A stretch of 64,000 bases of DNA from Viridibacillus arenosi. Lineage in GTDB: Bacteria; Bacillota; Bacilli; Bacillales_A; Planococcaceae. Below the pieces are notes generated by a model. That model was not told the origin of the DNA, searched no databases, and saw only the letters and a list, made by a program, of their open reading frames with translations. The stretch lies in assembly GCF_001955655.1 (NCBI RefSeq), contig NZ_MSPW01000001.1, forward strand, positions 496,001 through 560,000. The letters run 5' to 3'. Shown here piece after piece: positions 1-64,000 of this stretch. Made by a program: the position numbers and the translations under genes. The first letter of the stretch is position 1. Each line of letters begins with the position of its first letter.

Positions 1-370
1 ACACCGAATTACTTCCAATTCCATTTCCATTTAGTAATTGCTCAAACAGTGCAATATGACTAAATAAAGTTAGACTCCCTAGTATAAATGCACAACCTAG
101 AATTGTTCTGTTCTTCATATTCGGGATGGTTCTACGAATCATTAAAATAAGGGCACTAAGAATAAGCATGAATGATACAGCAATTGACCAATTACCAAAT
201 AAAAACAAAGCAGCTGTTTGAAAGAATCGTCCAACTAAGCCATATTCAAAGAATGTAATGATAGCAATTCCTACCAATAGGAGACCAATGATTTCATACA
301 TAAGAGGATGCATCGTTAATTTTTGTTCTGGCTTTTTAGGTTTTGTCTCTTTTTTCTTTTTTGTAGCCAA
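1..370 (-). CDS. spoIIIE: DNA translocase SpoIIIE/FtsK, N-terminal part (cut by window edge)
   Basis: First 123 codons of a membrane-anchored DNA translocase that pumps chromosomal DNA through the division or sporulation septum. The frame opens with TTG at 370, preceded by a good Shine-Dalgarno (AAAGGCAGGTAAG, minus strand). The product starts with a Lys-rich stretch (MATKKKKETKPKKPEQK) followed by hydrophobic segments at about residues 25-45 and 55-75, then LTLFSHIALFEQLL. This layout and the SHxxLF motif match the SpoIIIE N-terminus from memory. The ATPase motor lies outside the window, so FtsK/SpoIIIE versus SftA cannot be settled by motor motifs; the location after rnjB favours SpoIIIE. 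A terminator separates it from rnjB. Confidence 0.8.
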   Translation of the reverse strand, partial: MATKKKKETKPKKPEQKLTMHPLMYEIIGLLLVGIAIITFFEYGLVGRFFQTAALFLFGNWSIAVSFMLILSALILMIRRTIPNMKNRTILGCAFILGSLTLFSHIALFEQLLNGNGIGSNSV

Positions 371-396
371 TTTTCTTACCTGCCTTTCTCTTTTAA

Positions 397-440
397 AGGA
401 AAAAAGGATTTCCCACCACAAATCGGCTAGGAAATCCTTT
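397..440 (-). terminator. Rho-independent terminator of rnjB
   Basis: On the minus strand an 11-bp perfect stem (AAAGGATTTCC / GGAAATCCTTT, arms at 430-440 and 403-413) is followed by a run of T residues. It lies 14 nt past the rnjB stop and just upstream of the SpoIIIE ribosome binding site. Confidence 0.85.
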
Positions 441-454
441 GTATCCGCTACGCA

Positions 455-2122
455 TTAATATTCCATAATAATCGGGATGATCATTGGGCGGCGCTTCGTT
501 TTTTGGAATAAGTAAGAATTTAGCGTGTCACGGATTTCTTGTTTAATGTTTGTCCATTCATACGTACCTTTATTCACATACTTTTCGACAACATTCTTTA
601 CTAGTGCTGCAGACTCTTCCATTAGTTCTTCTGACTCACGAACATATACGAATCCTCTAGATAAAATTTCTGGACCGGAAGCGATTTTCTTATGTTGACG
701 GTCAATAGTAACAACAACGATAAAGATACCGTCTTGACTTAATAATTTACGATCACGTAAAACGATGTTACCTACATCACCAACGCCTATACCATCTATT
801 AAAACATTACCAGCAGTTACACGGCCACTCATACGCATTTTACCGTTTTTATATTCTACAATATCACCTTTATCAGCGATGAAAATTTGCGCTTTCGATA
901 AACCTGTTTCTTGCGCAAGTTTAGAGTGCGCTATTAACATACGATATTCCCCTTGAATAGGAATAAAGTACTTTGGTTTCATAAGGTTAAGCATTAATTT
1001 AAGGTCTTCTTGCGAACCATGACCAGATACATGTACCTTTTTATCAGCAGACATTACTTTAGCGCCTGCTTTGGCTAGGCTATTCATTGTTTCAGCAATT
1101 TGTACTTCCATACCTGGAGAAGGTGTGAATGTAATTAATACAGTATCAGTAGGTTTAATACGAATATCACGGTGATGCTTACGAATGATTTTCTCAAGAC
1201 CTTCTAAAGGCTCTCCTTGATTACCTGTTACAATTGCAACAATTTCATTTTCAGGGTAATCATTGATTTTACTTACTGGAATAATTCTTTCTGGATCAAC
1301 AGAAAGATAGCCTAAACGCATACCTACTTCAAACACATTTTCTAGGCTACGTCCTACAACAGCAATTTTACGATTTGATGCTGCCGCTTGGTCAAATACT
1401 TGTTGAATACGGATGAAGTTTGATGCATAAAGTGCTACAAGGATTCTTCCTTCTGCACGATGGAATGTTTTCGATAATCTTTCACGGATAATTGATTCTG
1501 AGATTGTATATCCTGGGCGTTCTGCTTCTGTTGAATCAGACATTAAGATGAATACACCCTCTTCACCAAGACCAGCCATTTTAGCGATATCGGGCTTGTA
1601 CTTTCCTTGTGCTGATTGGTCAAATTTAAATTCGCCAGTGTGTACGATTGCACCTTCAGATGTATGGAACGCAACGCCAAGTGAATCTGGAATACTGTGC
1701 GTTGTATGGAAAAATGTCACATACGTCGTTTGGAAATTCATACGACTTTTGCTTGTCACTTCAAAGAACTTCACTTGTTGTGGAGCGGGCAATTCTTTTA
1801 AATGTTCTTTTGCTAAAGCAATTGTAAGTTTTGAACCATAAACTGGTGCATTGACTTTTTGTAATAAGTACGCAATTGAGCCAATTGCATCTTCATGACC
1901 ATGTGTTAAGAAGATTCCTTTTACTCTTGTTTTGTTTTCTTCTAAATATGAAATGTCTGGAATAACAAAATCAATTCCTAGCATCTCATCCTCTGGGAAC
2001 ATTAGTCCACTATCGACTACAAATAGCTCGTCATCAATTTCAACGACATACATTGCTTTGCCGATTTCACTAACCCCACCTAGAGGTATTACTCGTATTA
2101 CTTCATTTTTTGTTTTAACCAC
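455..2122 (-). CDS. rnjB: Ribonuclease J family protein (RNase J2-like)
   Basis: Metallo-beta-lactamase/beta-CASP ribonuclease of 555 aa acting in mRNA turnover and 5' processing, usually in a complex with RNase J1. Visible: beta-lactamase motif HGHEDA at residues 74-79, HSIPDS (His142), HTGEFKFD (Glu164), beta-CASP motif HVSGHGSQED, and a C-terminus ending KPMIIPIIMEY-like (RRPMIIPIIMEY). In RNase J1 the corresponding motifs are HGHEDH and HTGDFKFD, so two expected metal ligands (79 and 164) are changed. This degenerate site is typical of RNase J2 rather than J1. GTG start at 2122, eight bases after AGGAGG. It has its own SigA-type promoter and terminator and so is monocistronic. The location next to dapA matches B. 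subtilis rnjB (ymfA). Confidence 0.9.
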   Translation of the reverse strand: MVKTKNEVIRVIPLGGVSEIGKAMYVVEIDDELFVVDSGLMFPEDEMLGIDFVIPDISYLEENKTRVKGIFLTHGHEDAIGSIAYLLQKVNAPVYGSKLTIALAKEHLKELPAPQQVKFFEVTSKSRMNFQTTYVTFFHTTHSIPDSLGVAFHTSEGAIVHTGEFKFDQSAQGKYKPDIAKMAGLGEEGVFILMSDSTEAERPGYTISESIIRERLSKTFHRAEGRILVALYASNFIRIQQVFDQAAASNRKIAVVGRSLENVFEVGMRLGYLSVDPERIIPVSKINDYPENEIVAIVTGNQGEPLEGLEKIIRKHHRDIRIKPTDTVLITFTPSPGMEVQIAETMNSLAKAGAKVMSADKKVHVSGHGSQEDLKLMLNLMKPKYFIPIQGEYRMLIAHSKLAQETGLSKAQIFIADKGDIVEYKNGKMRMSGRVTAGNVLIDGIGVGDVGNIVLRDRKLLSQDGIFIVVVTIDRQHKKIASGPEILSRGFVYVRESEELMEESAALVKNVVEKYVNKGTYEWTNIKQEIRDTLNSYLFQKTKRRPMIIPIIMEY

Positions 2123-2168
2123 TTGTTTTCCTCCTAAAAATAATCCCGAACAGCATCCACTTGTTTTT

Positions 2169-2197
2169 ATTATATCGGTAGTAGACCGTTTTCACAA
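2169..2197 (-). promoter_or_regulatory. SigA-type promoter of rnjB
   Basis: Minus strand: -35 TTGTGA (2192-2197), 17-nt spacer, perfect -10 TATAAT (2169-2174). It begins directly after the T-tract of the dapA terminator and lies 47 nt before the rnjB GTG. Confidence 0.8.
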
Positions 2198-2198
2198 A

Positions 2199-2228
2199 CA
2201 AAAAAAGAATGGGTTTTATCACCCATTC
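2199..2228 (-). terminator. Rho-independent terminator of the asd-dapA operon
   Basis: Stem GAATGGGT (2221-2228 read on the minus strand) / ACCCATTC (2207-2214) followed by seven T residues, eight bases past the dapA stop. Confidence 0.9.
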
Positions 2229-2235
2229 CATTTTT

Positions 2236-3129
2236 TTATTGGAACTGTTTTTGTTTCGCTAAATAATGTTCCCAAACTATATCAAAATGTGCTTTTTCTT
2301 GTTCAGTCAATTCCACTAATGGCAACCTAACCGTTTCAGATGAAATATTCAATTTACTAAGAGCATATTTAACGGCAGTAGGATTCGGAGTTGCAAACAA
2401 GGCACGAATTAAAGGTAGTAATGCTTGATGTATAAACGCTGCGTCCCCATGGCGCCCCTCTTTAAAAGCTTTGATCATTTTCTGCATATCTTCGCCAACA
2501 ACATGTGCTGCTACAGAAATGATACCTGAACCTCCAACTGCTAAAAGTGGTAAAGTTAAACCATCATCACCCGAGTATACTTTGAATCCCTTAGGTGCAC
2601 CAGATAGAATTTCTGTCATTTGATCAAGACTACCACTTGCTTCTTTCACAATATGGATGTTTGGTATTTTACTTAATTCTAGGATCGTTTCAGGTAATAG
2701 ATTTACTATTGAACGTCCTGGTATATTGTAAAGCATAATCGGTAACGTTGTTTCTTTAGCAATTGCGGCAAAGTGTGCATACATACCACGTTGGCTAGGC
2801 TTATTATAATATGGTGTCACCAGCATAACGCCATCAACACCTGCTTCTTCAGCTTCTTTTGTCGCTTGAATCGATTCAGCCGTATTATTACTTCCTGTAC
2901 CAGCAATTACTGGCACTCGTTTACGTACAGTTTCGACAACAAATTGGATAAGATGCATTTTCTCTTCGTGTGTTAATGTTGGTGATTCGCCAGTTGTACC
3001 ACAAACAACAATTGAATCAGTACCTGTTGCGATTAGATGTTCTACTACCTTTGCCACCATTTCATAATGGATAGAGTCATCTTCGTGAAATGGAGTAATC
3101 AACGCTGTTGCTACATTCCCTATGTTCAT
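2236..3129 (-). CDS. dapA: 4-hydroxy-tetrahydrodipicolinate synthase
   Basis: Condenses pyruvate with aspartate semialdehyde, the first committed step toward diaminopimelate, lysine and, in spore-formers, dipicolinate. The 297-aa TIM-barrel protein shows the family landmarks: GTTGESPTL at 44-52 (Thr45/Thr46), Tyr108 in TPYYNKPSQ, catalytic Tyr134 in YNIPGR, and the Schiff-base lysine Lys162 in VKEASG. ATG start after AGGGGGCGTCACGT. It follows asd by 13 nt. B. subtilis has aspartokinase I (dapG) between the two genes, and that gene is absent here. A terminator follows immediately. Confidence 0.96.
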   Translation of the reverse strand: MNIGNVATALITPFHEDDSIHYEMVAKVVEHLIATGTDSIVVCGTTGESPTLTHEEKMHLIQFVVETVRKRVPVIAGTGSNNTAESIQATKEAEEAGVDGVMLVTPYYNKPSQRGMYAHFAAIAKETTLPIMLYNIPGRSIVNLLPETILELSKIPNIHIVKEASGSLDQMTEILSGAPKGFKVYSGDDGLTLPLLAVGGSGIISVAAHVVGEDMQKMIKAFKEGRHGDAAFIHQALLPLIRALFATPNPTAVKYALSKLNISSETVRLPLVELTEQEKAHFDIVWEHYLAKQKQFQ

Positions 3130-3142
3130 ACGTGACGCCCCC

Positions 3143-4186
3143 TTAGATTATACCTTCATCAATCAAAGCTTCTGCGATTTGGATAGAATTAAGTGCCGCA
3201 CCCTTTAATAGGTTGTCAGCAACAATCCATAAATGGAAGCCATTATCCTTCGCTAAATCTTTGCGAATACGGCCTACAAATACTTCATCTTCGCCTTCTG
3301 CATAGATTGGCATTGGATAACCTTGCGCTGTAATATCGTCAACTAGTTTGATGCCAGAAGCATTTTCAAGCACCTTCTTTACATCTTCTACTGACACATT
3401 ATCTTTTTCTACTTCAATATAAACAGATTCAGAGTGTCCTGATACAACTGGCACACGAACACAAGTTGCTGCGACTGGAAGCTCTGGCATATGCATAATT
3501 TTCTTCGTTTCATTTATCATTTTCATCTCTTCATATGTGAAGCCATTTTCAGTGAAGACATCAATTTGAGGAATAACATTTCTAGCAATTGGATAATGTT
3601 TTTTATCGCTTTTAACTGGTAATACATTCGCTTCCACGTCTTTACCTTTTTCCCACTCACCACTTTGTATTTTAAGCTCTTCAATGGCATTTATACCTGA
3701 ACCAGATACTGCTTGATATGTAGATACGATTACATTTGATAAGCCAAATGCTTTTTTTATTGGTTCTAATGCTGCGACCATTTGAATTGTTGAACAGTTT
3801 GGATTAGCAATAATCCCTTTGTGTTTAGCTAAATCACTAGGGTTTACTTCAGGTACAACAAGCGGTACTTCTGGATCCATACGAAAAGCGCTTGTGTTAT
3901 CAATTGCAACAGCACCACGTCTTGCAGCTTCTGGTGCTAACACTTTTGATACAGCACCACCTGCACTGAATAGCGCAATATCTACACCTTCAAATGCTTC
4001 AGGTGTTGCTTCCTCAATCGTGTATGACTGACCATTAAATGTAATATCTTTTCCAGCAGATTTTTTGGAAGCTAGTAATTTAATCTTACCAATCGGAAAC
4101 TTACGCTTAGCAAGCTGCTCCATCATTTTCGTCCCTACTGCTCCTGTAGCTCCTACGACAGCTACTGTATATTGCTTAGTCATCAT
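3143..4186 (-). CDS. asd: Aspartate-semialdehyde dehydrogenase
   Basis: Reduces aspartyl phosphate to aspartate semialdehyde with NADPH, supplying DapA. The 347-aa protein has the N-terminal dinucleotide-binding motif VVGATGAVGTKMM (10-22), the catalytic cysteine Cys131 in NPNCSTIQM, and the active-site segment VRVPVVSGHSES. Two consecutive ATG codons exist; the first (4186) sits 7 nt after GGAG and is used here, the second would shorten the product by one residue. A SigA-type promoter lies upstream, so asd-dapA can be expressed in vegetative cells separately from the sporulation genes dpaAB. Confidence 0.95.
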   Translation of the reverse strand: MMTKQYTVAVVGATGAVGTKMMEQLAKRKFPIGKIKLLASKKSAGKDITFNGQSYTIEEATPEAFEGVDIALFSAGGAVSKVLAPEAARRGAVAIDNTSAFRMDPEVPLVVPEVNPSDLAKHKGIIANPNCSTIQMVAALEPIKKAFGLSNVIVSTYQAVSGSGINAIEELKIQSGEWEKGKDVEANVLPVKSDKKHYPIARNVIPQIDVFTENGFTYEEMKMINETKKIMHMPELPVAATCVRVPVVSGHSESVYIEVEKDNVSVEDVKKVLENASGIKLVDDITAQGYPMPIYAEGEDEVFVGRIRKDLAKDNGFHLWIVADNLLKGAALNSIQIAEALIDEGII

Positions 4187-4221
4187 ACATCTCTCCTCAA
4201 CTCATCATTGATATTGGCGCT

Positions 4222-4250
4222 ATTGTATCATAATTTTTCATAATTGTGTA
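4222..4250 (-). promoter_or_regulatory. SigA-type promoter of asd-dapA
   Basis: Minus strand: -35 TACACA (4245-4250, 4 of 6 consensus bases), 17-nt spacer, extended -10 TGATACAAT with TACAAT at 4222-4227. It sits in the 75-bp gap between dpaB and asd. Confidence 0.7.
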
Positions 4251-4261
4251 TAAAAATTAAA

Positions 4262-4849
4262 TTATTTAGTATATTGAATCAATAATGGCTGTAATTGTTT
4301 CTTTTCTAACGCATTTTTAATCGTTTCATTTATTTTTGTAAAATCAGAAATTAACGAATTTGGCTTTTTATATGGATCATCTTGGCCAAATGGTATAAAG
4401 AAAATGTTCTTTGTATTTAAAAGTTTCATGAGATTCATACCATTTAATCCTAAGGCATCATTGGTAGAAACACCGATGACAACTGGACTGCCGTTACGTA
4501 GTGTCGCCTTTGCTGCCATTAAAACTGGCGATTCCGTTGCAGCATTTGCAAATTTACTTAATGAGTTCCCAGTCATCGGTGCAATCACCATACAATCTAG
4601 GGGATTTCTCGGTCCAAGCGGCTCTGCCTCAGCCATTGTCTTAATCACTTCATGACCTGCAACTTCCTCTATTTTTGCAATCCACTCTTCTCCTGTACCA
4701 AATCTGGTTGCTGCATGCAATACTGAGTGAGTAATAATGGGCACAACTGTCGCGCCTTCATCTTTAAGAAATTTGATTTTCGGTACAACTTCTTCATACG
4801 TACAATGTGATGCAGTTATGCCAAAGCCGATGCGCTTTCCATCAAGCAT
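4262..4849 (-). CDS. dpaB: Dipicolinate synthase subunit B
   Basis: Flavoprotein-like subunit of the mother-cell enzyme that oxidises dihydrodipicolinate to dipicolinic acid for the spore core. The 195-aa protein begins MLDGKRIGFGITASHC, a typical flavin-binding start, and contains APMTGNSLSKFANA, NDALGLNG and IFFIPFGQDDPYKKPNS as in SpoVFB. I chose ATG 4849 because AAGGAGG lies 6 nt upstream; an upstream in-frame ATG at 4873 has no such site and would add eight residues. The start overlaps the dpaA stop by 8 nt, suggesting coupled translation. Confidence 0.95.
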   Translation of the reverse strand: MLDGKRIGFGITASHCTYEEVVPKIKFLKDEGATVVPIITHSVLHAATRFGTGEEWIAKIEEVAGHEVIKTMAEAEPLGPRNPLDCMVIAPMTGNSLSKFANAATESPVLMAAKATLRNGSPVVIGVSTNDALGLNGMNLMKLLNTKNIFFIPFGQDDPYKKPNSLISDFTKINETIKNALEKKQLQPLLIQYTK

Positions 4850-5657
4850 GATGTTCCTCCTTATACTTTGCATTATGCAGTTCTATCGTTTGAATTAGTA
4901 AATCTGCAGCATCTATGGGGAAAAATTTCCCGGGCAATGCTGGTAATTGAATATAGTCAAAATCGGGTTGTTCTTCAAACGCCAGACATCCTGGAGCTGA
5001 TGCTAAATCAAACACTGTAGTAGATGATTGTAACTTCTCACTAAAGGCTACTGTAAGCCATTTTACGGGAATTGTGTTAATGACGTAATCTGATTTACCT
5101 TCCAATGCCTCAGGTGCCAAAACAGAAGCTTTATAGCCAAAAGCTTCCGCCTCATATATTTGAGTTGCAGAGCGTGCCATAACATGAATTGAAGCACCTA
5201 GGTCTCTACATAATGCAGCAGTCATCTTTGCAACTCTTCCAAATCCTGTAATTATTAGGTGTTGCCCATTCATTGATCTTTGTTCATGATCGTAGAATGA
5301 TCTGAGCATACCTTCAGCGGTGAGCTTTGCATTTTGCCATATAAATTGTTCATCTTCTAGGTAGTTAACAGTTTGTGAAGTAGACAACTGTTGTTTAAAG
5401 TCTGGTGTCGTTCTTCCAACAAACAACTTTGCATTCTCTGCCACACTTAGAAAACTATTCATATCTGCTGACCATTTAGGTGGGTGAATAGGTAAAACAA
5501 TGCGATTCGGTTGAAGCTTTTTGCTCAACATTACGAGCTCTTCATTCCACTCATCTGTATATTTGTACACAACAGTTCGATGAGGCTTTGAAAGTTGTAC
5601 GGCAAGCTTTTTAAAACGTGCGTCCGTTCCTATGAGTAGCCATCTTTCATCCGTCAT
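4842..5657 (-). CDS. dpaA: Dipicolinate synthase subunit A
   Basis: NAD(P)-binding subunit of dipicolinate synthase, acting with DpaB during sporulation. The 271-aa protein carries a Rossmann motif GFGRVAKMTAALCRDLGA in its central part and ends near LPGKFFPIDAADLLIQTI, both typical of SpoVFA. It is somewhat shorter than the roughly 297-aa B. subtilis protein. Its ATG overlaps the ymxH stop (ATGA), so ymxH-dpaA-dpaB appear translationally coupled and expressed from the SigK-like promoter upstream of ymxH. Confidence 0.93.
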   Translation of the reverse strand: MTDERWLLIGTDARFKKLAVQLSKPHRTVVYKYTDEWNEELVMLSKKLQPNRIVLPIHPPKWSADMNSFLSVAENAKLFVGRTTPDFKQQLSTSQTVNYLEDEQFIWQNAKLTAEGMLRSFYDHEQRSMNGQHLIITGFGRVAKMTAALCRDLGASIHVMARSATQIYEAEAFGYKASVLAPEALEGKSDYVINTIPVKWLTVAFSEKLQSSTTVFDLASAPGCLAFEEQPDFDYIQLPALPGKFFPIDAADLLIQTIELHNAKYKEEHHA

Positions 5658-5923
5658 TCTGTTAACCCCGAATTCATTGGCTTTACTTGATTAAATAGAA
5701 TTCGATCTTCTCCGATGAGAACTATTTCATCCCACGGGATATATTCCTGCATTTTCGGTGATTTTGCTTTAAATGGAATTCGATGCCCTTTATGAATCAT
5801 TTCAAAACCAAAAATTTGACCTGTTTTTGGGTCAAGTAAACACTCTGTCTCAGCCAAAATACCAAAACGTATACCATCATTCATTTGAATTAATTCTTTC
5901 TCAGCTAACTCTGATAAGAGCAT
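5654..5923 (-). CDS. ymxH: PRC-barrel sporulation protein, YlmC/YmxH family
   Basis: Small protein of 89 aa with the PRC-barrel layout of the YlmC/YmxH family (SELAEKELIQMNDGIRFG near the start, DPKTGQIFGFEM, then IPWDEIVLIGEDRILF). Members are associated with sporulation but their molecular role is not established. AAGGAGGGGAAGC precedes the ATG. A SigK-type promoter lies 22 nt upstream and the stop overlaps dpaA by 4 nt, so here it is the first gene of the dipicolinate synthase operon. Confidence 0.88.
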   Translation of the reverse strand: MLLSELAEKELIQMNDGIRFGILAETECLLDPKTGQIFGFEMIHKGHRIPFKAKSPKMQEYIPWDEIVLIGEDRILFNQVKPMNSGLTE

Positions 5924-5944
5924 GCTTCCCCTCCTTTTCGCATG

Positions 5945-5973
5945 TATATTATGTATATGCTTTTTCCTTGTTT
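5945..5973 (-). promoter_or_regulatory. Candidate SigK promoter of ymxH-dpaA-dpaB
   Basis: Minus strand: CATAATATA (5945-5953) fits the SigK -10 consensus CATANNNTA exactly, and AC (about 5970-5971) lies 16 nt upstream, fitting the short SigK -35. The downstream genes are a known SigK-dependent function in B. subtilis. No good SigA promoter is seen in this gap. Confidence 0.6.
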
Positions 5974-6010
5974 TTAGTGATTTTTTGCATCAAAGGAAAA
6001 AAGATCAAAA

Positions 6011-6044
6011 GAAAAAGCTAAGGGCATTAGTTGCTTCCCTTAGC
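6011..6044 (-). terminator. Rho-independent terminator overlapping the mlpA 3' end
   Basis: Perfect 8-bp stem GCTAAGGG / CCCTTAGC (arms 6037-6044 and 6017-6024) followed by TTTTTC. The first arm encodes the last residues of the mlpA product. Confidence 0.87.
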
Positions 6045-7259
6045 TGGTGTAATGATGGAGCTTGCAAATGGTTGTTTTAAATGGTCTTCAATAATTTGAT
6101 TTACTGATTGTACCGTTACTTGTTGTAATTCAGCTAGTGCTTTTTCAATCGTGCGATCATAACCAAATACAAGTTCATTTTTAGCATTGCGACTCATAAA
6201 ATCATATGCTGTTTCTAATCCGAGTAGCAGATTACTTTCAAGTTGTTCTTTAGCAAATAATAATTCTTTTTCAGTAATACCTTCTAGGCATATCGTGTCG
6301 ATAGAACGAGTAATTGTTTGCTGCAACAAAGGTAGTTGATGTGGTGAAGTTCCAGCATAAATCACAAATGCACCAGCATCTTGATACGCAGAATAATAGG
6401 AGTAGACGGAATAAGCAAGTGCTTTTTCCTCTCTTACTTCTTGAAATAAACGAGAAGACATAGAATCTCCCAGTACACTATTTAATACAACTAAGCTTAA
6501 TAGATTAGGTGCTTGCATACTTAACCCCGGATAGCCTAATGCCAAATGTGACTGTTCTACTTGACTCGTCTTTTCGATTTTCGCTGGAACAAATGTTGGT
6601 GAAGTAAAAATTGTAGGTTTATATGATGTTGTTGTTGGGAATTGATTGAATAATTTCTCAATCGTTTGAATTAACTTTGGTGTCAAATGACCCGCAATTG
6701 AAATTACTACTTGTTCGGGACGATAATGCTTGTGCATATATGCCAGAAGATTTTCACGATTAAACGTTTGTAAAGTTTCTGTTGTTCCTAGTATAGGCGA
6801 ACCTAATGCACTATTAGGGAACATTGCCTGCCATAACCTTTCATCTACATCATCATCAGGTGCATCTTCAGTCATTGCAATTTCTTCTAATATCACTTGT
6901 CTTTCCTTTTCAATATCATCAGGACTAAATTTGGAATGAAAGAACATATCAGACAGCATTTCAATTGCTTTTTCTGCATGATGATCAAGAACAACTGCAT
7001 AGTAACATGTATTTTCTTTTGATGTGAAGGCATTTAGTTGCCCACCAATACGATCAAATTCTTCAGCTATTTCTTTTGCAGAACGTTTAGCTGTTCCTTT
7101 AAATAACATATGCTCAATGAAATGTGTCATTCCATTTTCATGCGGTTGTTCATATCGTGATCCAACATTTACCCAAATACCCATTGCTACTGAACGTACA
7201 TGCGGTATATCTTCCGCAACGATGCGTACTCCATTAGCACAAATATGTTTTGTAACCAA
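6027..7259 (-). CDS. mlpA: M16 family zinc protease (MlpA/YmxG)
   Basis: 410-aa peptidase of the mitochondrial processing peptidase-like M16 family. The inverted zinc motif HFIEH is at residues 46-50 with the downstream glutamate in EEIAMTEDAP. A second M16-type domain occupies the C-terminal half (ALAYSVYSYYSAYQDAG). Natural substrates are not known to me. TTG start at 7259 with AAGGAGGAAACTA upstream. B. subtilis has ylxY between pnp and mlpA; here the two genes are adjacent, separated only by the pnp terminator. No convincing separate promoter is seen, so it may rely on readthrough from pnp. Confidence 0.9.
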   Translation of the reverse strand: MVTKHICANGVRIVAEDIPHVRSVAMGIWVNVGSRYEQPHENGMTHFIEHMLFKGTAKRSAKEIAEEFDRIGGQLNAFTSKENTCYYAVVLDHHAEKAIEMLSDMFFHSKFSPDDIEKERQVILEEIAMTEDAPDDDVDERLWQAMFPNSALGSPILGTTETLQTFNRENLLAYMHKHYRPEQVVISIAGHLTPKLIQTIEKLFNQFPTTTSYKPTIFTSPTFVPAKIEKTSQVEQSHLALGYPGLSMQAPNLLSLVVLNSVLGDSMSSRLFQEVREEKALAYSVYSYYSAYQDAGAFVIYAGTSPHQLPLLQQTITRSIDTICLEGITEKELLFAKEQLESNLLLGLETAYDFMSRNAKNELVFGYDRTIEKALAELQQVTVQSVNQIIEDHLKQPFASSIITPAKGSN

Positions 7260-7284
7260 ATAGTTTCCTCCTTATAATACAAGC

Positions 7285-7322
7285 AAAAGAGGTCGCCGTT
7301 TTGCTGGAAACGGACGACCTCA
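7285..7322 (-). terminator. Probable terminator of pnp
   Basis: Long stem on the minus strand (GAGGTCGTCCGTTT / AAACGGCGACCTC with a single bulged base, loop CCAGC) followed by TTTT. The T-tract is short, so some readthrough into mlpA is likely. A second perfect 7-bp hairpin (TAAACAT / ATGTTTA) lies just before it at 7329-7346. Confidence 0.7.
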
Positions 7323-7406
7323 ATAATTTAAACATTATGATGTTTAGTAACTTAAGTTGTACGCGAGGAGTATCGACTTGTAATACCCTATATCGTAAAC
7401 CTCAGT

Positions 7407-9518
7407 TTACTTTTGCTCTTCGCGTTCTTTTTCTTCTTTTAATACTACTTTACGAGAAAGGTTTACGCGACCTTGGTTGTCGATTTCGATGACTTTTACA
7501 AGTAGTTCATCTTCTAGTTTTAGAACATCTTCTACGGCTTTAGTGCGCTCTTCTTGAATTTCAGAAATGTGTAGTAAACCGTCTTTACCTGGGAAGATTT
7601 GAACAAATGCACCGAATTTTTCGATACGTTTTACTTTACCCATGTAATATTCGCCTACAACTGCTTCACGTACGATATTTTCAATGATTTCTTTTGCACG
7701 TGCGTTCATTGCTTCATCAACAGAAGAGATGTAAATTGTACCGTCTTGTTCAGTATCAATTTTCACGCCAGTTTCTTCGATGATTTTATTGATTTGTTTA
7801 CCGCCAGGTCCGATAACATCACGAATTTTATCTGGGTTAATTTTAACCATGATAATTTTCGGAGCATATTTAGAAAGATGATCACGTCTTTCTGGCATAG
7901 TTGCAAGCATAGACTCTAGTATATGCATACGACCAATTTTCGCTTGAGTTAAAGCTTCTTCTAAAATTTGATTTGATAATCCATCAATTTTAATATCCAT
8001 TTGAAGTGCAGTAACACCTTTTGCAGTACCCGCTACTTTGAAGTCCATATCACCCAGGTGATCTTCCATTCCTTGAATATCAGTTAAGATTGAATAATGT
8101 TCATCTTTTTTAATAAGACCCATTGCAATACCTGCAACTGGTGCTTTAAGAGGAACACCTGCATCCATCATCGCTAAAGTTGAAGCACAAATACTTGCTT
8201 GTGAAGTAGATCCATTAGATTCTAATACTTCTGATACGCAACGGATTGTGTAAGGGAAGTCTTTTTCGTTTGGAATAACTGCTTCTAAAGCACGTTCACC
8301 TAACGCACCATGGCCGATTTCACGACGGCCTGGTCCACGAATAGGTCCAGTTTCTCCTACTGAGAATTGAGGGAAGTTATAATGATGCATAAAGCGTTTA
8401 GACTCTTCAACACCTAAACCATCGATAATTTGAACATCACCTAGTGCTCCTAAAGTACAAACTGAAAGTGCTTGAGTTTGTCCACGTGTAAACAAGCCAG
8501 ATCCATGTGCTCTTGGAAGTAAACTTACTTCTGAAGATAATGGACGAATTTCATCTAATTTACGACCATCAGGACGAATTTTATCTTCTGTGATTAAACG
8601 GCGAACTTCTTCTTTCACCATTTTATCTAGAATTTCGCCAACTTGTTTTAAAGTTGCTTCATCCGCTTCAGCTTCTTCGTATTTTGCAACAACTTCAGCT
8701 TTTACAGCATTAATTGCTTCTTCACGAGCATGCTTTTCATAAGTTTGGATAGCAGCAACCATTTTAGTTCCGAATTCCGCATTGATTTCAGCGTATAATT
8801 CTTCATTTATTCCGTGTAATATTACTTCCATTTTTTCTTTGCCGACTTCAGCAGCAATTGTTTCTTGGAAAGCAATTATTTTTTTGATTTCTTCATGTCC
8901 AAACATAATAGCTTCTAACATTTTTTCTTCAGGAACTTCTAAAGCACCTGCTTCAACCATGTTAATCGCATCTTTTGTACCAGCAACAATTAAATTAATT
9001 GTTGAATTTTCCCATTGTGCAACTGTTGGGTTTACGATGAATTCACCGTCAACAAGCCCAACTTGGACACCTGCGATTGGTCCGTCAAATGGAATATCAG
9101 AAACCATCAAAGCAAGTGATGATCCGAGCATAGCTGCCATTTCTGAAGGGCAATCTTGATCTGCTGACATAACCATAGAGATTACTTGTACTTCATTACG
9201 GAAGCCATCAGGGAATAACGGACGGATTGGACGGTCGATTAAGCGAGATGTTAATACCGCTTTTTCAGAAGGACGTCCTTCACGTTTGATAAACCCACCA
9301 GGGATCTTACCAACTGCATATAATTTTTCTTCATAGTTAACTGTTAATGGGAAGAAGTCTAATGGTTTTGGGTGTTTTGAAGCAGTTGCATTTGATAGTA
9401 CAACCGTTTCTCCATAACGTACTAATACCGACCCATTAGCTTGCTTTGCGAGCTGACCTACTTCGATTTGTAAAGGTCGTCCGGCCCATTCATAGGTATA
9501 AACCTTTTTTTCGTTCAT
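7407..9518 (-). CDS. pnp: Polyribonucleotide nucleotidyltransferase (PNPase)
   Basis: Phosphorolytic 3'-5' exoribonuclease of 703 aa, a core enzyme of mRNA decay. Domains in order: RNase PH 1, all-alpha linker, RNase PH 2, KH (about 555-615; [12 protein letters not shown]) and S1 (about 620-690; [21 protein letters not shown]). The PH2 core with [15 protein letters not shown] and [19 protein letters not shown] is intact. ATG start after GAGGAGTTCAAATAA. It lies downstream of rpsO as in most bacteria, with the rpsO terminator between them. Confidence 0.97.
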
Positions 9519-9660
9519 TTATTTGAACTCCTCTCTCAAAGAAAACATCTATTCATGTATTTATGTAGTACTATTAGTTTATCAAAAAAGGGAGGCTTAT
9601 GCGAAACATTTCAATTCTTTATATTCAAATTGTCGTAGGAGGTTAGTTTATTGAAGCATA
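9519..9660 (-). promoter_or_regulatory. pnp upstream region
   Basis: 142 bp between the rpsO terminator and pnp. I see no promoter that meets both -35 and -10 criteria, and no strong hairpin. On the opposite strand there are two consensus Shine-Dalgarno sequences, described under findings. Confidence 0.3.
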
Positions 9661-9686
9661 AAGAAAAAGCGGGACAAGCCCGCTTT
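9661..9686 (-). terminator. Rho-independent terminator of rpsO
   Basis: Perfect 8-bp stem AAAGCGGG / CCCGCTTT (arms 9679-9686 and 9666-9673), 5-nt loop, followed by TTTTTCTTT on the minus strand, 15 nt past the rpsO stop. Confidence 0.9.
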
Positions 9687-9700
9687 CACAAAATTGCATG

Positions 9701-9970
9701 TTATCGACGTAAGCCGAGTTTAGTAATGATTTCACGGTAGCGTGGTACGTCATTTTCACGTAAATATTTTAATAAGTTACGACGACGTCCAACCATTTTG
9801 AATAAACCGCGACGAGAATGGTGGTCTTTTTTATGAGTACGTAAGTGCTCATTTAAGTTGTTAATCTCTTCCGTAAGGATAGCGATTTGAACTTCTGGTG
9901 AACCAGTATCACTTTCGTGTACACGGAATTCAGAAATGATTTCGTTTTTGCGTTCTTGTGTTAGTGCCAT
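9701..9970 (-). CDS. rpsO: 30S ribosomal protein S15
   Basis: Primary 16S rRNA-binding protein of the 30S platform, 89 aa, the family length. Contains the near-invariant [33 protein letters not shown] and ends in [13 protein letters not shown]. Start set at ATG 9970 (MALTQERKN) because AGGAGGTG sits 6-7 nt upstream; the in-frame GTG at 9979 overlaps that Shine-Dalgarno and is rejected. Own promoter, a structured leader of about 115 nt, and own terminator. Confidence 0.97.
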
Positions 9971-10085
9971 CCTATTCACCTCCTAAATTGAAATATCCCC
10001 AAATGCTGAGCAAACGTTGGTGATTCGAAAGCCAAGCAATGGTTCAGTGGTTGCAAATGAAATACTTCATTTAGAGCAACTCACT
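9971..10085 (-). ncRNA. rpsO 5' leader, possible S15 autoregulatory element
   Basis: The transcript from the rpsO promoter would carry a leader of about 115 nt. Its 5' part folds into GTTGC-(TCT)-AAATGAA / TTCATTT-GCAAC, a 12-bp hairpin with one bulge (about 10045-10081). Several Gram-positive rpsO leaders bind S15 and block translation (established for Geobacillus). Whether this leader contains the S15 site is inference. Confidence 0.45.
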
Positions 10086-10091
10086 TATGAA

Positions 10092-10120
10092 ATAGTAACA
10101 TAAGCGCCTAATAGAATCAA
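10092..10120 (-). promoter_or_regulatory. SigA-type promoter of rpsO
   Basis: Minus strand: -35 TTGATT (10115-10120), 17-nt spacer, extended -10 TGTTACTAT with TACTAT at 10092-10097. It starts 8 nt after the ribF stop. Confidence 0.75.
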
Positions 10121-10127
10121 CTATTAT

Positions 10128-11078
10128 CTAACGTTCACGTAAATATTTCATTGCAGTTGCCTTATCTATTTCGATTTGTCTTTTCAGCGCGTCGATTCCA
10201 TCAAACTTTTGTTCTGATCTTAAATGCTTATACCAATCTATTTGTACTTCTTCAGCATAAATATTTTTGTTGAAGTCCATAATATGTACTTCTATTGATA
10301 AGCTTTTTTCATCTGGGTTTTTGAATGTTGGTTTATATCCCACGTTACAAACACCATCGAACCATTCATTTTGTACTCGCATTCTTACAGCATAAACACC
10401 ATTAGCCGGTATGAACGTACCTTCATGCGCTTGAATATTCGCAGTTGGAAAACCAATCTGACGTCCTCGTTTATCACCATGTACGACAATCCCTGGAATT
10501 TGGTATGGTCTTCCTAGAAGAATATGAACAGCTTCCATTTCACCCACTTGTAACAACTTACGAATTCTAGTCGAGCTAATTTTCTCCTCTTCCTGAACTT
10601 GCTTATTAATTATAGTAACATCGAAGTCTTCATTGCTGAGTGACTTCATTTCTTCCATCGTTCCTTTTCCAAATGCACCAAATGTAAAATCGAAGCCTGC
10701 TGTCACATGTTTTACATTTAATTTACGAATAAATACATCTACAAATTTACTAGGACTAAGCTTAGCGAAATCCGAAGTGAAGCGTACGACGAATACCGTA
10801 TCAACTCCCATACTTTCAAGGATATCTAGCTTTTGCTTTATTGGTGTAATATAAAAAACTTGTTCTTTACTTTGGCCTAATACAATAGAAGGGTGAGGAT
10901 CAAACGTCATAACAGCCGTTTTCAAGTTTTTCTCGTGTGCTTGCTTTTTCGCATGCTCAATCACCGCTTGATGACCTCGATGTACTCCATCAAAAAAGCC
11001 GATTGCAAGCGAATAGGGTCCTTCAATATCTGGATGACTAATTTGGTGAGGGTACATTAATTGAATAACTTTCATCAT
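10128..11078 (-). CDS. ribF: Bifunctional riboflavin kinase / FAD synthetase
   Basis: Makes FMN from riboflavin and FAD from FMN. The 316-aa protein has an N-terminal FAD-synthetase domain with the HxGH-type motif GFFDGVHRGHQ (27-37) and STRIRKLL (residues near 165), and a C-terminal riboflavin kinase domain with GDKRGRQIGFPTANI. The B. subtilis orthologue is called ribC. The Shine-Dalgarno overlaps the truB stop (TAGGAGG) and the ATG lies 8 nt after it, so it is cotranscribed with truB. Confidence 0.95.
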   Translation of the reverse strand: MMKVIQLMYPHQISHPDIEGPYSLAIGFFDGVHRGHQAVIEHAKKQAHEKNLKTAVMTFDPHPSIVLGQSKEQVFYITPIKQKLDILESMGVDTVFVVRFTSDFAKLSPSKFVDVFIRKLNVKHVTAGFDFTFGAFGKGTMEEMKSLSNEDFDVTIINKQVQEEEKISSTRIRKLLQVGEMEAVHILLGRPYQIPGIVVHGDKRGRQIGFPTANIQAHEGTFIPANGVYAVRMRVQNEWFDGVCNVGYKPTFKNPDEKSLSIEVHIMDFNKNIYAEEVQIDWYKHLRSEQKFDGIDALKRQIEIDKATAMKYLRER

Positions 11079-11090
11079 AAAGACTGCCTC

Positions 11091-12005
11091 CTAATCAACA
11101 GCTGGGAACATTTTTTCTGGCTTCATAAGCCCATCTTTTGTTGGATGCTTAATATAAATAGCAACCGCTCTCCCATTTTCTACAAATACTATTTTATCAT
11201 GTTCTTCTAGAGATGGGTGCATAGGAATTACTTGTCCATTTGTAATTTGCTTATGATTCTCTTCATCAATTTGGAAAGTTGGATAATTAGTTAATGCTTG
11301 CTCAATTGGCATTATTACTTTATCCAATTCCTCCGCCTCAGCAATTTCACGTAATTCAGAAATTGTGACACAATCTTCCTTCTTAAAATTTCCAGAAGCT
11401 GTACGAACTAGTGAAGCCATATGCGCAGGGTACCCTAACTCTTCACCTATTTGTACAGCTAAAGTGCGAATATATGTCCCTTTGCTACATGCAATGCGAA
11501 CTGGGAAAGTGATAGTAGCTCCCTCATAGACCAATTCATCATCTAGTAGTTCTAAGTTATAAATCATAACATTACGAGAAGGACGTTCTATAATCTGACC
11601 TTGGCGTGCGTATTCATATAATTTCCGTCCATTTACTTTCACAGCTGAATACATCGGTGGTGTTTGTGAAATTTCTCCAGTAAGGTTAGCAAGTACCTGT
11701 AATAATTGTTCACGAGAAATGGTTTTGATACTACTATCTTCTGCCACTATTTCCCCTTCAGCATCTTCAGTTGTAGTAGATGTGCCAATTGAAATAACAG
11801 CCTCATACGTTTTACCTGCGTCTGTCAGATATTCTGCTAGACGTGTTGCATTGCCAATACAAATCGGCAAAACACCTTCTACACCCGGATCAAGTGTACC
11901 TGTATGCCCTACTTTTTTCGTTTGCAATATTTTGCGTAATTTAAATACGCAATCGTGAGAAGTCATTCCCCGTTCTTTCCATAGAGGAAGAATGCCATGT
12001 TGCAT
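11091..12005 (-). CDS. truB: tRNA pseudouridine(55) synthase
   Basis: Forms pseudouridine 55 in the T-loop of tRNAs. The 304-aa protein has the catalytic aspartate Asp39 in GHTGTLDPGVEGVLP, the TruB N-terminal motif MTSHDCVFKLRK, PPMYSAVKVNGRKLYEYAR, and SKGTYIRTLA. Start set at ATG 12005 (MQHGIL), 9 nt after AAGGAG; an in-frame TTG at 12014 is too close to that site. A terminator separates it from rbfA, so the rimP-rbfA operon probably ends before truB. Confidence 0.95.
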   Translation of the reverse strand: MQHGILPLWKERGMTSHDCVFKLRKILQTKKVGHTGTLDPGVEGVLPICIGNATRLAEYLTDAGKTYEAVISIGTSTTTEDAEGEIVAEDSSIKTISREQLLQVLANLTGEISQTPPMYSAVKVNGRKLYEYARQGQIIERPSRNVMIYNLELLDDELVYEGATITFPVRIACSKGTYIRTLAVQIGEELGYPAHMASLVRTASGNFKKEDCVTISELREIAEAEELDKVIMPIEQALTNYPTFQIDEENHKQITNGQVIPMHPSLEEHDKIVFVENGRAVAIYIKHPTKDGLMKPEKMFPAVD

Positions 12006-12050
12006 TCGTGTCAACTCCTTTTTAGTATAAATAATTTTATTTTAAAGACA

Positions 12051-12084
12051 GAAAAAGCCTGCAAATAATAAGGTTTGCAGGCTT
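12051..12084 (-). terminator. Rho-independent terminator after rbfA
   Basis: Perfect 11-bp stem AAGCCTGCAAA / TTTGCAGGCTT (arms 12074-12084 and 12055-12065), loop of 8, then TTTTTC on the minus strand. It lies 7 nt past the rbfA stop. Confidence 0.9.
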
Positions 12085-12091
12085 GTTTCAA

Positions 12092-12442
12092 TTATTGATC
12101 TTTTGATTCATGTAGTTGACGTAAAAGCGTGTCAATTTTATTACCATATTCAGCCGATGAGTCAAATTCAAAGGATAATTCTGGTGTAATTCTTAAACGA
12201 ATACGTTGACCAATTTCAGAACGAATAAAGCCTTTTGCTTTTTCAAGTCCTTTTAATGTGTCCTGACGCTCTCTCTCAGTACCTAAGCTAGTAATATAAA
12301 TTGTTGCTTGTTGTAAGTCACCTGTTACTTCAACATCTGTTACAGTAACAAATCCGACGCGAGGGTCTTTTAGTTTACGAACGATAATATCGCCGAGTTC
12401 CTTTTTCATTTGTTCTGCAACACGGTTCGCGCGCATACTCAT
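12092..12442 (-). CDS. rbfA: 30S ribosome-binding factor A
   Basis: Late 30S assembly and cold-adaptation factor, 116 aa with a single KH-like fold. Starts [17 protein letters not shown] and contains [19 protein letters not shown] and [17 protein letters not shown], the family signatures. ATG 12442 follows GAGGTG with normal spacing. Last gene of the rimP operon. Confidence 0.95.
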
Positions 12443-12461
12443 AATCGTTTCACCTCAATTT

Positions 12462-12740
12462 TTATAAGTACTCTCTTTGTATGTTTAGTCGTTCCCATTC
12501 GGGATTTGATTCTAGAAGTTGAAGAGCACGAGTGAGCTCACGATCTGCTGCATCCTTAGAAGAAGCAACAGTAACAATCGCGAGCAATGCTCTTTGCCAA
12601 ACATCTTGATGATCAATTTCTGCAATGGAAACATTGTACCGCTGTTTTGTACGGGTAATCATACTTTGCAAGACAGCACGTTTTTCTTTTAACGAATGGG
12701 CCGCAGGGATGAAGAATTCACACTCTGCGTAGACAATCAT
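12462..12740 (-). CDS. ylxP: DUF503 family protein YlxP
   Basis: 92-aa protein with the DUF503 pattern: [34 protein letters not shown]-type core (HSLKEKR at 16-22, AEIDHQD near 40-46) and [13 protein letters not shown]. The function is unknown; its fixed place between infB and rbfA suggests a link to translation or ribosome assembly. Start overlaps the infB stop (ATGA). Confidence 0.9.
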
Positions 12741-15205
12741 TTGCGGACAATTTCTTCCATGATGAATGCTTCAATTACATCTTCTGTTTTAATGTCATTG
12801 AAGTTTTTCACTGTAAATCCACATTCATAACCTTTAGCTACTTCTTTTGCATCATCTTTGAAACGTTTTAAAGAGTCTAATTCGCCTTCGAAAATAACGA
12901 TACCCTCACGGATAACACGAACACCACTATCGCGCGTAATCTTACCTTCAAGTACATATCCACCAGCAATTGTGCCGACTTTAGATACTTTGAATGTTTC
13001 ACGAACTTCTGCTGAACCAATTATTTTTTCTTGGAATTCAGGATCTAATAATCCTTTCATTGCAGCTTCGATTTCTTCAATTACTTTATAAATAACACGG
13101 TGTAGACGGATATCTACTCCTTCAGCTTCAGCTGCACGTTTCGCATTAGTATCTGGACGTACGTTGAAACCAATGACAATTGCATTTGATGCGGCTGCTA
13201 ATGAAATATCAGATTCTGTAATTGCACCAGCACCCGTGTGGATGATACGCACATTTACACCTTCTACATCAATTTTCATTAACGAAGCTGCCATTGCTTC
13301 TACTGTACCTTGAACGTCAGCTTTAACGATTAAGTTTAACTCTTTCATTTCGCCTTGGCTCATTTGTTCAAATAAATTATCAAGAGTTACTCGTTGTTTT
13401 TCAGAGCGTTGTGCTTGAATAGCAGTCGTTGCACGTGCTTCCCCTACTTGACGAGCTGTTTTTTCATCTTCGAATACTACAAAACGGTCGCCAGCTTGAG
13501 GAACTTCACTTAATCCAGTAATTTCAACTGGTGTAGAAGGACCTGCAGTTTTTACGCGACGTCCAATATCATTAACCATTGCACGAACACGTCCGTAAGC
13601 GTGGCCAACTACAATTGGATCTCCTATGTTAAGAGTACCATTTTGTACTAATAAAGTAGCAACAGAACCGCGACCTTTATCTAGTTGTGCTTCGATTACA
13701 GTACCAATAGCTTTACGTTTTGGATCAGCTGTTAATTCGCCTACTTCTGAAACTAACAATACCATTTCAAGTAATGAATCAATGCCATCTCCTTTTAATG
13801 CTGAGATAGGAACAAAGATCGTTTCGCCGCCCCAAGCTTCTGGTACTAGACCATGCTCAGTAAGCTCTTGCATTACGCGATCAGGGTTAGCTGTTGGTTT
13901 ATCCATTTTGTTTACAGCAACAATAATTGGAACTTCTGCAGCTTTTGCATGGTTGATTGCTTCAACTGTTTGAGGCATTACACCATCATCAGCAGCAACT
14001 ACTAAAATTGTTAAGTCAGTAATTCTTGCACCACGCGCACGCATTGTTGTGAACGCTGCGTGTCCAGGTGTATCTAGGAATGTAATTTTTTTGTCGTTTA
14101 CGACTACTTGGTAAGCACCAATATGTTGTGTAATACCGCCAGCTTCTCCAGCAGTTACTTTTGTGTTACGAATTGAATCTAGTAATGTTGTTTTACCATG
14201 GTCAACGTGACCCATAATTGTTACAACTGGTGGACGTTCTGCTATGTTATTTGTATTTACTTCTTCTTGGTCACCCTCAAAGTAAGTTTCTAGGTCTGTT
14301 ACGTCGATACGAATTTCTTCCTCAACTTCCACACCATAATCAGCACAGATTAGTTCGATCGCATCTTGTTCAAGCTCTTGGTTAATTGTCGCCATAACGC
14401 CAAGCATGAATAATTTTTTGATGATTTCAGATGGTTCACGGCCTAATTTTTTCGCTAATTCGCCTACAGATAATGATTCGAAGAAAGTGATTTTTTCTGG
14501 TAATTCTTTTTTCACTGCAGGTACAACTGGTTGTGGTCTTTGTTTACGACGTTGCCCACCATTAATACCTGGTTTTTTTCTTTGATTAAAGTTACGGTTT
14601 CCACCTTGTTGGTTGGATTGACCACCAGGTCCGCGATTTGTGTTACGGTTTTGGCTTGAATTTGAATTCGAGCCAGTTCTTGTGTTCGAATTCGTATTTG
14701 GTTTATTGTTTGAACCTGTATTTGGTCTTGAGTTTGTGTTCGTATTTGAATTCGAATTTGGTCTTGAACTTGTGTTTGTGTTTGGTCTTGAACCTGTGTT
14801 TGTGTTTGGTCTTGAATTAGTATTTGGTCTTGAATTTGAGTTAGAACGATTGTTTGAATTTGAGTTTGAGTTGTTTTTTGAAGTGGAATTGTTATTCATA
14901 GTACTTCCTTGATTAGTATTTTGTTTTGGTTGAGCAGCGCTAGTTTGTGGTGCTTTTTCGTCTTTTCTAGCGTTCGGACGATTCCCTTGTTGTCCTCTGT
15001 TTTGGTGCTCAGTTTTTTTTGGTCCTTGAGATGATTGTGCGTTAATTTTCATTTTAAATACACCATCTAATTTGCTAACTGCATCTTTTTCTAACGTAGA
15101 CATATGGTTTGTGACGTTTATTTGTAGCTTTGTAAGCTGATCAATAACTTCTTTACTTGACTTATTTACTTGTTTCGCATATTCATGGACGCGTAATTTT
15201 GTCAT
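12737..15205 (-). CDS. infB: Translation initiation factor IF-2
   Basis: GTPase that delivers initiator tRNA to the 30S P site, 822 aa. Order: N-terminal IF2_N ([20 protein letters not shown]), a long linker, a second IF2_N-like module ([19 protein letters not shown], about 238-256), G domain with G1 GHVDHGKTT (about 332-340), [14 protein letters not shown], then domains II, III and IV. The linker (about residues 95-215) is almost entirely Asn, Ser, Thr, Arg, Pro and Gly, with many [12 protein letters not shown] units. Start after GGGGGTGAATAC. Confidence 0.97.
14590..14920 (-). repeat. Degenerate Asn/Ser-rich coding repeat in infB linker
   Basis: This stretch encodes imperfect repeats of the units [12 protein letters not shown] and NTNT. 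The underlying DNA is a run of related 18-bp units, giving a repetitive TTTG-rich plus strand. It is a spacer between the N-terminal modules and the GTPase domain. Confidence 0.7.
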
Positions 15206-15219
15206 GTATTCACCCCCGG

Positions 15220-15531
15220 TTAGATTTCGTTGAGAAGCTCGGACAGTTTTTTCGCAAAACCGTCATCCACGATGGCTAATGAGACCCGTGCGTCTTTCCC
15301 CGTGGCATGTCCGAGATCATATCTAGTCCCGAACTCCTGCAACTCAACGTTGAAAGAATGACATTTATCTTGCATTTTTTTGCGCGTATTGGCAGATGCA
15401 TCTGTTGCTAAAATAACAAGCTTCGCACCATTATTGCGCACTTCTTTAATAACTTGTTCTTCGCCTGAAACGATTTTACGAGCCCTGGCAGCCAATCCAA
15501 GTAAATTTAAAATAGATTGCTGTGGCGTCAT
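15220..15531 (-). CDS. ylxQ: L7Ae-family ribosomal protein YlxQ
   Basis: 103-aa member of the L7Ae/L30e/YbxF RNA-binding family that recognises kink-turn RNA. Motifs: [35 protein letters not shown]. The exact target in bacteria is not settled. The start overlaps the ylxR stop by 4 nt (ATGA) and infB follows after 14 nt. Confidence 0.92.
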
Positions 15532-15806
15532 GTTAACGTCTCCTTGCGAATGACTTTTAAAAGGTCTTCATATACTTGTTCAGGAATTTCCACTTCTAAC
15601 TGATGTTTCAGGACATTTTTCTTTTTCGCTTCTGCAACAGCTGTTTCGGATTTCGAAACATATGCACCGCGACCTGATTTCTTGCCTGTAACATCAACGG
15701 AAACTTCGCCTTCTTTAGAACGAACAACCCGGATCATTTCTTTTTTAGGAAACATTTCACCAGTTGCTACACATTTTCTTAAAGGAATTTTTCTGTTTAT
15801 CGACAT
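15528..15806 (-). CDS. rnpM: RNase P modulator RnpM (YlxR, DUF448)
   Basis: 92-aa DUF448 protein with PLRKCVATGEMFPKKEMIRVV and GKKSGRGAYVSKS, the conserved nucleic-acid-binding face. B. subtilis YlxR has been renamed RnpM for its interaction with RNase P RNA. Part of the rimP-nusA operon. Confidence 0.9.
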   Translation of the reverse strand: MSINRKIPLRKCVATGEMFPKKEMIRVVRSKEGEVSVDVTGKKSGRGAYVSKSETAVAEAKKKNVLKHQLEVEIPEQVYEDLLKVIRKETLT

Positions 15807-15889
15807 AAGAACACACCTTCCTTTTAGCGTAAGAACTATTGGCCATAATGGTTCATTAGAAGACTTTGCATATGACCAAATGCTATTAC

Positions 15890-17032
15890 TTATTCTTCGT
15901 CGTCTTTATATAAATCAACCTCAACGTCATAATCTACATCTTCTTCGTCTTGAGCTTCCTCATAAACAACAGTTGATGATTGAGTTGGGTAGATTCCTAA
16001 TTCTCTTGCATCTGTTTCACTCTTAATATCAATCTTCCAGCCAGTCAATTTAGCAGCAAGGCGCGCATTTTGACCGCGTTTACCAATAGCTAAAGATAAT
16101 TGATAGTCAGGAACAACTACTGTAGTTGACTTTTCTTCTTCATCAACTTGCACATCAAGAACTTTTGAAGGACTTAGTGCGTTTGCAACGAATACTACAG
16201 GATCTTCTGACCATTCAACGATATCGATTTTCTCACCGTTTAGTTCGTTAACAATTGTTTGTACACGGGCACCTTTAGTACCTACGCATGAACCTACAGG
16301 ATCCACTTCTTCATTATGTGCAAAGACAGAAATTTTAGAGCGATCGCCAGCTTCACGAGCTATTGATTTAATTTCTACTGTACCTTGGAAGATTTCAGGA
16401 ACTTCTAATTCAAATAAACGACGAAGTAAACCTGGGTGAGTACGTGATACGTATACTTGTGGCCCACGAGAAGTACGTTCTACTTTCGTGATATATACTT
16501 TGATACGATCGTGAGGCGCATAAGACTCGCCTTGAATTTGTTCATTTTGTGGTAATACCGCTTCGACTTTACCTAAACCAACGTAAATATTACGTGGGTC
16601 TAAACGCTCTACAATACCATTTACGATATCATCTTCGCGATCCACATATTCTTCATAGACAATGCCACGTTCTGCTTCACGGAATCGTTGAGTAACGATT
16701 TGTTTCGCTGTAGTTGCAGCGATACGTCCGAAATTACGTGGTGTTTCTTCCTGTTCCACGATATCACCAATCTCATAGGCAGGGTTGATAACTTGCGCAT
16801 CTTCTACAGAGATTTGTAAGCGATCGTCTTCTACTACCTCTACTACATCTTTTCTTGAATACAAGTGCATTGTACCGCGGTCAAGGTTTAAATCAACACG
16901 CACGTTTTGCGCTTGGTTGTAATTCTTTTTATATGCATTAATAAGTGCCGCCTCGATTGCTTCAATAATGATATCACGAGAGATACCTTTTGCTTCAAGT
17001 GCATTTAACGCACCAACCAATTCTTTACTCAT
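15890..17032 (-). CDS. nusA: Transcription termination/antitermination factor NusA
   Basis: Binds RNA polymerase and nascent RNA, stimulating pausing and intrinsic termination. The 380-aa protein has the NTD (MSKELVGALNALEAKGISRD), an S1 domain (about 135-200), and KH1/KH2 (VGSCVGTKGARVQTIVNEL near 247-265; SLAIGKRGQNARLAAKLTGW near 313-332). It lacks the extra C-terminal acidic repeats of E. coli NusA but ends in an acidic tail (DEEDVDYDVEVDLYKDDEE), as in Firmicutes. A terminator-like hairpin in the operon leader is a likely target for autoregulation. Confidence 0.96.
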   Translation of the reverse strand: MSKELVGALNALEAKGISRDIIIEAIEAALINAYKKNYNQAQNVRVDLNLDRGTMHLYSRKDVVEVVEDDRLQISVEDAQVINPAYEIGDIVEQEETPRNFGRIAATTAKQIVTQRFREAERGIVYEEYVDREDDIVNGIVERLDPRNIYVGLGKVEAVLPQNEQIQGESYAPHDRIKVYITKVERTSRGPQVYVSRTHPGLLRRLFELEVPEIFQGTVEIKSIAREAGDRSKISVFAHNEEVDPVGSCVGTKGARVQTIVNELNGEKIDIVEWSEDPVVFVANALSPSKVLDVQVDEEEKSTTVVVPDYQLSLAIGKRGQNARLAAKLTGWKIDIKSETDARELGIYPTQSSTVVYEEAQDEEDVDYDVEVDLYKDDEE

Positions 17033-17052
17033 TGTCTATTTCACTCCTACTA

Positions 17053-17535
17053 TTAACTTTCTGCGGAAAAATCGATTGCTAATCGAGCTAATGCTATTTT
17101 ATCTTTATCGATAACGACCTTAATTTTTCTTGTTTTAATCTTAACGTCAAGTTCTACACCTGCGTCTGAATAAGATTTTAAATAACCTTCAAATACTTTC
17201 ATACCGTTAATGGCTTCATATGATTTAATATGCACGAATTGACCGATAGCCTTTTCAAAATCAGCTTCTTTTTTTAATGGTCGTTCTGCTCCTGGAGATG
17301 ACACTTCAAGGAAATAATTTTGTTCAATTGGATCAGATTCATCCAATTTTAAACTTAATAATTCACTTACTTGAGCACATTGTTCAATGTCAATGCTTCC
17401 TTCAGGAGTATCAATGTAAACGCGCAAAAACCAATCGCGACCCTCTTTAACGAATTCAACTTCGACTAATTCAAGGTTTAACCCTTCTACTATAGGCGTT
17501 GCAAGTTGTTCCACTGCTGAGATAACTTTGCTCAT
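17053..17535 (-). CDS. rimP: Ribosome maturation factor RimP
   Basis: 30S assembly factor, 160 aa with two domains. Motifs: [22 protein letters not shown] and [16 protein letters not shown], the family signature. Start set at ATG 17535 ([10 protein letters not shown]) with AGGAGG 6 nt upstream; an in-frame GTG at 17553 lies before the Shine-Dalgarno and is rejected. First gene of the rimP-rbfA operon. Confidence 0.94.
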
Positions 17536-17570
17536 ACAATCCTCCTGACTCACTTCATGTTGTCATAACA

Positions 17571-17600
17571 ACAGAAAAGAGCGGGAAATCCCACTCTTTT
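17571..17600 (-). terminator. Terminator-like hairpin in the rimP-nusA leader (attenuator candidate)
   Basis: Stem AAAAGAGTGGG / CCCGCTCTTTT with one G-U pair, 4-nt loop, then the interrupted T-tract TTTTCTGTTGTT on the minus strand. It lies downstream of the rimP promoter (17633-17661) as well as downstream of polC, so transcripts of the nusA operon must pass through it. Confidence 0.75.
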
Positions 17601-17632
17601 GCTGGTGTTCTATCAACAAATTAATTAAATAA

Positions 17633-17661
17633 ATGATAGCACAGTATAGCCCGAAATGCAA
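17633..17661 (-). promoter_or_regulatory. SigA-type promoter of the rimP-nusA-infB operon
   Basis: Minus strand: -35 TTGCAT (17656-17661), 17-nt spacer, extended -10 TGCTATCAT with TATCAT at 17633-17638. It lies directly after the polC stop codon. Confidence 0.75.
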
Positions 17662-17668
17662 ATAAACC

Positions 17669-20600
17669 CTAGAACAGAGAGAGTTGGTTAGCATCTGGCA
17701 TACCTTCTAAACAACCAAGTTTATCCATATATTCGATCAATGTTTTTGATACACGTCCACGTTGTTGCAAATCCTCTTTTGATAAGAACTCGCCATCTTC
17801 TCGAGCTTTAACAATAGCAAACGCTACGTTGTTACCAAGACCTGGAATTGCATTGAAAGGAGGGATTAAACTATCCCCATCAATCACAAATTCCGTTGCT
17901 TTAGAACGATACAAATCTACCTTTTGGAAATGATAACCACGTTCGCACATTTCTAAAGAAAGCTCAAGGACAGTTAGCAAACTTTTTTCCTTCGTAGAAG
18001 CTTCTAACCCTTTTGCATCAATTTCATCAATTTTTGACTTAATCATTTGTGAACCATTCACCATCGCGATAAGATCGAAGTCTGAAGCACGCACACTAAA
18101 GTATGCACAATAATAAAGAATTGGTAAATGTACTTTAAAATATGCAATACGCACTGCCATTAATACATATGCAGCAGCATGGGCTTTTGGGAACATGTAT
18201 TTAATTTTCTTACATGAATCAATGTACCACCCAGGCACTTTATTAGCTTTCATTTCTGCTTCAAATTCTTCTGATAAACCTTTCCCTTTACGCACTGACT
18301 CCATAATTTTAAAGGCCAATGACGGCTCCAACCCTTGATAGATTAGATACACCATAATATCATCACGACAGCCTATAACTTCAGATAATACACATGTACC
18401 ATTTTGGATTAATTCACTAGCGTTCCCTAACCAAACATCAGTACCGTGAGATAGTCCAGAAATTTGGACAAGCTCTGAAAATGTCGACGGTTTCGTTTCT
18501 TCTAACATTTGACGAACAAATCGTGTACCAAACTCAGGAATACCCAAAGTACCTGTTTTACAGTTGATTTGCTCAGCTGTAACACCTAATGACTCTGGTC
18601 CATTGAAAATTTGCATAACCTCTACGTCATCAGTAGGAATTGTTTTGGGATCAATTCCTGATAAATCTTGTAGCATACGAATAACTGTCGGATCATCATG
18701 TCCAAGTATGTCTAGTTTTAATACGTTATCATGGATTGAGTGGAAGTCGAAATGGGTTGTTTTCCATTCAGAATCCTGTGCATCTGCTGGAAACTGAATC
18801 GGCGAAAAATCGTAAATATCCATATAATCAGGTACTACGATAATACCGCCTGGATGTTGCCCTGTTGTTCGTTTAACACCCGTACACCCTTGTACAAGTC
18901 TGTCTACTTCTGCACCACGGAAATTTAAGTTATTGTCACTTGCATAACCTTTTACATATCCATATGCAGTTTTCTCTGCGACCGTACCAATTGTTCCCGC
19001 GCGATACACATACTCTTCGCCAAATAATACTTTCGTATAGTTGTGGGCTTGTGGTTGATATTCACCACTAAAGTTAAGGTCGATATCTGGAACTTTATCT
19101 CCTTTAAATCCAAGGAAAGTTTCGAATGGAATGTCGTGACCATCTTTTTGATAGGGCGTACCACATTCAGAACAATCCTTATTCGGGAGGTCAAAGCCTG
19201 ACCCAACAGAACCGTCGTCAAAAAATTCTGCATGCTGGCAATTTGGACATACATAGTGTGGAGGTAAAGGATTTACTTCGGTAATTTCCATCATTGTTGC
19301 AACAAGTGACGAACCTACCGACCCCCTCGAACCTACCAAGTAACCATCATTTAATGATTTCTTCACAAGTTTATGTGAAATTAAATATATAACAGCAAAT
19401 CCATGGCCAATAATCGATTTTAATTCTTTCTCAAGACGTGCTTCTACAACCTCAGGTAAGTTGGGTCCGTAAATAGAATGAGCCATATCATAACTCATAT
19501 TACGTACTTCTTCGTCTGCACCCTCAATTTTAGGTGTATAAAGATCATCTTTTACCGGTTTCACATCGCCAATCATATTAGCAATTTTCTGAGGGTTCGT
19601 TACAACAATCTCTTTTGCAATATCGTCACCTAAAAAAGCAAATGCATCTAGCATTTCATTAGTAGTGCGGAAATGCACTTTTGGTAATGTATGACGATTC
19701 AATGGGTTTGCCCCACCTTGTGAACGGATTAAAATTTGACGGAATATAGCATCATTTTCATTTAAATAATGAACATTGCCTGTTGCCACAACAGGCTTAT
19801 CTAATTTTTTTCCTAACTTGACAATTTTACGGATTATATCTTCTAAGTTCCATTCATCACGTACAAGTTCACTATCAATCAAATGTGAATATACAGCCTT
19901 TGGATGTACTTCTAAATAATCGTAGAATTTTGCAACTTGTTCTGCTTCTTCCATTGATTTTTGCATAACAGTTGTGAAAACTTCACCTTTATCGCAAGCT
20001 GAACCGATAATTAATCCTTCTCGGTACTTCGTTAACATTGAACGTGTAAGACGCGGGACACGGTAAAAAGTTTGCGTATGTGAAAAGCTAATAAGTTTAA
20101 AGAAATTCTTCAGACCGACATTATCAGTTGCTAAAATTGTACAGTGTGTAGGTCGAGCTCGTTTGTATGAGTCGCCTCCACCGATATTTTTGTTGAAATC
20201 ATCGTGATATTTAATACCTTTTTCATCTGCTTCTTTTAAGAGATGTAAAAGTAGAAATCCTGTAGCTTCCGTATCATAAATTGCACGGTGATGTTGTGTT
20301 AATTCTATATTGAACTTTTTACATAAAGAATTTAATCTGTGATTCTTCATTTCTGGGTGTAAGAAACGTGCAAGCTCCAATGTATCAATAACCGGATGAT
20401 TCTTCTCATCAATTCCTGCTTTTTTATAAGCTTCATATAAGAAACCTATATCAAATGAAGCATTGTGAGCAACAACAATTCCATCACCAATAAAATCATG
20501 GAATTTCTTTATCATATCCACAACTTCTGGTGCATTTCTAACCATATCATCTGTAATACCTGTTAGTTCGATCGTTGTTGCAGAAAGAGGATGATGAGGA

Positions 20601-22003
20601 TTTGCAAAACTCTCGAATTTATCGACAACTTCACCATTAACGATTCTAACTGCAGCAAGCTCGATAATCGTGTCGTATGCAGCTGATAATCCAGTTGTTT
20701 CTACGTCAAAGACAACAAATGTATCCGTTTCAAGGAGGCGATGCTGTTCATCATATGCAATAGGTACACCGTCATCTACTAGATTGGCTTCTAATCCGTA
20801 TAAAATTTTTATACCGTGCTTCTTACCCGCATTATAGGCATCTGGGAATGATTGAGCAACAGCATGATCTGTAATTGCAATTGCCGGATGTCCCCATTTA
20901 GCTGCTTGAGCAACAAGATCACCAACAGATGTAACGGCGTCCATTTGACTCATTGGAGTATGAAGATGTAGTTCGACACGCTTTTCACCTTCTGGAGCAG
21001 TATCTTTACGTAAGATAGGCTTTATTTCCATAATATCTTGTGCCATAACAATTAGATCACGAACAAATGTATCATTTTGAACGGAGCCTCGTGCCTTCAC
21101 CCACATACCCTTTTTAGCCTGTTGCATAAGTGCAGCATCCTCTTTATCTCGTGAGAACATTTTAACTAAAATGGAATCAGTATAGTCGGTAATTTTCAAA
21201 GTCAGTAGCGATCGACCACTACGTAACTCTTTTACTTCTGCATCGAAAACAAATCCTTCAATCGTGATACGTCGTTCTTCATCTTGAATTTGTTGAATTT
21301 CCATCATTGCCTCATCTGGCTTTATAGGAATCCCCAGTTGGAATGGTCGGTCTGATACGTCTACACCACTTGGATTATCGTTGCGTTCTTTTTCACGCTT
21401 TTGCATATCTTCGACGGCTTTTTTTGCAAAAGCTTCCTCTTCTATACGGCGTTGTTCTAAAAATGCAAGTTGCGCTTCTGCTAATGCTTCAGTTGATTCA
21501 TTAAGTTGAAAATCAATTGGCATATGCGGGAATCCATAGGTTTCATAAGCGTCCGCTATGATCTCTGTGTACTTTTTCTTAAGAGTCATCATTTCTAGCT
21601 CTTGTTGACAAGTGATCATCATTTTCTGACCATTCCATTCAGGCAGTTGTTTCACTAAACCTTCTCGCAATGGCGGGGATAGTTCATCTATGTCTTCAAT
21701 CACTTTTAGCCAATAATCTGTTACTAATTCCTTTGAAATTGTTTGTTGCGGAGCTTTAATATCCAATTCAATTTGAGCAATTTGCGAAAATGCCTTTGTT
21801 AAGCGTGTTTCAAATTCGCGATACACACCAAATGGTAGAATCGCAGGTAATTTGAGAGAAAATCGCCAAACGCGTTCTTTTTTGTGTACGGTCATTCTAG
21901 CTAATTCAGCAGCATTAAAATAAGGCATATATACGTCTTCTGTTAAATCAATTTGTTGGAGCAGTAGTTGAAATTTCAACTTTGCGTCTTGCTCGTTTGT
22001 CAT
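17669..22003 (-). CDS. polC: DNA polymerase III alpha subunit, Gram-positive PolC type
   Basis: Main replicative polymerase, 1444 aa, the usual PolC length. Order: N-terminal domain and OB fold (about 230-330), PHP domain split by the exonuclease (HLHTPMS near 345), DEDD 3'-5' exonuclease (FDVETTGLS near 430, [17 protein letters not shown]), zinc-binding CPNC/CSEC cluster (about 918-950), and polymerase palm with PDIDLNFS (about 972-979). The reading frame is intact. Start ATG 22003 after GGTAGGTGGGATA. The proS terminator lies only 18 nt upstream, so it needs readthrough or a promoter inside proS. Confidence 0.97.
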
Positions 22004-22021
22004 TATCCCACCTACCTTCTG

Positions 22022-22054
22022 TAAAAAAAGAAAAGAAGTACATTAAAGTACTTC
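22022..22054 (-). terminator. Rho-independent terminator of proS
   Basis: Perfect 7-bp stem GAAGTAC / GTACTTC (arms 22048-22054 and 22035-22041 on the minus strand), followed by TTTTCTTTTTTT. The stem is short, so readthrough into polC is plausible. Confidence 0.75.
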
Positions 22055-22075
22055 CCCCTTTTGACTCATTCAACA

Positions 22076-23782
22076 TTACTCAGCGTGAAAAAAGTTATTC
22101 AAACGATCGACTAACTCTTCTTTAGCCCATTCGAAAGTTTCGCCAGACTGTCTAAATTTCACTTCTAAAATACCTTCTGAAGCTTTTTTACCAATTGTAA
22201 CACGTACTGGTAAACCGATTAAATCTGCATCTGCGAATTTAACTCCTGCACGCTCTTTACGATCATCATAAAGCACATCATAGCGATATGATTGCAACAA
22301 TTTGTACGTTTCTTCAGTTAAGTTCTTTTGTGCCTCATCTTTTTCATTCACTGAAATCAAGTGAATATCATAAGGAGCAATTTGTTTTGGCCAAACAAAG
22401 CCATAGCTATCTTGGAATTGTTCTGCAACTGCAGCTACCAGGCGAGACACACCGATACCATAACAACCCATGATAAATGATTGAGCTCGTCCATTCTCAT
22501 CCAGGAAAGTTGCTTTCATAGAGTCACTGTATGTTGTACCTAGTTTGAATACATGCCCAACTTCAATACCCTCAGCAAATTTAATTGTGCCCTTTCCGTC
22601 TGGAGATGGGTCGCCAATTTGAATAAAGCGTAAATCTTCAAAACGATCAATTGCAAAGTCACGGCCTGGATTTACATTAATATAGTGGAAACCGTCTTCA
22701 TTTGCACCACATACACCGTTACGGATAGATTTGATTGCATTATCCGCAACCACTTTTACATTAATAGGAAGTTTTACAGGTCCCAAAGAACCAACATGAC
22801 TACCTAGTAAATCAAAGATAACTTTGTCATCTGCTAACTCAACAGATTGTGCATCCAGTGCGTTTTTTAATTTAATATCGTTGATTTCATGATCTCCACG
22901 AGCTAATACAACAACTAGGTCGTCATCTACATTAAATACTAATGATTTAATACAAGATTCAGGTGATACTTTTAAGAATTCAACAATCTCATCGATTGAC
23001 TTCTGGTCAGGTGTAGAAACTTTTTCAAGTTCTTTCATATCTTCATTTGAATGACTATACTCTACGTTTACTTCAGCCATTTCAATATTTGCAGCAAAAC
23101 TTGATTCATCAGAGAACGCAATTGTATCTTCTCCAATTTCAGATAACACCATAAATTCGTGTGTATCTTTACCGCCTATTGAACCTGAATCTGCGATAAC
23201 TGCACGGAAGTTTAAGCCAAGTCGAGTGAAAATATTCGTATAAGCTTTTACCATATCATTATATGTTTCATCTAAACTTTCACGTGTAGCATGGAATGAA
23301 TATGCATCTTTCATAACAAATTCACGACCACGTAATAAACCAAAACGAGGGCGCTTTTCATCACGGAATTTATTTTGAATTTGATAAAGTGTTAATGGTA
23401 ATTTTTTGTAAGATTTTACTTCATCACGCACTAAAGAAGTAATAACTTCTTCGTGTGTAGCTCCTAATGCAAAATCACGGTTATGACGGTCTTTTAAACG
23501 CATTAACTCTGGACCATATGCTTCCCAACGTCCTGTTTCTTGCCAAAGCTCAGCTTGCTGTAAAGCAGGCATTAACAATTCGACAGCATCGATTGCTTCC
23601 ATTTCCTCGCGAACAATTTGCTCTATTTTTTTAAGTACTTTTGTAGCTAGTGGTAAGTATGAATAGACACCACTTGTATTTTGACGAATAAAACCTGCAC
23701 GTAATAATAGCTGATGAGACTTAACGTCAGCATCAGCAGGTATTTCACGTAAGGTTGGGATAAATGTTTTGCTTTGTTTCAT
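22076..23782 (-). CDS. proS: Prolyl-tRNA synthetase (bacterial type with editing domain)
   Basis: Class II synthetase of 568 aa. Catalytic motif 2 is seen in [17 protein letters not shown], followed by a YbaK-like trans-editing insertion (about 225-405), class II motif 3 in [15 protein letters not shown], and the anticodon-binding domain ([23 protein letters not shown]). Start set at ATG 23782 ([13 protein letters not shown]) with AAAGGTG upstream; an in-frame GTG at 23791 overlaps that site. Confidence 0.96.
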
Positions 23783-23818
23783 AAAAACCACACCTTTTGC
23801 GTTATTTATAATTATTTA

Positions 23819-25078
23819 TTAAAAGAAAAATCTTTGAATATCGTTCCAAGTAACGACAATCATTAAAATCATTAACAACATAATACCAACAAAATGCACC
23901 ATGCCTTCTTTTTGACGATCAACCGGTTTGCCACGTATAGCTTCAAAACCGAAGAATAATAGGCGTCCACCATCTAAAGCTGGTAGAGGTAATAAATTCA
24001 TGATTCCTAGGTTGATACTTAAAATAGCTGCCCAGTTCATGACATTTGTCCACCCGTATTTAGCTACCTCTTCAGTTGCTTTGTATATACCAACAGGACC
24101 AGATAATGCATCTAGTGTAAATTTACCAGTTACAAGCATACCTAATAGTTCAAAGATTTTCATTGTCCATGTATACGTTTGCTCCACACCATACGAGAAT
24201 GCTTTTAGTGGATTTTTTTCCATCGGACTTGAATATTGTACACCTATTTGTCCCATTTTTTGTTCATTTACTACAACTTCTTTTGGTGTTAGTGTAATTT
24301 GCGCTTTTTCTTCACCACGTTGTACATCCAAGGTCATTTCTTTTTTCGGGCTATTTTGAATAGCTTCAGATAATTCTTGCCAACTGTCAATCGCTTTGCC
24401 ATTAATAGCCGTAACGACATCCCCTTTAGCGATACCCGCCGCTTGAGCTGGACTACCTTTTACTACATCAGCAATAACAGGCTCATTTGTTGGAATTCCC
24501 TGAACTAGTCCAATAACAATGAATATTATGCATGAAAGGATAAAGTTAAATAATGGCCCTGCAAAAATCGTCATTGCACGTTTACCTAATGATTTTGAAT
24601 TAAACTGACGATCATAAGGAGCAATAATTGTTTCCGTGCCATTTTCATTAATAACTGCATCACGCGCTACATCATAACGCACAAGTTTTTCATCTTCGTC
24701 ATAGCCTTCAATCCACAATTCCTTTTGTAGATCCGCCTTTTCAACTTCCAAAAATAACATGTCCGGTAGTTGCTTATTTTGATTTAAAACAATTTTTTCG
24801 ATTTCATCTTTGTCATTCAGTTGCATACCGATTCTATAACCAGGTTGTAATTCGATATTGTCCATATCGTCTCCAGCCATTCGTACATAACCACCAAGTG
24901 GAAGTAATCGAATAGTATACAATGTTTCACCTTTTGTAATCCCTAAAATTTTAGGACCAAAGCCGATTGCAAATTCTCTAACTAAAATACCTGAACGTTT
25001 CGCAAAAATAAAGTGACCGAGCTCATGAAAAAATACAATTGAGCCGAACACTACTATGAATGCAATGATTGATTGCAT
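23819..25078 (-). CDS. rseP: Site-2 protease RseP/RasP
   Basis: Membrane zinc metalloprotease that cleaves anti-sigma factors and signal peptides within the bilayer. The 419-aa protein shows HELGH at 18-22 in the first membrane helix, a PDZ domain (about 200-285; GSPAQAAGIAKGDVVTAINGK), and the second metal motif LPLPALDGGRLLF near 371. At least four hydrophobic helices are visible. It is the B. subtilis rasP orthologue (SigW pathway) by position between dxr and proS. Confidence 0.94.
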   Translation of the reverse strand: MQSIIAFIVVFGSIVFFHELGHFIFAKRSGILVREFAIGFGPKILGITKGETLYTIRLLPLGGYVRMAGDDMDNIELQPGYRIGMQLNDKDEIEKIVLNQNKQLPDMLFLEVEKADLQKELWIEGYDEDEKLVRYDVARDAVINENGTETIIAPYDRQFNSKSLGKRAMTIFAGPLFNFILSCIIFIVIGLVQGIPTNEPVIADVVKGSPAQAAGIAKGDVVTAINGKAIDSWQELSEAIQNSPKKEMTLDVQRGEEKAQITLTPKEVVVNEQKMGQIGVQYSSPMEKNPLKAFSYGVEQTYTWTMKIFELLGMLVTGKFTLDALSGPVGIYKATEEVAKYGWTNVMNWAAILSINLGIMNLLPLPALDGGRLLFFGFEAIRGKPVDRQKEGMVHFVGIMLLMILMIVVTWNDIQRFFF

Positions 25079-25125
25079 GGAATCCCACCTTCTTCAGCTT
25101 GAAAAAATATCATTCAATCCTGTAG

Positions 25126-26271
25126 TTATTTTATCATGCTTTGAACTGATTTTCTCGTTTCTTTGTCTACGTGTAAAATAGTTTCTAAATCAGGTTGTAA
25201 AATGTTCACGTGTTTGTCCATAATTCTTTCAATAAGATCTTCAATTTCCAAGAATTTAATCTTTTCTTGCAAAAAAGCTCCAACAGCTGCTTCATTTGCC
25301 GCATTCATGGCTGTAAGAATTGTCCCTCCCATTCGACCTGCTTTATATGCGAAATCAAGGCAGCGGAAACGTTGTAAATCTACATTTTCAAAATGTAATT
25401 GAGATATTTTCGCCAAATCAAGACGTTCTGCGGTTGAACGTGGTAAACGCTCAGGATAACTAAGAGCATATTGAATTGGTGTTCGCATATCAGGTGTACC
25501 TAGTTGAGCCATAATACTAGTATCATGATATTCAACCATTGAGTGAATAATACTTTCTCTATGTATTAACACGTCAATATTATCATAATCCACATCATAT
25601 AACACTGCCGCTTCAATGACTTCAAGTCCTTTATTCATCAATGTTGCTGAATCAATTGTAATTTTGGCTCCCATTGACCAGTTCGGATGATTTAACGCCT
25701 CTTTTATAGTTACGTTTTTTAAATCTTCACGCGTTTGATCGCGGAAACTACCACCAGAAGCAGTTAATATTAAACGTGAAATGTCTTTTCGGTTCTCGCC
25801 GTGCATCGATTGCCATAAAGCTGAATGTTCACTATCTACTGGTAAAATTGCCACACCATGTTTTTTAGCTTCCGACATTACTATATGACCGGCAGTAACT
25901 AATGTTTCTTTATTAGCAATGGCAATATTCTTCTTAGCTTTAATCGCAGCTAATGTTGGTTCTAATCCAACACTACCTAATACTGCGTTGACCAACACAT
26001 CAGCTTCAGGGCAAGTAGCTACGTCTAGTAAGCCTTGTGCACCAAAAACAAAATCAGTTTTCGGAAACTCTTTTTGCAATGCAACTGCATCTTCAGCCAA
26101 TTGCACTGATACGATAAGAGGTTTAAATTCCTTTACAATTTCACGTGTTTTTTCGATATTTTTCCCTGCAGAGAAGGCTACAAGTTGAAACGAATCTTTA
26201 TGGTCCTTCACAATATCTAACGTTTGAATACCAATAGATCCTGTTGCGCCTAGTAAACTAATTGATTTCAT
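25126..26271 (-). CDS. dxr: 1-deoxy-D-xylulose 5-phosphate reductoisomerase
   Basis: Second enzyme of the MEP isoprenoid pathway, 381 aa. NADPH-binding motif [16 protein letters not shown] at the N-terminus, metal-binding [10 protein letters not shown], active-site TASGGSFRD and [22 protein letters not shown]. Start set at ATG 26271 (MKSISLLG) after AAGGAG; an in-frame start at 26292 overlaps the cdsA stop without a Shine-Dalgarno. With uppS and cdsA it forms a lipid/isoprenoid block. Confidence 0.95.
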
Positions 26272-26288
26272 CAAAATATTCTCCTTCT

Positions 26289-27083
26289 TCATCCAACAAA
26301 GTGCAAGAAATGCAACAATGGTAATACAAATAATAAACTATCAAAACGGTCTAAAATACCGCCATGTCCAGGTAATATTTTACCGGAGTCCTTTACATCA
26401 TAATGACGTTTAATCGCTGATTCTACTAAATCGCCCAATTGACCGAAAATAGAAGCAATAACCGTTACAATAATTAAAGTGACATATGTTGTTTCAATAC
26501 CAACAATCAGTTGGAATAGTATTGCAAAGACAATAGCGGTAACAATCCCGCCTACAAATCCTTCAATTGTCTTATTTGGTGAAATTTCTGGCCACAATTT
26601 GTTTTTTCCAAGCTTGCGCCCTACAAAATAAGCACCTGAGTCAGTTGTCCACACGATAACCAAGGCATAGATAACATATTCTAACCCTTCCATTCGTGTT
26701 TCAATCAAATAATGGAAACCCATACCTACATAAAGCACACTAATAATAACAAACCCTACTTCATCATAGGTGAACTTGTTTTTAATTAGCACTGTATAAA
26801 TTAGTAATAGAATAGCACCTAAAAATAGAAATTCCATTTTCGAATAAGATGTTACTTCTAAAACTTTTGCCTCCCAATCATTTGGCATTAGCAAAATAAA
26901 CATTGTTAGTAATGTTAGAATGCCTTGTACTGAAAATAGCGATATACCCTTCATTCGTAAAATTTCATACAGACCAACTGCTGCCATCGCATATACTAAT
27001 AACGAAAATGGAAGTCCTCCCAAAACAACAAATGGTATAAATAACGCAGCAGCAATGACGCCTGTGATAATACGCTGTTTCAC
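26289..27083 (-). CDS. cdsA: Phosphatidate cytidylyltransferase
   Basis: Makes CDP-diacylglycerol from phosphatidate and CTP, the entry to all phospholipids. The 264-aa protein is very hydrophobic (about eight membrane segments) and carries the CDS signature [18 protein letters not shown]...DRFDS near the C-terminus. It follows uppS by 3 nt. Confidence 0.95.
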
Positions 27084-27086
27084 GTT

Positions 27087-27872
27087 TTATTCCCCTTTCA
27101 ATCCTCCGTATCGACGATTACGTTTTTGATAATCGTTCACCGCATCTAAAAGTGAATGTTCGTCAAAATCCGGCCAGAGCGTGTCAGTAAAACAAAATTC
27201 AGTATATGCTAGCTGCCAAAGCATAAAATTACTCAAACGAATCTCTCCGCTTGTACGAATTAATAAATCAGGTTCTGGTAACTCACTAGTCATTAAATGC
27301 GTTGAAATACTATCTTCTGTAATATCTTCCAATGCAATTTCACCATCTTGAGCTTTCTGAACTAATTGTTGTACCGCTGATACTATCTCAGAACGGCTAC
27401 CATAATTTAGTGCAAAATTTAATACCATCCCTGTATTTTTTTCCGTATCTTTCATCGCTTTTTTTACAGCATTTTGTGTATGTTCAGGAAGAGAGTCCAT
27501 TTCTCCAATCATAGCGATTCGAATATTCAGTTCCATGAGTTCGGGTAAAAATGAAGTTAAAAATTCCTCAGGTAAGCGCATTAAAAATTCTACTTCCATT
27601 TTAGGTCGCTTCCAATTTTCAGTTGAGAAAGCATACAAAGTAAGAGCCTTCACGCCAATCGCATTTGCAGCCCTTGTAATTTTACGAACATTTTTCATAC
27701 CTTCATGGTGACCAGCTACACGTGGCATTGCACGTTTTTTTGCCCAACGACCGTTACCATCCATAATAATAGCAATGTGTTTGGGCACAATTTCTCCAGT
27801 CATATCTGAAATTCGTTCCTGTAAATTTCGATTTTGTTTATCTGATTTTCTCCATACGAGTTTATTCAACAT
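27087..27872 (-). CDS. uppS: Undecaprenyl diphosphate synthase (cis-prenyltransferase)
   Basis: Synthesises the C55 lipid carrier for cell wall polymers from FPP and IPP. The 261-aa protein has the catalytic Asp38 in IMDGNGRWAKKR, TLYAFSTENWKRP, and RTSGEIRLSNFMLWQ followed by AYTEF. ATG 27872 after GGAGGATTCTAA. A candidate -10 (TATGAT) lies upstream but lacks a matching -35. Confidence 0.96.
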   Translation of the reverse strand: MLNKLVWRKSDKQNRNLQERISDMTGEIVPKHIAIIMDGNGRWAKKRAMPRVAGHHEGMKNVRKITRAANAIGVKALTLYAFSTENWKRPKMEVEFLMRLPEEFLTSFLPELMELNIRIAMIGEMDSLPEHTQNAVKKAMKDTEKNTGMVLNFALNYGSRSEIVSAVQQLVQKAQDGEIALEDITEDSISTHLMTSELPEPDLLIRTSGEIRLSNFMLWQLAYTEFCFTDTLWPDFDEHSLLDAVNDYQKRNRRYGGLKGE

Positions 27873-27956
27873 TTAGAATCCTCCACTAGCTTACAAATCG
27901 GAACGTATACTTCATCTATCATATCAAAAATAAGAATTCTTTTCCTTAATCTTGTT

Positions 27957-27992
27957 TAAAAAAAAGACGTCCCCTTAGTTAGGACGTCTTTT
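27957..27992 (-). terminator. Rho-independent terminator of frr
   Basis: Perfect 11-bp stem AAAAGACGTCC / GGACGTCTTTT (arms 27982-27992 and 27962-27972) followed by a run of eight T residues on the minus strand. Confidence 0.93.
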
Positions 27993-28012
27993 AGAAAACA
28001 AGGTTCTTGAAA

Positions 28013-28569
28013 TTAAACTGCCATTATTTCTTTCTCTTTTTCTTTAGCAAGTTCATCAACTTTTACAATGCTTTCGTCTGTAGCCTTTTGGACATCATCA
28101 GCATAGCCGCGTAAATCGTCTTCTGTAATATCGCCATTTTTTTCGAGCTTTTTGAAATCCTCATTTGCATCACGACGCACGTTACGAATTGCAACTTTAG
28201 CATCTTCAGCAGACTTTTTAACGACTTTAACAAGTTCTTTACGGCGCTCTTCAGTTAATGCAGGGATTGCTAAACGAATTACATTCCCATCATTAGTTGG
28301 TGTAATACCAATATCTGATTTCATTAGTGCTTTTTCGATATCACCTAGAACTGTTTTGTCATATGGTTGAATTACTAAAAGACGAGCTTCAGGAACAGAT
28401 ATACCTGCTAATTGATTAATTAGTGTTGGTGCACCGTAATATTCAACTGAAATTCGGTCTAATAGTGAAGCGTTCGCACGTCCAGCACGAATTGAAGCTA
28501 GTTCGCGAGAATACGCGTTGATTGTTTTTGTCATTTTCTCATTCGCTTGAGTCATCACTTCTTTAGGCA

Positions 28570-28570
<1 letters not shown>
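28013..28570 (-). CDS. frr: Ribosome recycling factor
   Basis: Releases 70S ribosomes after termination together with EF-G. 185 aa, the family length, with [38 protein letters not shown] and the C-terminal [15 protein letters not shown]. Start codon overlaps the pyrH stop (TAATG); AGGAGG lies inside pyrH. Confidence 0.97.
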
Positions 28571-29307
<737 letters not shown>

Positions 29308-29324
29308 TCATACTTTTTTCTTGA

Positions 29325-29355
29325 AAAATAGGGAACACGAAAAGCTGTGCTCCCT
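29325..29355 (-). terminator. Probable terminator of tsf
   Basis: Stem AGGGAGCAC / GTGTTCCCT with one G-U pair (arms 29347-29355 and 29330-29338), followed by ATTTTTC on the minus strand, 26 nt past the tsf stop. Confidence 0.75.
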
Positions 29356-29381
29356 AGTCTGATATATTAAATGTGTAATAA

Positions 29382-30266
29382 TTAGTTACCTTTAACTTGG
29401 TTCATTACTTCTTCAGCAAAGTTGTCTTCGCGTTTTTCAATACCTTCGCCCACTTCATAGCGTACGAATGATTTTAAAGTACCGCCAGCAGCTTTAACGA
29501 AATCGCCAACTTTTTGGTCTGGGTTTTTAACGAATGGTTGGTCAAGAACACAGATTTCTTCGAAGTATTTACGTAGACGGCCTTCAACCATTTTAGCTAC
29601 GATATTTTCTGGTTTACCTTCGTTAAGAGCTTGTTCAGTTAATACTTTACGCTCGTGATCGATTTCTTCTTGAGAAATTTGGTCATGAGTAATGTATTTA
29701 GGATTTAAAGCTGCAACGTGCATAGCTACGTCTTTAGCGACTGAAGAATCAGTTGTTCCTTCAACTACAGTTAATACGCCGATACGACCGCCCATGTGTA
29801 GGTATGGTCCGAATGAGTCAGCGTCAGTTTTTGTAGCGATTTCAAAACGACGAAGAGTGATTTTTTCACCAATTTTAGCAATCGCATTTGAAATGTGATC
29901 CGCTACTGTTAAACCGTTTTCCATAGTAGATTCTAAAGCCACTTCAACTGAAGCAGGTTTAGTAGCTAGAAGGTAAGCTGCTAATTCTTTTACAAGAACT
30001 TGGAAGCCTTCGTTTTTAGCTACGAAGTCAGTTTCAGCATTTACTTCAACTAGTACAGCTTCGTTTCCTTCTTCTAAAATGAAAGTTGTACCTTCAGCTG
30101 CAATACGATCTGCTTTTTTAGCTGCAGAAGAAAGACCTTTTTCACGTAGGAAGTCGATTGCTGCGTCCATATCTCCGTCTACTTGTACTAATGCTTTTTT
30201 ACAATCCATCATACCGGCACCAGTTTTTTCGCGTAATTCTTTTACCATTTGTGCAGTTACTGCCAT
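29382..30266 (-). CDS. tsf: Elongation factor Ts
   Basis: Nucleotide exchange factor for EF-Tu, 294 aa. Signature [18 protein letters not shown] at the N-terminus and [16 protein letters not shown] in the core. AAGGAGG precedes the ATG. A weak promoter-like sequence (TTGAGA, 18 nt, CATGAT) lies between the rpsB terminator and tsf; I do not list it separately. Confidence 0.97.
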
Positions 30267-30314
30267 TGTTAGTTCCTCCTTGTGTAATCATGTTATGAAT
30301 TTTTTTGTTTTCTC

Positions 30315-30351
30315 AAAAAAAGGCGATAAGAGGGTTTAGCCGCTTATCACC
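30315..30351 (-). terminator. Rho-independent terminator of rpsB
   Basis: Stem GGTGATAAG / CTTATCGCC with one G-U pair (arms 30343-30351 and 30322-30330), 12-nt loop, then seven T residues on the minus strand. Confidence 0.85.
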
Positions 30352-30368
30352 TGTTTCTTACTTGTGAA

Positions 30369-31088
30369 TTACTCTGCTGCAGCTTCAGTAGCTGGAGCTT
30401 CTTCTTCACCTTGTTTAGACTCAATTAAAGCGTCTGCCATTTTTGCAGTTAATAATTTAACAGCGCGAATTGCATCGTCATTTGCAGGAATAACGTAGTC
30501 GATTTCATCTGGATCACAGTTAGTATCAACAATACCTACAAGAGGGATGTTTAGTTTGCGTGCTTCAGCAACAGCAATACGTTCTTTACGTGGATCTACA
30601 ACGAACATAACATCAGGAATACCTTGCATGTCGCGGATACCGCCTAAGAATTTAACTAAACGTTCGTGTTGTTTTTTAAGTTGAACAACTTCTTTTTTAG
30701 GAAGAACTTCGAAAGTACCGTCTTCTTCCATTTTTTCGATTTGTTTCATACGAGCAACACGTTTTTGGATAGTACCGAAGTTAGTTAAAGTACCACCTAA
30801 CCAACGTTGGTTAATATAGTAGTTACCAGAACGCTCTGCTTCTTCTTTGATAGCTTCTTGTGCTTGTTTTTTCGTACCAACGAAAAGCACTTTACCACCA
30901 TCAGCACCAACTTGGCGCATGAAGTCATAAGCTTCCTCTAATTTTTTAACAGTTTTTTGTAAATCGATAATGTAGATACCGTTACGCTCAACAAAAATGT
31001 ATTTCTTCATTTTTGGGTTCCAACGGCGAGTTTGGTGACCGAAATGTACACCAGCCTCAAGTAATTGTTTCATAGAAATTACTGACAT
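30369..31088 (-). CDS. rpsB: 30S ribosomal protein S2
   Basis: 30S protein of 239 aa starting [19 protein letters not shown] and containing [32 protein letters not shown] and [19 protein letters not shown]. Start set at ATG 31088 because AGGAGGAAACACAC lies just upstream and family alignment begins there; the frame stays open for another 45 codons upstream, but that part crosses the promoter and leader and is non-coding. Confidence 0.97.
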
Positions 31089-31123
31089 GTGTGTTTCCTC
31101 CTGAAAATGGTTTTTTTGTCCTC

Positions 31124-31186
31124 CGTATTCGTCATTTGTAAGAGTAACTCTATTAAAAGAGCACCTGCTCCATACATCAGAATACG
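31124..31186 (-). ncRNA. Structured rpsB 5' leader (ribosomal protein leader candidate)
   Basis: On the minus strand a closing stem CGTATTC (31180-31186) / GAATACG (31124-31130) encloses two local hairpins: GAGC-AGGT-GCTC (31159-31170) followed by TTTT, and AGAGT/ACTCT (31141-31151). The whole element lies between the rpsB promoter and the Shine-Dalgarno and fits the pattern of an autoregulatory multibranch leader. I do not recognise it as a named family. Confidence 0.5.
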
Positions 31187-31209
31187 TGTGTATTGTAACA
31201 CCACTTGCT

Positions 31210-31238
31210 ACTATATCACACAATACTTACAACTGCAA
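31210..31238 (-). promoter_or_regulatory. SigA-type promoter of rpsB
   Basis: Minus strand: -35 TTGCAG (31233-31238), 17-nt spacer, extended -10 TGATATAGT with TATAGT at 31210-31215. It starts 5 nt past the swrB stop. Confidence 0.8.
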
Positions 31239-31243
31239 CAAAT

Positions 31244-31816
31244 TTAGTGTTTAAACTTTAGTATCAGTTCAATTTCAGTTTTACCTTTTTGTAAAGATTT
31301 TGCAATTTCTTCGATTGATCGACCTTGAGAATATAGTTCTCGAACTTGATCCTCTACCGAAATTTCTATGCCTGCTACGGTCTCTTTTTCCGTTTGAAGA
31401 ACTGCTTCAAACGTTTGGTGTTTTTTTTGTGGTTGAGTTTGGTTCTGTTTATAAGCTTTTGCTGCAACATTTTTTGATGCACTAATTGTTGATAGTAAAA
31501 AAGCTTCTTCGCTTTTTTGCTTTTGTTCCCTTTCAGGTACAACTGGAACTTCTTTTTCTTCCAACAATTGTACCACCGGCTCATTGTTAGTTGTTTTATT
31601 TATTATATTAATGTTGGAAAGCTCTTCGATTAATCGATTGTTTTCATCACGCATTTCAGCCAAATATGCACCAACAGCATTATCCATGTCATCTTTTAAA
31701 CGCTCTTGTTTTACTTCAATATCTTTAAAACGAGAAAGCTTAGTATATAGCATGATAATTAAAAAGAAGCTGATGATTTGCGCCATGAATAAAAAGACAA
31801 GTATTGCAACTACCAT
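31244..31816 (-). CDS. swrB: Swarming motility protein SwrB-like (YlxL)
   Basis: 190-aa protein with one N-terminal membrane helix (residues 3-24, VAILVFLFMAQIISFFLIIM), a coiled-coil-prone region (about 30-70), a variable middle, and a conserved C-terminal helix-turn-helix-like tail (VRELYSQGRSIEEIAKSLQK near 151-170). The position (last gene of fla/che, after sigD, before rpsB) and architecture match SwrB, which promotes flagellar basal body maturation in B. subtilis. Sequence conservation outside the tail is low. Confidence 0.75.
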   Translation of the reverse strand: MVVAILVFLFMAQIISFFLIIMLYTKLSRFKDIEVKQERLKDDMDNAVGAYLAEMRDENNRLIEELSNINIINKTTNNEPVVQLLEEKEVPVVPEREQKQKSEEAFLLSTISASKNVAAKAYKQNQTQPQKKHQTFEAVLQTEKETVAGIEISVEDQVRELYSQGRSIEEIAKSLQKGKTEIELILKFKH

Positions 31817-31824
31817 TGTTGCTC

Positions 31825-32136
31825 CTAACCGCTATAATCCACAAATTGTCCTTTATATGGATGTTTAGCTTTTTCTTTCACTTCTTCTGAGTCATGCTTT
31901 TTCTTACTATTCTTGCCACTACCTGATTGATTATTCGCAGATGGATCTTCATCTTTAATCTCATCGGTACTTTCCGATTCCAATACAGAAGTGCGATTGC
32001 GCTCAATTTGGCGTTGCAAAGCTGCATTGGCCAAGTCTTGGTTCGTGTTTACTTGTTGTTGTGCTTGGTCAGCCATTTTACCCGCTTCAAATGTTTTTGG
32101 AATAGCTATTTGAAGCTCGACACCTTTTAAGCTCAT
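31825..32136 (-). CDS. Hypothetical protein between sigD and swrB
   Basis: 103-aa soluble protein that I do not recognise. It has a compact N-terminus (MSLKGVELQIAIPKTFEAGK), a Gln/Asn-rich helical middle (ADQAQQQVNTNQDLANAALQ), a charged low-complexity stretch, and the C-terminal motif HPYKGQFVDYSG. The conserved-looking ends around a disordered centre suggest a short adaptor. Start set at ATG 32136 after GGAGG; an upstream ATG at 32151 overlaps the sigD stop. It lies in the fla/che operon and is likely coexpressed with sigD and swrB. Confidence 0.8.
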   Translation of the reverse strand: MSLKGVELQIAIPKTFEAGKMADQAQQQVNTNQDLANAALQRQIERNRTSVLESESTDEIKDEDPSANNQSGSGKNSKKKHDSEEVKEKAKHPYKGQFVDYSG

Positions 32137-32151
32137 ACAACATGCCTCCAT

Positions 32152-32922
32152 TTATGCATTTTGCATTTCAGATGATAATAGATTCCGCAATTTAAATAAT
32201 GCTTTTGAATGGATTTGTGAAATACGTGAAGTTGAAAGCTCTAGCATTTCTCCAATTTCAGTGAGTGTCATTTCTTCTGTATAAAACAGACTTAATACAA
32301 GTTGCTCTTTCTCATTTAACTTCAATATATTGTCCGCAAGATCCCCGAGTAATTCCATTTTCACAACTTCTTGTTCAGGTGTTTTCACAGTATCATCACG
32401 AATAATAAATGATTTACCTTCATGATCATCCTGTTCTGAAGACTGCTCGTCCATTGATAATACATTTGAAATAAAGTGTTCTTGCATTGTTTGATAGATA
32501 TCATCAACAGGCACATCTAAAGTAGCAGCAATTTCCTCTGGTGTTACATGACGCATTAAACGTTGTTCTAACGACTCAATTTGTGCATCTAATTTTTTTG
32601 CTTTTTCACGAGCAGAACGTGGAAGCCAATCTTCTTTTCTAAGACCATCAATAATAGCACCACGAACGCGAAATGATGCATATGTATCAAATTTCAAATC
32701 ACGAGTTGGATCAAATTTATTTAATGCATCGAAGAGTCCCATCATTCCAAGGCTTGTTAATTCATCCCTTGACACATTTTTAGGTAAGCCAGTACTAATA
32801 CGCTGTACGTGATAGGATACTAATGGGATATACTTTCGTATTAGCAAGTCTCCTGCACGAGGATCTCGTTCAGCAGTCCAGCTACTCCAAAGCTTCTGCT
32901 CTTCATTTACAGTTGGTTGCAT
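32152..32922 (-). CDS. sigD: RNA polymerase sigma factor SigD (FliA/WhiG family)
   Basis: Sigma factor for late flagellar, chemotaxis and autolysin genes. The 256-aa protein shows region 2 (SLGMMGLFDALNKFDPTRDLKFDTYASFRVRG core with IIDGLRKEDWLPRS) and region 4 (LTEIGEMLELSTSRISQIHSKAL). Start set at ATG 32922 (MQPTVNEEQ) with GGGAGG 8 nt upstream; an in-frame start at 32952 lacks a site. An extended -10 sequence lies just upstream, so it may have an internal promoter besides operon readthrough. Confidence 0.95.
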   Translation of the reverse strand: MQPTVNEEQKLWSSWTAERDPRAGDLLIRKYIPLVSYHVQRISTGLPKNVSRDELTSLGMMGLFDALNKFDPTRDLKFDTYASFRVRGAIIDGLRKEDWLPRSAREKAKKLDAQIESLEQRLMRHVTPEEIAATLDVPVDDIYQTMQEHFISNVLSMDEQSSEQDDHEGKSFIIRDDTVKTPEQEVVKMELLGDLADNILKLNEKEQLVLSLFYTEEMTLTEIGEMLELSTSRISQIHSKALFKLRNLLSSEMQNA

Positions 32923-32963
32923 CGCCGAATCCTCCCATTTAGTAAAGTACAATTTGTAAATCT

Positions 32964-32972
32964 ATTATATCA
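32964..32972 (-). promoter_or_regulatory. Candidate internal extended -10 promoter of sigD
   Basis: TGATATAAT on the minus strand, a perfect extended -10, lies 42 nt before the sigD ATG in the only non-coding gap of this part of the operon. No good -35 is found at 16-18 nt, as is usual for extended -10 promoters. Confidence 0.5.
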
Positions 32973-33015
32973 ATCTATTTCTGTATAAAATCCTCTAATT
33001 CCAAGCAAATCATGA

Positions 33016-33354
33016 TCATTTGATGTCTTCTAACATCATGGATTGAACTACTTTTGCTACTTCTTCAGCATTTTCTTCAATGTTATTATTCGTTTGACCA
33101 GTCTGTTGCTCTTTTACTTGTTCATTGTTCATTGCAAGTTCACCCTCAGCATGAGTCTCTTCTGATAGTGGTGAAAAAAAGACAAATGCAATGACAAAAC
33201 GTACTAAAAACGCAATTAAAAATACGACTAACGCAACAATAAATGAACTTGATAATATCGTCGTTGGCGTCTTAAATGATTGGAATGTTATGAAAAAATA
33301 AATTGAAAATCCAATCAGAGAAGCCCAACAATTCCATAAAATAGAACCAACCAT
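33016..33354 (-). CDS. Hypothetical membrane protein between cheD and sigD
   Basis: 112-aa protein not recognised. Two hydrophobic segments (about residues 2-22 and 33-60) form a likely helical hairpin, followed by a polar acidic C-terminal tail (NNNIEENAEEVAKVVQSMM near 88-106). Its ATG overlaps the cheD stop (TAATG), so it is cotranslated with cheD. I do not recall a gene at this place in B. subtilis, where cheD is followed by sigD. A role in motility is inferred only from position. Confidence 0.78.
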   Translation of the reverse strand: MVGSILWNCWASLIGFSIYFFITFQSFKTPTTILSSSFIVALVVFLIAFLVRFVIAFVFFSPLSEETHAEGELAMNNEQVKEQQTGQTNNNIEENAEEVAKVVQSMMLEDIK

Positions 33355-33851
33355 TATATATCTTTCACTCCTTGATTTACTGTTCGAATATTTAATTTGG
33401 TCGTTTGTAAATCAAACTCTATCGTTCGACCACTACTACCACCAGTATCTTCCGCAATTAGAGGAATGGACAGTTTCTTTAATTGCAACTTCACAGCCTC
33501 TACATTGCGCGGTCCAATTCTCATAGAATCTCTACTCGATGTAAATTGGAACATCTGCGCCCCTCCAGCTATTTTTGCTTTTAGCTTAAAAAGTTGGATC
33601 CCCTCTTGTTTCAGTTGATTTACCATGGCAGGAATACCTGTATCGGCAAATTTCGCCACATTGATCGAGTCTGTTCTACCGAGTTGTGAATCTGGAAGCA
33701 TCACATGAATTAACCCTGCTATCCCTTTTGATTCATCATATAACACTACACCTACACATGAACCTAATCCAGATGTTCGGATTGTGTTAGGCGCTTTTGC
33801 TACGTCCATTTGAGCTATTCCTACTTTGACTACACTAGGGCTATCTATCAT
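33354..33851 (-). CDS. cheD: Chemoreceptor glutamine deamidase CheD
   Basis: Deamidates receptor glutamines and binds CheC, forming a feedback loop in adaptation. The 165-aa protein has the catalytic pair Cys32 (SGLGSCVGVVLYD) and His49 (GLIHVMLPDS) and the family motif KIAGGAQMF. It starts one base after the cheC stop, consistent with the CheC-CheD complex. Confidence 0.95.
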   Translation of the reverse strand: MIDSPSVVKVGIAQMDVAKAPNTIRTSGLGSCVGVVLYDESKGIAGLIHVMLPDSQLGRTDSINVAKFADTGIPAMVNQLKQEGIQLFKLKAKIAGGAQMFQFTSSRDSMRIGPRNVEAVKLQLKKLSIPLIAEDTGGSSGRTIEFDLQTTKLNIRTVNQGVKDI

Positions 33852-33852
33852 A

Positions 33853-34485
33853 TTAAGAAACTCCTAATGCTCTAAAAATAGATTCAAAGGAGTCGGGATC
33901 AGGTAACAAGAAGAAATGTCCTCTTACAGTCTCTGTATCTCCCATATTTTCTTCATAAATCGTAGTATCAATGACGATAACATGATCGCTCACTTGAGAT
34001 ACTTCAATTAATCCAAAACTGATAATAGCACCAAACATATCAATACTTAACGCAGGTGGAGTTGGATAAATTTTCAAACCAGTGAAATCCGAGAGCGCTG
34101 ATAAGTATGAGCCCGATAAAATATTTCCGAGCTCTTGCATTGCAGAAAAACCTAATTCGGAAACAGGTGTTTTACGGAAATCAAAGCCTTCATCTCGTAT
34201 TAATTTTTGTATGAAGTGATTAGCTTGTTCAATCGGTAGAATAAAGAACATTCCACCTTTAGCATCTCCTTCAATTCTCAAATAGATGCCAGCGACTACT
34301 TGTTCCGCACCGCCACCTCTTTCCATCATTTCATTAAATGACACCATTTCAACTTTCGGTACACGCATATCTATTTTTGTATTCAATAAAGATGAAAGAG
34401 CAGTAGCAGCATGCGCTGCTCCAATGTTACCAATCTCTTTCAAAACATCTAAATGTAATGACGTGATTTTATCTTGAAATGTCAT
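33853..34485 (-). CDS. cheC: CheY-P phosphatase CheC
   Basis: 210-aa chemotaxis phosphatase with two copies of the active-site helix, KEIGNIGAAHAATALSSLL near residue 15 and MQELGNILSGSYLSALS near residue 115, each with the Glu and Asn needed for CheY-P hydrolysis. Start after GAAAGG. Paired with cheD directly downstream. Confidence 0.95.
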   Translation of the reverse strand: MTFQDKITSLHLDVLKEIGNIGAAHAATALSSLLNTKIDMRVPKVEMVSFNEMMERGGGAEQVVAGIYLRIEGDAKGGMFFILPIEQANHFIQKLIRDEGFDFRKTPVSELGFSAMQELGNILSGSYLSALSDFTGLKIYPTPPALSIDMFGAIISFGLIEVSQVSDHVIVIDTTIYEENMGDTETVRGHFFLLPDPDSFESIFRALGVS

Positions 34486-34501
34486 AGGTTCATACCTTTC
34501 T

Positions 34502-34951
34502 TTACTTTAACGTATTTAGTACTTTATCTAAATGAAGCAAAATAAGAAGGCGCTTACCGACTTTCGCAACACCTGAAATGAATTCTTCTTCTAATGAACC
34601 AACCACTTCAGGTTGCGGTTCAATTGATTCCTTTGGTATATCCATTACATCATTAGCTGCATCAACAATAAATCCTACTTCCATTTCATCCAATGAAATA
34701 ATGATGATTCTAGTACTTTCATTATCTGAAGAAGTATCCAAGTCAAAACGTTCGCGTAAATCAATGATTGGCGTTACTACACCTCGTAAGTTGATAACAC
34801 CTTTCACGTATCTCGGTGTTTTTGGAACACGTGTAATATGCATTGTTTTTTCAATTCCTTGAACTTGACTAACAGGAATTGCGTACTCTTTATCTGCCAA
34901 TTGAAAAACAATTACTTTCAAACTTTCTATATCGAGCGTATTTACCATCAT
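34502..34951 (-). CDS. cheW: Chemotaxis coupling protein CheW
   Basis: 149-aa single-domain scaffold linking CheA to receptors. Motifs: KVIVFQLADKEYAIPVSQVQGI, KGVINLRGVVTPIIDLRERF. It follows cheA by 23 nt in the standard order. Confidence 0.96.
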   Translation of the reverse strand: MMVNTLDIESLKVIVFQLADKEYAIPVSQVQGIEKTMHITRVPKTPRYVKGVINLRGVVTPIIDLRERFDLDTSSDNESTRIIIISLDEMEVGFIVDAANDVMDIPKESIEPQPEVVGSLEEEFISGVAKVGKRLLILLHLDKVLNTLK

Positions 34952-34974
34952 TTACACCTCTTTCAATCATTTCA

Positions 34975-37038
34975 TTATTTAATAAGCGCGTTACAGTCTA
35001 CGATTAATGCAACTTTTCCGTTACCAAGAATTGTTGCACCAGAAATAGCAAAGACATTTGTTAAATAATTTCCTAAAGCTTTCAGAACAATTTCTTGTTG
35101 TCCAATAAATGAATCAACAACTAGTCCAGCCATTTTCTCACCTTTACGGACGATGACCACTGAATGGAACTCTTCATCTATTGCTTCATTACGTGGTACT
35201 TCAAAGATTTCCTCTAAAAATACAAGAGGCACAACTTTTCCGCGGAAATCAATTACTTTTTGATTGTGTGCATTCATAATATCCGAAGAGCGAATAATTG
35301 ATGTTTCAATAATTGAAGATAAAGGAATTGCATAAATCTCTTTTTCAATTTCCACAAGCATTACAGAAATAATAGATAATGTTAACGGTAGTTGAATTGA
35401 GAACAATGAACCTTTACCCTCAGTCGATTCGATTGTAATATTCCCACCTAAAGATTCTATTGTGGATTTAACTACATCTAGTCCTACACCACGACCGGAT
35501 ACGTCTGAAATAACGTCTGCCGTTGAGAACCCGGATGATAAAATTAATTCATTTACTTGATTGTCTGTCATTGATGCTGCAACTTCTGGCGTTACGACAC
35601 CTTTAGAGATTGCTTTAGACAATACTTTTTCACGGTTAATACCTGCGCCGTCATCCTCTAATTCGATGAAGACATGGTTACCGCTATGGTAAGCACGCAG
35701 AACAATTGTACCTTCTTCTGGTTTTCCTTTAGCACGACGTACTTCAGGGCTCTCAACACCATGATCTAAGCCATTGCGAATTAAGTGAACAAGTGGATCA
35801 CCGATTTCATCAATAACAGTACGATCTAATTCTGTTTCAGCTCCGATAATTTCTAGATTTACTTTTTTGTTTAATTCACGCGTTAACTGTCGCACCATTT
35901 TAGGGAAACGATTAAATACTGTTTCAACTGGCACCATTCGCATTGTTAAAATGATATTTTGTAAGTCCCCAGAAATTCGGGACATTCTTTCAACTGTTTC
36001 ATTTAGTTCGCTATGATTTAATTCTGACGCGATTGATTGTAAACGCCCACGATCAATTACTAACTCTTCAAACAGATTCATTAAAATATCAAGTCGTTCA
36101 ATATTCACACGAATTGTTTTACTAGTTGCGTGACCACCACCATTTTTTACAGGTGTCTTTTTAGCAGCAGGTGCATCGACAGATTCTTTCTTGGCAACCT
36201 GTTGTTGTGGTTGTTCTACAACGGCTTGTTCAATTTGTGGAGTTTCTACCGTTCCTAGCATTGCTTGATTTAAGACTTGGAAATCAACTAGCTGTACAAT
36301 GACACGATCTACTTCAGATACTTTTAACAATTTCTTTTCAATATCTTCAGCTGGCTCTTTTGTTATAAAGGCAATATAGAAGTCATTATCAAATTGCTCT
36401 TCTTCAAGCTTTTCAACAGAAGGAGATGATTTGATAACATCACCCAATTTTTCAAGTAATTCAAACACCATATATACGCGTGCTGCTTTTAATAAACAAT
36501 CTTCACGTAGATGAACTGAAATTTCATAAGTGTTAAAGTCTTGTTCTTGTGATTGTTGTATAACCGTTAATTCAAAGTCATCGTATTCAAGTAACACTGC
36601 GGGTTCAACATTTGTAGTTGCTGCCACTTCGTTATTTGAAATTGTATTCGTAAATACTTCACCTAATTCAATTTTCTTTAGAGATTCTACTGTTGCACTT
36701 ACATCCTTTTTCCCATCTCCACCACTTGCAATATCGTTAACCATTTCTTCAAGATGGTCTACTGACTCAAAGACAACATCCAAAATTTCTGGTGTAACCT
36801 TAATCTTTTCGTTACGAATAGCATCTAAAACATTTTCCATTTTATGAGTTAAATCAGCTAAATCTTCGAAGCCCATTGTCGCTGACATACCTTTTAATGT
36901 ATGAGCATTACGGAAAATATCATTCACAATTGCTAAATCATCTGGGTTTTTCTCTAATTCTAGTAGACTTTCACTACAAGACTGAAGATGCTCTTTACTT
37001 TCATCAATAAACACTTCTAAATATTGATTCGTATCCAT
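34975..37038 (-). CDS. cheA: Chemotaxis histidine kinase CheA
   Basis: 687-aa kinase. P1 Hpt domain with phosphorylated His46 (FRNAHTLKGMSATMGF), P2-like regulatory segment (about 150-260), a Pro/Ala-rich linker, dimerisation P3, P4 ATPase with HLIRNGLDHGVE (N box), DDGAGINREKV and GRGVGLDVVKS (G boxes), and the C-terminal P5 CheW-like domain. ATG start after AAGGGGGCC. Confidence 0.97.
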   Translation of the reverse strand: MDTNQYLEVFIDESKEHLQSCSESLLELEKNPDDLAIVNDIFRNAHTLKGMSATMGFEDLADLTHKMENVLDAIRNEKIKVTPEILDVVFESVDHLEEMVNDIASGGDGKKDVSATVESLKKIELGEVFTNTISNNEVAATTNVEPAVLLEYDDFELTVIQQSQEQDFNTYEISVHLREDCLLKAARVYMVFELLEKLGDVIKSSPSVEKLEEEQFDNDFYIAFITKEPAEDIEKKLLKVSEVDRVIVQLVDFQVLNQAMLGTVETPQIEQAVVEQPQQQVAKKESVDAPAAKKTPVKNGGGHATSKTIRVNIERLDILMNLFEELVIDRGRLQSIASELNHSELNETVERMSRISGDLQNIILTMRMVPVETVFNRFPKMVRQLTRELNKKVNLEIIGAETELDRTVIDEIGDPLVHLIRNGLDHGVESPEVRRAKGKPEEGTIVLRAYHSGNHVFIELEDDGAGINREKVLSKAISKGVVTPEVAASMTDNQVNELILSSGFSTADVISDVSGRGVGLDVVKSTIESLGGNITIESTEGKGSLFSIQLPLTLSIISVMLVEIEKEIYAIPLSSIIETSIIRSSDIMNAHNQKVIDFRGKVVPLVFLEEIFEVPRNEAIDEEFHSVVIVRKGEKMAGLVVDSFIGQQEIVLKALGNYLTNVFAISGATILGNGKVALIVDCNALIK

Positions 37039-37051
37039 AGAATGGCCCCCT

Positions 37052-38200
37052 TTAAGGCAAATATTTCATTATCGTATCTGCAATATCATCTACATCCGCT
37101 ACTTCATCAACTAATCCAGTTTCAAAAGCAGCTTTAGGCATGCCATACACAATACATGTATTAGCAGATTCAGTAATGGCTATAACTTTTCCTGTATTCT
37201 TTAATTGAATTAAACCCTTCGTTCCATCGGCACCCATTCCCGTCATAATAACGGCTATTTTATCAATTTCATGAAATTGACAAGTATCTTCAAAAAGTAC
37301 GTCAACAGAAGGTCTATGCCCTCCACGAGGAGGCTCTTGAGCATCTAGTGTGATGCCATAAGACATACCTATTTTGCGAAGTTTCATATGATAGCCACCA
37401 GGAGCTATGTAAGCAACTCCATTTTGCAAAATGTCACCATTTTCAGCTTCTTTTACAGTAATATCAGCCAGTTGATCTAATCGATTGGATAATGACTTTG
37501 TAAAACCAGCAGGCATATGTTGAACTATTAGGATGGGAGCTTTGATGGTTGCCGGTATTTTAGTAATGACTTCTTGTAAAGCTCTTGGACCTCCAGTTGA
37601 AGTACCAATAAGTATCAGTTTCTTAGTATGAGCTGACCATTCTTTTTTGACTTGTGTTGCAGCTGTTTCAGCCATTCTTATCTGTTGCTGAACTCTCGGT
37701 ACATTTCGTGATAAAAGACCAGAACCACTCAATTCTCCAGTTAATTTAGTTGTATTTGATTGGACAATCGTTTGCCGAAGTTTTGAAACTTGTACATTTG
37801 CAGCATGTTCAACTTTATACACAAGATCATTTTTGATTTTATGTAAATCAAGCGAAATTGTACCACTAGGTTTAGCAATAAAATCAACAGCACCATTTGC
37901 CATTGCTTCTAAGGTCGAATCCGCACCCCGTTCTGTCGTACTTGATAGCATAACAACCGGTACTGGTGACTCTGCCATGATTCTTTTAAGAGCTTCTAAA
38001 CCATTCATTTCTGGCATTTCAACATCCATAGTCACAACATCAGGCTTAAGGCTTTTAATCTTGCGCAATGCATCATTACCGTTACGAGCCGTGCCTATAA
38101 CTTGTATTTTAGTATTATCCGTAAAAAAATCTGATATGAGCTTCCTCATAAAAGCAGAATCATCAACGATGAGTAACTTTTTCGGTTGAGAAATGTTCAA
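37052..38200 (-). CDS. cheB: Protein-glutamate methylesterase CheB
   Basis: 382-aa receptor methylesterase. N-terminal receiver domain with Asp59 (DVVTMDVEMPEMNG) and a C-terminal catalytic domain with the serine in IGTSTGGPRAL, histidine in QHMPAGFT and aspartate in MTGMGADG. TTG start at 38200, adjacent to the flhG stop, with AAAGG about 10 nt upstream. Confidence 0.96.
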   Translation of the reverse strand: MNISQPKKLLIVDDSAFMRKLISDFFTDNTKIQVIGTARNGNDALRKIKSLKPDVVTMDVEMPEMNGLEALKRIMAESPVPVVMLSSTTERGADSTLEAMANGAVDFIAKPSGTISLDLHKIKNDLVYKVEHAANVQVSKLRQTIVQSNTTKLTGELSGSGLLSRNVPRVQQQIRMAETAATQVKKEWSAHTKKLILIGTSTGGPRALQEVITKIPATIKAPILIVQHMPAGFTKSLSNRLDQLADITVKEAENGDILQNGVAYIAPGGYHMKLRKIGMSYGITLDAQEPPRGGHRPSVDVLFEDTCQFHEIDKIAVIMTGMGADGTKGLIQLKNTGKVIAITESANTCIVYGMPKAAFETGLVDEVADVDDIADTIMKYLP

Positions 38201-39073
38201 CTAATCACGACCTTTCGAAAAAATACTCTTCAATTTAGACAAAAACTTATTCGTCTGAGCCGGTGCATGTACTTCCTCAATGCAATCTTTCATATAACGA
38301 TAAGTTATATCTCGTAACGTTTTCGTAATTGGCGCATTTGGAAATAAAATCGAAAAAGGAACTTGTTTACGAACAGCCTGTCTTACAAGTGGGTCTTCAG
38401 GTAAAGACCCTAACACAGTGACTTCTTTTGACAAAAATCGTGACATAGCATGGCTTAAACGTCTAAGGGCATCAGGACCTTCTTCTTGATCCATTGTACG
38501 ATTACAAAGAAGATAGAATTTTTTCTCTGGGTCTTTAAAGTGAATATATTTCATCATTGAATAAGCATCTGTAATTGATGTTGGCTCAGTTGTAGAAATG
38601 ACAATAATATCTTCAACAGCGACTAACAAATCTAAAGACCAATTAGTTGCTCCTGCTCCCATATCGAACACTATGTAATCAAATGACTTTTGCAACGCTT
38701 CAAATGCTTCAATCAAACGATTAAACATTTTATCAGACCATTCCATTAGCCCAACCATACCCGTACCACCGGAAATATATTGCAAACCATTTGGCCCCTC
38801 AAAAATAACCTCTTGTAATGAACACTCCCCCTGTAAATAGTCCTTCAAACTTTTCCTAGCACTTTCACCTAAAAGAATATGAATATTGCCCATCCCGATA
38901 TCCATATCAACAATGACAACTTTTTTACCATAAGAGGCTAAAGTATTAGAAAAATTCGTGGTGAAATTGCTTTTTCCAACGCCACCTTTACCACTGACAA
39001 CCGCAATAGATTTCCCTATTAATCCTTGGCTACGCATCATATACATTCTTAAAGATTCTGCTTGATCTCTCAT
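38201..39073 (-). CDS. flhG: Flagellum site-determining MinD-like ATPase FlhG (YlxH)
   Basis: 290-aa MinD/ParA family ATPase that, with FlhF, controls the number and placement of flagella. Deviant Walker A KGGVGKSNFTTN near residues 29-39, and DMDIGMGNIHILLG. Start overlaps the flhF stop (ATGA). Confidence 0.95.
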   Translation of the reverse strand: MRDQAESLRMYMMRSQGLIGKSIAVVSGKGGVGKSNFTTNFSNTLASYGKKVVIVDMDIGMGNIHILLGESARKSLKDYLQGECSLQEVIFEGPNGLQYISGGTGMVGLMEWSDKMFNRLIEAFEALQKSFDYIVFDMGAGATNWSLDLLVAVEDIIVISTTEPTSITDAYSMMKYIHFKDPEKKFYLLCNRTMDQEEGPDALRRLSHAMSRFLSKEVTVLGSLPEDPLVRQAVRKQVPFSILFPNAPITKTLRDITYRYMKDCIEEVHAPAQTNKFLSKLKSIFSKGRD

Positions 39074-40188
39074 TTCCTATCTCCTTGAAAGAACAATTCA
39101 ACTACACTTTCTAAAGAAGCCTCCTCAATATCCTCTGGTACTTCTTGACCAGTCGTATAGTAAGCAAGTCCTTTATTATATTTAACCATTAAATTAATCA
39201 TTGAGCCAATAGAATTTGTTTCATCAAGCTTAGTAAATATTAGTTTAGTAATAGGAAATGCCAAAAATTGTTGAATTATCGTTTCCATGTCTCGCTCTTT
39301 TGATGTCATTGATAGGACTAAAAAGCTTTCCATGTTTTGTTCGAAATCGATTAATTTTTGTAAATCTTCTACGTACTTCACTTCTTTGTAGTTACGCCCA
39401 GCGGTATCTATAAAGATTAAATCTAGATGATCAAATTTTTCTAGCGCATGTTCATAGTCTTGTTTGTTGTAAACAATCTCTACAGGTGCTTGTAATAAAT
39501 TCGCATACGTTTTCAATTGTTCAATCGCAGCAATTCTATACGTATCAGTCGTAATGAAACCTATTTTTTGTTTCTTCTCAAGTACGGCTCTAGCAGCCAT
39601 TTTGGCAATTGTTGTCGTTTTACCAACTCCAGTTGGTCCTAAAACGTTTATATATTTTTTCTCATAAGAAATGCCACCGAAAGGAAGTTGTTCAATACTA
39701 GCTATTAGAGATTCTTTTGCAAGTTTGAAAAGCTCCTCTTGCAATAAATCTCCTTTACTATTTTTTATAATTGCAAAAAGCTCATCACCAATACATGTGA
39801 CAAGCTCTTGATTTAGCTCCTGTTTCTCTAGTTGTTCAATCAGAGGTAAGAGTTCATCTGGATACTTGGCCCCTACAGAGTGTCGTTGCATTGATTGCAT
39901 AAGTAATTTTAGATCAGCTATTTCTTTTTTGATTTCTTCAGAATTTTGATCTGAATGAATACTTTTTTCAATCAAAGGCTGAACTGGAGCTAGAAGAGGC
40001 GCAGACTCTCTTACTTCTGCGCGATCTAGCCCTGCTACCACTTCAATACTTTTCTTTTTGAATAATCCTAAAAAACCCTTTGAATAAACTACTTTTGAAT
40101 TGACAATGACTGCATCATCACCAAAATCAGCACGAACTTTTTTCATTGCGGCTGGCATTGACGGTGCTACATACTTTTTCATTTTCAT
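39070..40188 (-). CDS. flhF: Flagellar SRP-type GTPase FlhF
   Basis: 372-aa SIMIBI GTPase related to Ffh and FtsY. N-terminal B domain, then G1 [16 protein letters not shown] (about 183-198), DTAGRNYKEV, TKLDET. It recruits early flagellar parts to the membrane and pairs with FlhG. Start overlaps the flhA stop. Confidence 0.95.
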   Translation of the reverse strand: MKMKKYVAPSMPAAMKKVRADFGDDAVIVNSKVVYSKGFLGLFKKKSIEVVAGLDRAEVRESAPLLAPVQPLIEKSIHSDQNSEEIKKEIADLKLLMQSMQRHSVGAKYPDELLPLIEQLEKQELNQELVTCIGDELFAIIKNSKGDLLQEELFKLAKESLIASIEQLPFGGISYEKKYINVLGPTGVGKTTTIAKMAARAVLEKKQKIGFITTDTYRIAAIEQLKTYANLLQAPVEIVYNKQDYEHALEKFDHLDLIFIDTAGRNYKEVKYVEDLQKLIDFEQNMESFLVLSMTSKERDMETIIQQFLAFPITKLIFTKLDETNSIGSMINLMVKYNKGLAYYTTGQEVPEDIEEASLESVVELFFQGDRK

Positions 40189-42218
40189 TCAACATTCACC
40201 ACCCCAACACTTTGGATCTCAATTGATGCTTCCAGTTCATTATACGAAAGAATTGGAATTTGAGGGAAATATCTCTCTGTCAATTGTCGTAGGTACATTC
40301 GAACAGCTGGTGAGCATAAGATCACCGGAGATTGTTCAAAGAATGCAATACGTTCTATTTCTCTTGCAATAGATTCTAATATCGCTTGAGAATCTTGTGG
40401 ATCCATCGCTAAATAGTTTCCGTGATCCGTTTGTTGAATACTATCTGCAATCATTTTTTCCACTTTAGCAGCTACAGTTAATACTTTTAATTCTGGCTGA
40501 CTGCCTGCATGCTGAGCAGTAATTTGACGAGCAAGTGCTTGGCGGACATACTCAGTAAGAACATCTACATCTGATGTTAGCTTTGCATAATCTGCTAATG
40601 TCTCGAAAATAATTGGTAAATTGCGAACTGAAACATTTTCTTCCAATAATTTTGCCAATACTTTTTGAATTTCACCAATTGATAATGGCGTTGGTGTTAA
40701 CTCTTCAACTAAAATTGGTGCTGATTCTCTTAAATGATCGATTAATTGTTTTGTTTCTTGGCGACCAAGTAAGTCTGAAGCGTTTGCACGAATAATTTCA
40801 GTCAAATGAGTAGAAACAACACTAGGCGGATCTACTACTGTATACCCAAGCATTTCGGCTTCCTCTTTCACTTGCTCAGTAATCCATTTTGCAGGTAAAC
40901 CAAATGAGGGCTCTACTGTATCGATTCCTTCAATGGAGTCATCATCTCCAGGACTCATTGCTAAGTAGTGATCTAATAATAGTTCACCTTGCGCAAGTTC
41001 GTTCCCTTTTATTTTGATACGATATTCATTCGGTTGTAATTGAATATTATCGCGAATACGAACAACCGGAATGACAATCCCTAACTCAAGCGCAAGTTGT
41101 CGTCGAATCATTACAACACGATCTAATAAATCCCCACCCTGGGCTGCATCTACTAATGGTATTAATCCATATCCGAATTCAAATTCAATTGGATCAACAT
41201 TCAATAAATTAATGACATTTTCTGGACTTTTCAGATTATCAGAAGCCACTTCTTCTTCAATTTCTTGTAACTCTTCAATTTCTTCTTGTTTTTGATGACT
41301 TATACGATAGGCGACGAATGCAAGTAGCCCAGCCAATGGCACTGTATAAATTAATTCAATTGGAGTTACAATCCCTAACAGAAAGATTGTACCTGCTGCA
41401 ATATACAACAACTTCGGATTAGCAAGTAATTGCCCCGTAATATCTGTACTTAAATTACCGTCAGAAGCTGCGCGGGTTACTACAATACCAGTTGCTGTAG
41501 AAATTAATAATGCTGGAATTTGTGATACTAAACCGTCACCTACTGTTAAAGTAGAGAACAAATGCACTGCTTCAGAAAACTCTAAATCCATTTGCACAAC
41601 GCCGATAATCATTCCTACAAGCAGGTTAATGATGACGATAATAATACCTGCAATGGCGTCCCCTTTTACAAATTTTGTGGCACCGTCCATAGCTCCGTAG
41701 AAATCGGCCTCATTACTTACTTTTTCACGTCTTTGACGAGCATCTGTTTCAGAAATTAATCCTGCATTTAAATCTGCATCAATCGCCATTTGCTTACCTG
41801 GCATCGCATCCAATGTAAAACGGGCTGCAACTTCAGAAACACGCTCAGACCCTTTCGTAATAACGATAAACTGAATGATTATCAAAATTACGAACACGAC
41901 TAAACCGACAAGAATATTGCCACCTACAACAAAGGTACCAAATGTTTCAACTACGTTCCCAGCTTCACCACCACTTAAAATTGCTCGGGTTGTTGAAACA
42001 TTTAATCCTAAGCGAAACAATGTAAGTAATAAAAGTAATGATGGGAAAATTGAAAATTGAAGTGCCTCTTGCATGTTCATAGCTGTTAATAAAACTAATA
42101 ACGCTAGCGATATATTAATAATAATGAGAAAGCTTAACATCCACGGAGGTAGAGGGATAATGAGCATCGCTACAATTAAAATAACTGCCGATAATACCCC
42201 TATGTCGCGAATTTTCAT
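40185..42218 (-). CDS. flhA: Flagellar export gate protein FlhA
   Basis: 677-aa core of the type III export apparatus. About eight N-terminal membrane helices (1-310), the FHIPEP-type loop (MPGKQMAIDADLNAGLI near 153-169), and a cytoplasmic domain binding substrate-chaperone complexes (ASDLLGRQETKQLIDHLRE). It lies between flhB and flhF. Confidence 0.97.
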   Translation of the reverse strand: MKIRDIGVLSAVILIVAMLIIPLPPWMLSFLIIINISLALLVLLTAMNMQEALQFSIFPSLLLLLTLFRLGLNVSTTRAILSGGEAGNVVETFGTFVVGGNILVGLVVFVILIIIQFIVITKGSERVSEVAARFTLDAMPGKQMAIDADLNAGLISETDARQRREKVSNEADFYGAMDGATKFVKGDAIAGIIIVIINLLVGMIIGVVQMDLEFSEAVHLFSTLTVGDGLVSQIPALLISTATGIVVTRAASDGNLSTDITGQLLANPKLLYIAAGTIFLLGIVTPIELIYTVPLAGLLAFVAYRISHQKQEEIEELQEIEEEVASDNLKSPENVINLLNVDPIEFEFGYGLIPLVDAAQGGDLLDRVVMIRRQLALELGIVIPVVRIRDNIQLQPNEYRIKIKGNELAQGELLLDHYLAMSPGDDDSIEGIDTVEPSFGLPAKWITEQVKEEAEMLGYTVVDPPSVVSTHLTEIIRANASDLLGRQETKQLIDHLRESAPILVEELTPTPLSIGEIQKVLAKLLEENVSVRNLPIIFETLADYAKLTSDVDVLTEYVRQALARQITAQHAGSQPELKVLTVAAKVEKMIADSIQQTDHGNYLAMDPQDSQAILESIAREIERIAFFEQSPVILCSPAVRMYLRQLTERYFPQIPILSYNELEASIEIQSVGVVNVE

Positions 42219-42241
42219 ACTTGTCCCTCCTGCTTAAAACT

Positions 42242-43327
42242 TTAAATTTTGCGTTTAATACGGTATACATAAGCTAAAACTTCCGCAACCGCTTTGAAAA
42301 ACTCGTCTGGGATGCGGCCCCCAACTTCCACTTGATCGTACATTGCTCTAGCCAATGGTCTATTTTCCACCATCTCAACATCATTTTCTTTGGCAATCAA
42401 TTTAATCTTTTGTGCGATAAAGTCGGTCCCTTTAGCTACAACTTTTGGCGCATCCATACTTTCATCATCATACTGCAGCGCGATTGCATAATGGGTTGGG
42501 TTGGTTATAACCACGTCCGCTTTAGGTACTTCCGACATCATACGACGCATGGCCATTTCACGTTGACGTTGTTTAATTTTTGATTTTATGAGAGGGTCAC
42601 CCTCGGTATTTTTATATTCATCTTTAATATCCTGCTTGGACATTTTTAAGTTTTTTTCATAATCAAACTTCTGGTAGAAATAATCCAAGATTGCCACACA
42701 AAATAATGTAAGTGAAGCTGCAATCCCCATTATTACTGTTAATTTTCCAACAGTTATTAAAGTGACCCACGGAGATTTAAAAGACAAACTTAGTACATCA
42801 TCTATATTCATGAGAAGAATAACTGTTGTAACTGATCCGATAAAGGTTATTTTTAAAACTGATTTTAATAACTCAATAATAGCCCTCATTGAGAACATCC
42901 GTTTTAAGCCTTTAATTGGATCAATCTTCTTTAAATCAAATTTTAATGACTCTGTTGTAAAAAGTAATCCAAATTGAAAGAAGTTTCCCGCGAGACTAGC
43001 AATTACCGCAATCACCATAATAGGTAACAAGACAAATGCCATCTCAATCATGACTTCTTTATAGACTTCCATAACTGAGCTAATCGAAATGGATTCAACT
43101 AACAAGTATCGACTAAATGTTTGTTTAAAAAATGCCATGACGCTATCTCGCATAGAGGCGGCGCCAAATAATAAAAATAAAAAAACAGATAGGAGGACAA
43201 TTGCACTTGTGACATCCTGACTTTTTAATACTTGACCTTTTTTTCGGGCATCTAATCGTTTCTTTGGCGTTGCTTTTTCAGTTTTTTCTCCCGCAAAAAA
43301 TTGTAAGTCAAGACGAATATATTGCAT
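42242..43327 (-). CDS. flhB: Flagellar export switch protein FlhB
   Basis: 361-aa membrane protein that switches export from rod-hook to filament substrates. N-terminal LDLQFFAGEKTEKATPKKR, four membrane helices, and the autocleavage site NPTH in VVITNPTHYAIAL. Start set at ATG 43327 (MQYIRLDLQFF) 8 nt after AGGTGG; an in-frame GTG at 43339 lies inside the fliR stop region. One base separates it from fliR. Confidence 0.95.
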   Translation of the reverse strand: MQYIRLDLQFFAGEKTEKATPKKRLDARKKGQVLKSQDVTSAIVLLSVFLFLLFGAASMRDSVMAFFKQTFSRYLLVESISISSVMEVYKEVMIEMAFVLLPIMVIAVIASLAGNFFQFGLLFTTESLKFDLKKIDPIKGLKRMFSMRAIIELLKSVLKITFIGSVTTVILLMNIDDVLSLSFKSPWVTLITVGKLTVIMGIAASLTLFCVAILDYFYQKFDYEKNLKMSKQDIKDEYKNTEGDPLIKSKIKQRQREMAMRRMMSEVPKADVVITNPTHYAIALQYDDESMDAPKVVAKGTDFIAQKIKLIAKENDVEMVENRPLARAMYDQVEVGGRIPDEFFKAVAEVLAYVYRIKRKI

Positions 43328-43328
43328 C

Positions 43329-44105
43329 TTATCCACCACCTATTAGAACCATAAAATCACGCATACTAACAATCATAATATTAAATAACTTTTGAATAAC
43401 TGCTACCATTACCCCCATCATTGCTACAAGAACTAGAAAACTCACACCAATTTTAATTGGGAAACCAACCACAAAAATGTTCAACTGTGGAACTGTTCTA
43501 GCTGTTATCCCTAAAGCAATATCAACTAAGAATAACGTAGCAACAATTGGGATAGCCATTTGAAAGGCAATACCAAACACTGTAGCAAACATTTTAATAA
43601 TAAATTCAGTGGAATTTTCCGATCCAAAGGATGGCCACATTTCACCAATTGGCAAGTATTCATAACTATAATAAATACCATCTAGTAGTAAATGATGCCC
43701 ATTGATACCTAGCAATACTAACAATGCCAATGTATTAAAGAATTGTCCTAAGAGAGGACTTTGTGCCCCTGTCTGTGGATCTATAATATTCGCAATAGCA
43801 AAACCCATTTGGAAGTCTATAAAACTTCCTGCTATTTGGATAGCTGACATAATCATATAAGCAATTAAGCCGATAATTAAACCAACCATGGCTTCTTTCA
43901 TAACTAATAATATGTATTCCCCGTTTACTTCCATAGGAGTAACGTCAATTGTGTAGTACATCATCCATGCAATTACTGCCGCTAATGTAAGTCGCATTTT
44001 CGACGGGATTGTTTTATAAGAAAACAAGGGTACCGTTATAAAAAATGCCGAGATTCGCACAAGAATGAGAAGGAACACAGTTACTTTAGGTACTAGTTCT
44101 TCCAT
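43329..44105 (-). CDS. fliR: Flagellar export protein FliR
   Basis: 258-aa integral membrane component of the export gate (FliPQR complex). About six hydrophobic segments with RISAFFITVPLFSYKTIPSKMR near the start and QFFNTLALLVLLGINGHHLLL in the middle, as in the family. Confidence 0.95.
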   Translation of the reverse strand: MEELVPKVTVFLLILVRISAFFITVPLFSYKTIPSKMRLTLAAVIAWMMYYTIDVTPMEVNGEYILLVMKEAMVGLIIGLIAYMIMSAIQIAGSFIDFQMGFAIANIIDPQTGAQSPLLGQFFNTLALLVLLGINGHHLLLDGIYYSYEYLPIGEMWPSFGSENSTEFIIKMFATVFGIAFQMAIPIVATLFLVDIALGITARTVPQLNIFVVGFPIKIGVSFLVLVAMMGVMVAVIQKLFNIMIVSMRDFMVLIGGG

Positions 44106-44109
44106 TCGA

Positions 44110-44379
44110 TCACCCTACATATCGCAGTAAATTTTCAAAAATATCTGTTGCATACGAAGTCACTTGCGTAAGCATCCAAGGTCCAAAAAACACAATACCG
44201 ACTAAAACAGCGATAATTTTTGGCACAAAGGCAAGCGTTTGCTCTTGAATTTGTGTCGTTGCTTGGAAAATACTGACCGCCAAACCAGTAATTAAAGCGA
44301 TTAGTAATAAAGGCCCTGAAGTAAGTAGGACAACCATGATCGCACGTTCTGCAACTGAAATGACCATTTCACCTGTCAT
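44110..44379 (-). CDS. fliQ: Flagellar export protein FliQ
   Basis: 89-aa protein with two membrane helices and the family motif TQIQEQTLAFVPKI. It belongs to the FliPQR gate and is flanked by fliP and fliR. Confidence 0.96.
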   Translation of the reverse strand: MTGEMVISVAERAIMVVLLTSGPLLLIALITGLAVSIFQATTQIQEQTLAFVPKIIAVLVGIVFFGPWMLTQVTSYATDIFENLLRYVG

Positions 44380-44392
44380 ATTGATTCATCCC

Positions 44393-45058
44393 CTAAAAGC
44401 TTTGCAGCAATGATTTCATTACAAGATACCAGCCATCTACAAGTACAAATAATAGGATTTTAAATGGTAGTGAAATCATAACTGGCGGTAACATCATCAT
44501 CCCCATAGACATTAATACACTTGCGACAATCATATCGATTACAAGGAATGGTATGAAAATCATGAAACCAATTTGAAAAGCAGTTTTAATCTCACTTAAC
44601 GCAAAAGCAGGTACTAAAGTAGTTAATGAAATATCCTGAATCGTTTCAGGACGTTCTGCACCAGAATATTTTAAAAATAAATCTAAATCCTTCTGTCTTG
44701 TATGCTGACTCATAAAGTCTTTGAATGGCCCACTCGCTTTGTCGTAAGCTTCATCCAGTGTGATTTTCTCATCAAAAAGAGGCTGTAATGCTTCTTTATT
44801 CACTTCTTGGAATGTTGGTGCCATGATAAAGAATGTTAAAAAAAGTGCCAATCCAACTATTACTTGGTTTGGAGGCATTTGTTGTGTAGCTAGAGCTGTA
44901 CGTACGAACGATAGGACTATAACAATCCTCGTAAAGGATGTCATTAGTATTAATATACTTGGTGCTAATGATAGGACCGTTAGCATTAACATCAGTTTTA
45001 CAGAAGTAGAAACATTGGATGGATTACTGTCTGAGAAATAATTAACTAAATCACTCAT
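44393..45058 (-). CDS. fliP: Flagellar export protein FliP
   Basis: 221-aa gate protein with the conserved SFTRIVIVLSFVRTALATQQ start of domain one and PAFALSEIKTAFQIGFMIFIPFLVIDMIVAS. Four membrane segments. The ATG overlaps the fliO stop (ATGA). There is no obvious cleaved signal peptide, as is common in Gram-positive FliP. Confidence 0.96.
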   Translation of the reverse strand: MSDLVNYFSDSNPSNVSTSVKLMLMLTVLSLAPSILILMTSFTRIVIVLSFVRTALATQQMPPNQVIVGLALFLTFFIMAPTFQEVNKEALQPLFDEKITLDEAYDKASGPFKDFMSQHTRQKDLDLFLKYSGAERPETIQDISLTTLVPAFALSEIKTAFQIGFMIFIPFLVIDMIVASVLMSMGMMMLPPVMISLPFKILLFVLVDGWYLVMKSLLQSF

Positions 45059-45735
45059 TCTTTATCGCTCTCCTTTTGCTTCCACTCATTCAAATCTTTA
45101 CTACGATCAGATTTTATTTTTGAGATTTTTTGTTGAAAAAGATCTTTGAATTCTTCATTTGGTTTTTCATCTACTTTCGATGAAGGTCGTACTTTTTCTT
45201 TTAAACTAGTAAAAAGGTCTGCAATATATGGAACTTGATTTGCAAATTCCTGTTTATCGTTATATAAGGTCATTAGACGCTCTTTTTCGACTTCGTTTGA
45301 GATTTCCTTAAGAATATGTACATCTTCACCTACGCCAACTAAATAGAGCGAATCTCCTACTTTTAAGAGCTGCACCGATTTCTGTTGGCCTAAAGATAAT
45401 CCACCTAAATTTTGCATCAATTGATTATGTTGATATTTTTGGTTGCGACTATTTACGAATTTTAACATTCCGTACAATAGGGCTACTACAAAGATAAGAG
45501 CTAGGACCATTTTAATATAATCCCATGGAGACAAGCCGACAGCTGTCGATTGTGTGTTTTTATCGACAGCTGTAGTTGAATCCTCTTTGCATACATCTTT
45601 ATCTTTGTTATAGCAATCATCCACCATACCACCCTTCTCAGCAAAGGCTGGTGTCGGGTTTAGCATAGGATTAATAAATGTAATTGTTAATAATGATGCA
45701 CACAACATCAGTTTCAATAAGGCTTTATAAAACAT
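45055..45735 (-). CDS. fliO: Flagellar biosynthesis protein FliO (FliZ)
   Basis: About 226-aa protein that assists FliP assembly. Likely signal peptide (about 1-33, ending TPAFA), a periplasmic stretch with two cysteines, one membrane helix (about 71-90, IKMVLALIFVVALLYGMLKF) and a charged cytoplasmic tail, the FliO layout. Start set at ATG 45735; an in-frame TTG at 45744 overlaps the cheY stop. Sequence similarity in this family is weak, so position is part of the evidence. Confidence 0.85.
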   Translation of the reverse strand: MFYKALLKLMLCASLLTITFINPMLNPTPAFAEKGGMVDDCYNKDKDVCKEDSTTAVDKNTQSTAVGLSPWDYIKMVLALIFVVALLYGMLKFVNSRNQKYQHNQLMQNLGGLSLGQQKSVQLLKVGDSLYLVGVGEDVHILKEISNEVEKERLMTLYNDKQEFANQVPYIADLFTSLKEKVRPSSKVDEKPNEEFKDLFQQKISKIKSDRSKDLNEWKQKESDKE

Positions 45736-45740
45736 TCTGA

Positions 45741-46103
45741 TCAACCTAACGCTTTTTGGATCGCTTCGATAACACGGTCAGCTTGGAAAGGTTTTACGAT
45801 AAAGTCTTTTGCACCTGCTTGGATTGCATCGATTACCATTGCTTGTTGTCCCATTGCTGAGCACATAATAACAATTGCACTTGGATCTTTTTCTTTAATA
45901 GATTTTAATGCGGCAATTCCATCCATCTCAGGCATAGTAATATCCATTGTTACTAAATCTGGTTTTAATTCGCTGTATTTCTCAATAGCTTGAGCACCAT
46001 CTCCAGCTTCCCCCACAACTTCAAAACCATTTTTTGTTAAAATATCCTTGATCATCATGCGCATGAAAGCTGCGTCATCCACAATTAAAATCCTTTTAGA
46101 CAT
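45741..46103 (-). CDS. cheY: Chemotaxis response regulator CheY
   Basis: 120-aa single receiver domain. Acidic pocket Asp9/Asp10 (ILIVDDAAFMR), phosphorylation site Asp54 (LVTMDITMPEMDG), Ser/Thr switch near CSAMGQQ and Lys in KPFQADRV. In this lineage CheY-P promotes counter-clockwise rotation. Start ATG 46103 after GGAGGAG; an earlier ATG is 15 nt upstream, before that site. Confidence 0.96.
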   Translation of the reverse strand: MSKRILIVDDAAFMRMMIKDILTKNGFEVVGEAGDGAQAIEKYSELKPDLVTMDITMPEMDGIAALKSIKEKDPSAIVIMCSAMGQQAMVIDAIQAGAKDFIVKPFQADRVIEAIQKALG

Positions 46104-46125
46104 GTCTAACTCCTCCAATAACTAT

Positions 46126-47307
46126 CTATCTTAGATTGTTTAAGCGATCCGCTTTACTCAAAATATCTGTAATACGAACACCGAAGTTTTCGTCTATTAC
46201 AACTACTTCTCCTTTAGCAATGAGACGGCTATTTACTAGAATATCAACCGGTTCCCCAGCAAGTTTATCAAGTTCAATAATAGATCCACTTGCTAGTTCT
46301 AATATCTCTTTTACGGAACGCTTCGTACGTCCTAATTCAACAGTAACTTGCAGTGGTATGTCAAGTAGCATATTCAAATTTCTAGCTTCTGCTTGCTTCA
46401 ATGATGCATTTTCAAAGCTAGCAAATTGCGCTTGTTGTACATTTGCTGGCTGTTGTGTATACATTGGTCTTTCAGGCATTGCATACGATTGTTGATATTG
46501 TTGTTCTTGCATTGGAGCAGGTTGGGCTACTGGTACCTGTTGTACAGGAGGTGCTTGAACTGGTGCTGCCTGTGGTGTTGGCGCAGGCGCAACCATAGTT
46601 GAAGCAATTTCTTCAGTATCTTGATTCAGTAATTGGTTAACCAACTTCTTACTAAATCCAAGAGGTAGTAGTTGCATAATATCTGAATCTATTAAAGTAC
46701 CAATTTTCAAGCGGAATGAAACTTTAACAAGTAAATCTTCTTCCGGAATATTATCTCTACCTTCATTTTTTGAAATATTCATCAAATCGATTGATGGTGG
46801 TGAAATGTCCACTTTTTTATTAAAGATCGTAGACATAGATGTTGCAGCAGAACCCATCATTTGATTCATTGCTTCCTGTACAGCACTTAAATGAATCTCA
46901 CCAAGTTCATCTGCAGGGCTAGCACCATCTCCACCTAACATTAAATCAGCTATAATTGCTGCATCCGATTGTTTGATGACTAATAAGTTCATACCCACAA
47001 GGCCCGTCGTATATTCTACTTGAACCGCTACATATGGATGAGGAAACTCTTCCTCCAAATTATCACGATTAATCATACTGATTGTTGGTGTTGTAATATC
47101 AACTTTTTGGCCAAGTAACGATGATAACGCCGTTGCAGAACTACCAAAGGAAATATTACCGATTTCACCTAGTGCATCTTGAGATAATGCATCTAAATAT
47201 TCCTCTACTTTGTATTCAATTTGAGAAGACTTCTTATTTTCTAGTTCTGGAGATTCGCCTCTTAATAGGGCTTCAATTTCTTCTTGTGATAACATTTCAT
47301 CACTCAT
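46126..47307 (-). CDS. fliY: Flagellar switch protein and CheY-P phosphatase FliY
   Basis: 393-aa C-ring component. N-terminal CheY-binding motif MLSQEEIEALLRGE, a CheC-like phosphatase core (ALGEIGNISFGSSATALSSLL and AVQEAMNQMMGSAATSM), a Pro/Gln/Ala-rich linker (about 240-300), and a C-terminal SpoA/FliN domain (LNMLLDIPLQVTVELGRTK). Start ATG 47307 overlaps the fliM stop by 8 nt, with AAAGGAGGAG upstream. Confidence 0.95.
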   Translation of the reverse strand: MSDEMLSQEEIEALLRGESPELENKKSSQIEYKVEEYLDALSQDALGEIGNISFGSSATALSSLLGQKVDITTPTISMINRDNLEEEFPHPYVAVQVEYTTGLVGMNLLVIKQSDAAIIADLMLGGDGASPADELGEIHLSAVQEAMNQMMGSAATSMSTIFNKKVDISPPSIDLMNISKNEGRDNIPEEDLLVKVSFRLKIGTLIDSDIMQLLPLGFSKKLVNQLLNQDTEEIASTMVAPAPTPQAAPVQAPPVQQVPVAQPAPMQEQQYQQSYAMPERPMYTQQPANVQQAQFASFENASLKQAEARNLNMLLDIPLQVTVELGRTKRSVKEILELASGSIIELDKLAGEPVDILVNSRLIAKGEVVVIDENFGVRITDILSKADRLNNLR

Positions 47308-48298
47308 CAACTTCGTCTCCTCCTTTCAAAGACTCTAAAACTTGAACAGCCATTCGTTTTTTCAGTTTCCCTGGTTGAACAGTAAATTTAGGTATATCGC
47401 CAACTTTTAATGTAAGTGGTTGGCTAATTTTCTGATCCAGTTGAATAACATCACCTTGCAACAATAGAAGGAAGTCTTCAATTGTTATTTCAGCATTACC
47501 AAGCTCTGCTATTACTGGTAAATTAGATTGTTTCACACTATTTTCAAGAATTGCTGTTTGTTCTGGTGAAACTTCTTTTTTGTTAGATTGCATCCAGTAA
47601 CGAACCGATAGATTCGGTACAATCGGCTCTAATACGACATGAGGGATACAAATATTAATCATGCCACTTGTTTCTCCAATGATTGAGTTGAATGAAATAA
47701 CAACAACCGTTTCATTTGGAGAAATCATTTGTAAGAACTGTGGATTCACTTCAAGCTCAGATAAAGCTGGATCAATATCGGCTATGTTTGCCCATGCTTC
47801 ACGCAAGTTATCGAACGAACGTTCAAATAAATTTGTCATAATTTTTGTTTCAATTTCAGTTAAGTTATCGACGTTACTATGACTTGCTCCAGTTCCACCC
47901 ATTAAACGATCTAGCATTGAATACGCAATATTAGGATTAATCTCCATTAGGATATTGCCATCTAAAGGTGGTACTTCGAAAACATTTATGAGTGTCATAT
48001 TCGGAATTGAACGAATAAACTCTTCAAATGGAATCTGATCCACAGATGCTACAGTTATTTGCACGTACGTCCTAAGCTGAGCTGAGAAAAACGTCGTTAA
48101 AAGACGTGCAAAGTTTTCATGTATTCGGGTCAAACTTCGGATTTGATCTTTTGAAAAACGTAGAGCTCGTTTAAAGTCATAAACTTTAACTTTTCTAGCC
48201 TCTTCATCTTTCTTAATATCATCAGCCGTCATCTCACCCGTTGATAACGCTGATAAAAGCGCATCAATTTCGGACTGGGATAACACATCTCCTGCCAT
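47300..48298 (-). CDS. fliM: Flagellar motor switch protein FliM
   Basis: 332-aa C-ring protein. N-terminal CheY-P-binding motif VLSQSEIDALLSAL, middle CheC-like domain (GGTG-containing loop binding FliG, LMGGTGASHSN), and C-terminal SpoA domain (LAELGNAEITIEDFLLL). Confidence 0.97.
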   Translation of the reverse strand: MAGDVLSQSEIDALLSALSTGEMTADDIKKDEEARKVKVYDFKRALRFSKDQIRSLTRIHENFARLLTTFFSAQLRTYVQITVASVDQIPFEEFIRSIPNMTLINVFEVPPLDGNILMEINPNIAYSMLDRLMGGTGASHSNVDNLTEIETKIMTNLFERSFDNLREAWANIADIDPALSELEVNPQFLQMISPNETVVVISFNSIIGETSGMINICIPHVVLEPIVPNLSVRYWMQSNKKEVSPEQTAILENSVKQSNLPVIAELGNAEITIEDFLLLLQGDVIQLDQKISQPLTLKVGDIPKFTVQPGKLKKRMAVQVLESLKGGDEVDE

Positions 48299-48328
48299 TT
48301 TCCCACCTCCATTTCAAAATAATTGACC

Positions 48329-48754
48329 TTACTGAATGATGTAGGAAGTAATGTAAACTTCTTGTACCTTACCGTCTTGCATCAGTTCATTAAATCTTGT
48401 TTTTAACGTTGTTTCGAGCATTTTCTTTCCTTTTTTTCCTTCTAAATCACCTTTTGTCATCTCTGACATTTCTTCAATTACAATACTCTTCACTTGGAAA
48501 TCACGTTTACCGATTTCTTCAGCAGCTTTTTTGCTATCAGTTTGGATTTTTAGTGAAATTTTAACAAAATTTGTTCCGGCAAGGTTTGTTGTCAATTCAG
48601 GAACATCTACAGAAGCTTCGATGATATCATCGATACTTGGTTCTTTGGCACTTCCTTTGTTCAACTGATTGACAGTTACCAATGCAATAACACCAAGCAG
48701 TGTAATTGAAACTAAGATAATCAACATAATGGTTAAAAGTTTGTTATTCTTCAT
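48329..48754 (-). CDS. fliL: Flagellar basal body-associated protein FliL
   Basis: 141-aa single-pass membrane protein that supports stator function. Membrane helix at about 6-28 (LLTIMLIILVSITLLGVIALV) and an extracytoplasmic FliL domain with DLEGKKGKKMLETTLKTRFN. Start set at ATG 48754 with AGAGGTG upstream; an in-frame GTG at 48763 is part of that site. It overlaps swrD by 11 nt. Confidence 0.92.
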   Translation of the reverse strand: MKNNKLLTIMLIILVSITLLGVIALVTVNQLNKGSAKEPSIDDIIEASVDVPELTTNLAGTNFVKISLKIQTDSKKAAEEIGKRDFQVKSIVIEEMSEMTKGDLEGKKGKKMLETTLKTRFNELMQDGKVQEVYITSYIIQ

Positions 48755-48965
48755 CTTCTTCACCTCTTAAGTGCGGGTTTGATAGGAGCTGAACACTGTT
48801 GTAGAAAGCAATCATACGATTACTCACTTCTTTCTCAGTTTCTAATACAACATATTTTCGTCCGGTCGTTAACGTAATCGTCGTATCAGGAAACTCCTCG
48901 ACCGATTCTATGTATAAAGCATTTAATGAGAATGGTTTACCATTTAATTTAGTTACTGTAATCAT
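48744..48965 (-). CDS. swrD: Swarming motility protein SwrD (FlbD/YlzI family)
   Basis: 73-aa protein MITVTKLNGKPFSLNALYIESVEEF-like at its start, with PDTTITLTTGRKYVVLET, the FlbD family pattern. In B. subtilis SwrD raises flagellar torque for swarming. I chose ATG 48965 by family length; it has no Shine-Dalgarno in the usual window, but AAGGAGG lies upstream beyond a perfect stem-loop (see the separate feature). An in-frame GTG at 48986 lies in the hairpin loop and would add seven residues. Confidence 0.88.
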   Translation of the reverse strand: MITVTKLNGKPFSLNALYIESVEEFPDTTITLTTGRKYVVLETEKEVSNRMIAFYNSVQLLSNPHLRGEEDEE

Positions 48966-49010
48966 AGGAAATAAGGGCCGAGTCACGAGAGCCGACCCAG
49001 CCCCCTCCTT
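48965..49010 (-). promoter_or_regulatory. Shine-Dalgarno separated from the swrD start by a stem-loop
   Basis: Minus strand order: AAGGAGG (49004-49010), arm GGGCTGGGTC (48994-49003), loop of 9 nt, arm GACTCGGCCC (48975-48984), TTATTTCCT (9 nt), ATG (48963-48965). The arms pair over all 10 positions, eight Watson-Crick and two G-U. If folded, the Shine-Dalgarno and the ATG are 9 nt apart. It could alternatively act as a weak terminator or processing site after flgE. Confidence 0.65.
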
Positions 49011-49035
49011 TTAATGAAAAAATTTTAGCTAAAAC

Positions 49036-49830
49036 TTATCGTTTTAAGTTAACAAGCTCTTGTAAAATTTCATCTGATGTAGTGATAATACGTGTATTCG
49101 CCTGGAAACCACGTTGCGCTACGATCATATCAGTGAATTCTTCTGATAGATCTACGTTGGACATTTCGAGAGCACCAGAAGCGATTACACCAATACCCTT
49201 TAGACCAGCTGTGCCTACTGTAGGTGCCCCTGAGTTTGAAGTTTCATTATAATAATTAGAACCTTCCTTAGATAAACCTCCAGCATTTGGGAACTTAGCT
49301 AATTCTAATTGACCTGCTTTTTGCAATACACCTGCTTCATCAACATAATCTACAGACCCATCTTTACCGACAGACATACTTTGAGCAGTTGTAGGAATAT
49401 TTATTACTCCAGCAGTTCCTTTTAAATACTTACCTTCAGCATTAACTAGGTCTCCATTTTTATCCATATAAAAGTTCCCAGCACGTGTATACTTTAAGTT
49501 TTTCCCATCCTTATCCATAACAACAAAGAATCCATCACCAGAAATCGCTAAATCCAACACTCGGTTAGTGGTTTGCAATGAACCACCTTCATGCATTGTA
49601 TCTATTGCAGCAATTTGAGAACCTAAGCCAATTTGTTTTGGGTTTGTACCTCCAGTAGTAGCAGTCGGCGCTGAAGCACCTGCGCTTGTCTGTGAGAATA
49701 CATCTTTAAACACGACGCGACCTTTTTTGAACCCGTAGGTATTAACATTGGCGATATTGTTACCGATCACATCTAATTTTGTTTGGAAATTTTTAAGACC
49801 ACTGATGCCTGAATACATTGAACGTAGCAT
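49036..49830 (-). CDS. flgE: Flagellar hook protein FlgE (FlgE/F/G family)
   Basis: 264-aa hook/rod family protein starting MLRSMYSGISGLKNFQTKLD, with the NNIANVNTYGFKKGR N-terminal motif, ISGDGFFVV, and the C-terminal SNVDLSEEFTDMIVAQRGFQANTRII. In B. subtilis the gene at this position (after flgD) encodes the hook and was once named flgG; length and position agree. Preceded by an 81-nt gap holding two hairpins. Confidence 0.92.
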   Translation of the reverse strand: MLRSMYSGISGLKNFQTKLDVIGNNIANVNTYGFKKGRVVFKDVFSQTSAGASAPTATTGGTNPKQIGLGSQIAAIDTMHEGGSLQTTNRVLDLAISGDGFFVVMDKDGKNLKYTRAGNFYMDKNGDLVNAEGKYLKGTAGVINIPTTAQSMSVGKDGSVDYVDEAGVLQKAGQLELAKFPNAGGLSKEGSNYYNETSNSGAPTVGTAGLKGIGVIASGALEMSNVDLSEEFTDMIVAQRGFQANTRIITTSDEILQELVNLKR

Positions 49831-49860
49831 AACTTAATTTTCTCCCTTCGATTTTAGAGT

Positions 49861-49913
49861 GTACTGCTTCTGTCATTTGGCAGTACTAAGGCACCCTTAA
49901 AAGGTCCTGCCTT
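49861..49913 (-). promoter_or_regulatory. Two hairpins in the flgE leader
   Basis: Minus strand: AAGGCA / TGCCTT (49908-49913 with 49888-49893) with an inner ACCTT/AAGG pairing, then perfect 7-bp GTACTGC / GCAGTAC (49880-49886 with 49861-49867). Neither is followed by a T-tract, so they are more likely processing or stability elements than terminators. Confidence 0.5.
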
Positions 49914-50304
49914 ATGTCAGCACAATTGTGCCGTCGATATTGGTGAATAATTGATCTTTTGCTTCATTACGATCCATTGCTGTTATTACTGTGGCGTTTT
50001 TCGCACTAACTATGAGCGCTGCCTGATCAGTTAAAACAAGTGAATCATTCACACCTTTTGAGCGTGCTTCGAATACTTTTTCAGTAATTCTTTGCCATTG
50101 CTTTTCATCAATATGAATATCTCGTTCGTTCAGACGAACTGAAGCGTGCTTACTTATCTTTAACTGTTGGCTACTTGTTGCTTTTTCTAACTCTTGACTA
50201 AAGGATTGTTTGCTTGTAGAAACATTCGGTCTTGCAATTGACTGTTGTCTTAAAGTTGGTTGAAGTTGTTGTATATGTTGCTGAAATCTAATTTTATCCA
50301 CCAT
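49912..50304 (-). CDS. Flagellar operon protein, TIGR02530 type
   Basis: 130-aa protein with the conserved C-terminal half of the TIGR02530 family: ISKHASVRLNERDIHI (near 50-65), SLVLTDQAALIVSAKNATVITAMDR and FTNIDGTIVL. The role is unknown; members sit between flgD and flgE in many Firmicutes, hinting at hook assembly. I do not recall it in the B. subtilis operon. The N-terminal half is Gln/Ser-rich. The Shine-Dalgarno (AAGGGA) is weak. Confidence 0.85.
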   Translation of the reverse strand: MVDKIRFQQHIQQLQPTLRQQSIARPNVSTSKQSFSQELEKATSSQQLKISKHASVRLNERDIHIDEKQWQRITEKVFEARSKGVNDSLVLTDQAALIVSAKNATVITAMDRNEAKDQLFTNIDGTIVLT

Positions 50305-50309
50305 ATATT

Positions 50310-51026
50310 TTATTTCCCTTGAGCAATGGACACGATTTGATCAGCTGTTATTTCATCACCGTTACTAAGTATATATTTGATTTGTCCATCTTTTTTTGAA
50401 ACGGATTGGACGGTTGCTTCATTAGTTACCTCATTTGGAGATTCTTCAGATTCTTCATTATCATCTTTATCCTCAGTCACTTTGTATGTAATATTTTTCC
50501 CAATTAACATACTCGCTTCTACTAGGGACCCCCCGGTACTGCCTGTACTTCCATTAATCACTTCTGAAATATTTGATGGTGTTAATTCTTTACCGTCTGC
50601 TAATACAAAGATAACTCCCTCACCATTGTATTTAACTCGAACTACAGTACCAGTTCCTTCATTAACAATCGGTTTACCATCTTCACCTTTTTTATCTGTT
50701 ACTTCATGCCATTTCACATCTTTGCCGATGAATGAATTAAATTCAATTAACTGCGATTGTTGTTGTAATTGCGTTAAATTCTCTAGTGCTGTTGTCATAT
50801 TCGTCATTTGTTCAAGAGATGAAAATTGAGCCATTTGTGCGATAAATTCTTTATCATCCATTGGGTTTGTTGGATCTTGGTTTTGTAATTGTGTAATTAG
50901 CAATTGCAAGAATGCGTCTTTACCTAAAGCAGAGTTACCTGTTTGTCTTTGGTTAGATGGTTTATTGGCAACATTGTAATCATCTAAAATACTCTTTTTA
51001 TCTGGAATTTTCGTTGTATCTGCCAT
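50310..51026 (-). CDS. flgD: Flagellar hook capping protein FlgD
   Basis: 238-aa scaffold for hook polymerisation. Conserved start GKDAFLQLLITQLQNQDPTNP and DDKEFIAQMAQFSSLEQM (about 33-75), followed by a longer C-terminal domain with an acidic insertion (EDKDDNEESEESPNE). The gene follows fliK by 4 nt. Confidence 0.94.
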   Translation of the reverse strand: MADTTKIPDKKSILDDYNVANKPSNQRQTGNSALGKDAFLQLLITQLQNQDPTNPMDDKEFIAQMAQFSSLEQMTNMTTALENLTQLQQQSQLIEFNSFIGKDVKWHEVTDKKGEDGKPIVNEGTGTVVRVKYNGEGVIFVLADGKELTPSNISEVINGSTGSTGGSLVEASMLIGKNITYKVTEDKDDNEESEESPNEVTNEATVQSVSKKDGQIKYILSNGDEITADQIVSIAQGK

Positions 51027-51030
51027 AATC

Positions 51031-52371
51031 CTACACCTCCATTTCCATTAAATAGTCGCTAAATGTTAGTTCTTCATCTTGCTCGTCTTTATTTTTAGCG
51101 TCTTGGTCCTGTGCTTGTTGCTTAAATGATTGATTGAATTGATTCTGGCCTTTTTCTTGACGATTTGCATCACTTAAGGCTTGTGTGACATCAATACGAT
51201 CAAGTTGTATATTTTGGTTAACTAAACCTTGTTTTAAAGTATTTAACTGACTATCTAGCATTTCTTTACCAAGTGCTGTTGAGGCTAACAATCTAGCTGT
51301 CATAACACCATCTTTTTGTACTAGTTCCACACGAATCGTCCCTAAATTTTCTGGGTACAGTTTAATCAAAAGCTTCGTCATTCCTTGTGCATTTGAAGTT
51401 TGACTACGATTCATAATTGCTTGGAACTCTTTGACAAACGTTTCAGCCTGAGAAGCCTTGTTTGTTGGTAATGTTAATGTCACAGTCGTGTTAGCTGTAC
51501 CTTTTGTTTCTGTCAGAGTTGTTGTTACACTTTCATTGGCACTGGCATCGGTTAAATTAATCATTAATGGTTGTACATCTTTAGATTTTATGAGTGGAAG
51601 TTGACTGCTCGATGCTTGATTTAGAAGCTGTTCTACTTTTGTAGATAAAGCAGACATCCATTCTTTCACTTGAAATACTTGTAATTCCTGATTTAAGACT
51701 AAATCTGTTTTAGGTACTGCAAGCTCAACTAATTTTAAAAATTTCAGTACATCTGAAGCCTGAGTTTGAGAAACTGTTGCACCCTTTTCTCCACTAATAG
51801 AAGCCATCAAATTCTGCATAAATGCAAAGGCATTTTGATCGATACCGGCAAGTAAATCCCAAACATCTTTTGCCTGTGTATCATCACCTGTTAACTTTTG
51901 AATTGCAGCTTGTAAATCTTCAACGTTTACTCCTAACAATTCGCCTAATTTATCTAATGAAATACTTTCAGTACTTAGAGTAGCTTCATCGATTGCACTG
52001 TTCAGCAATTTATTTAAATCAGTTAGAGAAGTTACACCAAGGATGTTTGACATATCTTCTATAGTGATTGCTTGTTCTTGATTTCCAGCAGTATTGCTTT
52101 TTAGCACTTGTCCAAGTAAACCTTCTAGACCTCTTGATAGATCGATAGATAATTTATTTGAGCTAAATGTGGATTCCTTAATGGACTGATTATTCAACTT
52201 ATCTATATTACTTTGATTACTATTACTATTTGTTGTAGATGAAGTTGGCGGTTCAGTCTTATTAGAAGATAACAAGTAATCCGAAAATCCAGTATTAGTT
52301 GAGCTATCAGTTGAATTTTTTGATTGACTACTTGCTTTGGGTGCTTCTATTTGTATCGAATCTATATTCAT
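51031..52371 (-). CDS. fliK: Flagellar hook-length control protein FliK
   Basis: 446-aa ruler protein. Low-complexity Ser/Thr/Asn N-terminus, a variable middle, and the conserved C-terminal Flg_hook domain (LIKLYPENLGTIRVELVQKDG, then MLDSQLNTLKQGLVNQNI) that interacts with FlhB to stop hook growth. Its C-terminus is acidic (DEQDEELTFSDYLMEMEV). Confidence 0.92.
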   Translation of the reverse strand: MNIDSIQIEAPKASSQSKNSTDSSTNTGFSDYLLSSNKTEPPTSSTTNSNSNQSNIDKLNNQSIKESTFSSNKLSIDLSRGLEGLLGQVLKSNTAGNQEQAITIEDMSNILGVTSLTDLNKLLNSAIDEATLSTESISLDKLGELLGVNVEDLQAAIQKLTGDDTQAKDVWDLLAGIDQNAFAFMQNLMASISGEKGATVSQTQASDVLKFLKLVELAVPKTDLVLNQELQVFQVKEWMSALSTKVEQLLNQASSSQLPLIKSKDVQPLMINLTDASANESVTTTLTETKGTANTTVTLTLPTNKASQAETFVKEFQAIMNRSQTSNAQGMTKLLIKLYPENLGTIRVELVQKDGVMTARLLASTALGKEMLDSQLNTLKQGLVNQNIQLDRIDVTQALSDANRQEKGQNQFNQSFKQQAQDQDAKNKDEQDEELTFSDYLMEMEV

Positions 52372-52401
52372 GATTTCACCTCCTTCCGACTAATAGAATT
52401 T

Positions 52402-52995
52402 TTATTTAGCTAACAATACCGTATATCGTGCAGCGTCTTTTGCTGGCATCTTCTCTAATACTTTCGCCAACGTTTCAGGTTTTAAGCTAGCTAGTATTTT
52501 AATTGCTTCCGAATCACTCATATTTATGATGACTGGAGCTGCTGCTTTTGGTGTCATTTTTTCAAAGGTTGACACTATACTGCTAAATTCTTTTTGTGTT
52601 TCTACTTTTCCCTTTTCAAGCTTATCGATTTCAGCTATTAGTCGATCTTGTTCAATAACTAGCTTAGATTTTTCGTTTTTCGAGTCTTCTATTTGACCTT
52701 GTAATTGCGCAATTTGGGCTTCTTTTTCTTTAATTTGAGCTTTTAGCTCCACAGTTTGTTTAGCATTTTCTTTTGCATCATTTTCATTTAACACTTTTTC
52801 GTTAGTACTTTGGGCTGTACCACTTGTCCATTCTTTTGCTTTTTCAAAAACATTTACGTTTAATAAATGCGCAATGATCAGGAGAACAGCAGTTGTAAAT
52901 AGTAATGGTATAATCACCCAATAAAAAAGCCTTTGAAGCGTACTAGCTGCTTTTATTTCCGAAGCTTTTGTATGCTTCAAATTTTTTTTCGCCAT
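52402..52995 (-). CDS. motE: Stator chaperone-like protein MotE (YlxF, MgtE N-domain type)
   Basis: 197-aa protein with one N-terminal membrane helix (about 21-45, FYWVIIPLLFTTAVLLIIAHLL core), a long coiled coil (about 75-135), and a C-terminal MgtE_N-like module (MSDSEAIKILASLKPETLAKVLEKMP). In other bacteria MotE assists MotC; in B. subtilis the gene here is ylxF. Start set at ATG 52995 (MAKKNLK) after AGGTGATGGC; the open frame upstream overlaps fliJ. Confidence 0.8.
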   Translation of the reverse strand: MAKKNLKHTKASEIKAASTLQRLFYWVIIPLLFTTAVLLIIAHLLNVNVFEKAKEWTSGTAQSTNEKVLNENDAKENAKQTVELKAQIKEKEAQIAQLQGQIEDSKNEKSKLVIEQDRLIAEIDKLEKGKVETQKEFSSIVSTFEKMTPKAAAPVIINMSDSEAIKILASLKPETLAKVLEKMPAKDAARYTVLLAK

Positions 52996-52999
52996 GCCA

Positions 53000-53449
53000 T
53001 CACCTGATTTCTTTGTTGTAATATGCGACTGATGATAGTTCATCTAGTCGAATTGCTTCAAGTCTTTCTTGTTCTTCTTTAAAAGTTTCAAGATCTTTTT
53101 CTTTCATCTTTTCATACTTCCGAAACTCTAACGACTTTTCCAGCAGTTTCTGTTCATGCCACTCCATTTTAGAGCGAGCTTGAATAACCTTTTGCTGTAC
53201 ATCCACTATTGTCTTTTCAAGACTATCAATAAATCTTGAATAATGATGAATTTCATCGATACTAGAACCAGTAGACATTCGTTGTTGTTGAAAACCAATT
53301 AGATCTTCTTTTTTCTTTAGCAGATTATAAAGTTTGGTAGCTACTTCTTCAAAAACTCTGACAGATTCTTTATAAGCAATTTCTGTTTCATTTTTTTCTT
53401 GCTCTCTCACTGTCATTACTTTTTCAAAGCGATATGTATATGCGCTCAT
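53000..53449 (-). CDS. fliJ: Flagellar export chaperone FliJ
   Basis: 149-aa, almost wholly alpha-helical coiled-coil protein of the export ATPase complex, with YRFEKVMTVREQEKNETEIAY at the start typical of FliJ. It directly follows fliI with no gap. Confidence 0.92.
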   Translation of the reverse strand: MSAYTYRFEKVMTVREQEKNETEIAYKESVRVFEEVATKLYNLLKKKEDLIGFQQQRMSTGSSIDEIHHYSRFIDSLEKTIVDVQQKVIQARSKMEWHEQKLLEKSLEFRKYEKMKEKDLETFKEEQERLEAIRLDELSSVAYYNKEIR

Positions 53450-54778
53450 TTACAGCCCACCACCATTCGATAAACTGATTAGTTCATTCACACTCTGCTG
53501 CATACTAACATTATCTAAATATCCTTGTTTCAAAAATGCTGTAATTAGAGGCTCATAATGAATGGCTTGATCAATTTCTTTGGAAGTTCCTCGCTTATAG
53601 GCACCTATATTTATCAAGTCTTCTGATTTGTTATACGTATAGTACAGTTCTCGCAACCGTTCTGCAGCTTGTACATGTTCTTTAGAGACAATATGATTCA
53701 TCAAACGGCTGACACTTTTTAAAACGTTAATAGCCGGATATTGCCCTTTATTTGCCAATGTACGATCAAGCACGATGTGTCCATCTAAAATACCTCGTAC
53801 TGTATCTGCGATTGGTTCATTCATGTCATCCCCGTCTACTAATACCGTATAGAAAGCTGTTATAGAACCATGTTCATTTGTACCTGTTCGTTCTAATAAC
53901 TTTGGCAAAATAGAGAATACAGAAGGTGTATAACCTCTCGTAGCAGGTGGTTCACCAACCGCCAAACCAATTTCACGTTGAGCCATAGCAACACGAGTGA
54001 CAGAATCCATCATGAGCATGACATTTAGTCCTCTATTTCTGAAGTACTCTGCAATTGCTGTAGCTGTAAATGCCCCTTTAATACGCATCAGAGCAGGTTG
54101 ATCAGATGTAGCAGCGACAACGATTGAGCGCTTCAAGCCTTCAGGGCCAAGATCTCGTTCGATGAATTCACGAACCTCACGACCACGTTCTCCAATAAGT
54201 GCGATAACATTTAAATCTGCTTCTGTATTTCGCGCTATCATTCCTAGGAGGGTACTTTTACCAACACCTGAACCGGCGAATATACCAACACGCTGGCCAT
54301 TACCAACCGTTAACATGCCATCTATTGCTTTTACACCCACTTCAAGGGTTTCATTTATAGGTGGTCTAGTTAAAGGGTTTGGTGGGTCTTCCTCTGTCTG
54401 AACAGTAGCAAGGCCTTTTGGTAAGTTGTGTCCATCAAGAGGTAATCCCATTGAGTCCAATACTTTACCAATAAGTTCAGGCCCTACTTTTACTTCTAAA
54501 GGTGACCCTGTTCCCTCAACTAAACATCCTATCGAAATCTCTCTAATTGATGTAAACGGCATGAGTACAACGATTTCATCTTTAAAACCGACAACTTCAG
54601 CTAAAATCTCTGTAGGTCCATTTTTTGAAGATTGCACATGAATTTTACATACATCACCAACAGAGCTTTCAGGACCTTGCGATTCAATCATTAGACCAAC
54701 TACACGAGTTATTCGACCATACTTTTTAAATGTTTGTACTGATGGAATATGCTCAACCAACTGCGACGCTTTCATCAT
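53450..54778 (-). CDS. fliI: Flagellum-specific ATPase FliI
   Basis: 442-aa F1-beta-like ATPase that powers export. Walker A GIFAGSGVGKSTLLG near 165-179, IGERGREVREFIERD, and MLMMDSVTRVAMAQREIGL. It starts at ATG 54778 (ATGATGAAA), overlapping the fliH stop by 4 nt. Confidence 0.97.
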   Translation of the reverse strand: MMKASQLVEHIPSVQTFKKYGRITRVVGLMIESQGPESSVGDVCKIHVQSSKNGPTEILAEVVGFKDEIVVLMPFTSIREISIGCLVEGTGSPLEVKVGPELIGKVLDSMGLPLDGHNLPKGLATVQTEEDPPNPLTRPPINETLEVGVKAIDGMLTVGNGQRVGIFAGSGVGKSTLLGMIARNTEADLNVIALIGERGREVREFIERDLGPEGLKRSIVVAATSDQPALMRIKGAFTATAIAEYFRNRGLNVMLMMDSVTRVAMAQREIGLAVGEPPATRGYTPSVFSILPKLLERTGTNEHGSITAFYTVLVDGDDMNEPIADTVRGILDGHIVLDRTLANKGQYPAINVLKSVSRLMNHIVSKEHVQAAERLRELYYTYNKSEDLINIGAYKRGTSKEIDQAIHYEPLITAFLKQGYLDNVSMQQSVNELISLSNGGGL

Positions 54779-55563
54779 TTCTGATCCACGCTTTCTAATA
54801 TTTCTATTAGTTTCAATCGTAATTCATTAAGCTGTTCATCGATACTCACGACAATTCTTCCGTGATTTGTTTCGATAAAACCATCCGTATCATTTAGTTC
54901 TTCATTTACGAAAATCATGAATGGGACATCCACTGGGAAGATGGAAGCTAATTCGTCTCGATGACTTGATACGAGCTTATGATAAGTAAGTGATACATAC
55001 AGCTTAATTTCTTTCATCTCTCTTGCCTCTTTTAAACCTCGACGGACCACATTCAAAAACAGCTCTCCATTTTCTTCTAAGGCTGTCCCTAAAATGCGAG
55101 TCGCAGCATTCATAGCCAGTTCTAAAATGACTCTTTCTTGACTTTCTAGATATTGTTGAGCATTTTCTTGTGAACTGATAGTAGTTTCATTAGCTATTTG
55201 AACTGCTTCTGACATATTGTCTTCAGCTTTTAAGCGTCCTTCTTCTAAGCCTTGCTGAAAACCTTCATCGTAAGCTTGTTGTTGAAGAATAAGCTTATCT
55301 TGTTCCCATTGCTCTTTAGCAAAATCAAGTACCTGCTGTTGTTCTTCGCACTGTGCGAAGAATTTTTGTTGTTGAATAGTAATCTCGGACTGCGCTTCAG
55401 CAATAATACGTTCTCTTTCAGCTATTACATCTTCTAAGGAATAATCCTCAACGACTTCTTGCTGATCTTCGGGCAATCTTAACTCGCGTATTTCAATTGT
55501 TCTAATTTTCTCTTTGGATGATAGAGTATCATCGAATCGAATGATTCTAGACAATGACGTCAT
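54775..55563 (-). CDS. fliH: Flagellar assembly protein FliH
   Basis: About 262-aa regulator of FliI. Glu/Gln-rich coiled coil (about 35-130) and a C-terminal FliH domain (AATRILGTALEENGELFLNVV; FIETNHGRIVVSID). The start is uncertain: ATG 55563 and TTG 55554 both follow GGTGGAGGAG, and the frame remains open to 55593 inside fliG. Overlap with fliG is 8-17 nt depending on the choice. Confidence 0.88.
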   Translation of the reverse strand: MTSLSRIIRFDDTLSSKEKIRTIEIRELRLPEDQQEVVEDYSLEDVIAERERIIAEAQSEITIQQQKFFAQCEEQQQVLDFAKEQWEQDKLILQQQAYDEGFQQGLEEGRLKAEDNMSEAVQIANETTISSQENAQQYLESQERVILELAMNAATRILGTALEENGELFLNVVRRGLKEAREMKEIKLYVSLTYHKLVSSHRDELASIFPVDVPFMIFVNEELNDTDGFIETNHGRIVVSIDEQLNELRLKLIEILESVDQK

Positions 55564-56560
55564 CTCCTCCACCACGAGCGATAATGATTTCACCTGCGTC
55601 CTCTAAGCGTCGTGTTACTGCAACGATTCTCATTTGTGCATCTTCAACATCTCTCAGGCGAACAGGTCCCATTACTTCCATCTCTTCTCTAAATGTTTCA
55701 GCCATACGTTGGGACATATTTTTGAAAATAATTTCTTTTACTTCTTCGCTTGAAATCTTCATTGCAAGGAGTAAATCTTCATTTTCACAATCGCGTATAA
55801 CACGTTGAATTGAGCGGTTATCCAGTGTAACAATATCTTCGAAGACAAACATACGTTTTTTGATTTCTTCTGCTAGTTCTGGATCTTGAATTTCAAGTGC
55901 ATCCAGAATTGTTTTTTCTGTTTGTCTATCAACACCATTAAGGACTTCTACAACTGCATCAACGCCACCAGTTTCGGTGTAATCTTGCGTCACAGTTGAT
56001 GACAATTTGCGTTCTAATACTGATTCAATTTCACTAATAACTTCGGGCGATGTTGAATCCATCATTGCGATACGTTTCGCTATATCAGCTTGTACCTCTT
56101 GAGGTAAAGATGAAAGTATAATACCCGCTTGCTGTGGCTCTAAATATGAAAGTATTAGCGCAATTGTTTGCGGATGTTCATTTTGAATAAAGTTGAAAAT
56201 TTGAGCAGGATCTGTGCGTCTCGCAAAATCAAAAGGTCTTACTTGTAGAGAAGATGTTAATCGATTGATAATTGTTTGAGCCTGATCCGATCCAAGAGCC
56301 TTTTCTAATACAGTTTTCGCATAACCAATTCCACCTTGAGAAATGTAGTCTTGTGCGAGTGCAATATTATGGAACTCTTCGATGATTTCTTCTTTTATCT
56401 CTGGTTCAACTTTTTTAACTCCTGAAATTTCTAACGTTAAACGTTCTATTTCCTCTTCGCTTAAGTGTTTATATACCGCAGCGGACACTTCTGGTCCTAG
56501 TGATATTAACAGGAGTGCTGCTTTTTGTTTACCAGATAAACCTTTTTCTTTCCTTGACAC
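55547..56560 (-). CDS. fliG: Flagellar motor switch protein FliG
   Basis: 337-aa C-ring protein contacting the stators. N-terminal FliF-binding part (LSGKQKAALLLISLGPEVSA), EHPQTIALILSYLEPQQAG middle domain, and C-terminal torque helix FVFEDIVTLDNRSIQRVIRD. I chose GTG 56560 (product SRKEKGLSGKQ) because GGGGGG lies 7 nt upstream and the length matches the family; ATG 56575 overlaps the fliF stop with a poor Shine-Dalgarno. Confidence 0.94.
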   Translation of the reverse strand: MSRKEKGLSGKQKAALLLISLGPEVSAAVYKHLSEEEIERLTLEISGVKKVEPEIKEEIIEEFHNIALAQDYISQGGIGYAKTVLEKALGSDQAQTIINRLTSSLQVRPFDFARRTDPAQIFNFIQNEHPQTIALILSYLEPQQAGIILSSLPQEVQADIAKRIAMMDSTSPEVISEIESVLERKLSSTVTQDYTETGGVDAVVEVLNGVDRQTEKTILDALEIQDPELAEEIKKRMFVFEDIVTLDNRSIQRVIRDCENEDLLLAMKISSEEVKEIIFKNMSQRMAETFREEMEVMGPVRLRDVEDAQMRIVAVTRRLEDAGEIIIARGGGDDVIV

Positions 56561-56574
56561 AGCTTTTCCCCCCA

Positions 56575-58176
56575 TTAATCTTCAGTTATCCATGTACGTA
56601 ATAATTTCGCGAAATCATCTGGCTTGTCTTTTGCCATCTTCTCAAGCTGTTTACGTCGTACGGTTGATTCTGTTTCTTTTTCTGTAGAGATATCTTCTAC
56701 TTCAACTATTTCCTCTTGATCTTCTAGAATCATATTTTCTTCTGTCGCGTTTTGTTTTCTAGAACGTAAAATAAAGAATGCTAGTAAAATAATAGCAGCT
56801 ACTAAAATACCGCCAATCACATATACCCACCATGGAATTTTACTTGTCTCAGTTGAAGCTAATTGTGCTTTACCATTCAATTGTTGAACAGTAACATTTA
56901 TTTTTTGATCGATTTGAGCATCAGTTAATTGTCCAGCTTCATTTTTATCAATTGAAGTACGGACGATTGATGCAAGCATACTTTGAATATCCTGTTGTAC
57001 ATTTGTTGGTAATGTCGTTGCGTCGTTAGCAGTTGGTGGTTCTACCATTACTTGAATACCTAAGTCACGAATACGATACGGACTTTCTACAATCTGACGT
57101 TTAATACGATTCACTTCATTATTAATCGTCTCTTCAGTTTTCTCGTAATCTCCATCTCCAGTTGACCCAGACTGATAGTTTGTAAAATTATCAGTTGCAT
57201 TTTCAGCTTCTGGTGTACCCGAAGCTGCTGCTCCAGTACCTGTAAATGTTTCACTAATACGCTGTGCACTGATTTGGATACCAGCCATATTCTCTTTATC
57301 TACTGGTTCAACTAAATTTTCTTCACGTTGTTCTTGGGTAAAATCAATATCAGTAGTCACTACAACGGCTACTTTATCTGCTCCCATTAAAGTACCTAAC
57401 ATTGTTTGCACTTGGCGTTGCAAATCACGTTCAATTTGCTTTTTAAGTGTCAATTGTTGATTGACATCCGCTCCACTAGCTCCCGCTGTTGCAGTATTAG
57501 TAGACTGTAAATCGTAATATTCAAAGTATTGATTTGTAATTACAATATTTTCGGGTGTTAGGTTCGGAACACTTTTAGATGCCAAATTATAAAGTGTTTG
57601 AATTTGCGTTTCAGTAAATTGATAGCCTGGTTCCGTATTCAAAACTATCGATGCACTAGCTGGTTGCTGTGTATCACTTACGAATACACCCTCTTCAGGT
57701 AAAGTGATCATTACTTTGGCGTCTTTTACACCTTTAATACCTTTAATTAAATTAGCTAGTTCTGTTTGTGTAGAAGCTAATTTTAGAACGCTAAATTCAT
57801 TATCTGTCATACCAAATCCAGCGTTTTGAGAGAAAAATGAGTAATCTATTTTACCAGATTGAGGAAAACCTTCCGATGCTAATTGTACTAATAGTGGATC
57901 GACTTGATTTTCTGGAACTAAGATAGATGTTCCACCTGGTGCAATTTTATATTTTGTTCCTTGAGCATCAAGGGTTTCTTTTATTTTCCCTACTTCAGCA
58001 GTCGATAAGTCTGAATAAAGTGGCGCATACGTAACTCGAGTTGCAAAGTATGTAATAACAGCTGCCAAAATAATAATTCCAAGAAGGGAACCTATTAACG
58101 TACCTTTTTGTGCTTTCGTACGACTTCCCCAAAACCTCGTGGAGTCGGTTTTGATTTTTGTCAGTCTTTCATTCAT
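56575..58176 (-). CDS. fliF: Flagellar MS-ring protein FliF
   Basis: 533-aa membrane ring protein. First membrane helix about 28-46, YscJ/FliF ring-building domains (TYAPLYSDLSTAEVGKI; ASVKVMLTLPEE-type strand seen here as AKVMITLPEEGVFV), second membrane helix about 445-467 (WWVYVIGGILVAAIILLAFF), and a C-terminal FliG-binding tail (PDDFAKLLRTWITED). Confidence 0.96.
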   Translation of the reverse strand: MNERLTKIKTDSTRFWGSRTKAQKGTLIGSLLGIIILAAVITYFATRVTYAPLYSDLSTAEVGKIKETLDAQGTKYKIAPGGTSILVPENQVDPLLVQLASEGFPQSGKIDYSFFSQNAGFGMTDNEFSVLKLASTQTELANLIKGIKGVKDAKVMITLPEEGVFVSDTQQPASASIVLNTEPGYQFTETQIQTLYNLASKSVPNLTPENIVITNQYFEYYDLQSTNTATAGASGADVNQQLTLKKQIERDLQRQVQTMLGTLMGADKVAVVVTTDIDFTQEQREENLVEPVDKENMAGIQISAQRISETFTGTGAAASGTPEAENATDNFTNYQSGSTGDGDYEKTEETINNEVNRIKRQIVESPYRIRDLGIQVMVEPPTANDATTLPTNVQQDIQSMLASIVRTSIDKNEAGQLTDAQIDQKINVTVQQLNGKAQLASTETSKIPWWVYVIGGILVAAIILLAFFILRSRKQNATEENMILEDQEEIVEVEDISTEKETESTVRRKQLEKMAKDKPDDFAKLLRTWITED

Positions 58177-58238
58177 TTTAAGCCTCCGGTTATAGTGAAT
58201 GTTCTAATACGTGGTTAAATCCGCACTAACCGTTCGAA

Positions 58239-58544
58239 TTAAACTGTCATTCGCATAATTTCTTGATACGCCTCTACTACTTTATTACGTACTTGTAATG
58301 CTGTATTCAATGTTATACTCGCTTTTTGAGAAGTAATCATAACGTCATGAAGTTCAACATTATCACCGTTTATCAACTTAGTTGTCATATTATCTGAAGC
58401 GACTTGACTGTCGTTTACAGATTGAATAGCATCTTTTAACATTGTTCCAAAACTCTCTTTTGATTCTGTAGGCATCGTTTCAGCAACTCTTTGTGTCATA
58501 GTTGGTTGAACTGGTTGCATTACAGATACTTGTGATACTGGCAA
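58239..58544 (-). CDS. fliE: Flagellar hook-basal body complex protein FliE
   Basis: 101-aa adaptor between MS ring and rod. C-terminal family pattern FGTMLKDAIQSVNDSQ, ELHDVMITSQKASITLNT and VRNKVVEAYQEIMRM. TTG start at 58544, 9 nt after AAGGAGG; the intervening ATG is followed at once by an in-frame stop and cannot serve. Confidence 0.92.
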   Translation of the reverse strand: MPVSQVSVMQPVQPTMTQRVAETMPTESKESFGTMLKDAIQSVNDSQVASDNMTTKLINGDNVELHDVMITSQKASITLNTALQVRNKVVEAYQEIMRMTV

Positions 58545-58568
58545 TTAACCCATCCTCCTTTATTGAAA

Positions 58569-59030
58569 TTATTTACCTATTTCTAGAGCTTTTGTTAGCA
58601 TCGATTTATTTGCATTAAAAACCGTTACGTTCGCTTCGTATGATCGTGTAGCAGATATTAGGTTTACCATTTCTTTTAAAGGATCAACATTTGAAGTTTG
58701 CACATAACCTTCATCATTAGCATCTGGATGTGTTGGATCATAAATAAGTTTGAATGGTGTTTCAGTATCATTATTTATCCCTGTCACTTTGACACCATTG
58801 CCAACTCCTTGTTTACTTGTTGAACCCATTGCCGTATTTAAATAATTAGAAAATTGTCCTTCTTTCGAAGTTAACGTTACTGTTTTACGACGATACGGAA
58901 CCCATTCACCATTTTCCATTGTCGCTCGTGTAGTATCGACATTTGCCATATTAGACGAAATGACATCCATTCTTAGACGCTGAGCAGTAAGTGCTGAGCC
59001 AGTCGTGTTCATACTATGGAAGATAGACAA
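58569..59030 (-). CDS. flgC: Flagellar basal-body rod protein FlgC
   Basis: 153-aa rod protein with the N-terminal MNTTGSALTAQRLRMDVISSNMANVDT and the C-terminal NVDPLKEMVNLISATRSYEANVTVFNANK motifs. It follows flgB by 2 nt. Confidence 0.96.
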   Translation of the reverse strand: MSIFHSMNTTGSALTAQRLRMDVISSNMANVDTTRATMENGEWVPYRRKTVTLTSKEGQFSNYLNTAMGSTSKQGVGNGVKVTGINNDTETPFKLIYDPTHPDANDEGYVQTSNVDPLKEMVNLISATRSYEANVTVFNANKSMLTKALEIGK

Positions 59031-59032
59031 AA

Positions 59033-59425
59033 TTAGTTACCCCCTTTAATGACAGTTTGTAATGTATTTAATTTACCGTTAATACGGTCAACCAAGGCAT
59101 TATAGAAAATTGTGTTCTCCGCCAAACTTGCTTGTTCTTTATCCATATCTACACCATTACCATTTTCTCGGTAGCGAAGATTAGAATAACTATAAACACC
59201 TGGTGTCGAATTCTTAGTAGTAAAATCAAAATGTCTTTGATCTGTTCTGTTTGCTTGAATATATGTATTTTGTGCCTCAGTTAACATTTTTTTAAAACTA
59301 ACGTCTTTCGCCTTATAGTTTGGTGTGTCATTATTCGCTATATTTTGAGCGATTGTTTTATTCTTCACCGCAGCATAAGCGAGGCCGTTTTCCAAATTAC
59401 TTATCGTTCCACTAAATAAATCCAA
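59033..59425 (-). CDS. flgB: Flagellar basal-body rod protein FlgB
   Basis: 130-aa rod protein and first gene of fla/che. It begins (M)DLFSGTISNLENGLAYA with NIANNDTPNYKAKDVSFK and the C-terminal NTIFYNALVDRINGKL. Start set at TTG 59425, 6 nt after GGGGTGA, matching the family start; the frame remains open to 59464 but that extension has no Shine-Dalgarno or family counterpart. Confidence 0.93.
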   Translation of the reverse strand: MDLFSGTISNLENGLAYAAVKNKTIAQNIANNDTPNYKAKDVSFKKMLTEAQNTYIQANRTDQRHFDFTTKNSTPGVYSYSNLRYRENGNGVDMDKEQASLAENTIFYNALVDRINGKLNTLQTVIKGGN

Positions 59426-59588
59426 ATATTTCACCCCAATTCGATATAAACTACCAAATTTCAATTTTATTTTTACTATCTAATTGTATTAGAGATGTAT
59501 CCTAGTGTCTATCCGTATTAGGTTCTTTTTGATAGGTACAAAAACCCATTTTTATCACTTTACTCCCCTTTTCTTTCAAAACTTCTAA

Positions 59589-59637
59589 ACCCCTTATCCT
59601 ATAAGGGGTAAAGGTATTATTCACTATAACAATAGTG
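59589..59637 (-). promoter_or_regulatory. Tandem hairpins in the fla/che leader
   Basis: Perfect 6-bp CACTAT / ATAGTG with a TGTT loop (59622-59637), then perfect 9-bp ACCCCTTAT / ATAAGGGGT with a 3-nt loop (59589-59609), read on the minus strand. No T-tract of terminator quality follows. Confidence 0.55.
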
Positions 59638-59780
59638 TTAATAAACTTAATCCTTTATTTTATCCACTTCTTAAGCGGCTATTGAGTTTATAGGTATTTC
59701 TTAGCCATTCAATATTATTAGAAAGTTAAATCCTCCTAATAACACCAATTCGACACATATTCATTTGATATTTTTTGTAC

Positions 59781-59795
59781 AATTTTCTAATAATT
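59781..59795. promoter_or_regulatory. CodY-box-like site upstream of flgB
   Basis: AATTTTCTAATAATT (plus strand) matches 13 of 15 positions of the CodY consensus AATTTTCWGAAAATT. It lies just downstream of the candidate extended -10 at 59808-59816, where binding would block transcription. CodY is known to repress fla/che in B. subtilis. Confidence 0.6.
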
Positions 59796-59807
59796 TAACT
59801 TGATATT

Positions 59808-59816
59808 ACTATAACA
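59808..59816 (-). promoter_or_regulatory. Candidate extended -10 promoter P2 of fla/che
   Basis: TGTTATAGT on the minus strand: extended TG plus TATAGT (59808-59813). The -35 region is poor. The predicted start site would be next to the CodY-like box. Confidence 0.45.
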
Positions 59817-59908
59817 GACTTCACATATAATAATAGTTCTTTACTAATTTATTCTAAAAATAACTACCTTTTCATTACTTTCCATCCTTTTTAAAAGGTA
59901 AAATGGTA

Positions 59909-59937
59909 ACTATATATTATATAATCATTTCATACAA
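59909..59937 (-). promoter_or_regulatory. Candidate SigA promoter P1 of fla/che
   Basis: Minus strand: -35 TTGTAT (59932-59937), 17-nt spacer, -10 TATAGT (59909-59914). A second -10-like TATAAT sits in the spacer. It would give a leader of about 475 nt before flgB. Confidence 0.5.
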
Positions 59938-60080
59938 AAGAATTATGTTTTTTCAGCATATTCAATTGATTTTGTAAATCCACCATTTTAATCGACAATA
60001 TTTTTGAATTCCCTTTGTCTTTTAATGATTTTTCAAATATTGATCAATAATTCACTAGGTACAATTATTGATTTAGTGGT

Positions 60081-60124
60081 ATAAAAAAACTATCCCAAAG
60101 TCTTCCATAGACTTTGGGATAGTT
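60081..60124 (-). terminator. Rho-independent terminator of codY
   Basis: Perfect 15-bp stem (arms 60110-60124 and 60088-60102, AACTATCCCAAAGTC and its complement), 7-nt loop, followed by seven T residues on the minus strand. It insulates fla/che from codY. Confidence 0.95.
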
Positions 60125-60136
60125 AGGTCGGAATTA

Positions 60137-60916
60137 TTAGCGCATTTTGATTTCTGCTAATGCATTTAGGAATTTATCGTTTAATACTTTAATATACGTA
60201 CCTTTCATACCTAGTGAGCGTGATTCAATTACACCAGCTGATTCTAGTTTACGTAAAGCATTAACGATAACTGAACGTGTAATACCTACTCGGTCAGCAA
60301 TTTTAGAAGCGACTAGTAATCCTTCGCTGCCATCTAGTTCTTCGAAGATATGCTCAATAGCTTCTAATTCACTGTATGATAATGAGTTGATCGCCATTTG
60401 TACGACTGCTTTGCTACGAGCTTCCTCTTCTATTTCTTCAGCTTTTTCACGAAGAATTTCCATACCTACTACTGTTGCACCGTATTCAGCAAGGATTAAA
60501 TCGTCATCCTCAAAAGTACCTGCTAGACGTGCTAAAATTAATGTTCCTAGGCGTTCGCCACCACCAATAATCGGTACAATTGTAGTTAGACCTGATTTGA
60601 AAAGCTCTTTGTTTTCAAACGGGAATGCACTATGTTCATCATGGACATCAAGATTAGGAGCAGTTTCAGAGAAGTCATATAAATTTTGAGTATATTCTTC
60701 AGGGAAACGACGCTCTTCAAACATTTTATTAATGCGCTCGTTTTCAATTTGTTGAGTAATTGAAATACCTAATAATTTACCTTTACGACTTACAATGTAT
60801 ACGTTACTTTCGATGACTGTTCCTAATGTGTCAGCCATTTCTTTAAAGTTAACTGGTTTCCCAGCAGATGCTTGAAGCATTGAGTTAATTTTTCTTGTTT
60901 TAGCTAATAAATTCAT
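60137..60916 (-). CDS. codY: Global transcriptional regulator CodY
   Basis: 259-aa pleiotropic repressor sensing branched-chain amino acids and GTP. N-terminal GAF-type ligand domain (about 1-155), linker helix, and C-terminal winged helix-turn-helix ([20 protein letters not shown] near 203-222, [15 protein letters not shown]). AGGAGGCTAAATAAA precedes the ATG. Besides cotranscription with hslVU, a SigA-type promoter overlaps the hslU end, and CodY-like half-sites follow that promoter. Confidence 0.97.
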
Positions 60917-60957
60917 TTTTATTTAGCCTCCTGTAATATTTTCTGCGTAGTTTATTT

Positions 60958-60985
60958 AATTTTCATAATTTTATAAATTTTCATA
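60958..60985. promoter_or_regulatory. Repeated CodY-like half-sites in the codY leader
   Basis: AATTTTCATA occurs twice (60958-60967 and 60976-60985 on the plus strand). The first extends to a 15-mer with 3 mismatches to the CodY consensus, the second with 4. They lie just downstream of the codY promoter. Confidence 0.4.
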
Positions 60986-60996
60986 TAACAACCTAG

Positions 60997-61025
60997 ATTA
61001 TAAACTATAAAATAAATTGAGACAA
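60997..61025 (-). promoter_or_regulatory. SigA-type promoter of codY inside the hslU 3' end
   Basis: Minus strand: -35 TTGTCT (61020-61025, within the last codons of hslU), 17-nt spacer, perfect -10 TATAAT (60997-61002). Confidence 0.7.
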
Positions 61026-62399
61026 ATCTTTGTTCTTAGCAATTTCTCCAAGTTTTTGATCTACGTATGACGGTGTAATATCGATGTGAGCTGGAGCGAT
61101 ATCTGCTGCTTCAAATGACAACTCTTCTAAAAGACGTTCCAAAATCGTATGCAGGCGGCGTGCCCCGATATTATCTGTTTCTTGGTTAACGAATGTTGCA
61201 ATTTCCGCAATACGGTCAATCGCTTCTTCTGTAAACTCAATTTCAACACCTTCAGTATTTAGTAATGCCTTATACTGAAGAATTAACGAATGGTCTGGCT
61301 CTTTTAAAATACGTACGAAGTCTTCCTTCGTCAGCTTTTCTAATTCAACGCGAATTGGGAAGCGCCCTTGTAGCTCAGGGATTAAATCTGATGGCTTAGA
61401 CATATGGAATGCACCTGCAGCAATGAATAGCATATAATCTGTTTTGACAGGACCATACTTCGTATTAACAGTCGAACCTTCAACAATTGGTAAAATATCA
61501 CGTTGAACGCCTTCTCTTGATACATTAGCAGAACCAGAATTGCCATTCTTGTTTGCAATTTTGTCAATTTCATCGATAAAGATGATACCCGTTTGCTCAG
61601 CACGCGTAATTGCTTCTTGAGAAACCTCATCAGAGTCAATTAAATTATTAGCTTCTTCTATTATAAGTATACGTCTAGCATCTTTTACTTGTAGACGACG
61701 TTTCTTCTTTTGCTTTGGCATTAAGCTTGATAACATATCACCCATGTTACTACCACCCATATCCATACCCGCTCCAGGAAACCCACCAAACATAGATGGT
61801 GCTTGTTCCGTCACTTCTACAGATATCCACTCATCTTCAAGCTTACCTGCTTTTAAATCTTCTGCAATTTGCGAACGTTTTAAACGTATTTCTGTATCAT
61901 CTGTAGTTGTTTCTTCTTCCTTCTCGGAATTTTGTCCGAAAAACATTTCGAAGGGATTTGAAGTTGATTGCTTTTTACGCATACTCGGTACAAGTAATTT
62001 CACAATTTGTTCATTAGCTAGTGTTTCAGCTTGGTCCTTCACTTCTTCATATTTTTCTTCTTTCACGAGTCGATTAGCTACTTCTACTAAGTCACGTACC
62101 ATCGATTCCACATCACGACCTACATAACCCACTTCAGTAAATTTTGTCGCTTCTATTTTTATGAAAGGCGCTTTTGCTAAACGTGCGATACGTCTAGCAA
62201 TCTCCGTTTTACCAACTCCAGTTGGTCCAATCATTAAGATGTTTTTAGGGATGACTTCATTTTTCATCTCTTCATCTAAAAGTTGACGACGATGACGATT
62301 ACGAAGCGCAACAGCTACCGCGCGTTTAGCATCACGTTGTCCAACGATATAACGATCTAAATACTCGGTCATTTGTCTAGGCGTTTGTTGTTGTGTCAT
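61005..62399 (-). CDS. hslU: ATP-dependent protease ATPase subunit HslU (ClpY)
   Basis: 464-aa AAA+ unfoldase partner of HslV. Walker [15 protein letters not shown] (57-70), Walker [12 protein letters not shown], an I domain insertion (about 110-245, with the Gly/Met-rich [16 protein letters not shown]), sensor motif [15 protein letters not shown] and the C-terminal KDLSQFIL that docks into HslV. It starts 2 nt after hslV with GGAGG inside hslV. Confidence 0.97.
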
Positions 62400-62401
62400 A
62401 G

Positions 62402-62944
62402 TTACAGTGCCTCCACGATAATATTATGGTTCGTAAATACACAAATATCTGCCGCAATTTCAAGCGATGCTTTTGCAATTTCTTCTGCCGATAATGTTTC
62501 ACCAGAGTATTGCTTCAACGCTCGACCAGCTGATAAAGCATAGTTACCTCCCGAGCCAATTGCTAAGATGCCGTCATCAGGTTCAATGACTTCACCAGAA
62601 CCAGAAACAAGTAGTAGTGTTTCACTATTCATCACAAGTAACATTGCTTCTAATTTTTGCAACATTTTATCTCCGCGCCACTGCTTAGCTACTTCGACTG
62701 AAGCACGTTGAAGGTTGCCATCAAACTCCATAAGTTTCCCTTCAAACATTTCAAACAATGTAAACGCGTCAGCAACAGAACCAGCAAACCCCGCTAATAC
62801 TTTACCGTTATAAAGACGACGCACTTTCTTAGCTGTGTGTTTCATCACGACTGCATTACCAAGTGTCACCTGTCCGTCACCTGCCATCGCGCTCTGCCCT
62901 TTATGTTGTACTGCAAAAATTGTGGTTGCATGCATTTCAACCAT
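62402..62944 (-). CDS. hslV: ATP-dependent protease subunit HslV (ClpQ)
   Basis: 180-aa proteasome-like peptidase. [22 protein letters not shown] at the start contains the Thr pair (residues 7-8) aligned with the catalytic Thr1 of E. coli HslV, followed by VKHT-type [14 protein letters not shown] and [18 protein letters not shown] 62944 follows GGAGGAGGGTT. The product begins MVEMHATT, so it lacks the N-terminal Ser of B. subtilis ClpQ (MSSFHATT from memory). Confidence 0.95.
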
Positions 62945-62964
62945 AATAACCCTCCTCCCAATTG

Positions 62965-63864
62965 TTACGCTCTTGGATGAGCATTCATATATGTGTTTCT
63001 TAGATGTTCTTTTGTCACATGCGTATAAACTTGCGTAGAAGATAAATTTGCGTGTCCGAGTAATTCTTGCACGGTACGTAAATCTGCTCCATTGTTTAAT
63101 AAATGCGTGGCAAAGGTGTGTCTTAACATATGAGGATAAATATTAGAATGTAATTCTGCATTTTTCATCATATCATTTAATATATAACGAATACCTCTTG
63201 CGGTAAGGGCTCCACCTCGCATATTGACAAATAGTTGAGGGTTTTGAAGGCCTTTCATAAGTTTAGGACGTGAATTTGCTAGGTATTGTTGCAATGCCTC
63301 CGAAGCAAAATGTCCAAATGGTACATAACGTTCTTTTCTCCCTTTTCCCATCACACGTAAAATGCATATCGAAAAATCAACATCTTTCATTTCAATAGAT
63401 GTCAATTCACTAACCCGAATACCTGTAGCATACAACAATTCAAGAATGGCTGTATCTCGCAACGACTTCGGATCTTCCCCTTCGTTTGCCTGAAACAATC
63501 TGGCAAGCTCTTCTTCATAAAAAAAGCGCGGTAATCTATCTTCTTTTTTCGGATGATAAAGGGCTTGAAAGCCGGCATCATCCAATCCATATTCTTTATT
63601 CAAAAAACGAAAAAAAGAACGGATTGAGGAAATCTTCCTTGAGATAGTTGTTCTCGCTTTTTTTTCTTCGTACAATTTTGTTACGTAAAGTCGTGCGTGA
63701 ATATATTCAACATCAGCTAAATCTACTACGCCTTCTACTTTTAAGAAAGATAAAAATTCATGTAAATCAGATTGATATTCTCGCACTGTTAATGGTGAAA
63801 AATTTTTTTCTAATTGAATGTAAATAACAAATTGCTCAAGTGCTTGTTCAGATCGTATGTTCAT
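62965..63864 (-). CDS. xerC: Tyrosine recombinase XerC (CodV)
   Basis: 299-aa site-specific recombinase that resolves chromosome dimers at dif with XerD. N-terminal SAM-like core-binding domain (about 1-90) and a catalytic domain with Arg150 (ATGIRVSEL), His245 and Arg248 (HMLRHTF), His271 (LGHANLS) and nucleophile Tyr280 (TQVYTHV). All catalytic residues are present. In the codV-clpQ-clpY-codY order the orthologue is CodV. ATG 63864 after GAGGTGTTCAA. Confidence 0.95.
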
Positions 63865-64000
63865 TTGAACACCTCGTTAATAAAAGTTCCAAATTTAACC
63901 ATCTAACTCTAAGCATTTTTATAAAGCAAAAACGAGTACTAATCTAGAGCTAATGTTAATCCTAGTTGTTTAAGGCACATATGAGTATAACACACTCATG
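63865..64000 (-). promoter_or_regulatory. xerC upstream region at window edge
   Basis: 136 bp without a gene. An inverted repeat ATGAGT / ACTCAT with a 7-nt spacer lies at 63981-63999. TATAAA occurs about 40 nt before xerC but without a convincing -35. The upstream context is outside the window. Confidence 0.3.

Follow-up and report, generated by a model that had tools for sequence, protein, structure and literature searches.

Split ribosome-binding sites, in which a hairpin lies between the Shine-Dalgarno (SD) sequence and the start codon, have been described for genes 38 and 25 of phage T4. Their hairpins shorten a spacing of 22 nt to 5 nt in gene 38 and one of 27 nt to 11 nt in gene 25; initiation is reduced by mutations that destabilise the hairpin, and the structure of gene 25 is backed by probing (PMC3014915). 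For gene 25, conservation does not extend beyond close T-even phages (PMC3014915). For Escherichia coli rpsA, a discontinuous SD has been proposed (PMC1805508). Bridged sites are rarities that so far have been proved mainly in phage T4, and the locus analysed here would represent a cellular case that extends across many families. The start region of swrD in the window (the whole stretch of 64,000 nucleotides of Viridibacillus arenosi DNA under analysis) displays the same order of SD, hairpin and start codon as the T4 genes, with the spacing cut from 38 to 9 nt. The T4 sites belong to phage genes and their function was demonstrated by mutation and probing, whereas swrD is a chromosomal operon gene whose layout occurs in many families and is known from sequence. 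Like swrD, rpsA is a cellular gene, with an RNA fold proposed to assemble its ribosome-binding site. The rpsA model, which was later disputed, involves three hairpins and a ribosome-binding motif in two parts; by contrast, swrD has one intact strong SD and one hairpin.

The swrD gene (48744..48965, minus strand) encodes a protein of 73 amino acids that matches the Pfam family FlbD (PF06289), and starts at the ATG at 48965-48963. It is located between a flgE-type hook gene (49036..49830, minus strand), which lies just upstream of the SD-hairpin element, and fliL (48329..48763, minus strand), which lies just downstream and overlaps the end of swrD. The gene preceded by the element is needed for swarming power in Bacillus subtilis, where SwrD gives power to the flagellar motors during swarming (PMC9195833, PMC6878767) and where an FlbD-family match is present. 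The only strong SD of swrD, AAGGAGG (49004..49010, minus strand), is at an aligned spacing of 38 nt from the ATG, which is too far for a normal site, and swrD has no other usable SD, whether near the ATG or elsewhere. A 29-nt hairpin (48975..49003, minus strand) begins right after the SD and is formed by a 5' arm GGGCTGGGTC (49003-48994), a 9-nt loop GGCTCTCGT (48993-48985) and a 3' arm GACTCGGCCC (48984-48975). A 9-nt spacer, TTATTTCCT (48966..48974, minus strand), connects the stem to the ATG, and the 10-bp hairpin would bring the effective spacing to 9 nt. The earlier note had given the coordinates of the SD, hairpin and ATG exactly, including the sole SD 38 nt from the ATG and the end of the hairpin 9 nt before it. 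Its description of the stem as perfect is valid for the RNA, in which all 10 pairs are standard, but not for a DNA palindrome, because two of them are G-U.

For 64 of the 68 window ORFs, the SD is normally spaced (7.7 +/- 1.9 nt), and the ordinary genes of the 798-kb contig have a similar value of 7.8 +/- 2.0 nt. The four exceptions comprise swrD, fliI, a small ORF located after infB and one ORF that lies at the edge of the window. Both fliI (ATG at 54778-54776, minus strand) and the small ORF (12740-12738, minus strand) have no SD, and their ATG overlaps or abuts the preceding stop codon, an arrangement that suggests translational coupling.

SwrD is present in 235 of the 261 genomes of the window's family and in 208 of the 299 genomes sampled from the class. 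Nearly all the swrD upstream regions that were fetched from the family and deduplicated have the order SD, hairpin, 6-9 nt and start codon, and the carriers include Lysinibacillus, Sporosarcina, Ureibacillus, Solibacillus, Psychrobacillus, Kurthia and Rummeliibacillus, among others. The same order with different stem sequences is found in Lederbergia and 12 other family groups. When strict limits are set for the hairpin energy (at most -8 kcal/mol), the 3' gap (4-13 nt) and the 5' gap (at most 6 nt), 144 distinct swrD upstream regions retain the layout. They are distributed over 13 family groups (the window's and 12 others), with one doubtful f27 case disregarded in the number of groups. The comparison of these sequences indicates that the swrD element is conserved and not a one-genome curiosity. 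The element has no Rfam match above the gathering score, only chance matches being obtained, and the literature searched, which includes few subscription papers, yielded no description of a split site, either at swrD or at any other gene of Bacillota.

The pairing of the stem is supported by covariation. RNAalifold analysis of 49 family sequences yields a single helix, GGGCCGG with CCGGCCC, located just after the SD, which is left free. In this alignment, 98.5% of the cells are paired and double changes occur in six of the seven pairs; none of 500 shuffles attains either the pairing percentage or the covariation score, and the pairing signal collapses when the partner strand is slid. These are the compensatory changes in related genomes that the earlier note would expect of a functional stem. 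An alternative register that overlaps the 3' end of the SD was also considered; 90% of its cells pair, but with zero covariation. In the window, the 29-nt hairpin has a predicted energy of -18.2 kcal/mol and a z-score of -3.55, with none of 200 shuffles folding as well, and the median z-score over relatives is -3.2. A G-rich sequence folds readily, and a chance hairpin without function could in principle arise in this way. The probability of this explanation is negligible, and it is refuted because the stem covaries; the z-scores also speak against it, as does a family covariance model that finds one strong match in each of the relatives searched, at swrD.

The behaviour of the spacing provides further evidence. 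Among 163 relatives that were loosely classed as having the layout, many of them closely related and thus not independent events, and with some errors of the automatic SD and hairpin classing (for example, L190), the raw distance from SD to start is 36.7 +/- 6.5 nt, with a range of 22-81 nt. The bases outside the hairpin, which define the effective spacing, amount to 9.0 +/- 2.7 nt with a median of 10 nt. Raw spacing follows hairpin length closely (r = 0.93) and is uncorrelated with effective spacing (r = -0.06), and none of these relatives has an SD at normal spacing downstream of the hairpin. The gap from stem to start codon is 6-9 nt in 133 of the 163 cases; the spacer, whose fixation at 9 nt the earlier note had named as a check, is nearly constant. 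An extreme case is L010, a Psychrobacillus, with a 68-nt hairpin between the usual flanks. At the other extreme, the hairpin is absent in four species (three distinct sequences) of one genus of the window's family, in which the SD is located about 14 nt from the ATG. In two of these species, the flanks are nearly identical to those of a sister that has the hairpin (TAATAGAGGAGGCTTAG / AATCGATATG). Since the hairpin is present in the other members of the family, its absence in the four species is probably a natural loss, and suggests that removal is tolerated in nature when the SD is brought close to the start.

Taken together, the compensatory changes, the near-fixed spacer, the constant effective spacing and the loss of the hairpin with an SD near the ATG uphold the bridging of SD and ATG that the earlier note had proposed after T4 gene 38. 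We consider it likely, on the basis of these comparisons, that swrD has a split ribosome-binding site, with a looped-out hairpin between flgE and swrD that bridges the distant SD to the ATG. In such a mechanism, the SD would pair with 16S rRNA as the 30S subunit binds, and the hairpin would be looped out in its folded state, giving an SD located 38 nt away the effect of one at a distance of about 9-10 nt from the ATG. In line with this, the hairpin was retained in 154 of 161 sequences when the SD and AUG were held single-stranded in the folding model. We infer that ribosomes use the SD and the ATG of swrD without unfolding the hairpin.

A competing explanation is that the hairpin serves mainly as a cistron-boundary element, that is, a partial terminator, a 3'-end protector or a processing site after flgE, with the upstream SD being incidental. 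There is a described precedent in E. coli, where the end of the galE mRNA is protected by an intercistronic hairpin (PMC9239205). The resemblance is in the position at a cistron junction; the galE E-hairpin protects an mRNA 3' end, whereas the swrD hairpin is placed between an SD and a start codon (PMC9239205). Additional support comes from outgroup families, in which the flgE-swrD gap contains a hairpin upstream of a normally spaced SD. Because these outgroup hairpins precede a normal SD, the hairpin may not exist for bridging; the gap hairpin may be older than the split layout, or may have arisen repeatedly for a different reason. In outgroup loci L137, L145, L149 and L205-L208, the gap hairpins that precede a normal SD are strong, and some of them have an SD-like GGAGG inside the stem. 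The window hairpin, with its tail ATTTCCTATG, fits a loose terminator pattern, but at the rate of chance (one found, against 0.9 expected in shuffles), and the relatives mostly lack a T tract. The tails after the stem are T-poor, with a median score of 1.2 and a score of 3.1 in the window, compared with about 5.9 for an ideal tail. A boundary role also leaves unexplained the 6-9-nt 3' gap, the constancy of the effective spacing and the absence of a downstream SD, and does not agree with the four species that have no hairpin. As the main function it appears rather unlikely to us. Alongside the bridging of the split site, the hairpin may delimit or protect the boundary between the two cistrons, and a weak terminator or a processing or stability role may constitute an extra function.

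The spacer sequence contains a UUCCU (48966-48970, minus strand) that can pair with the AGGAG of the SD, a feature not mentioned in the earlier note, and RNAfold extends the window hairpin by these pairs. At 37 C, the GGAGG of the SD is mostly predicted to be unpaired with a probability of only about 0.2-0.4, with a median of 0.26 over relatives. The predicted cost of freeing GGAGG is 5.4 kcal/mol, and 5.9 kcal/mol in the window, compared with a median of 2.85 kcal/mol for ordinary GGAGG genes. Because this cost is higher than in ordinary genes, initiation may be damped, and the bridging structure may also inhibit. The predicted folding is consistent with a spacer that may partly mask the SD in the window's genus, thereby lowering initiation somewhat. 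Only Viridibacillus, Rummeliibacillus and some Kurthia keep a UCCU at this position. In L012, L014, L022 and L023, which are Solibacillus-like genomes, a segment just upstream of the SD may pair with the start codon region in an outer helix, UCAUUG/CAAUGA.

These features could also point to a regulated switch. In such a switch, the SD would be covered when the hairpin slips or becomes longer, and the equilibrium would respond to temperature, a protein or an RNA. The UUCCU of the window, the cost of freeing the SD and an SD-overlapping register that can form across the family are in line with such a switch, but the masking register shows no covariation, the UUCCU is confined to the genus and its near relatives, and the hairpin is absent in some species. 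The core stem, in addition, is predicted to remain at least 0.95 paired up to 70 C. Overall, we regard a switch as improbable. An RNA thermometer in particular was rejected, since the core pairs are not predicted to melt in the physiological range. The stability of the core argues against a thermosensor in either direction, and the stem energies, about -14 to -19 kcal/mol, are alike in thermophilic Ureibacillus and in Psychrobacillus. Both observations fail to support the suggestion in the earlier note that melting by temperature would act as an off switch. SD-masking RNA thermometers share with swrD a hairpin in the initiation region; in swrD, however, the covarying register does not involve the SD, and the predicted stability of the stem is too high for physiological melting. 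In our reading, the hairpin probably acts as a static structural spacer and not as a temperature switch.

A start at the GTG at 48986, within the loop, was another alternative raised for this locus. This codon is in frame and located 17 nt after the SD core. It is absent from V. arvi and V. soli, the other two Viridibacillus species, protein alignments begin at the ATG, and an in-frame stop codon occurs between SD and ATG in 61 of the 163 relatives. Initiation at the GTG is thereby refuted by conservation and has only a very slight probability.

A general scan for split sites was performed on one 798-kb contig of this genome, comprising 838 ORFs. Among the genes of this contig that have no near SD, the SD-hairpin-start order is restricted to two. 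One is swrD; the other, located outside the window, is a CNNM/CBS/CorC_HlyC gene (locus L284; G000:C11:271563-272870, minus strand), which has a TTG start behind AGGAGGTGA and a hairpin. The SD-hairpin-TTG layout of the latter is kept in relatives, with double changes in five of the six stem pairs, and has no Rfam entry. It is an even prospect, in our estimate, that split sites are an unrecognised and deeply conserved mode of initiation for chromosomal genes of Bacillota, arisen independently at swrD (in at least 13 families) and at the CNNM-family gene, with the 30S subunit routinely accepting folded hairpins during the translation of operons. Start-site callers may miss or shift the starts of such sites. 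The paired stem changes, the one very long hairpin and the natural losses at swrD offer a set of variants for measuring the tolerance of the 30S subunit to a hairpin between SD and start. Two further features were observed at the CNNM locus: positions 942-1171 of L284 (plus strand) have a sub-threshold Rfam match to the cspA thermoregulator (35.3 bits, against a gathering score of 78), and a terminal loop like CCCUCAUUYGGG is common to many relatives.
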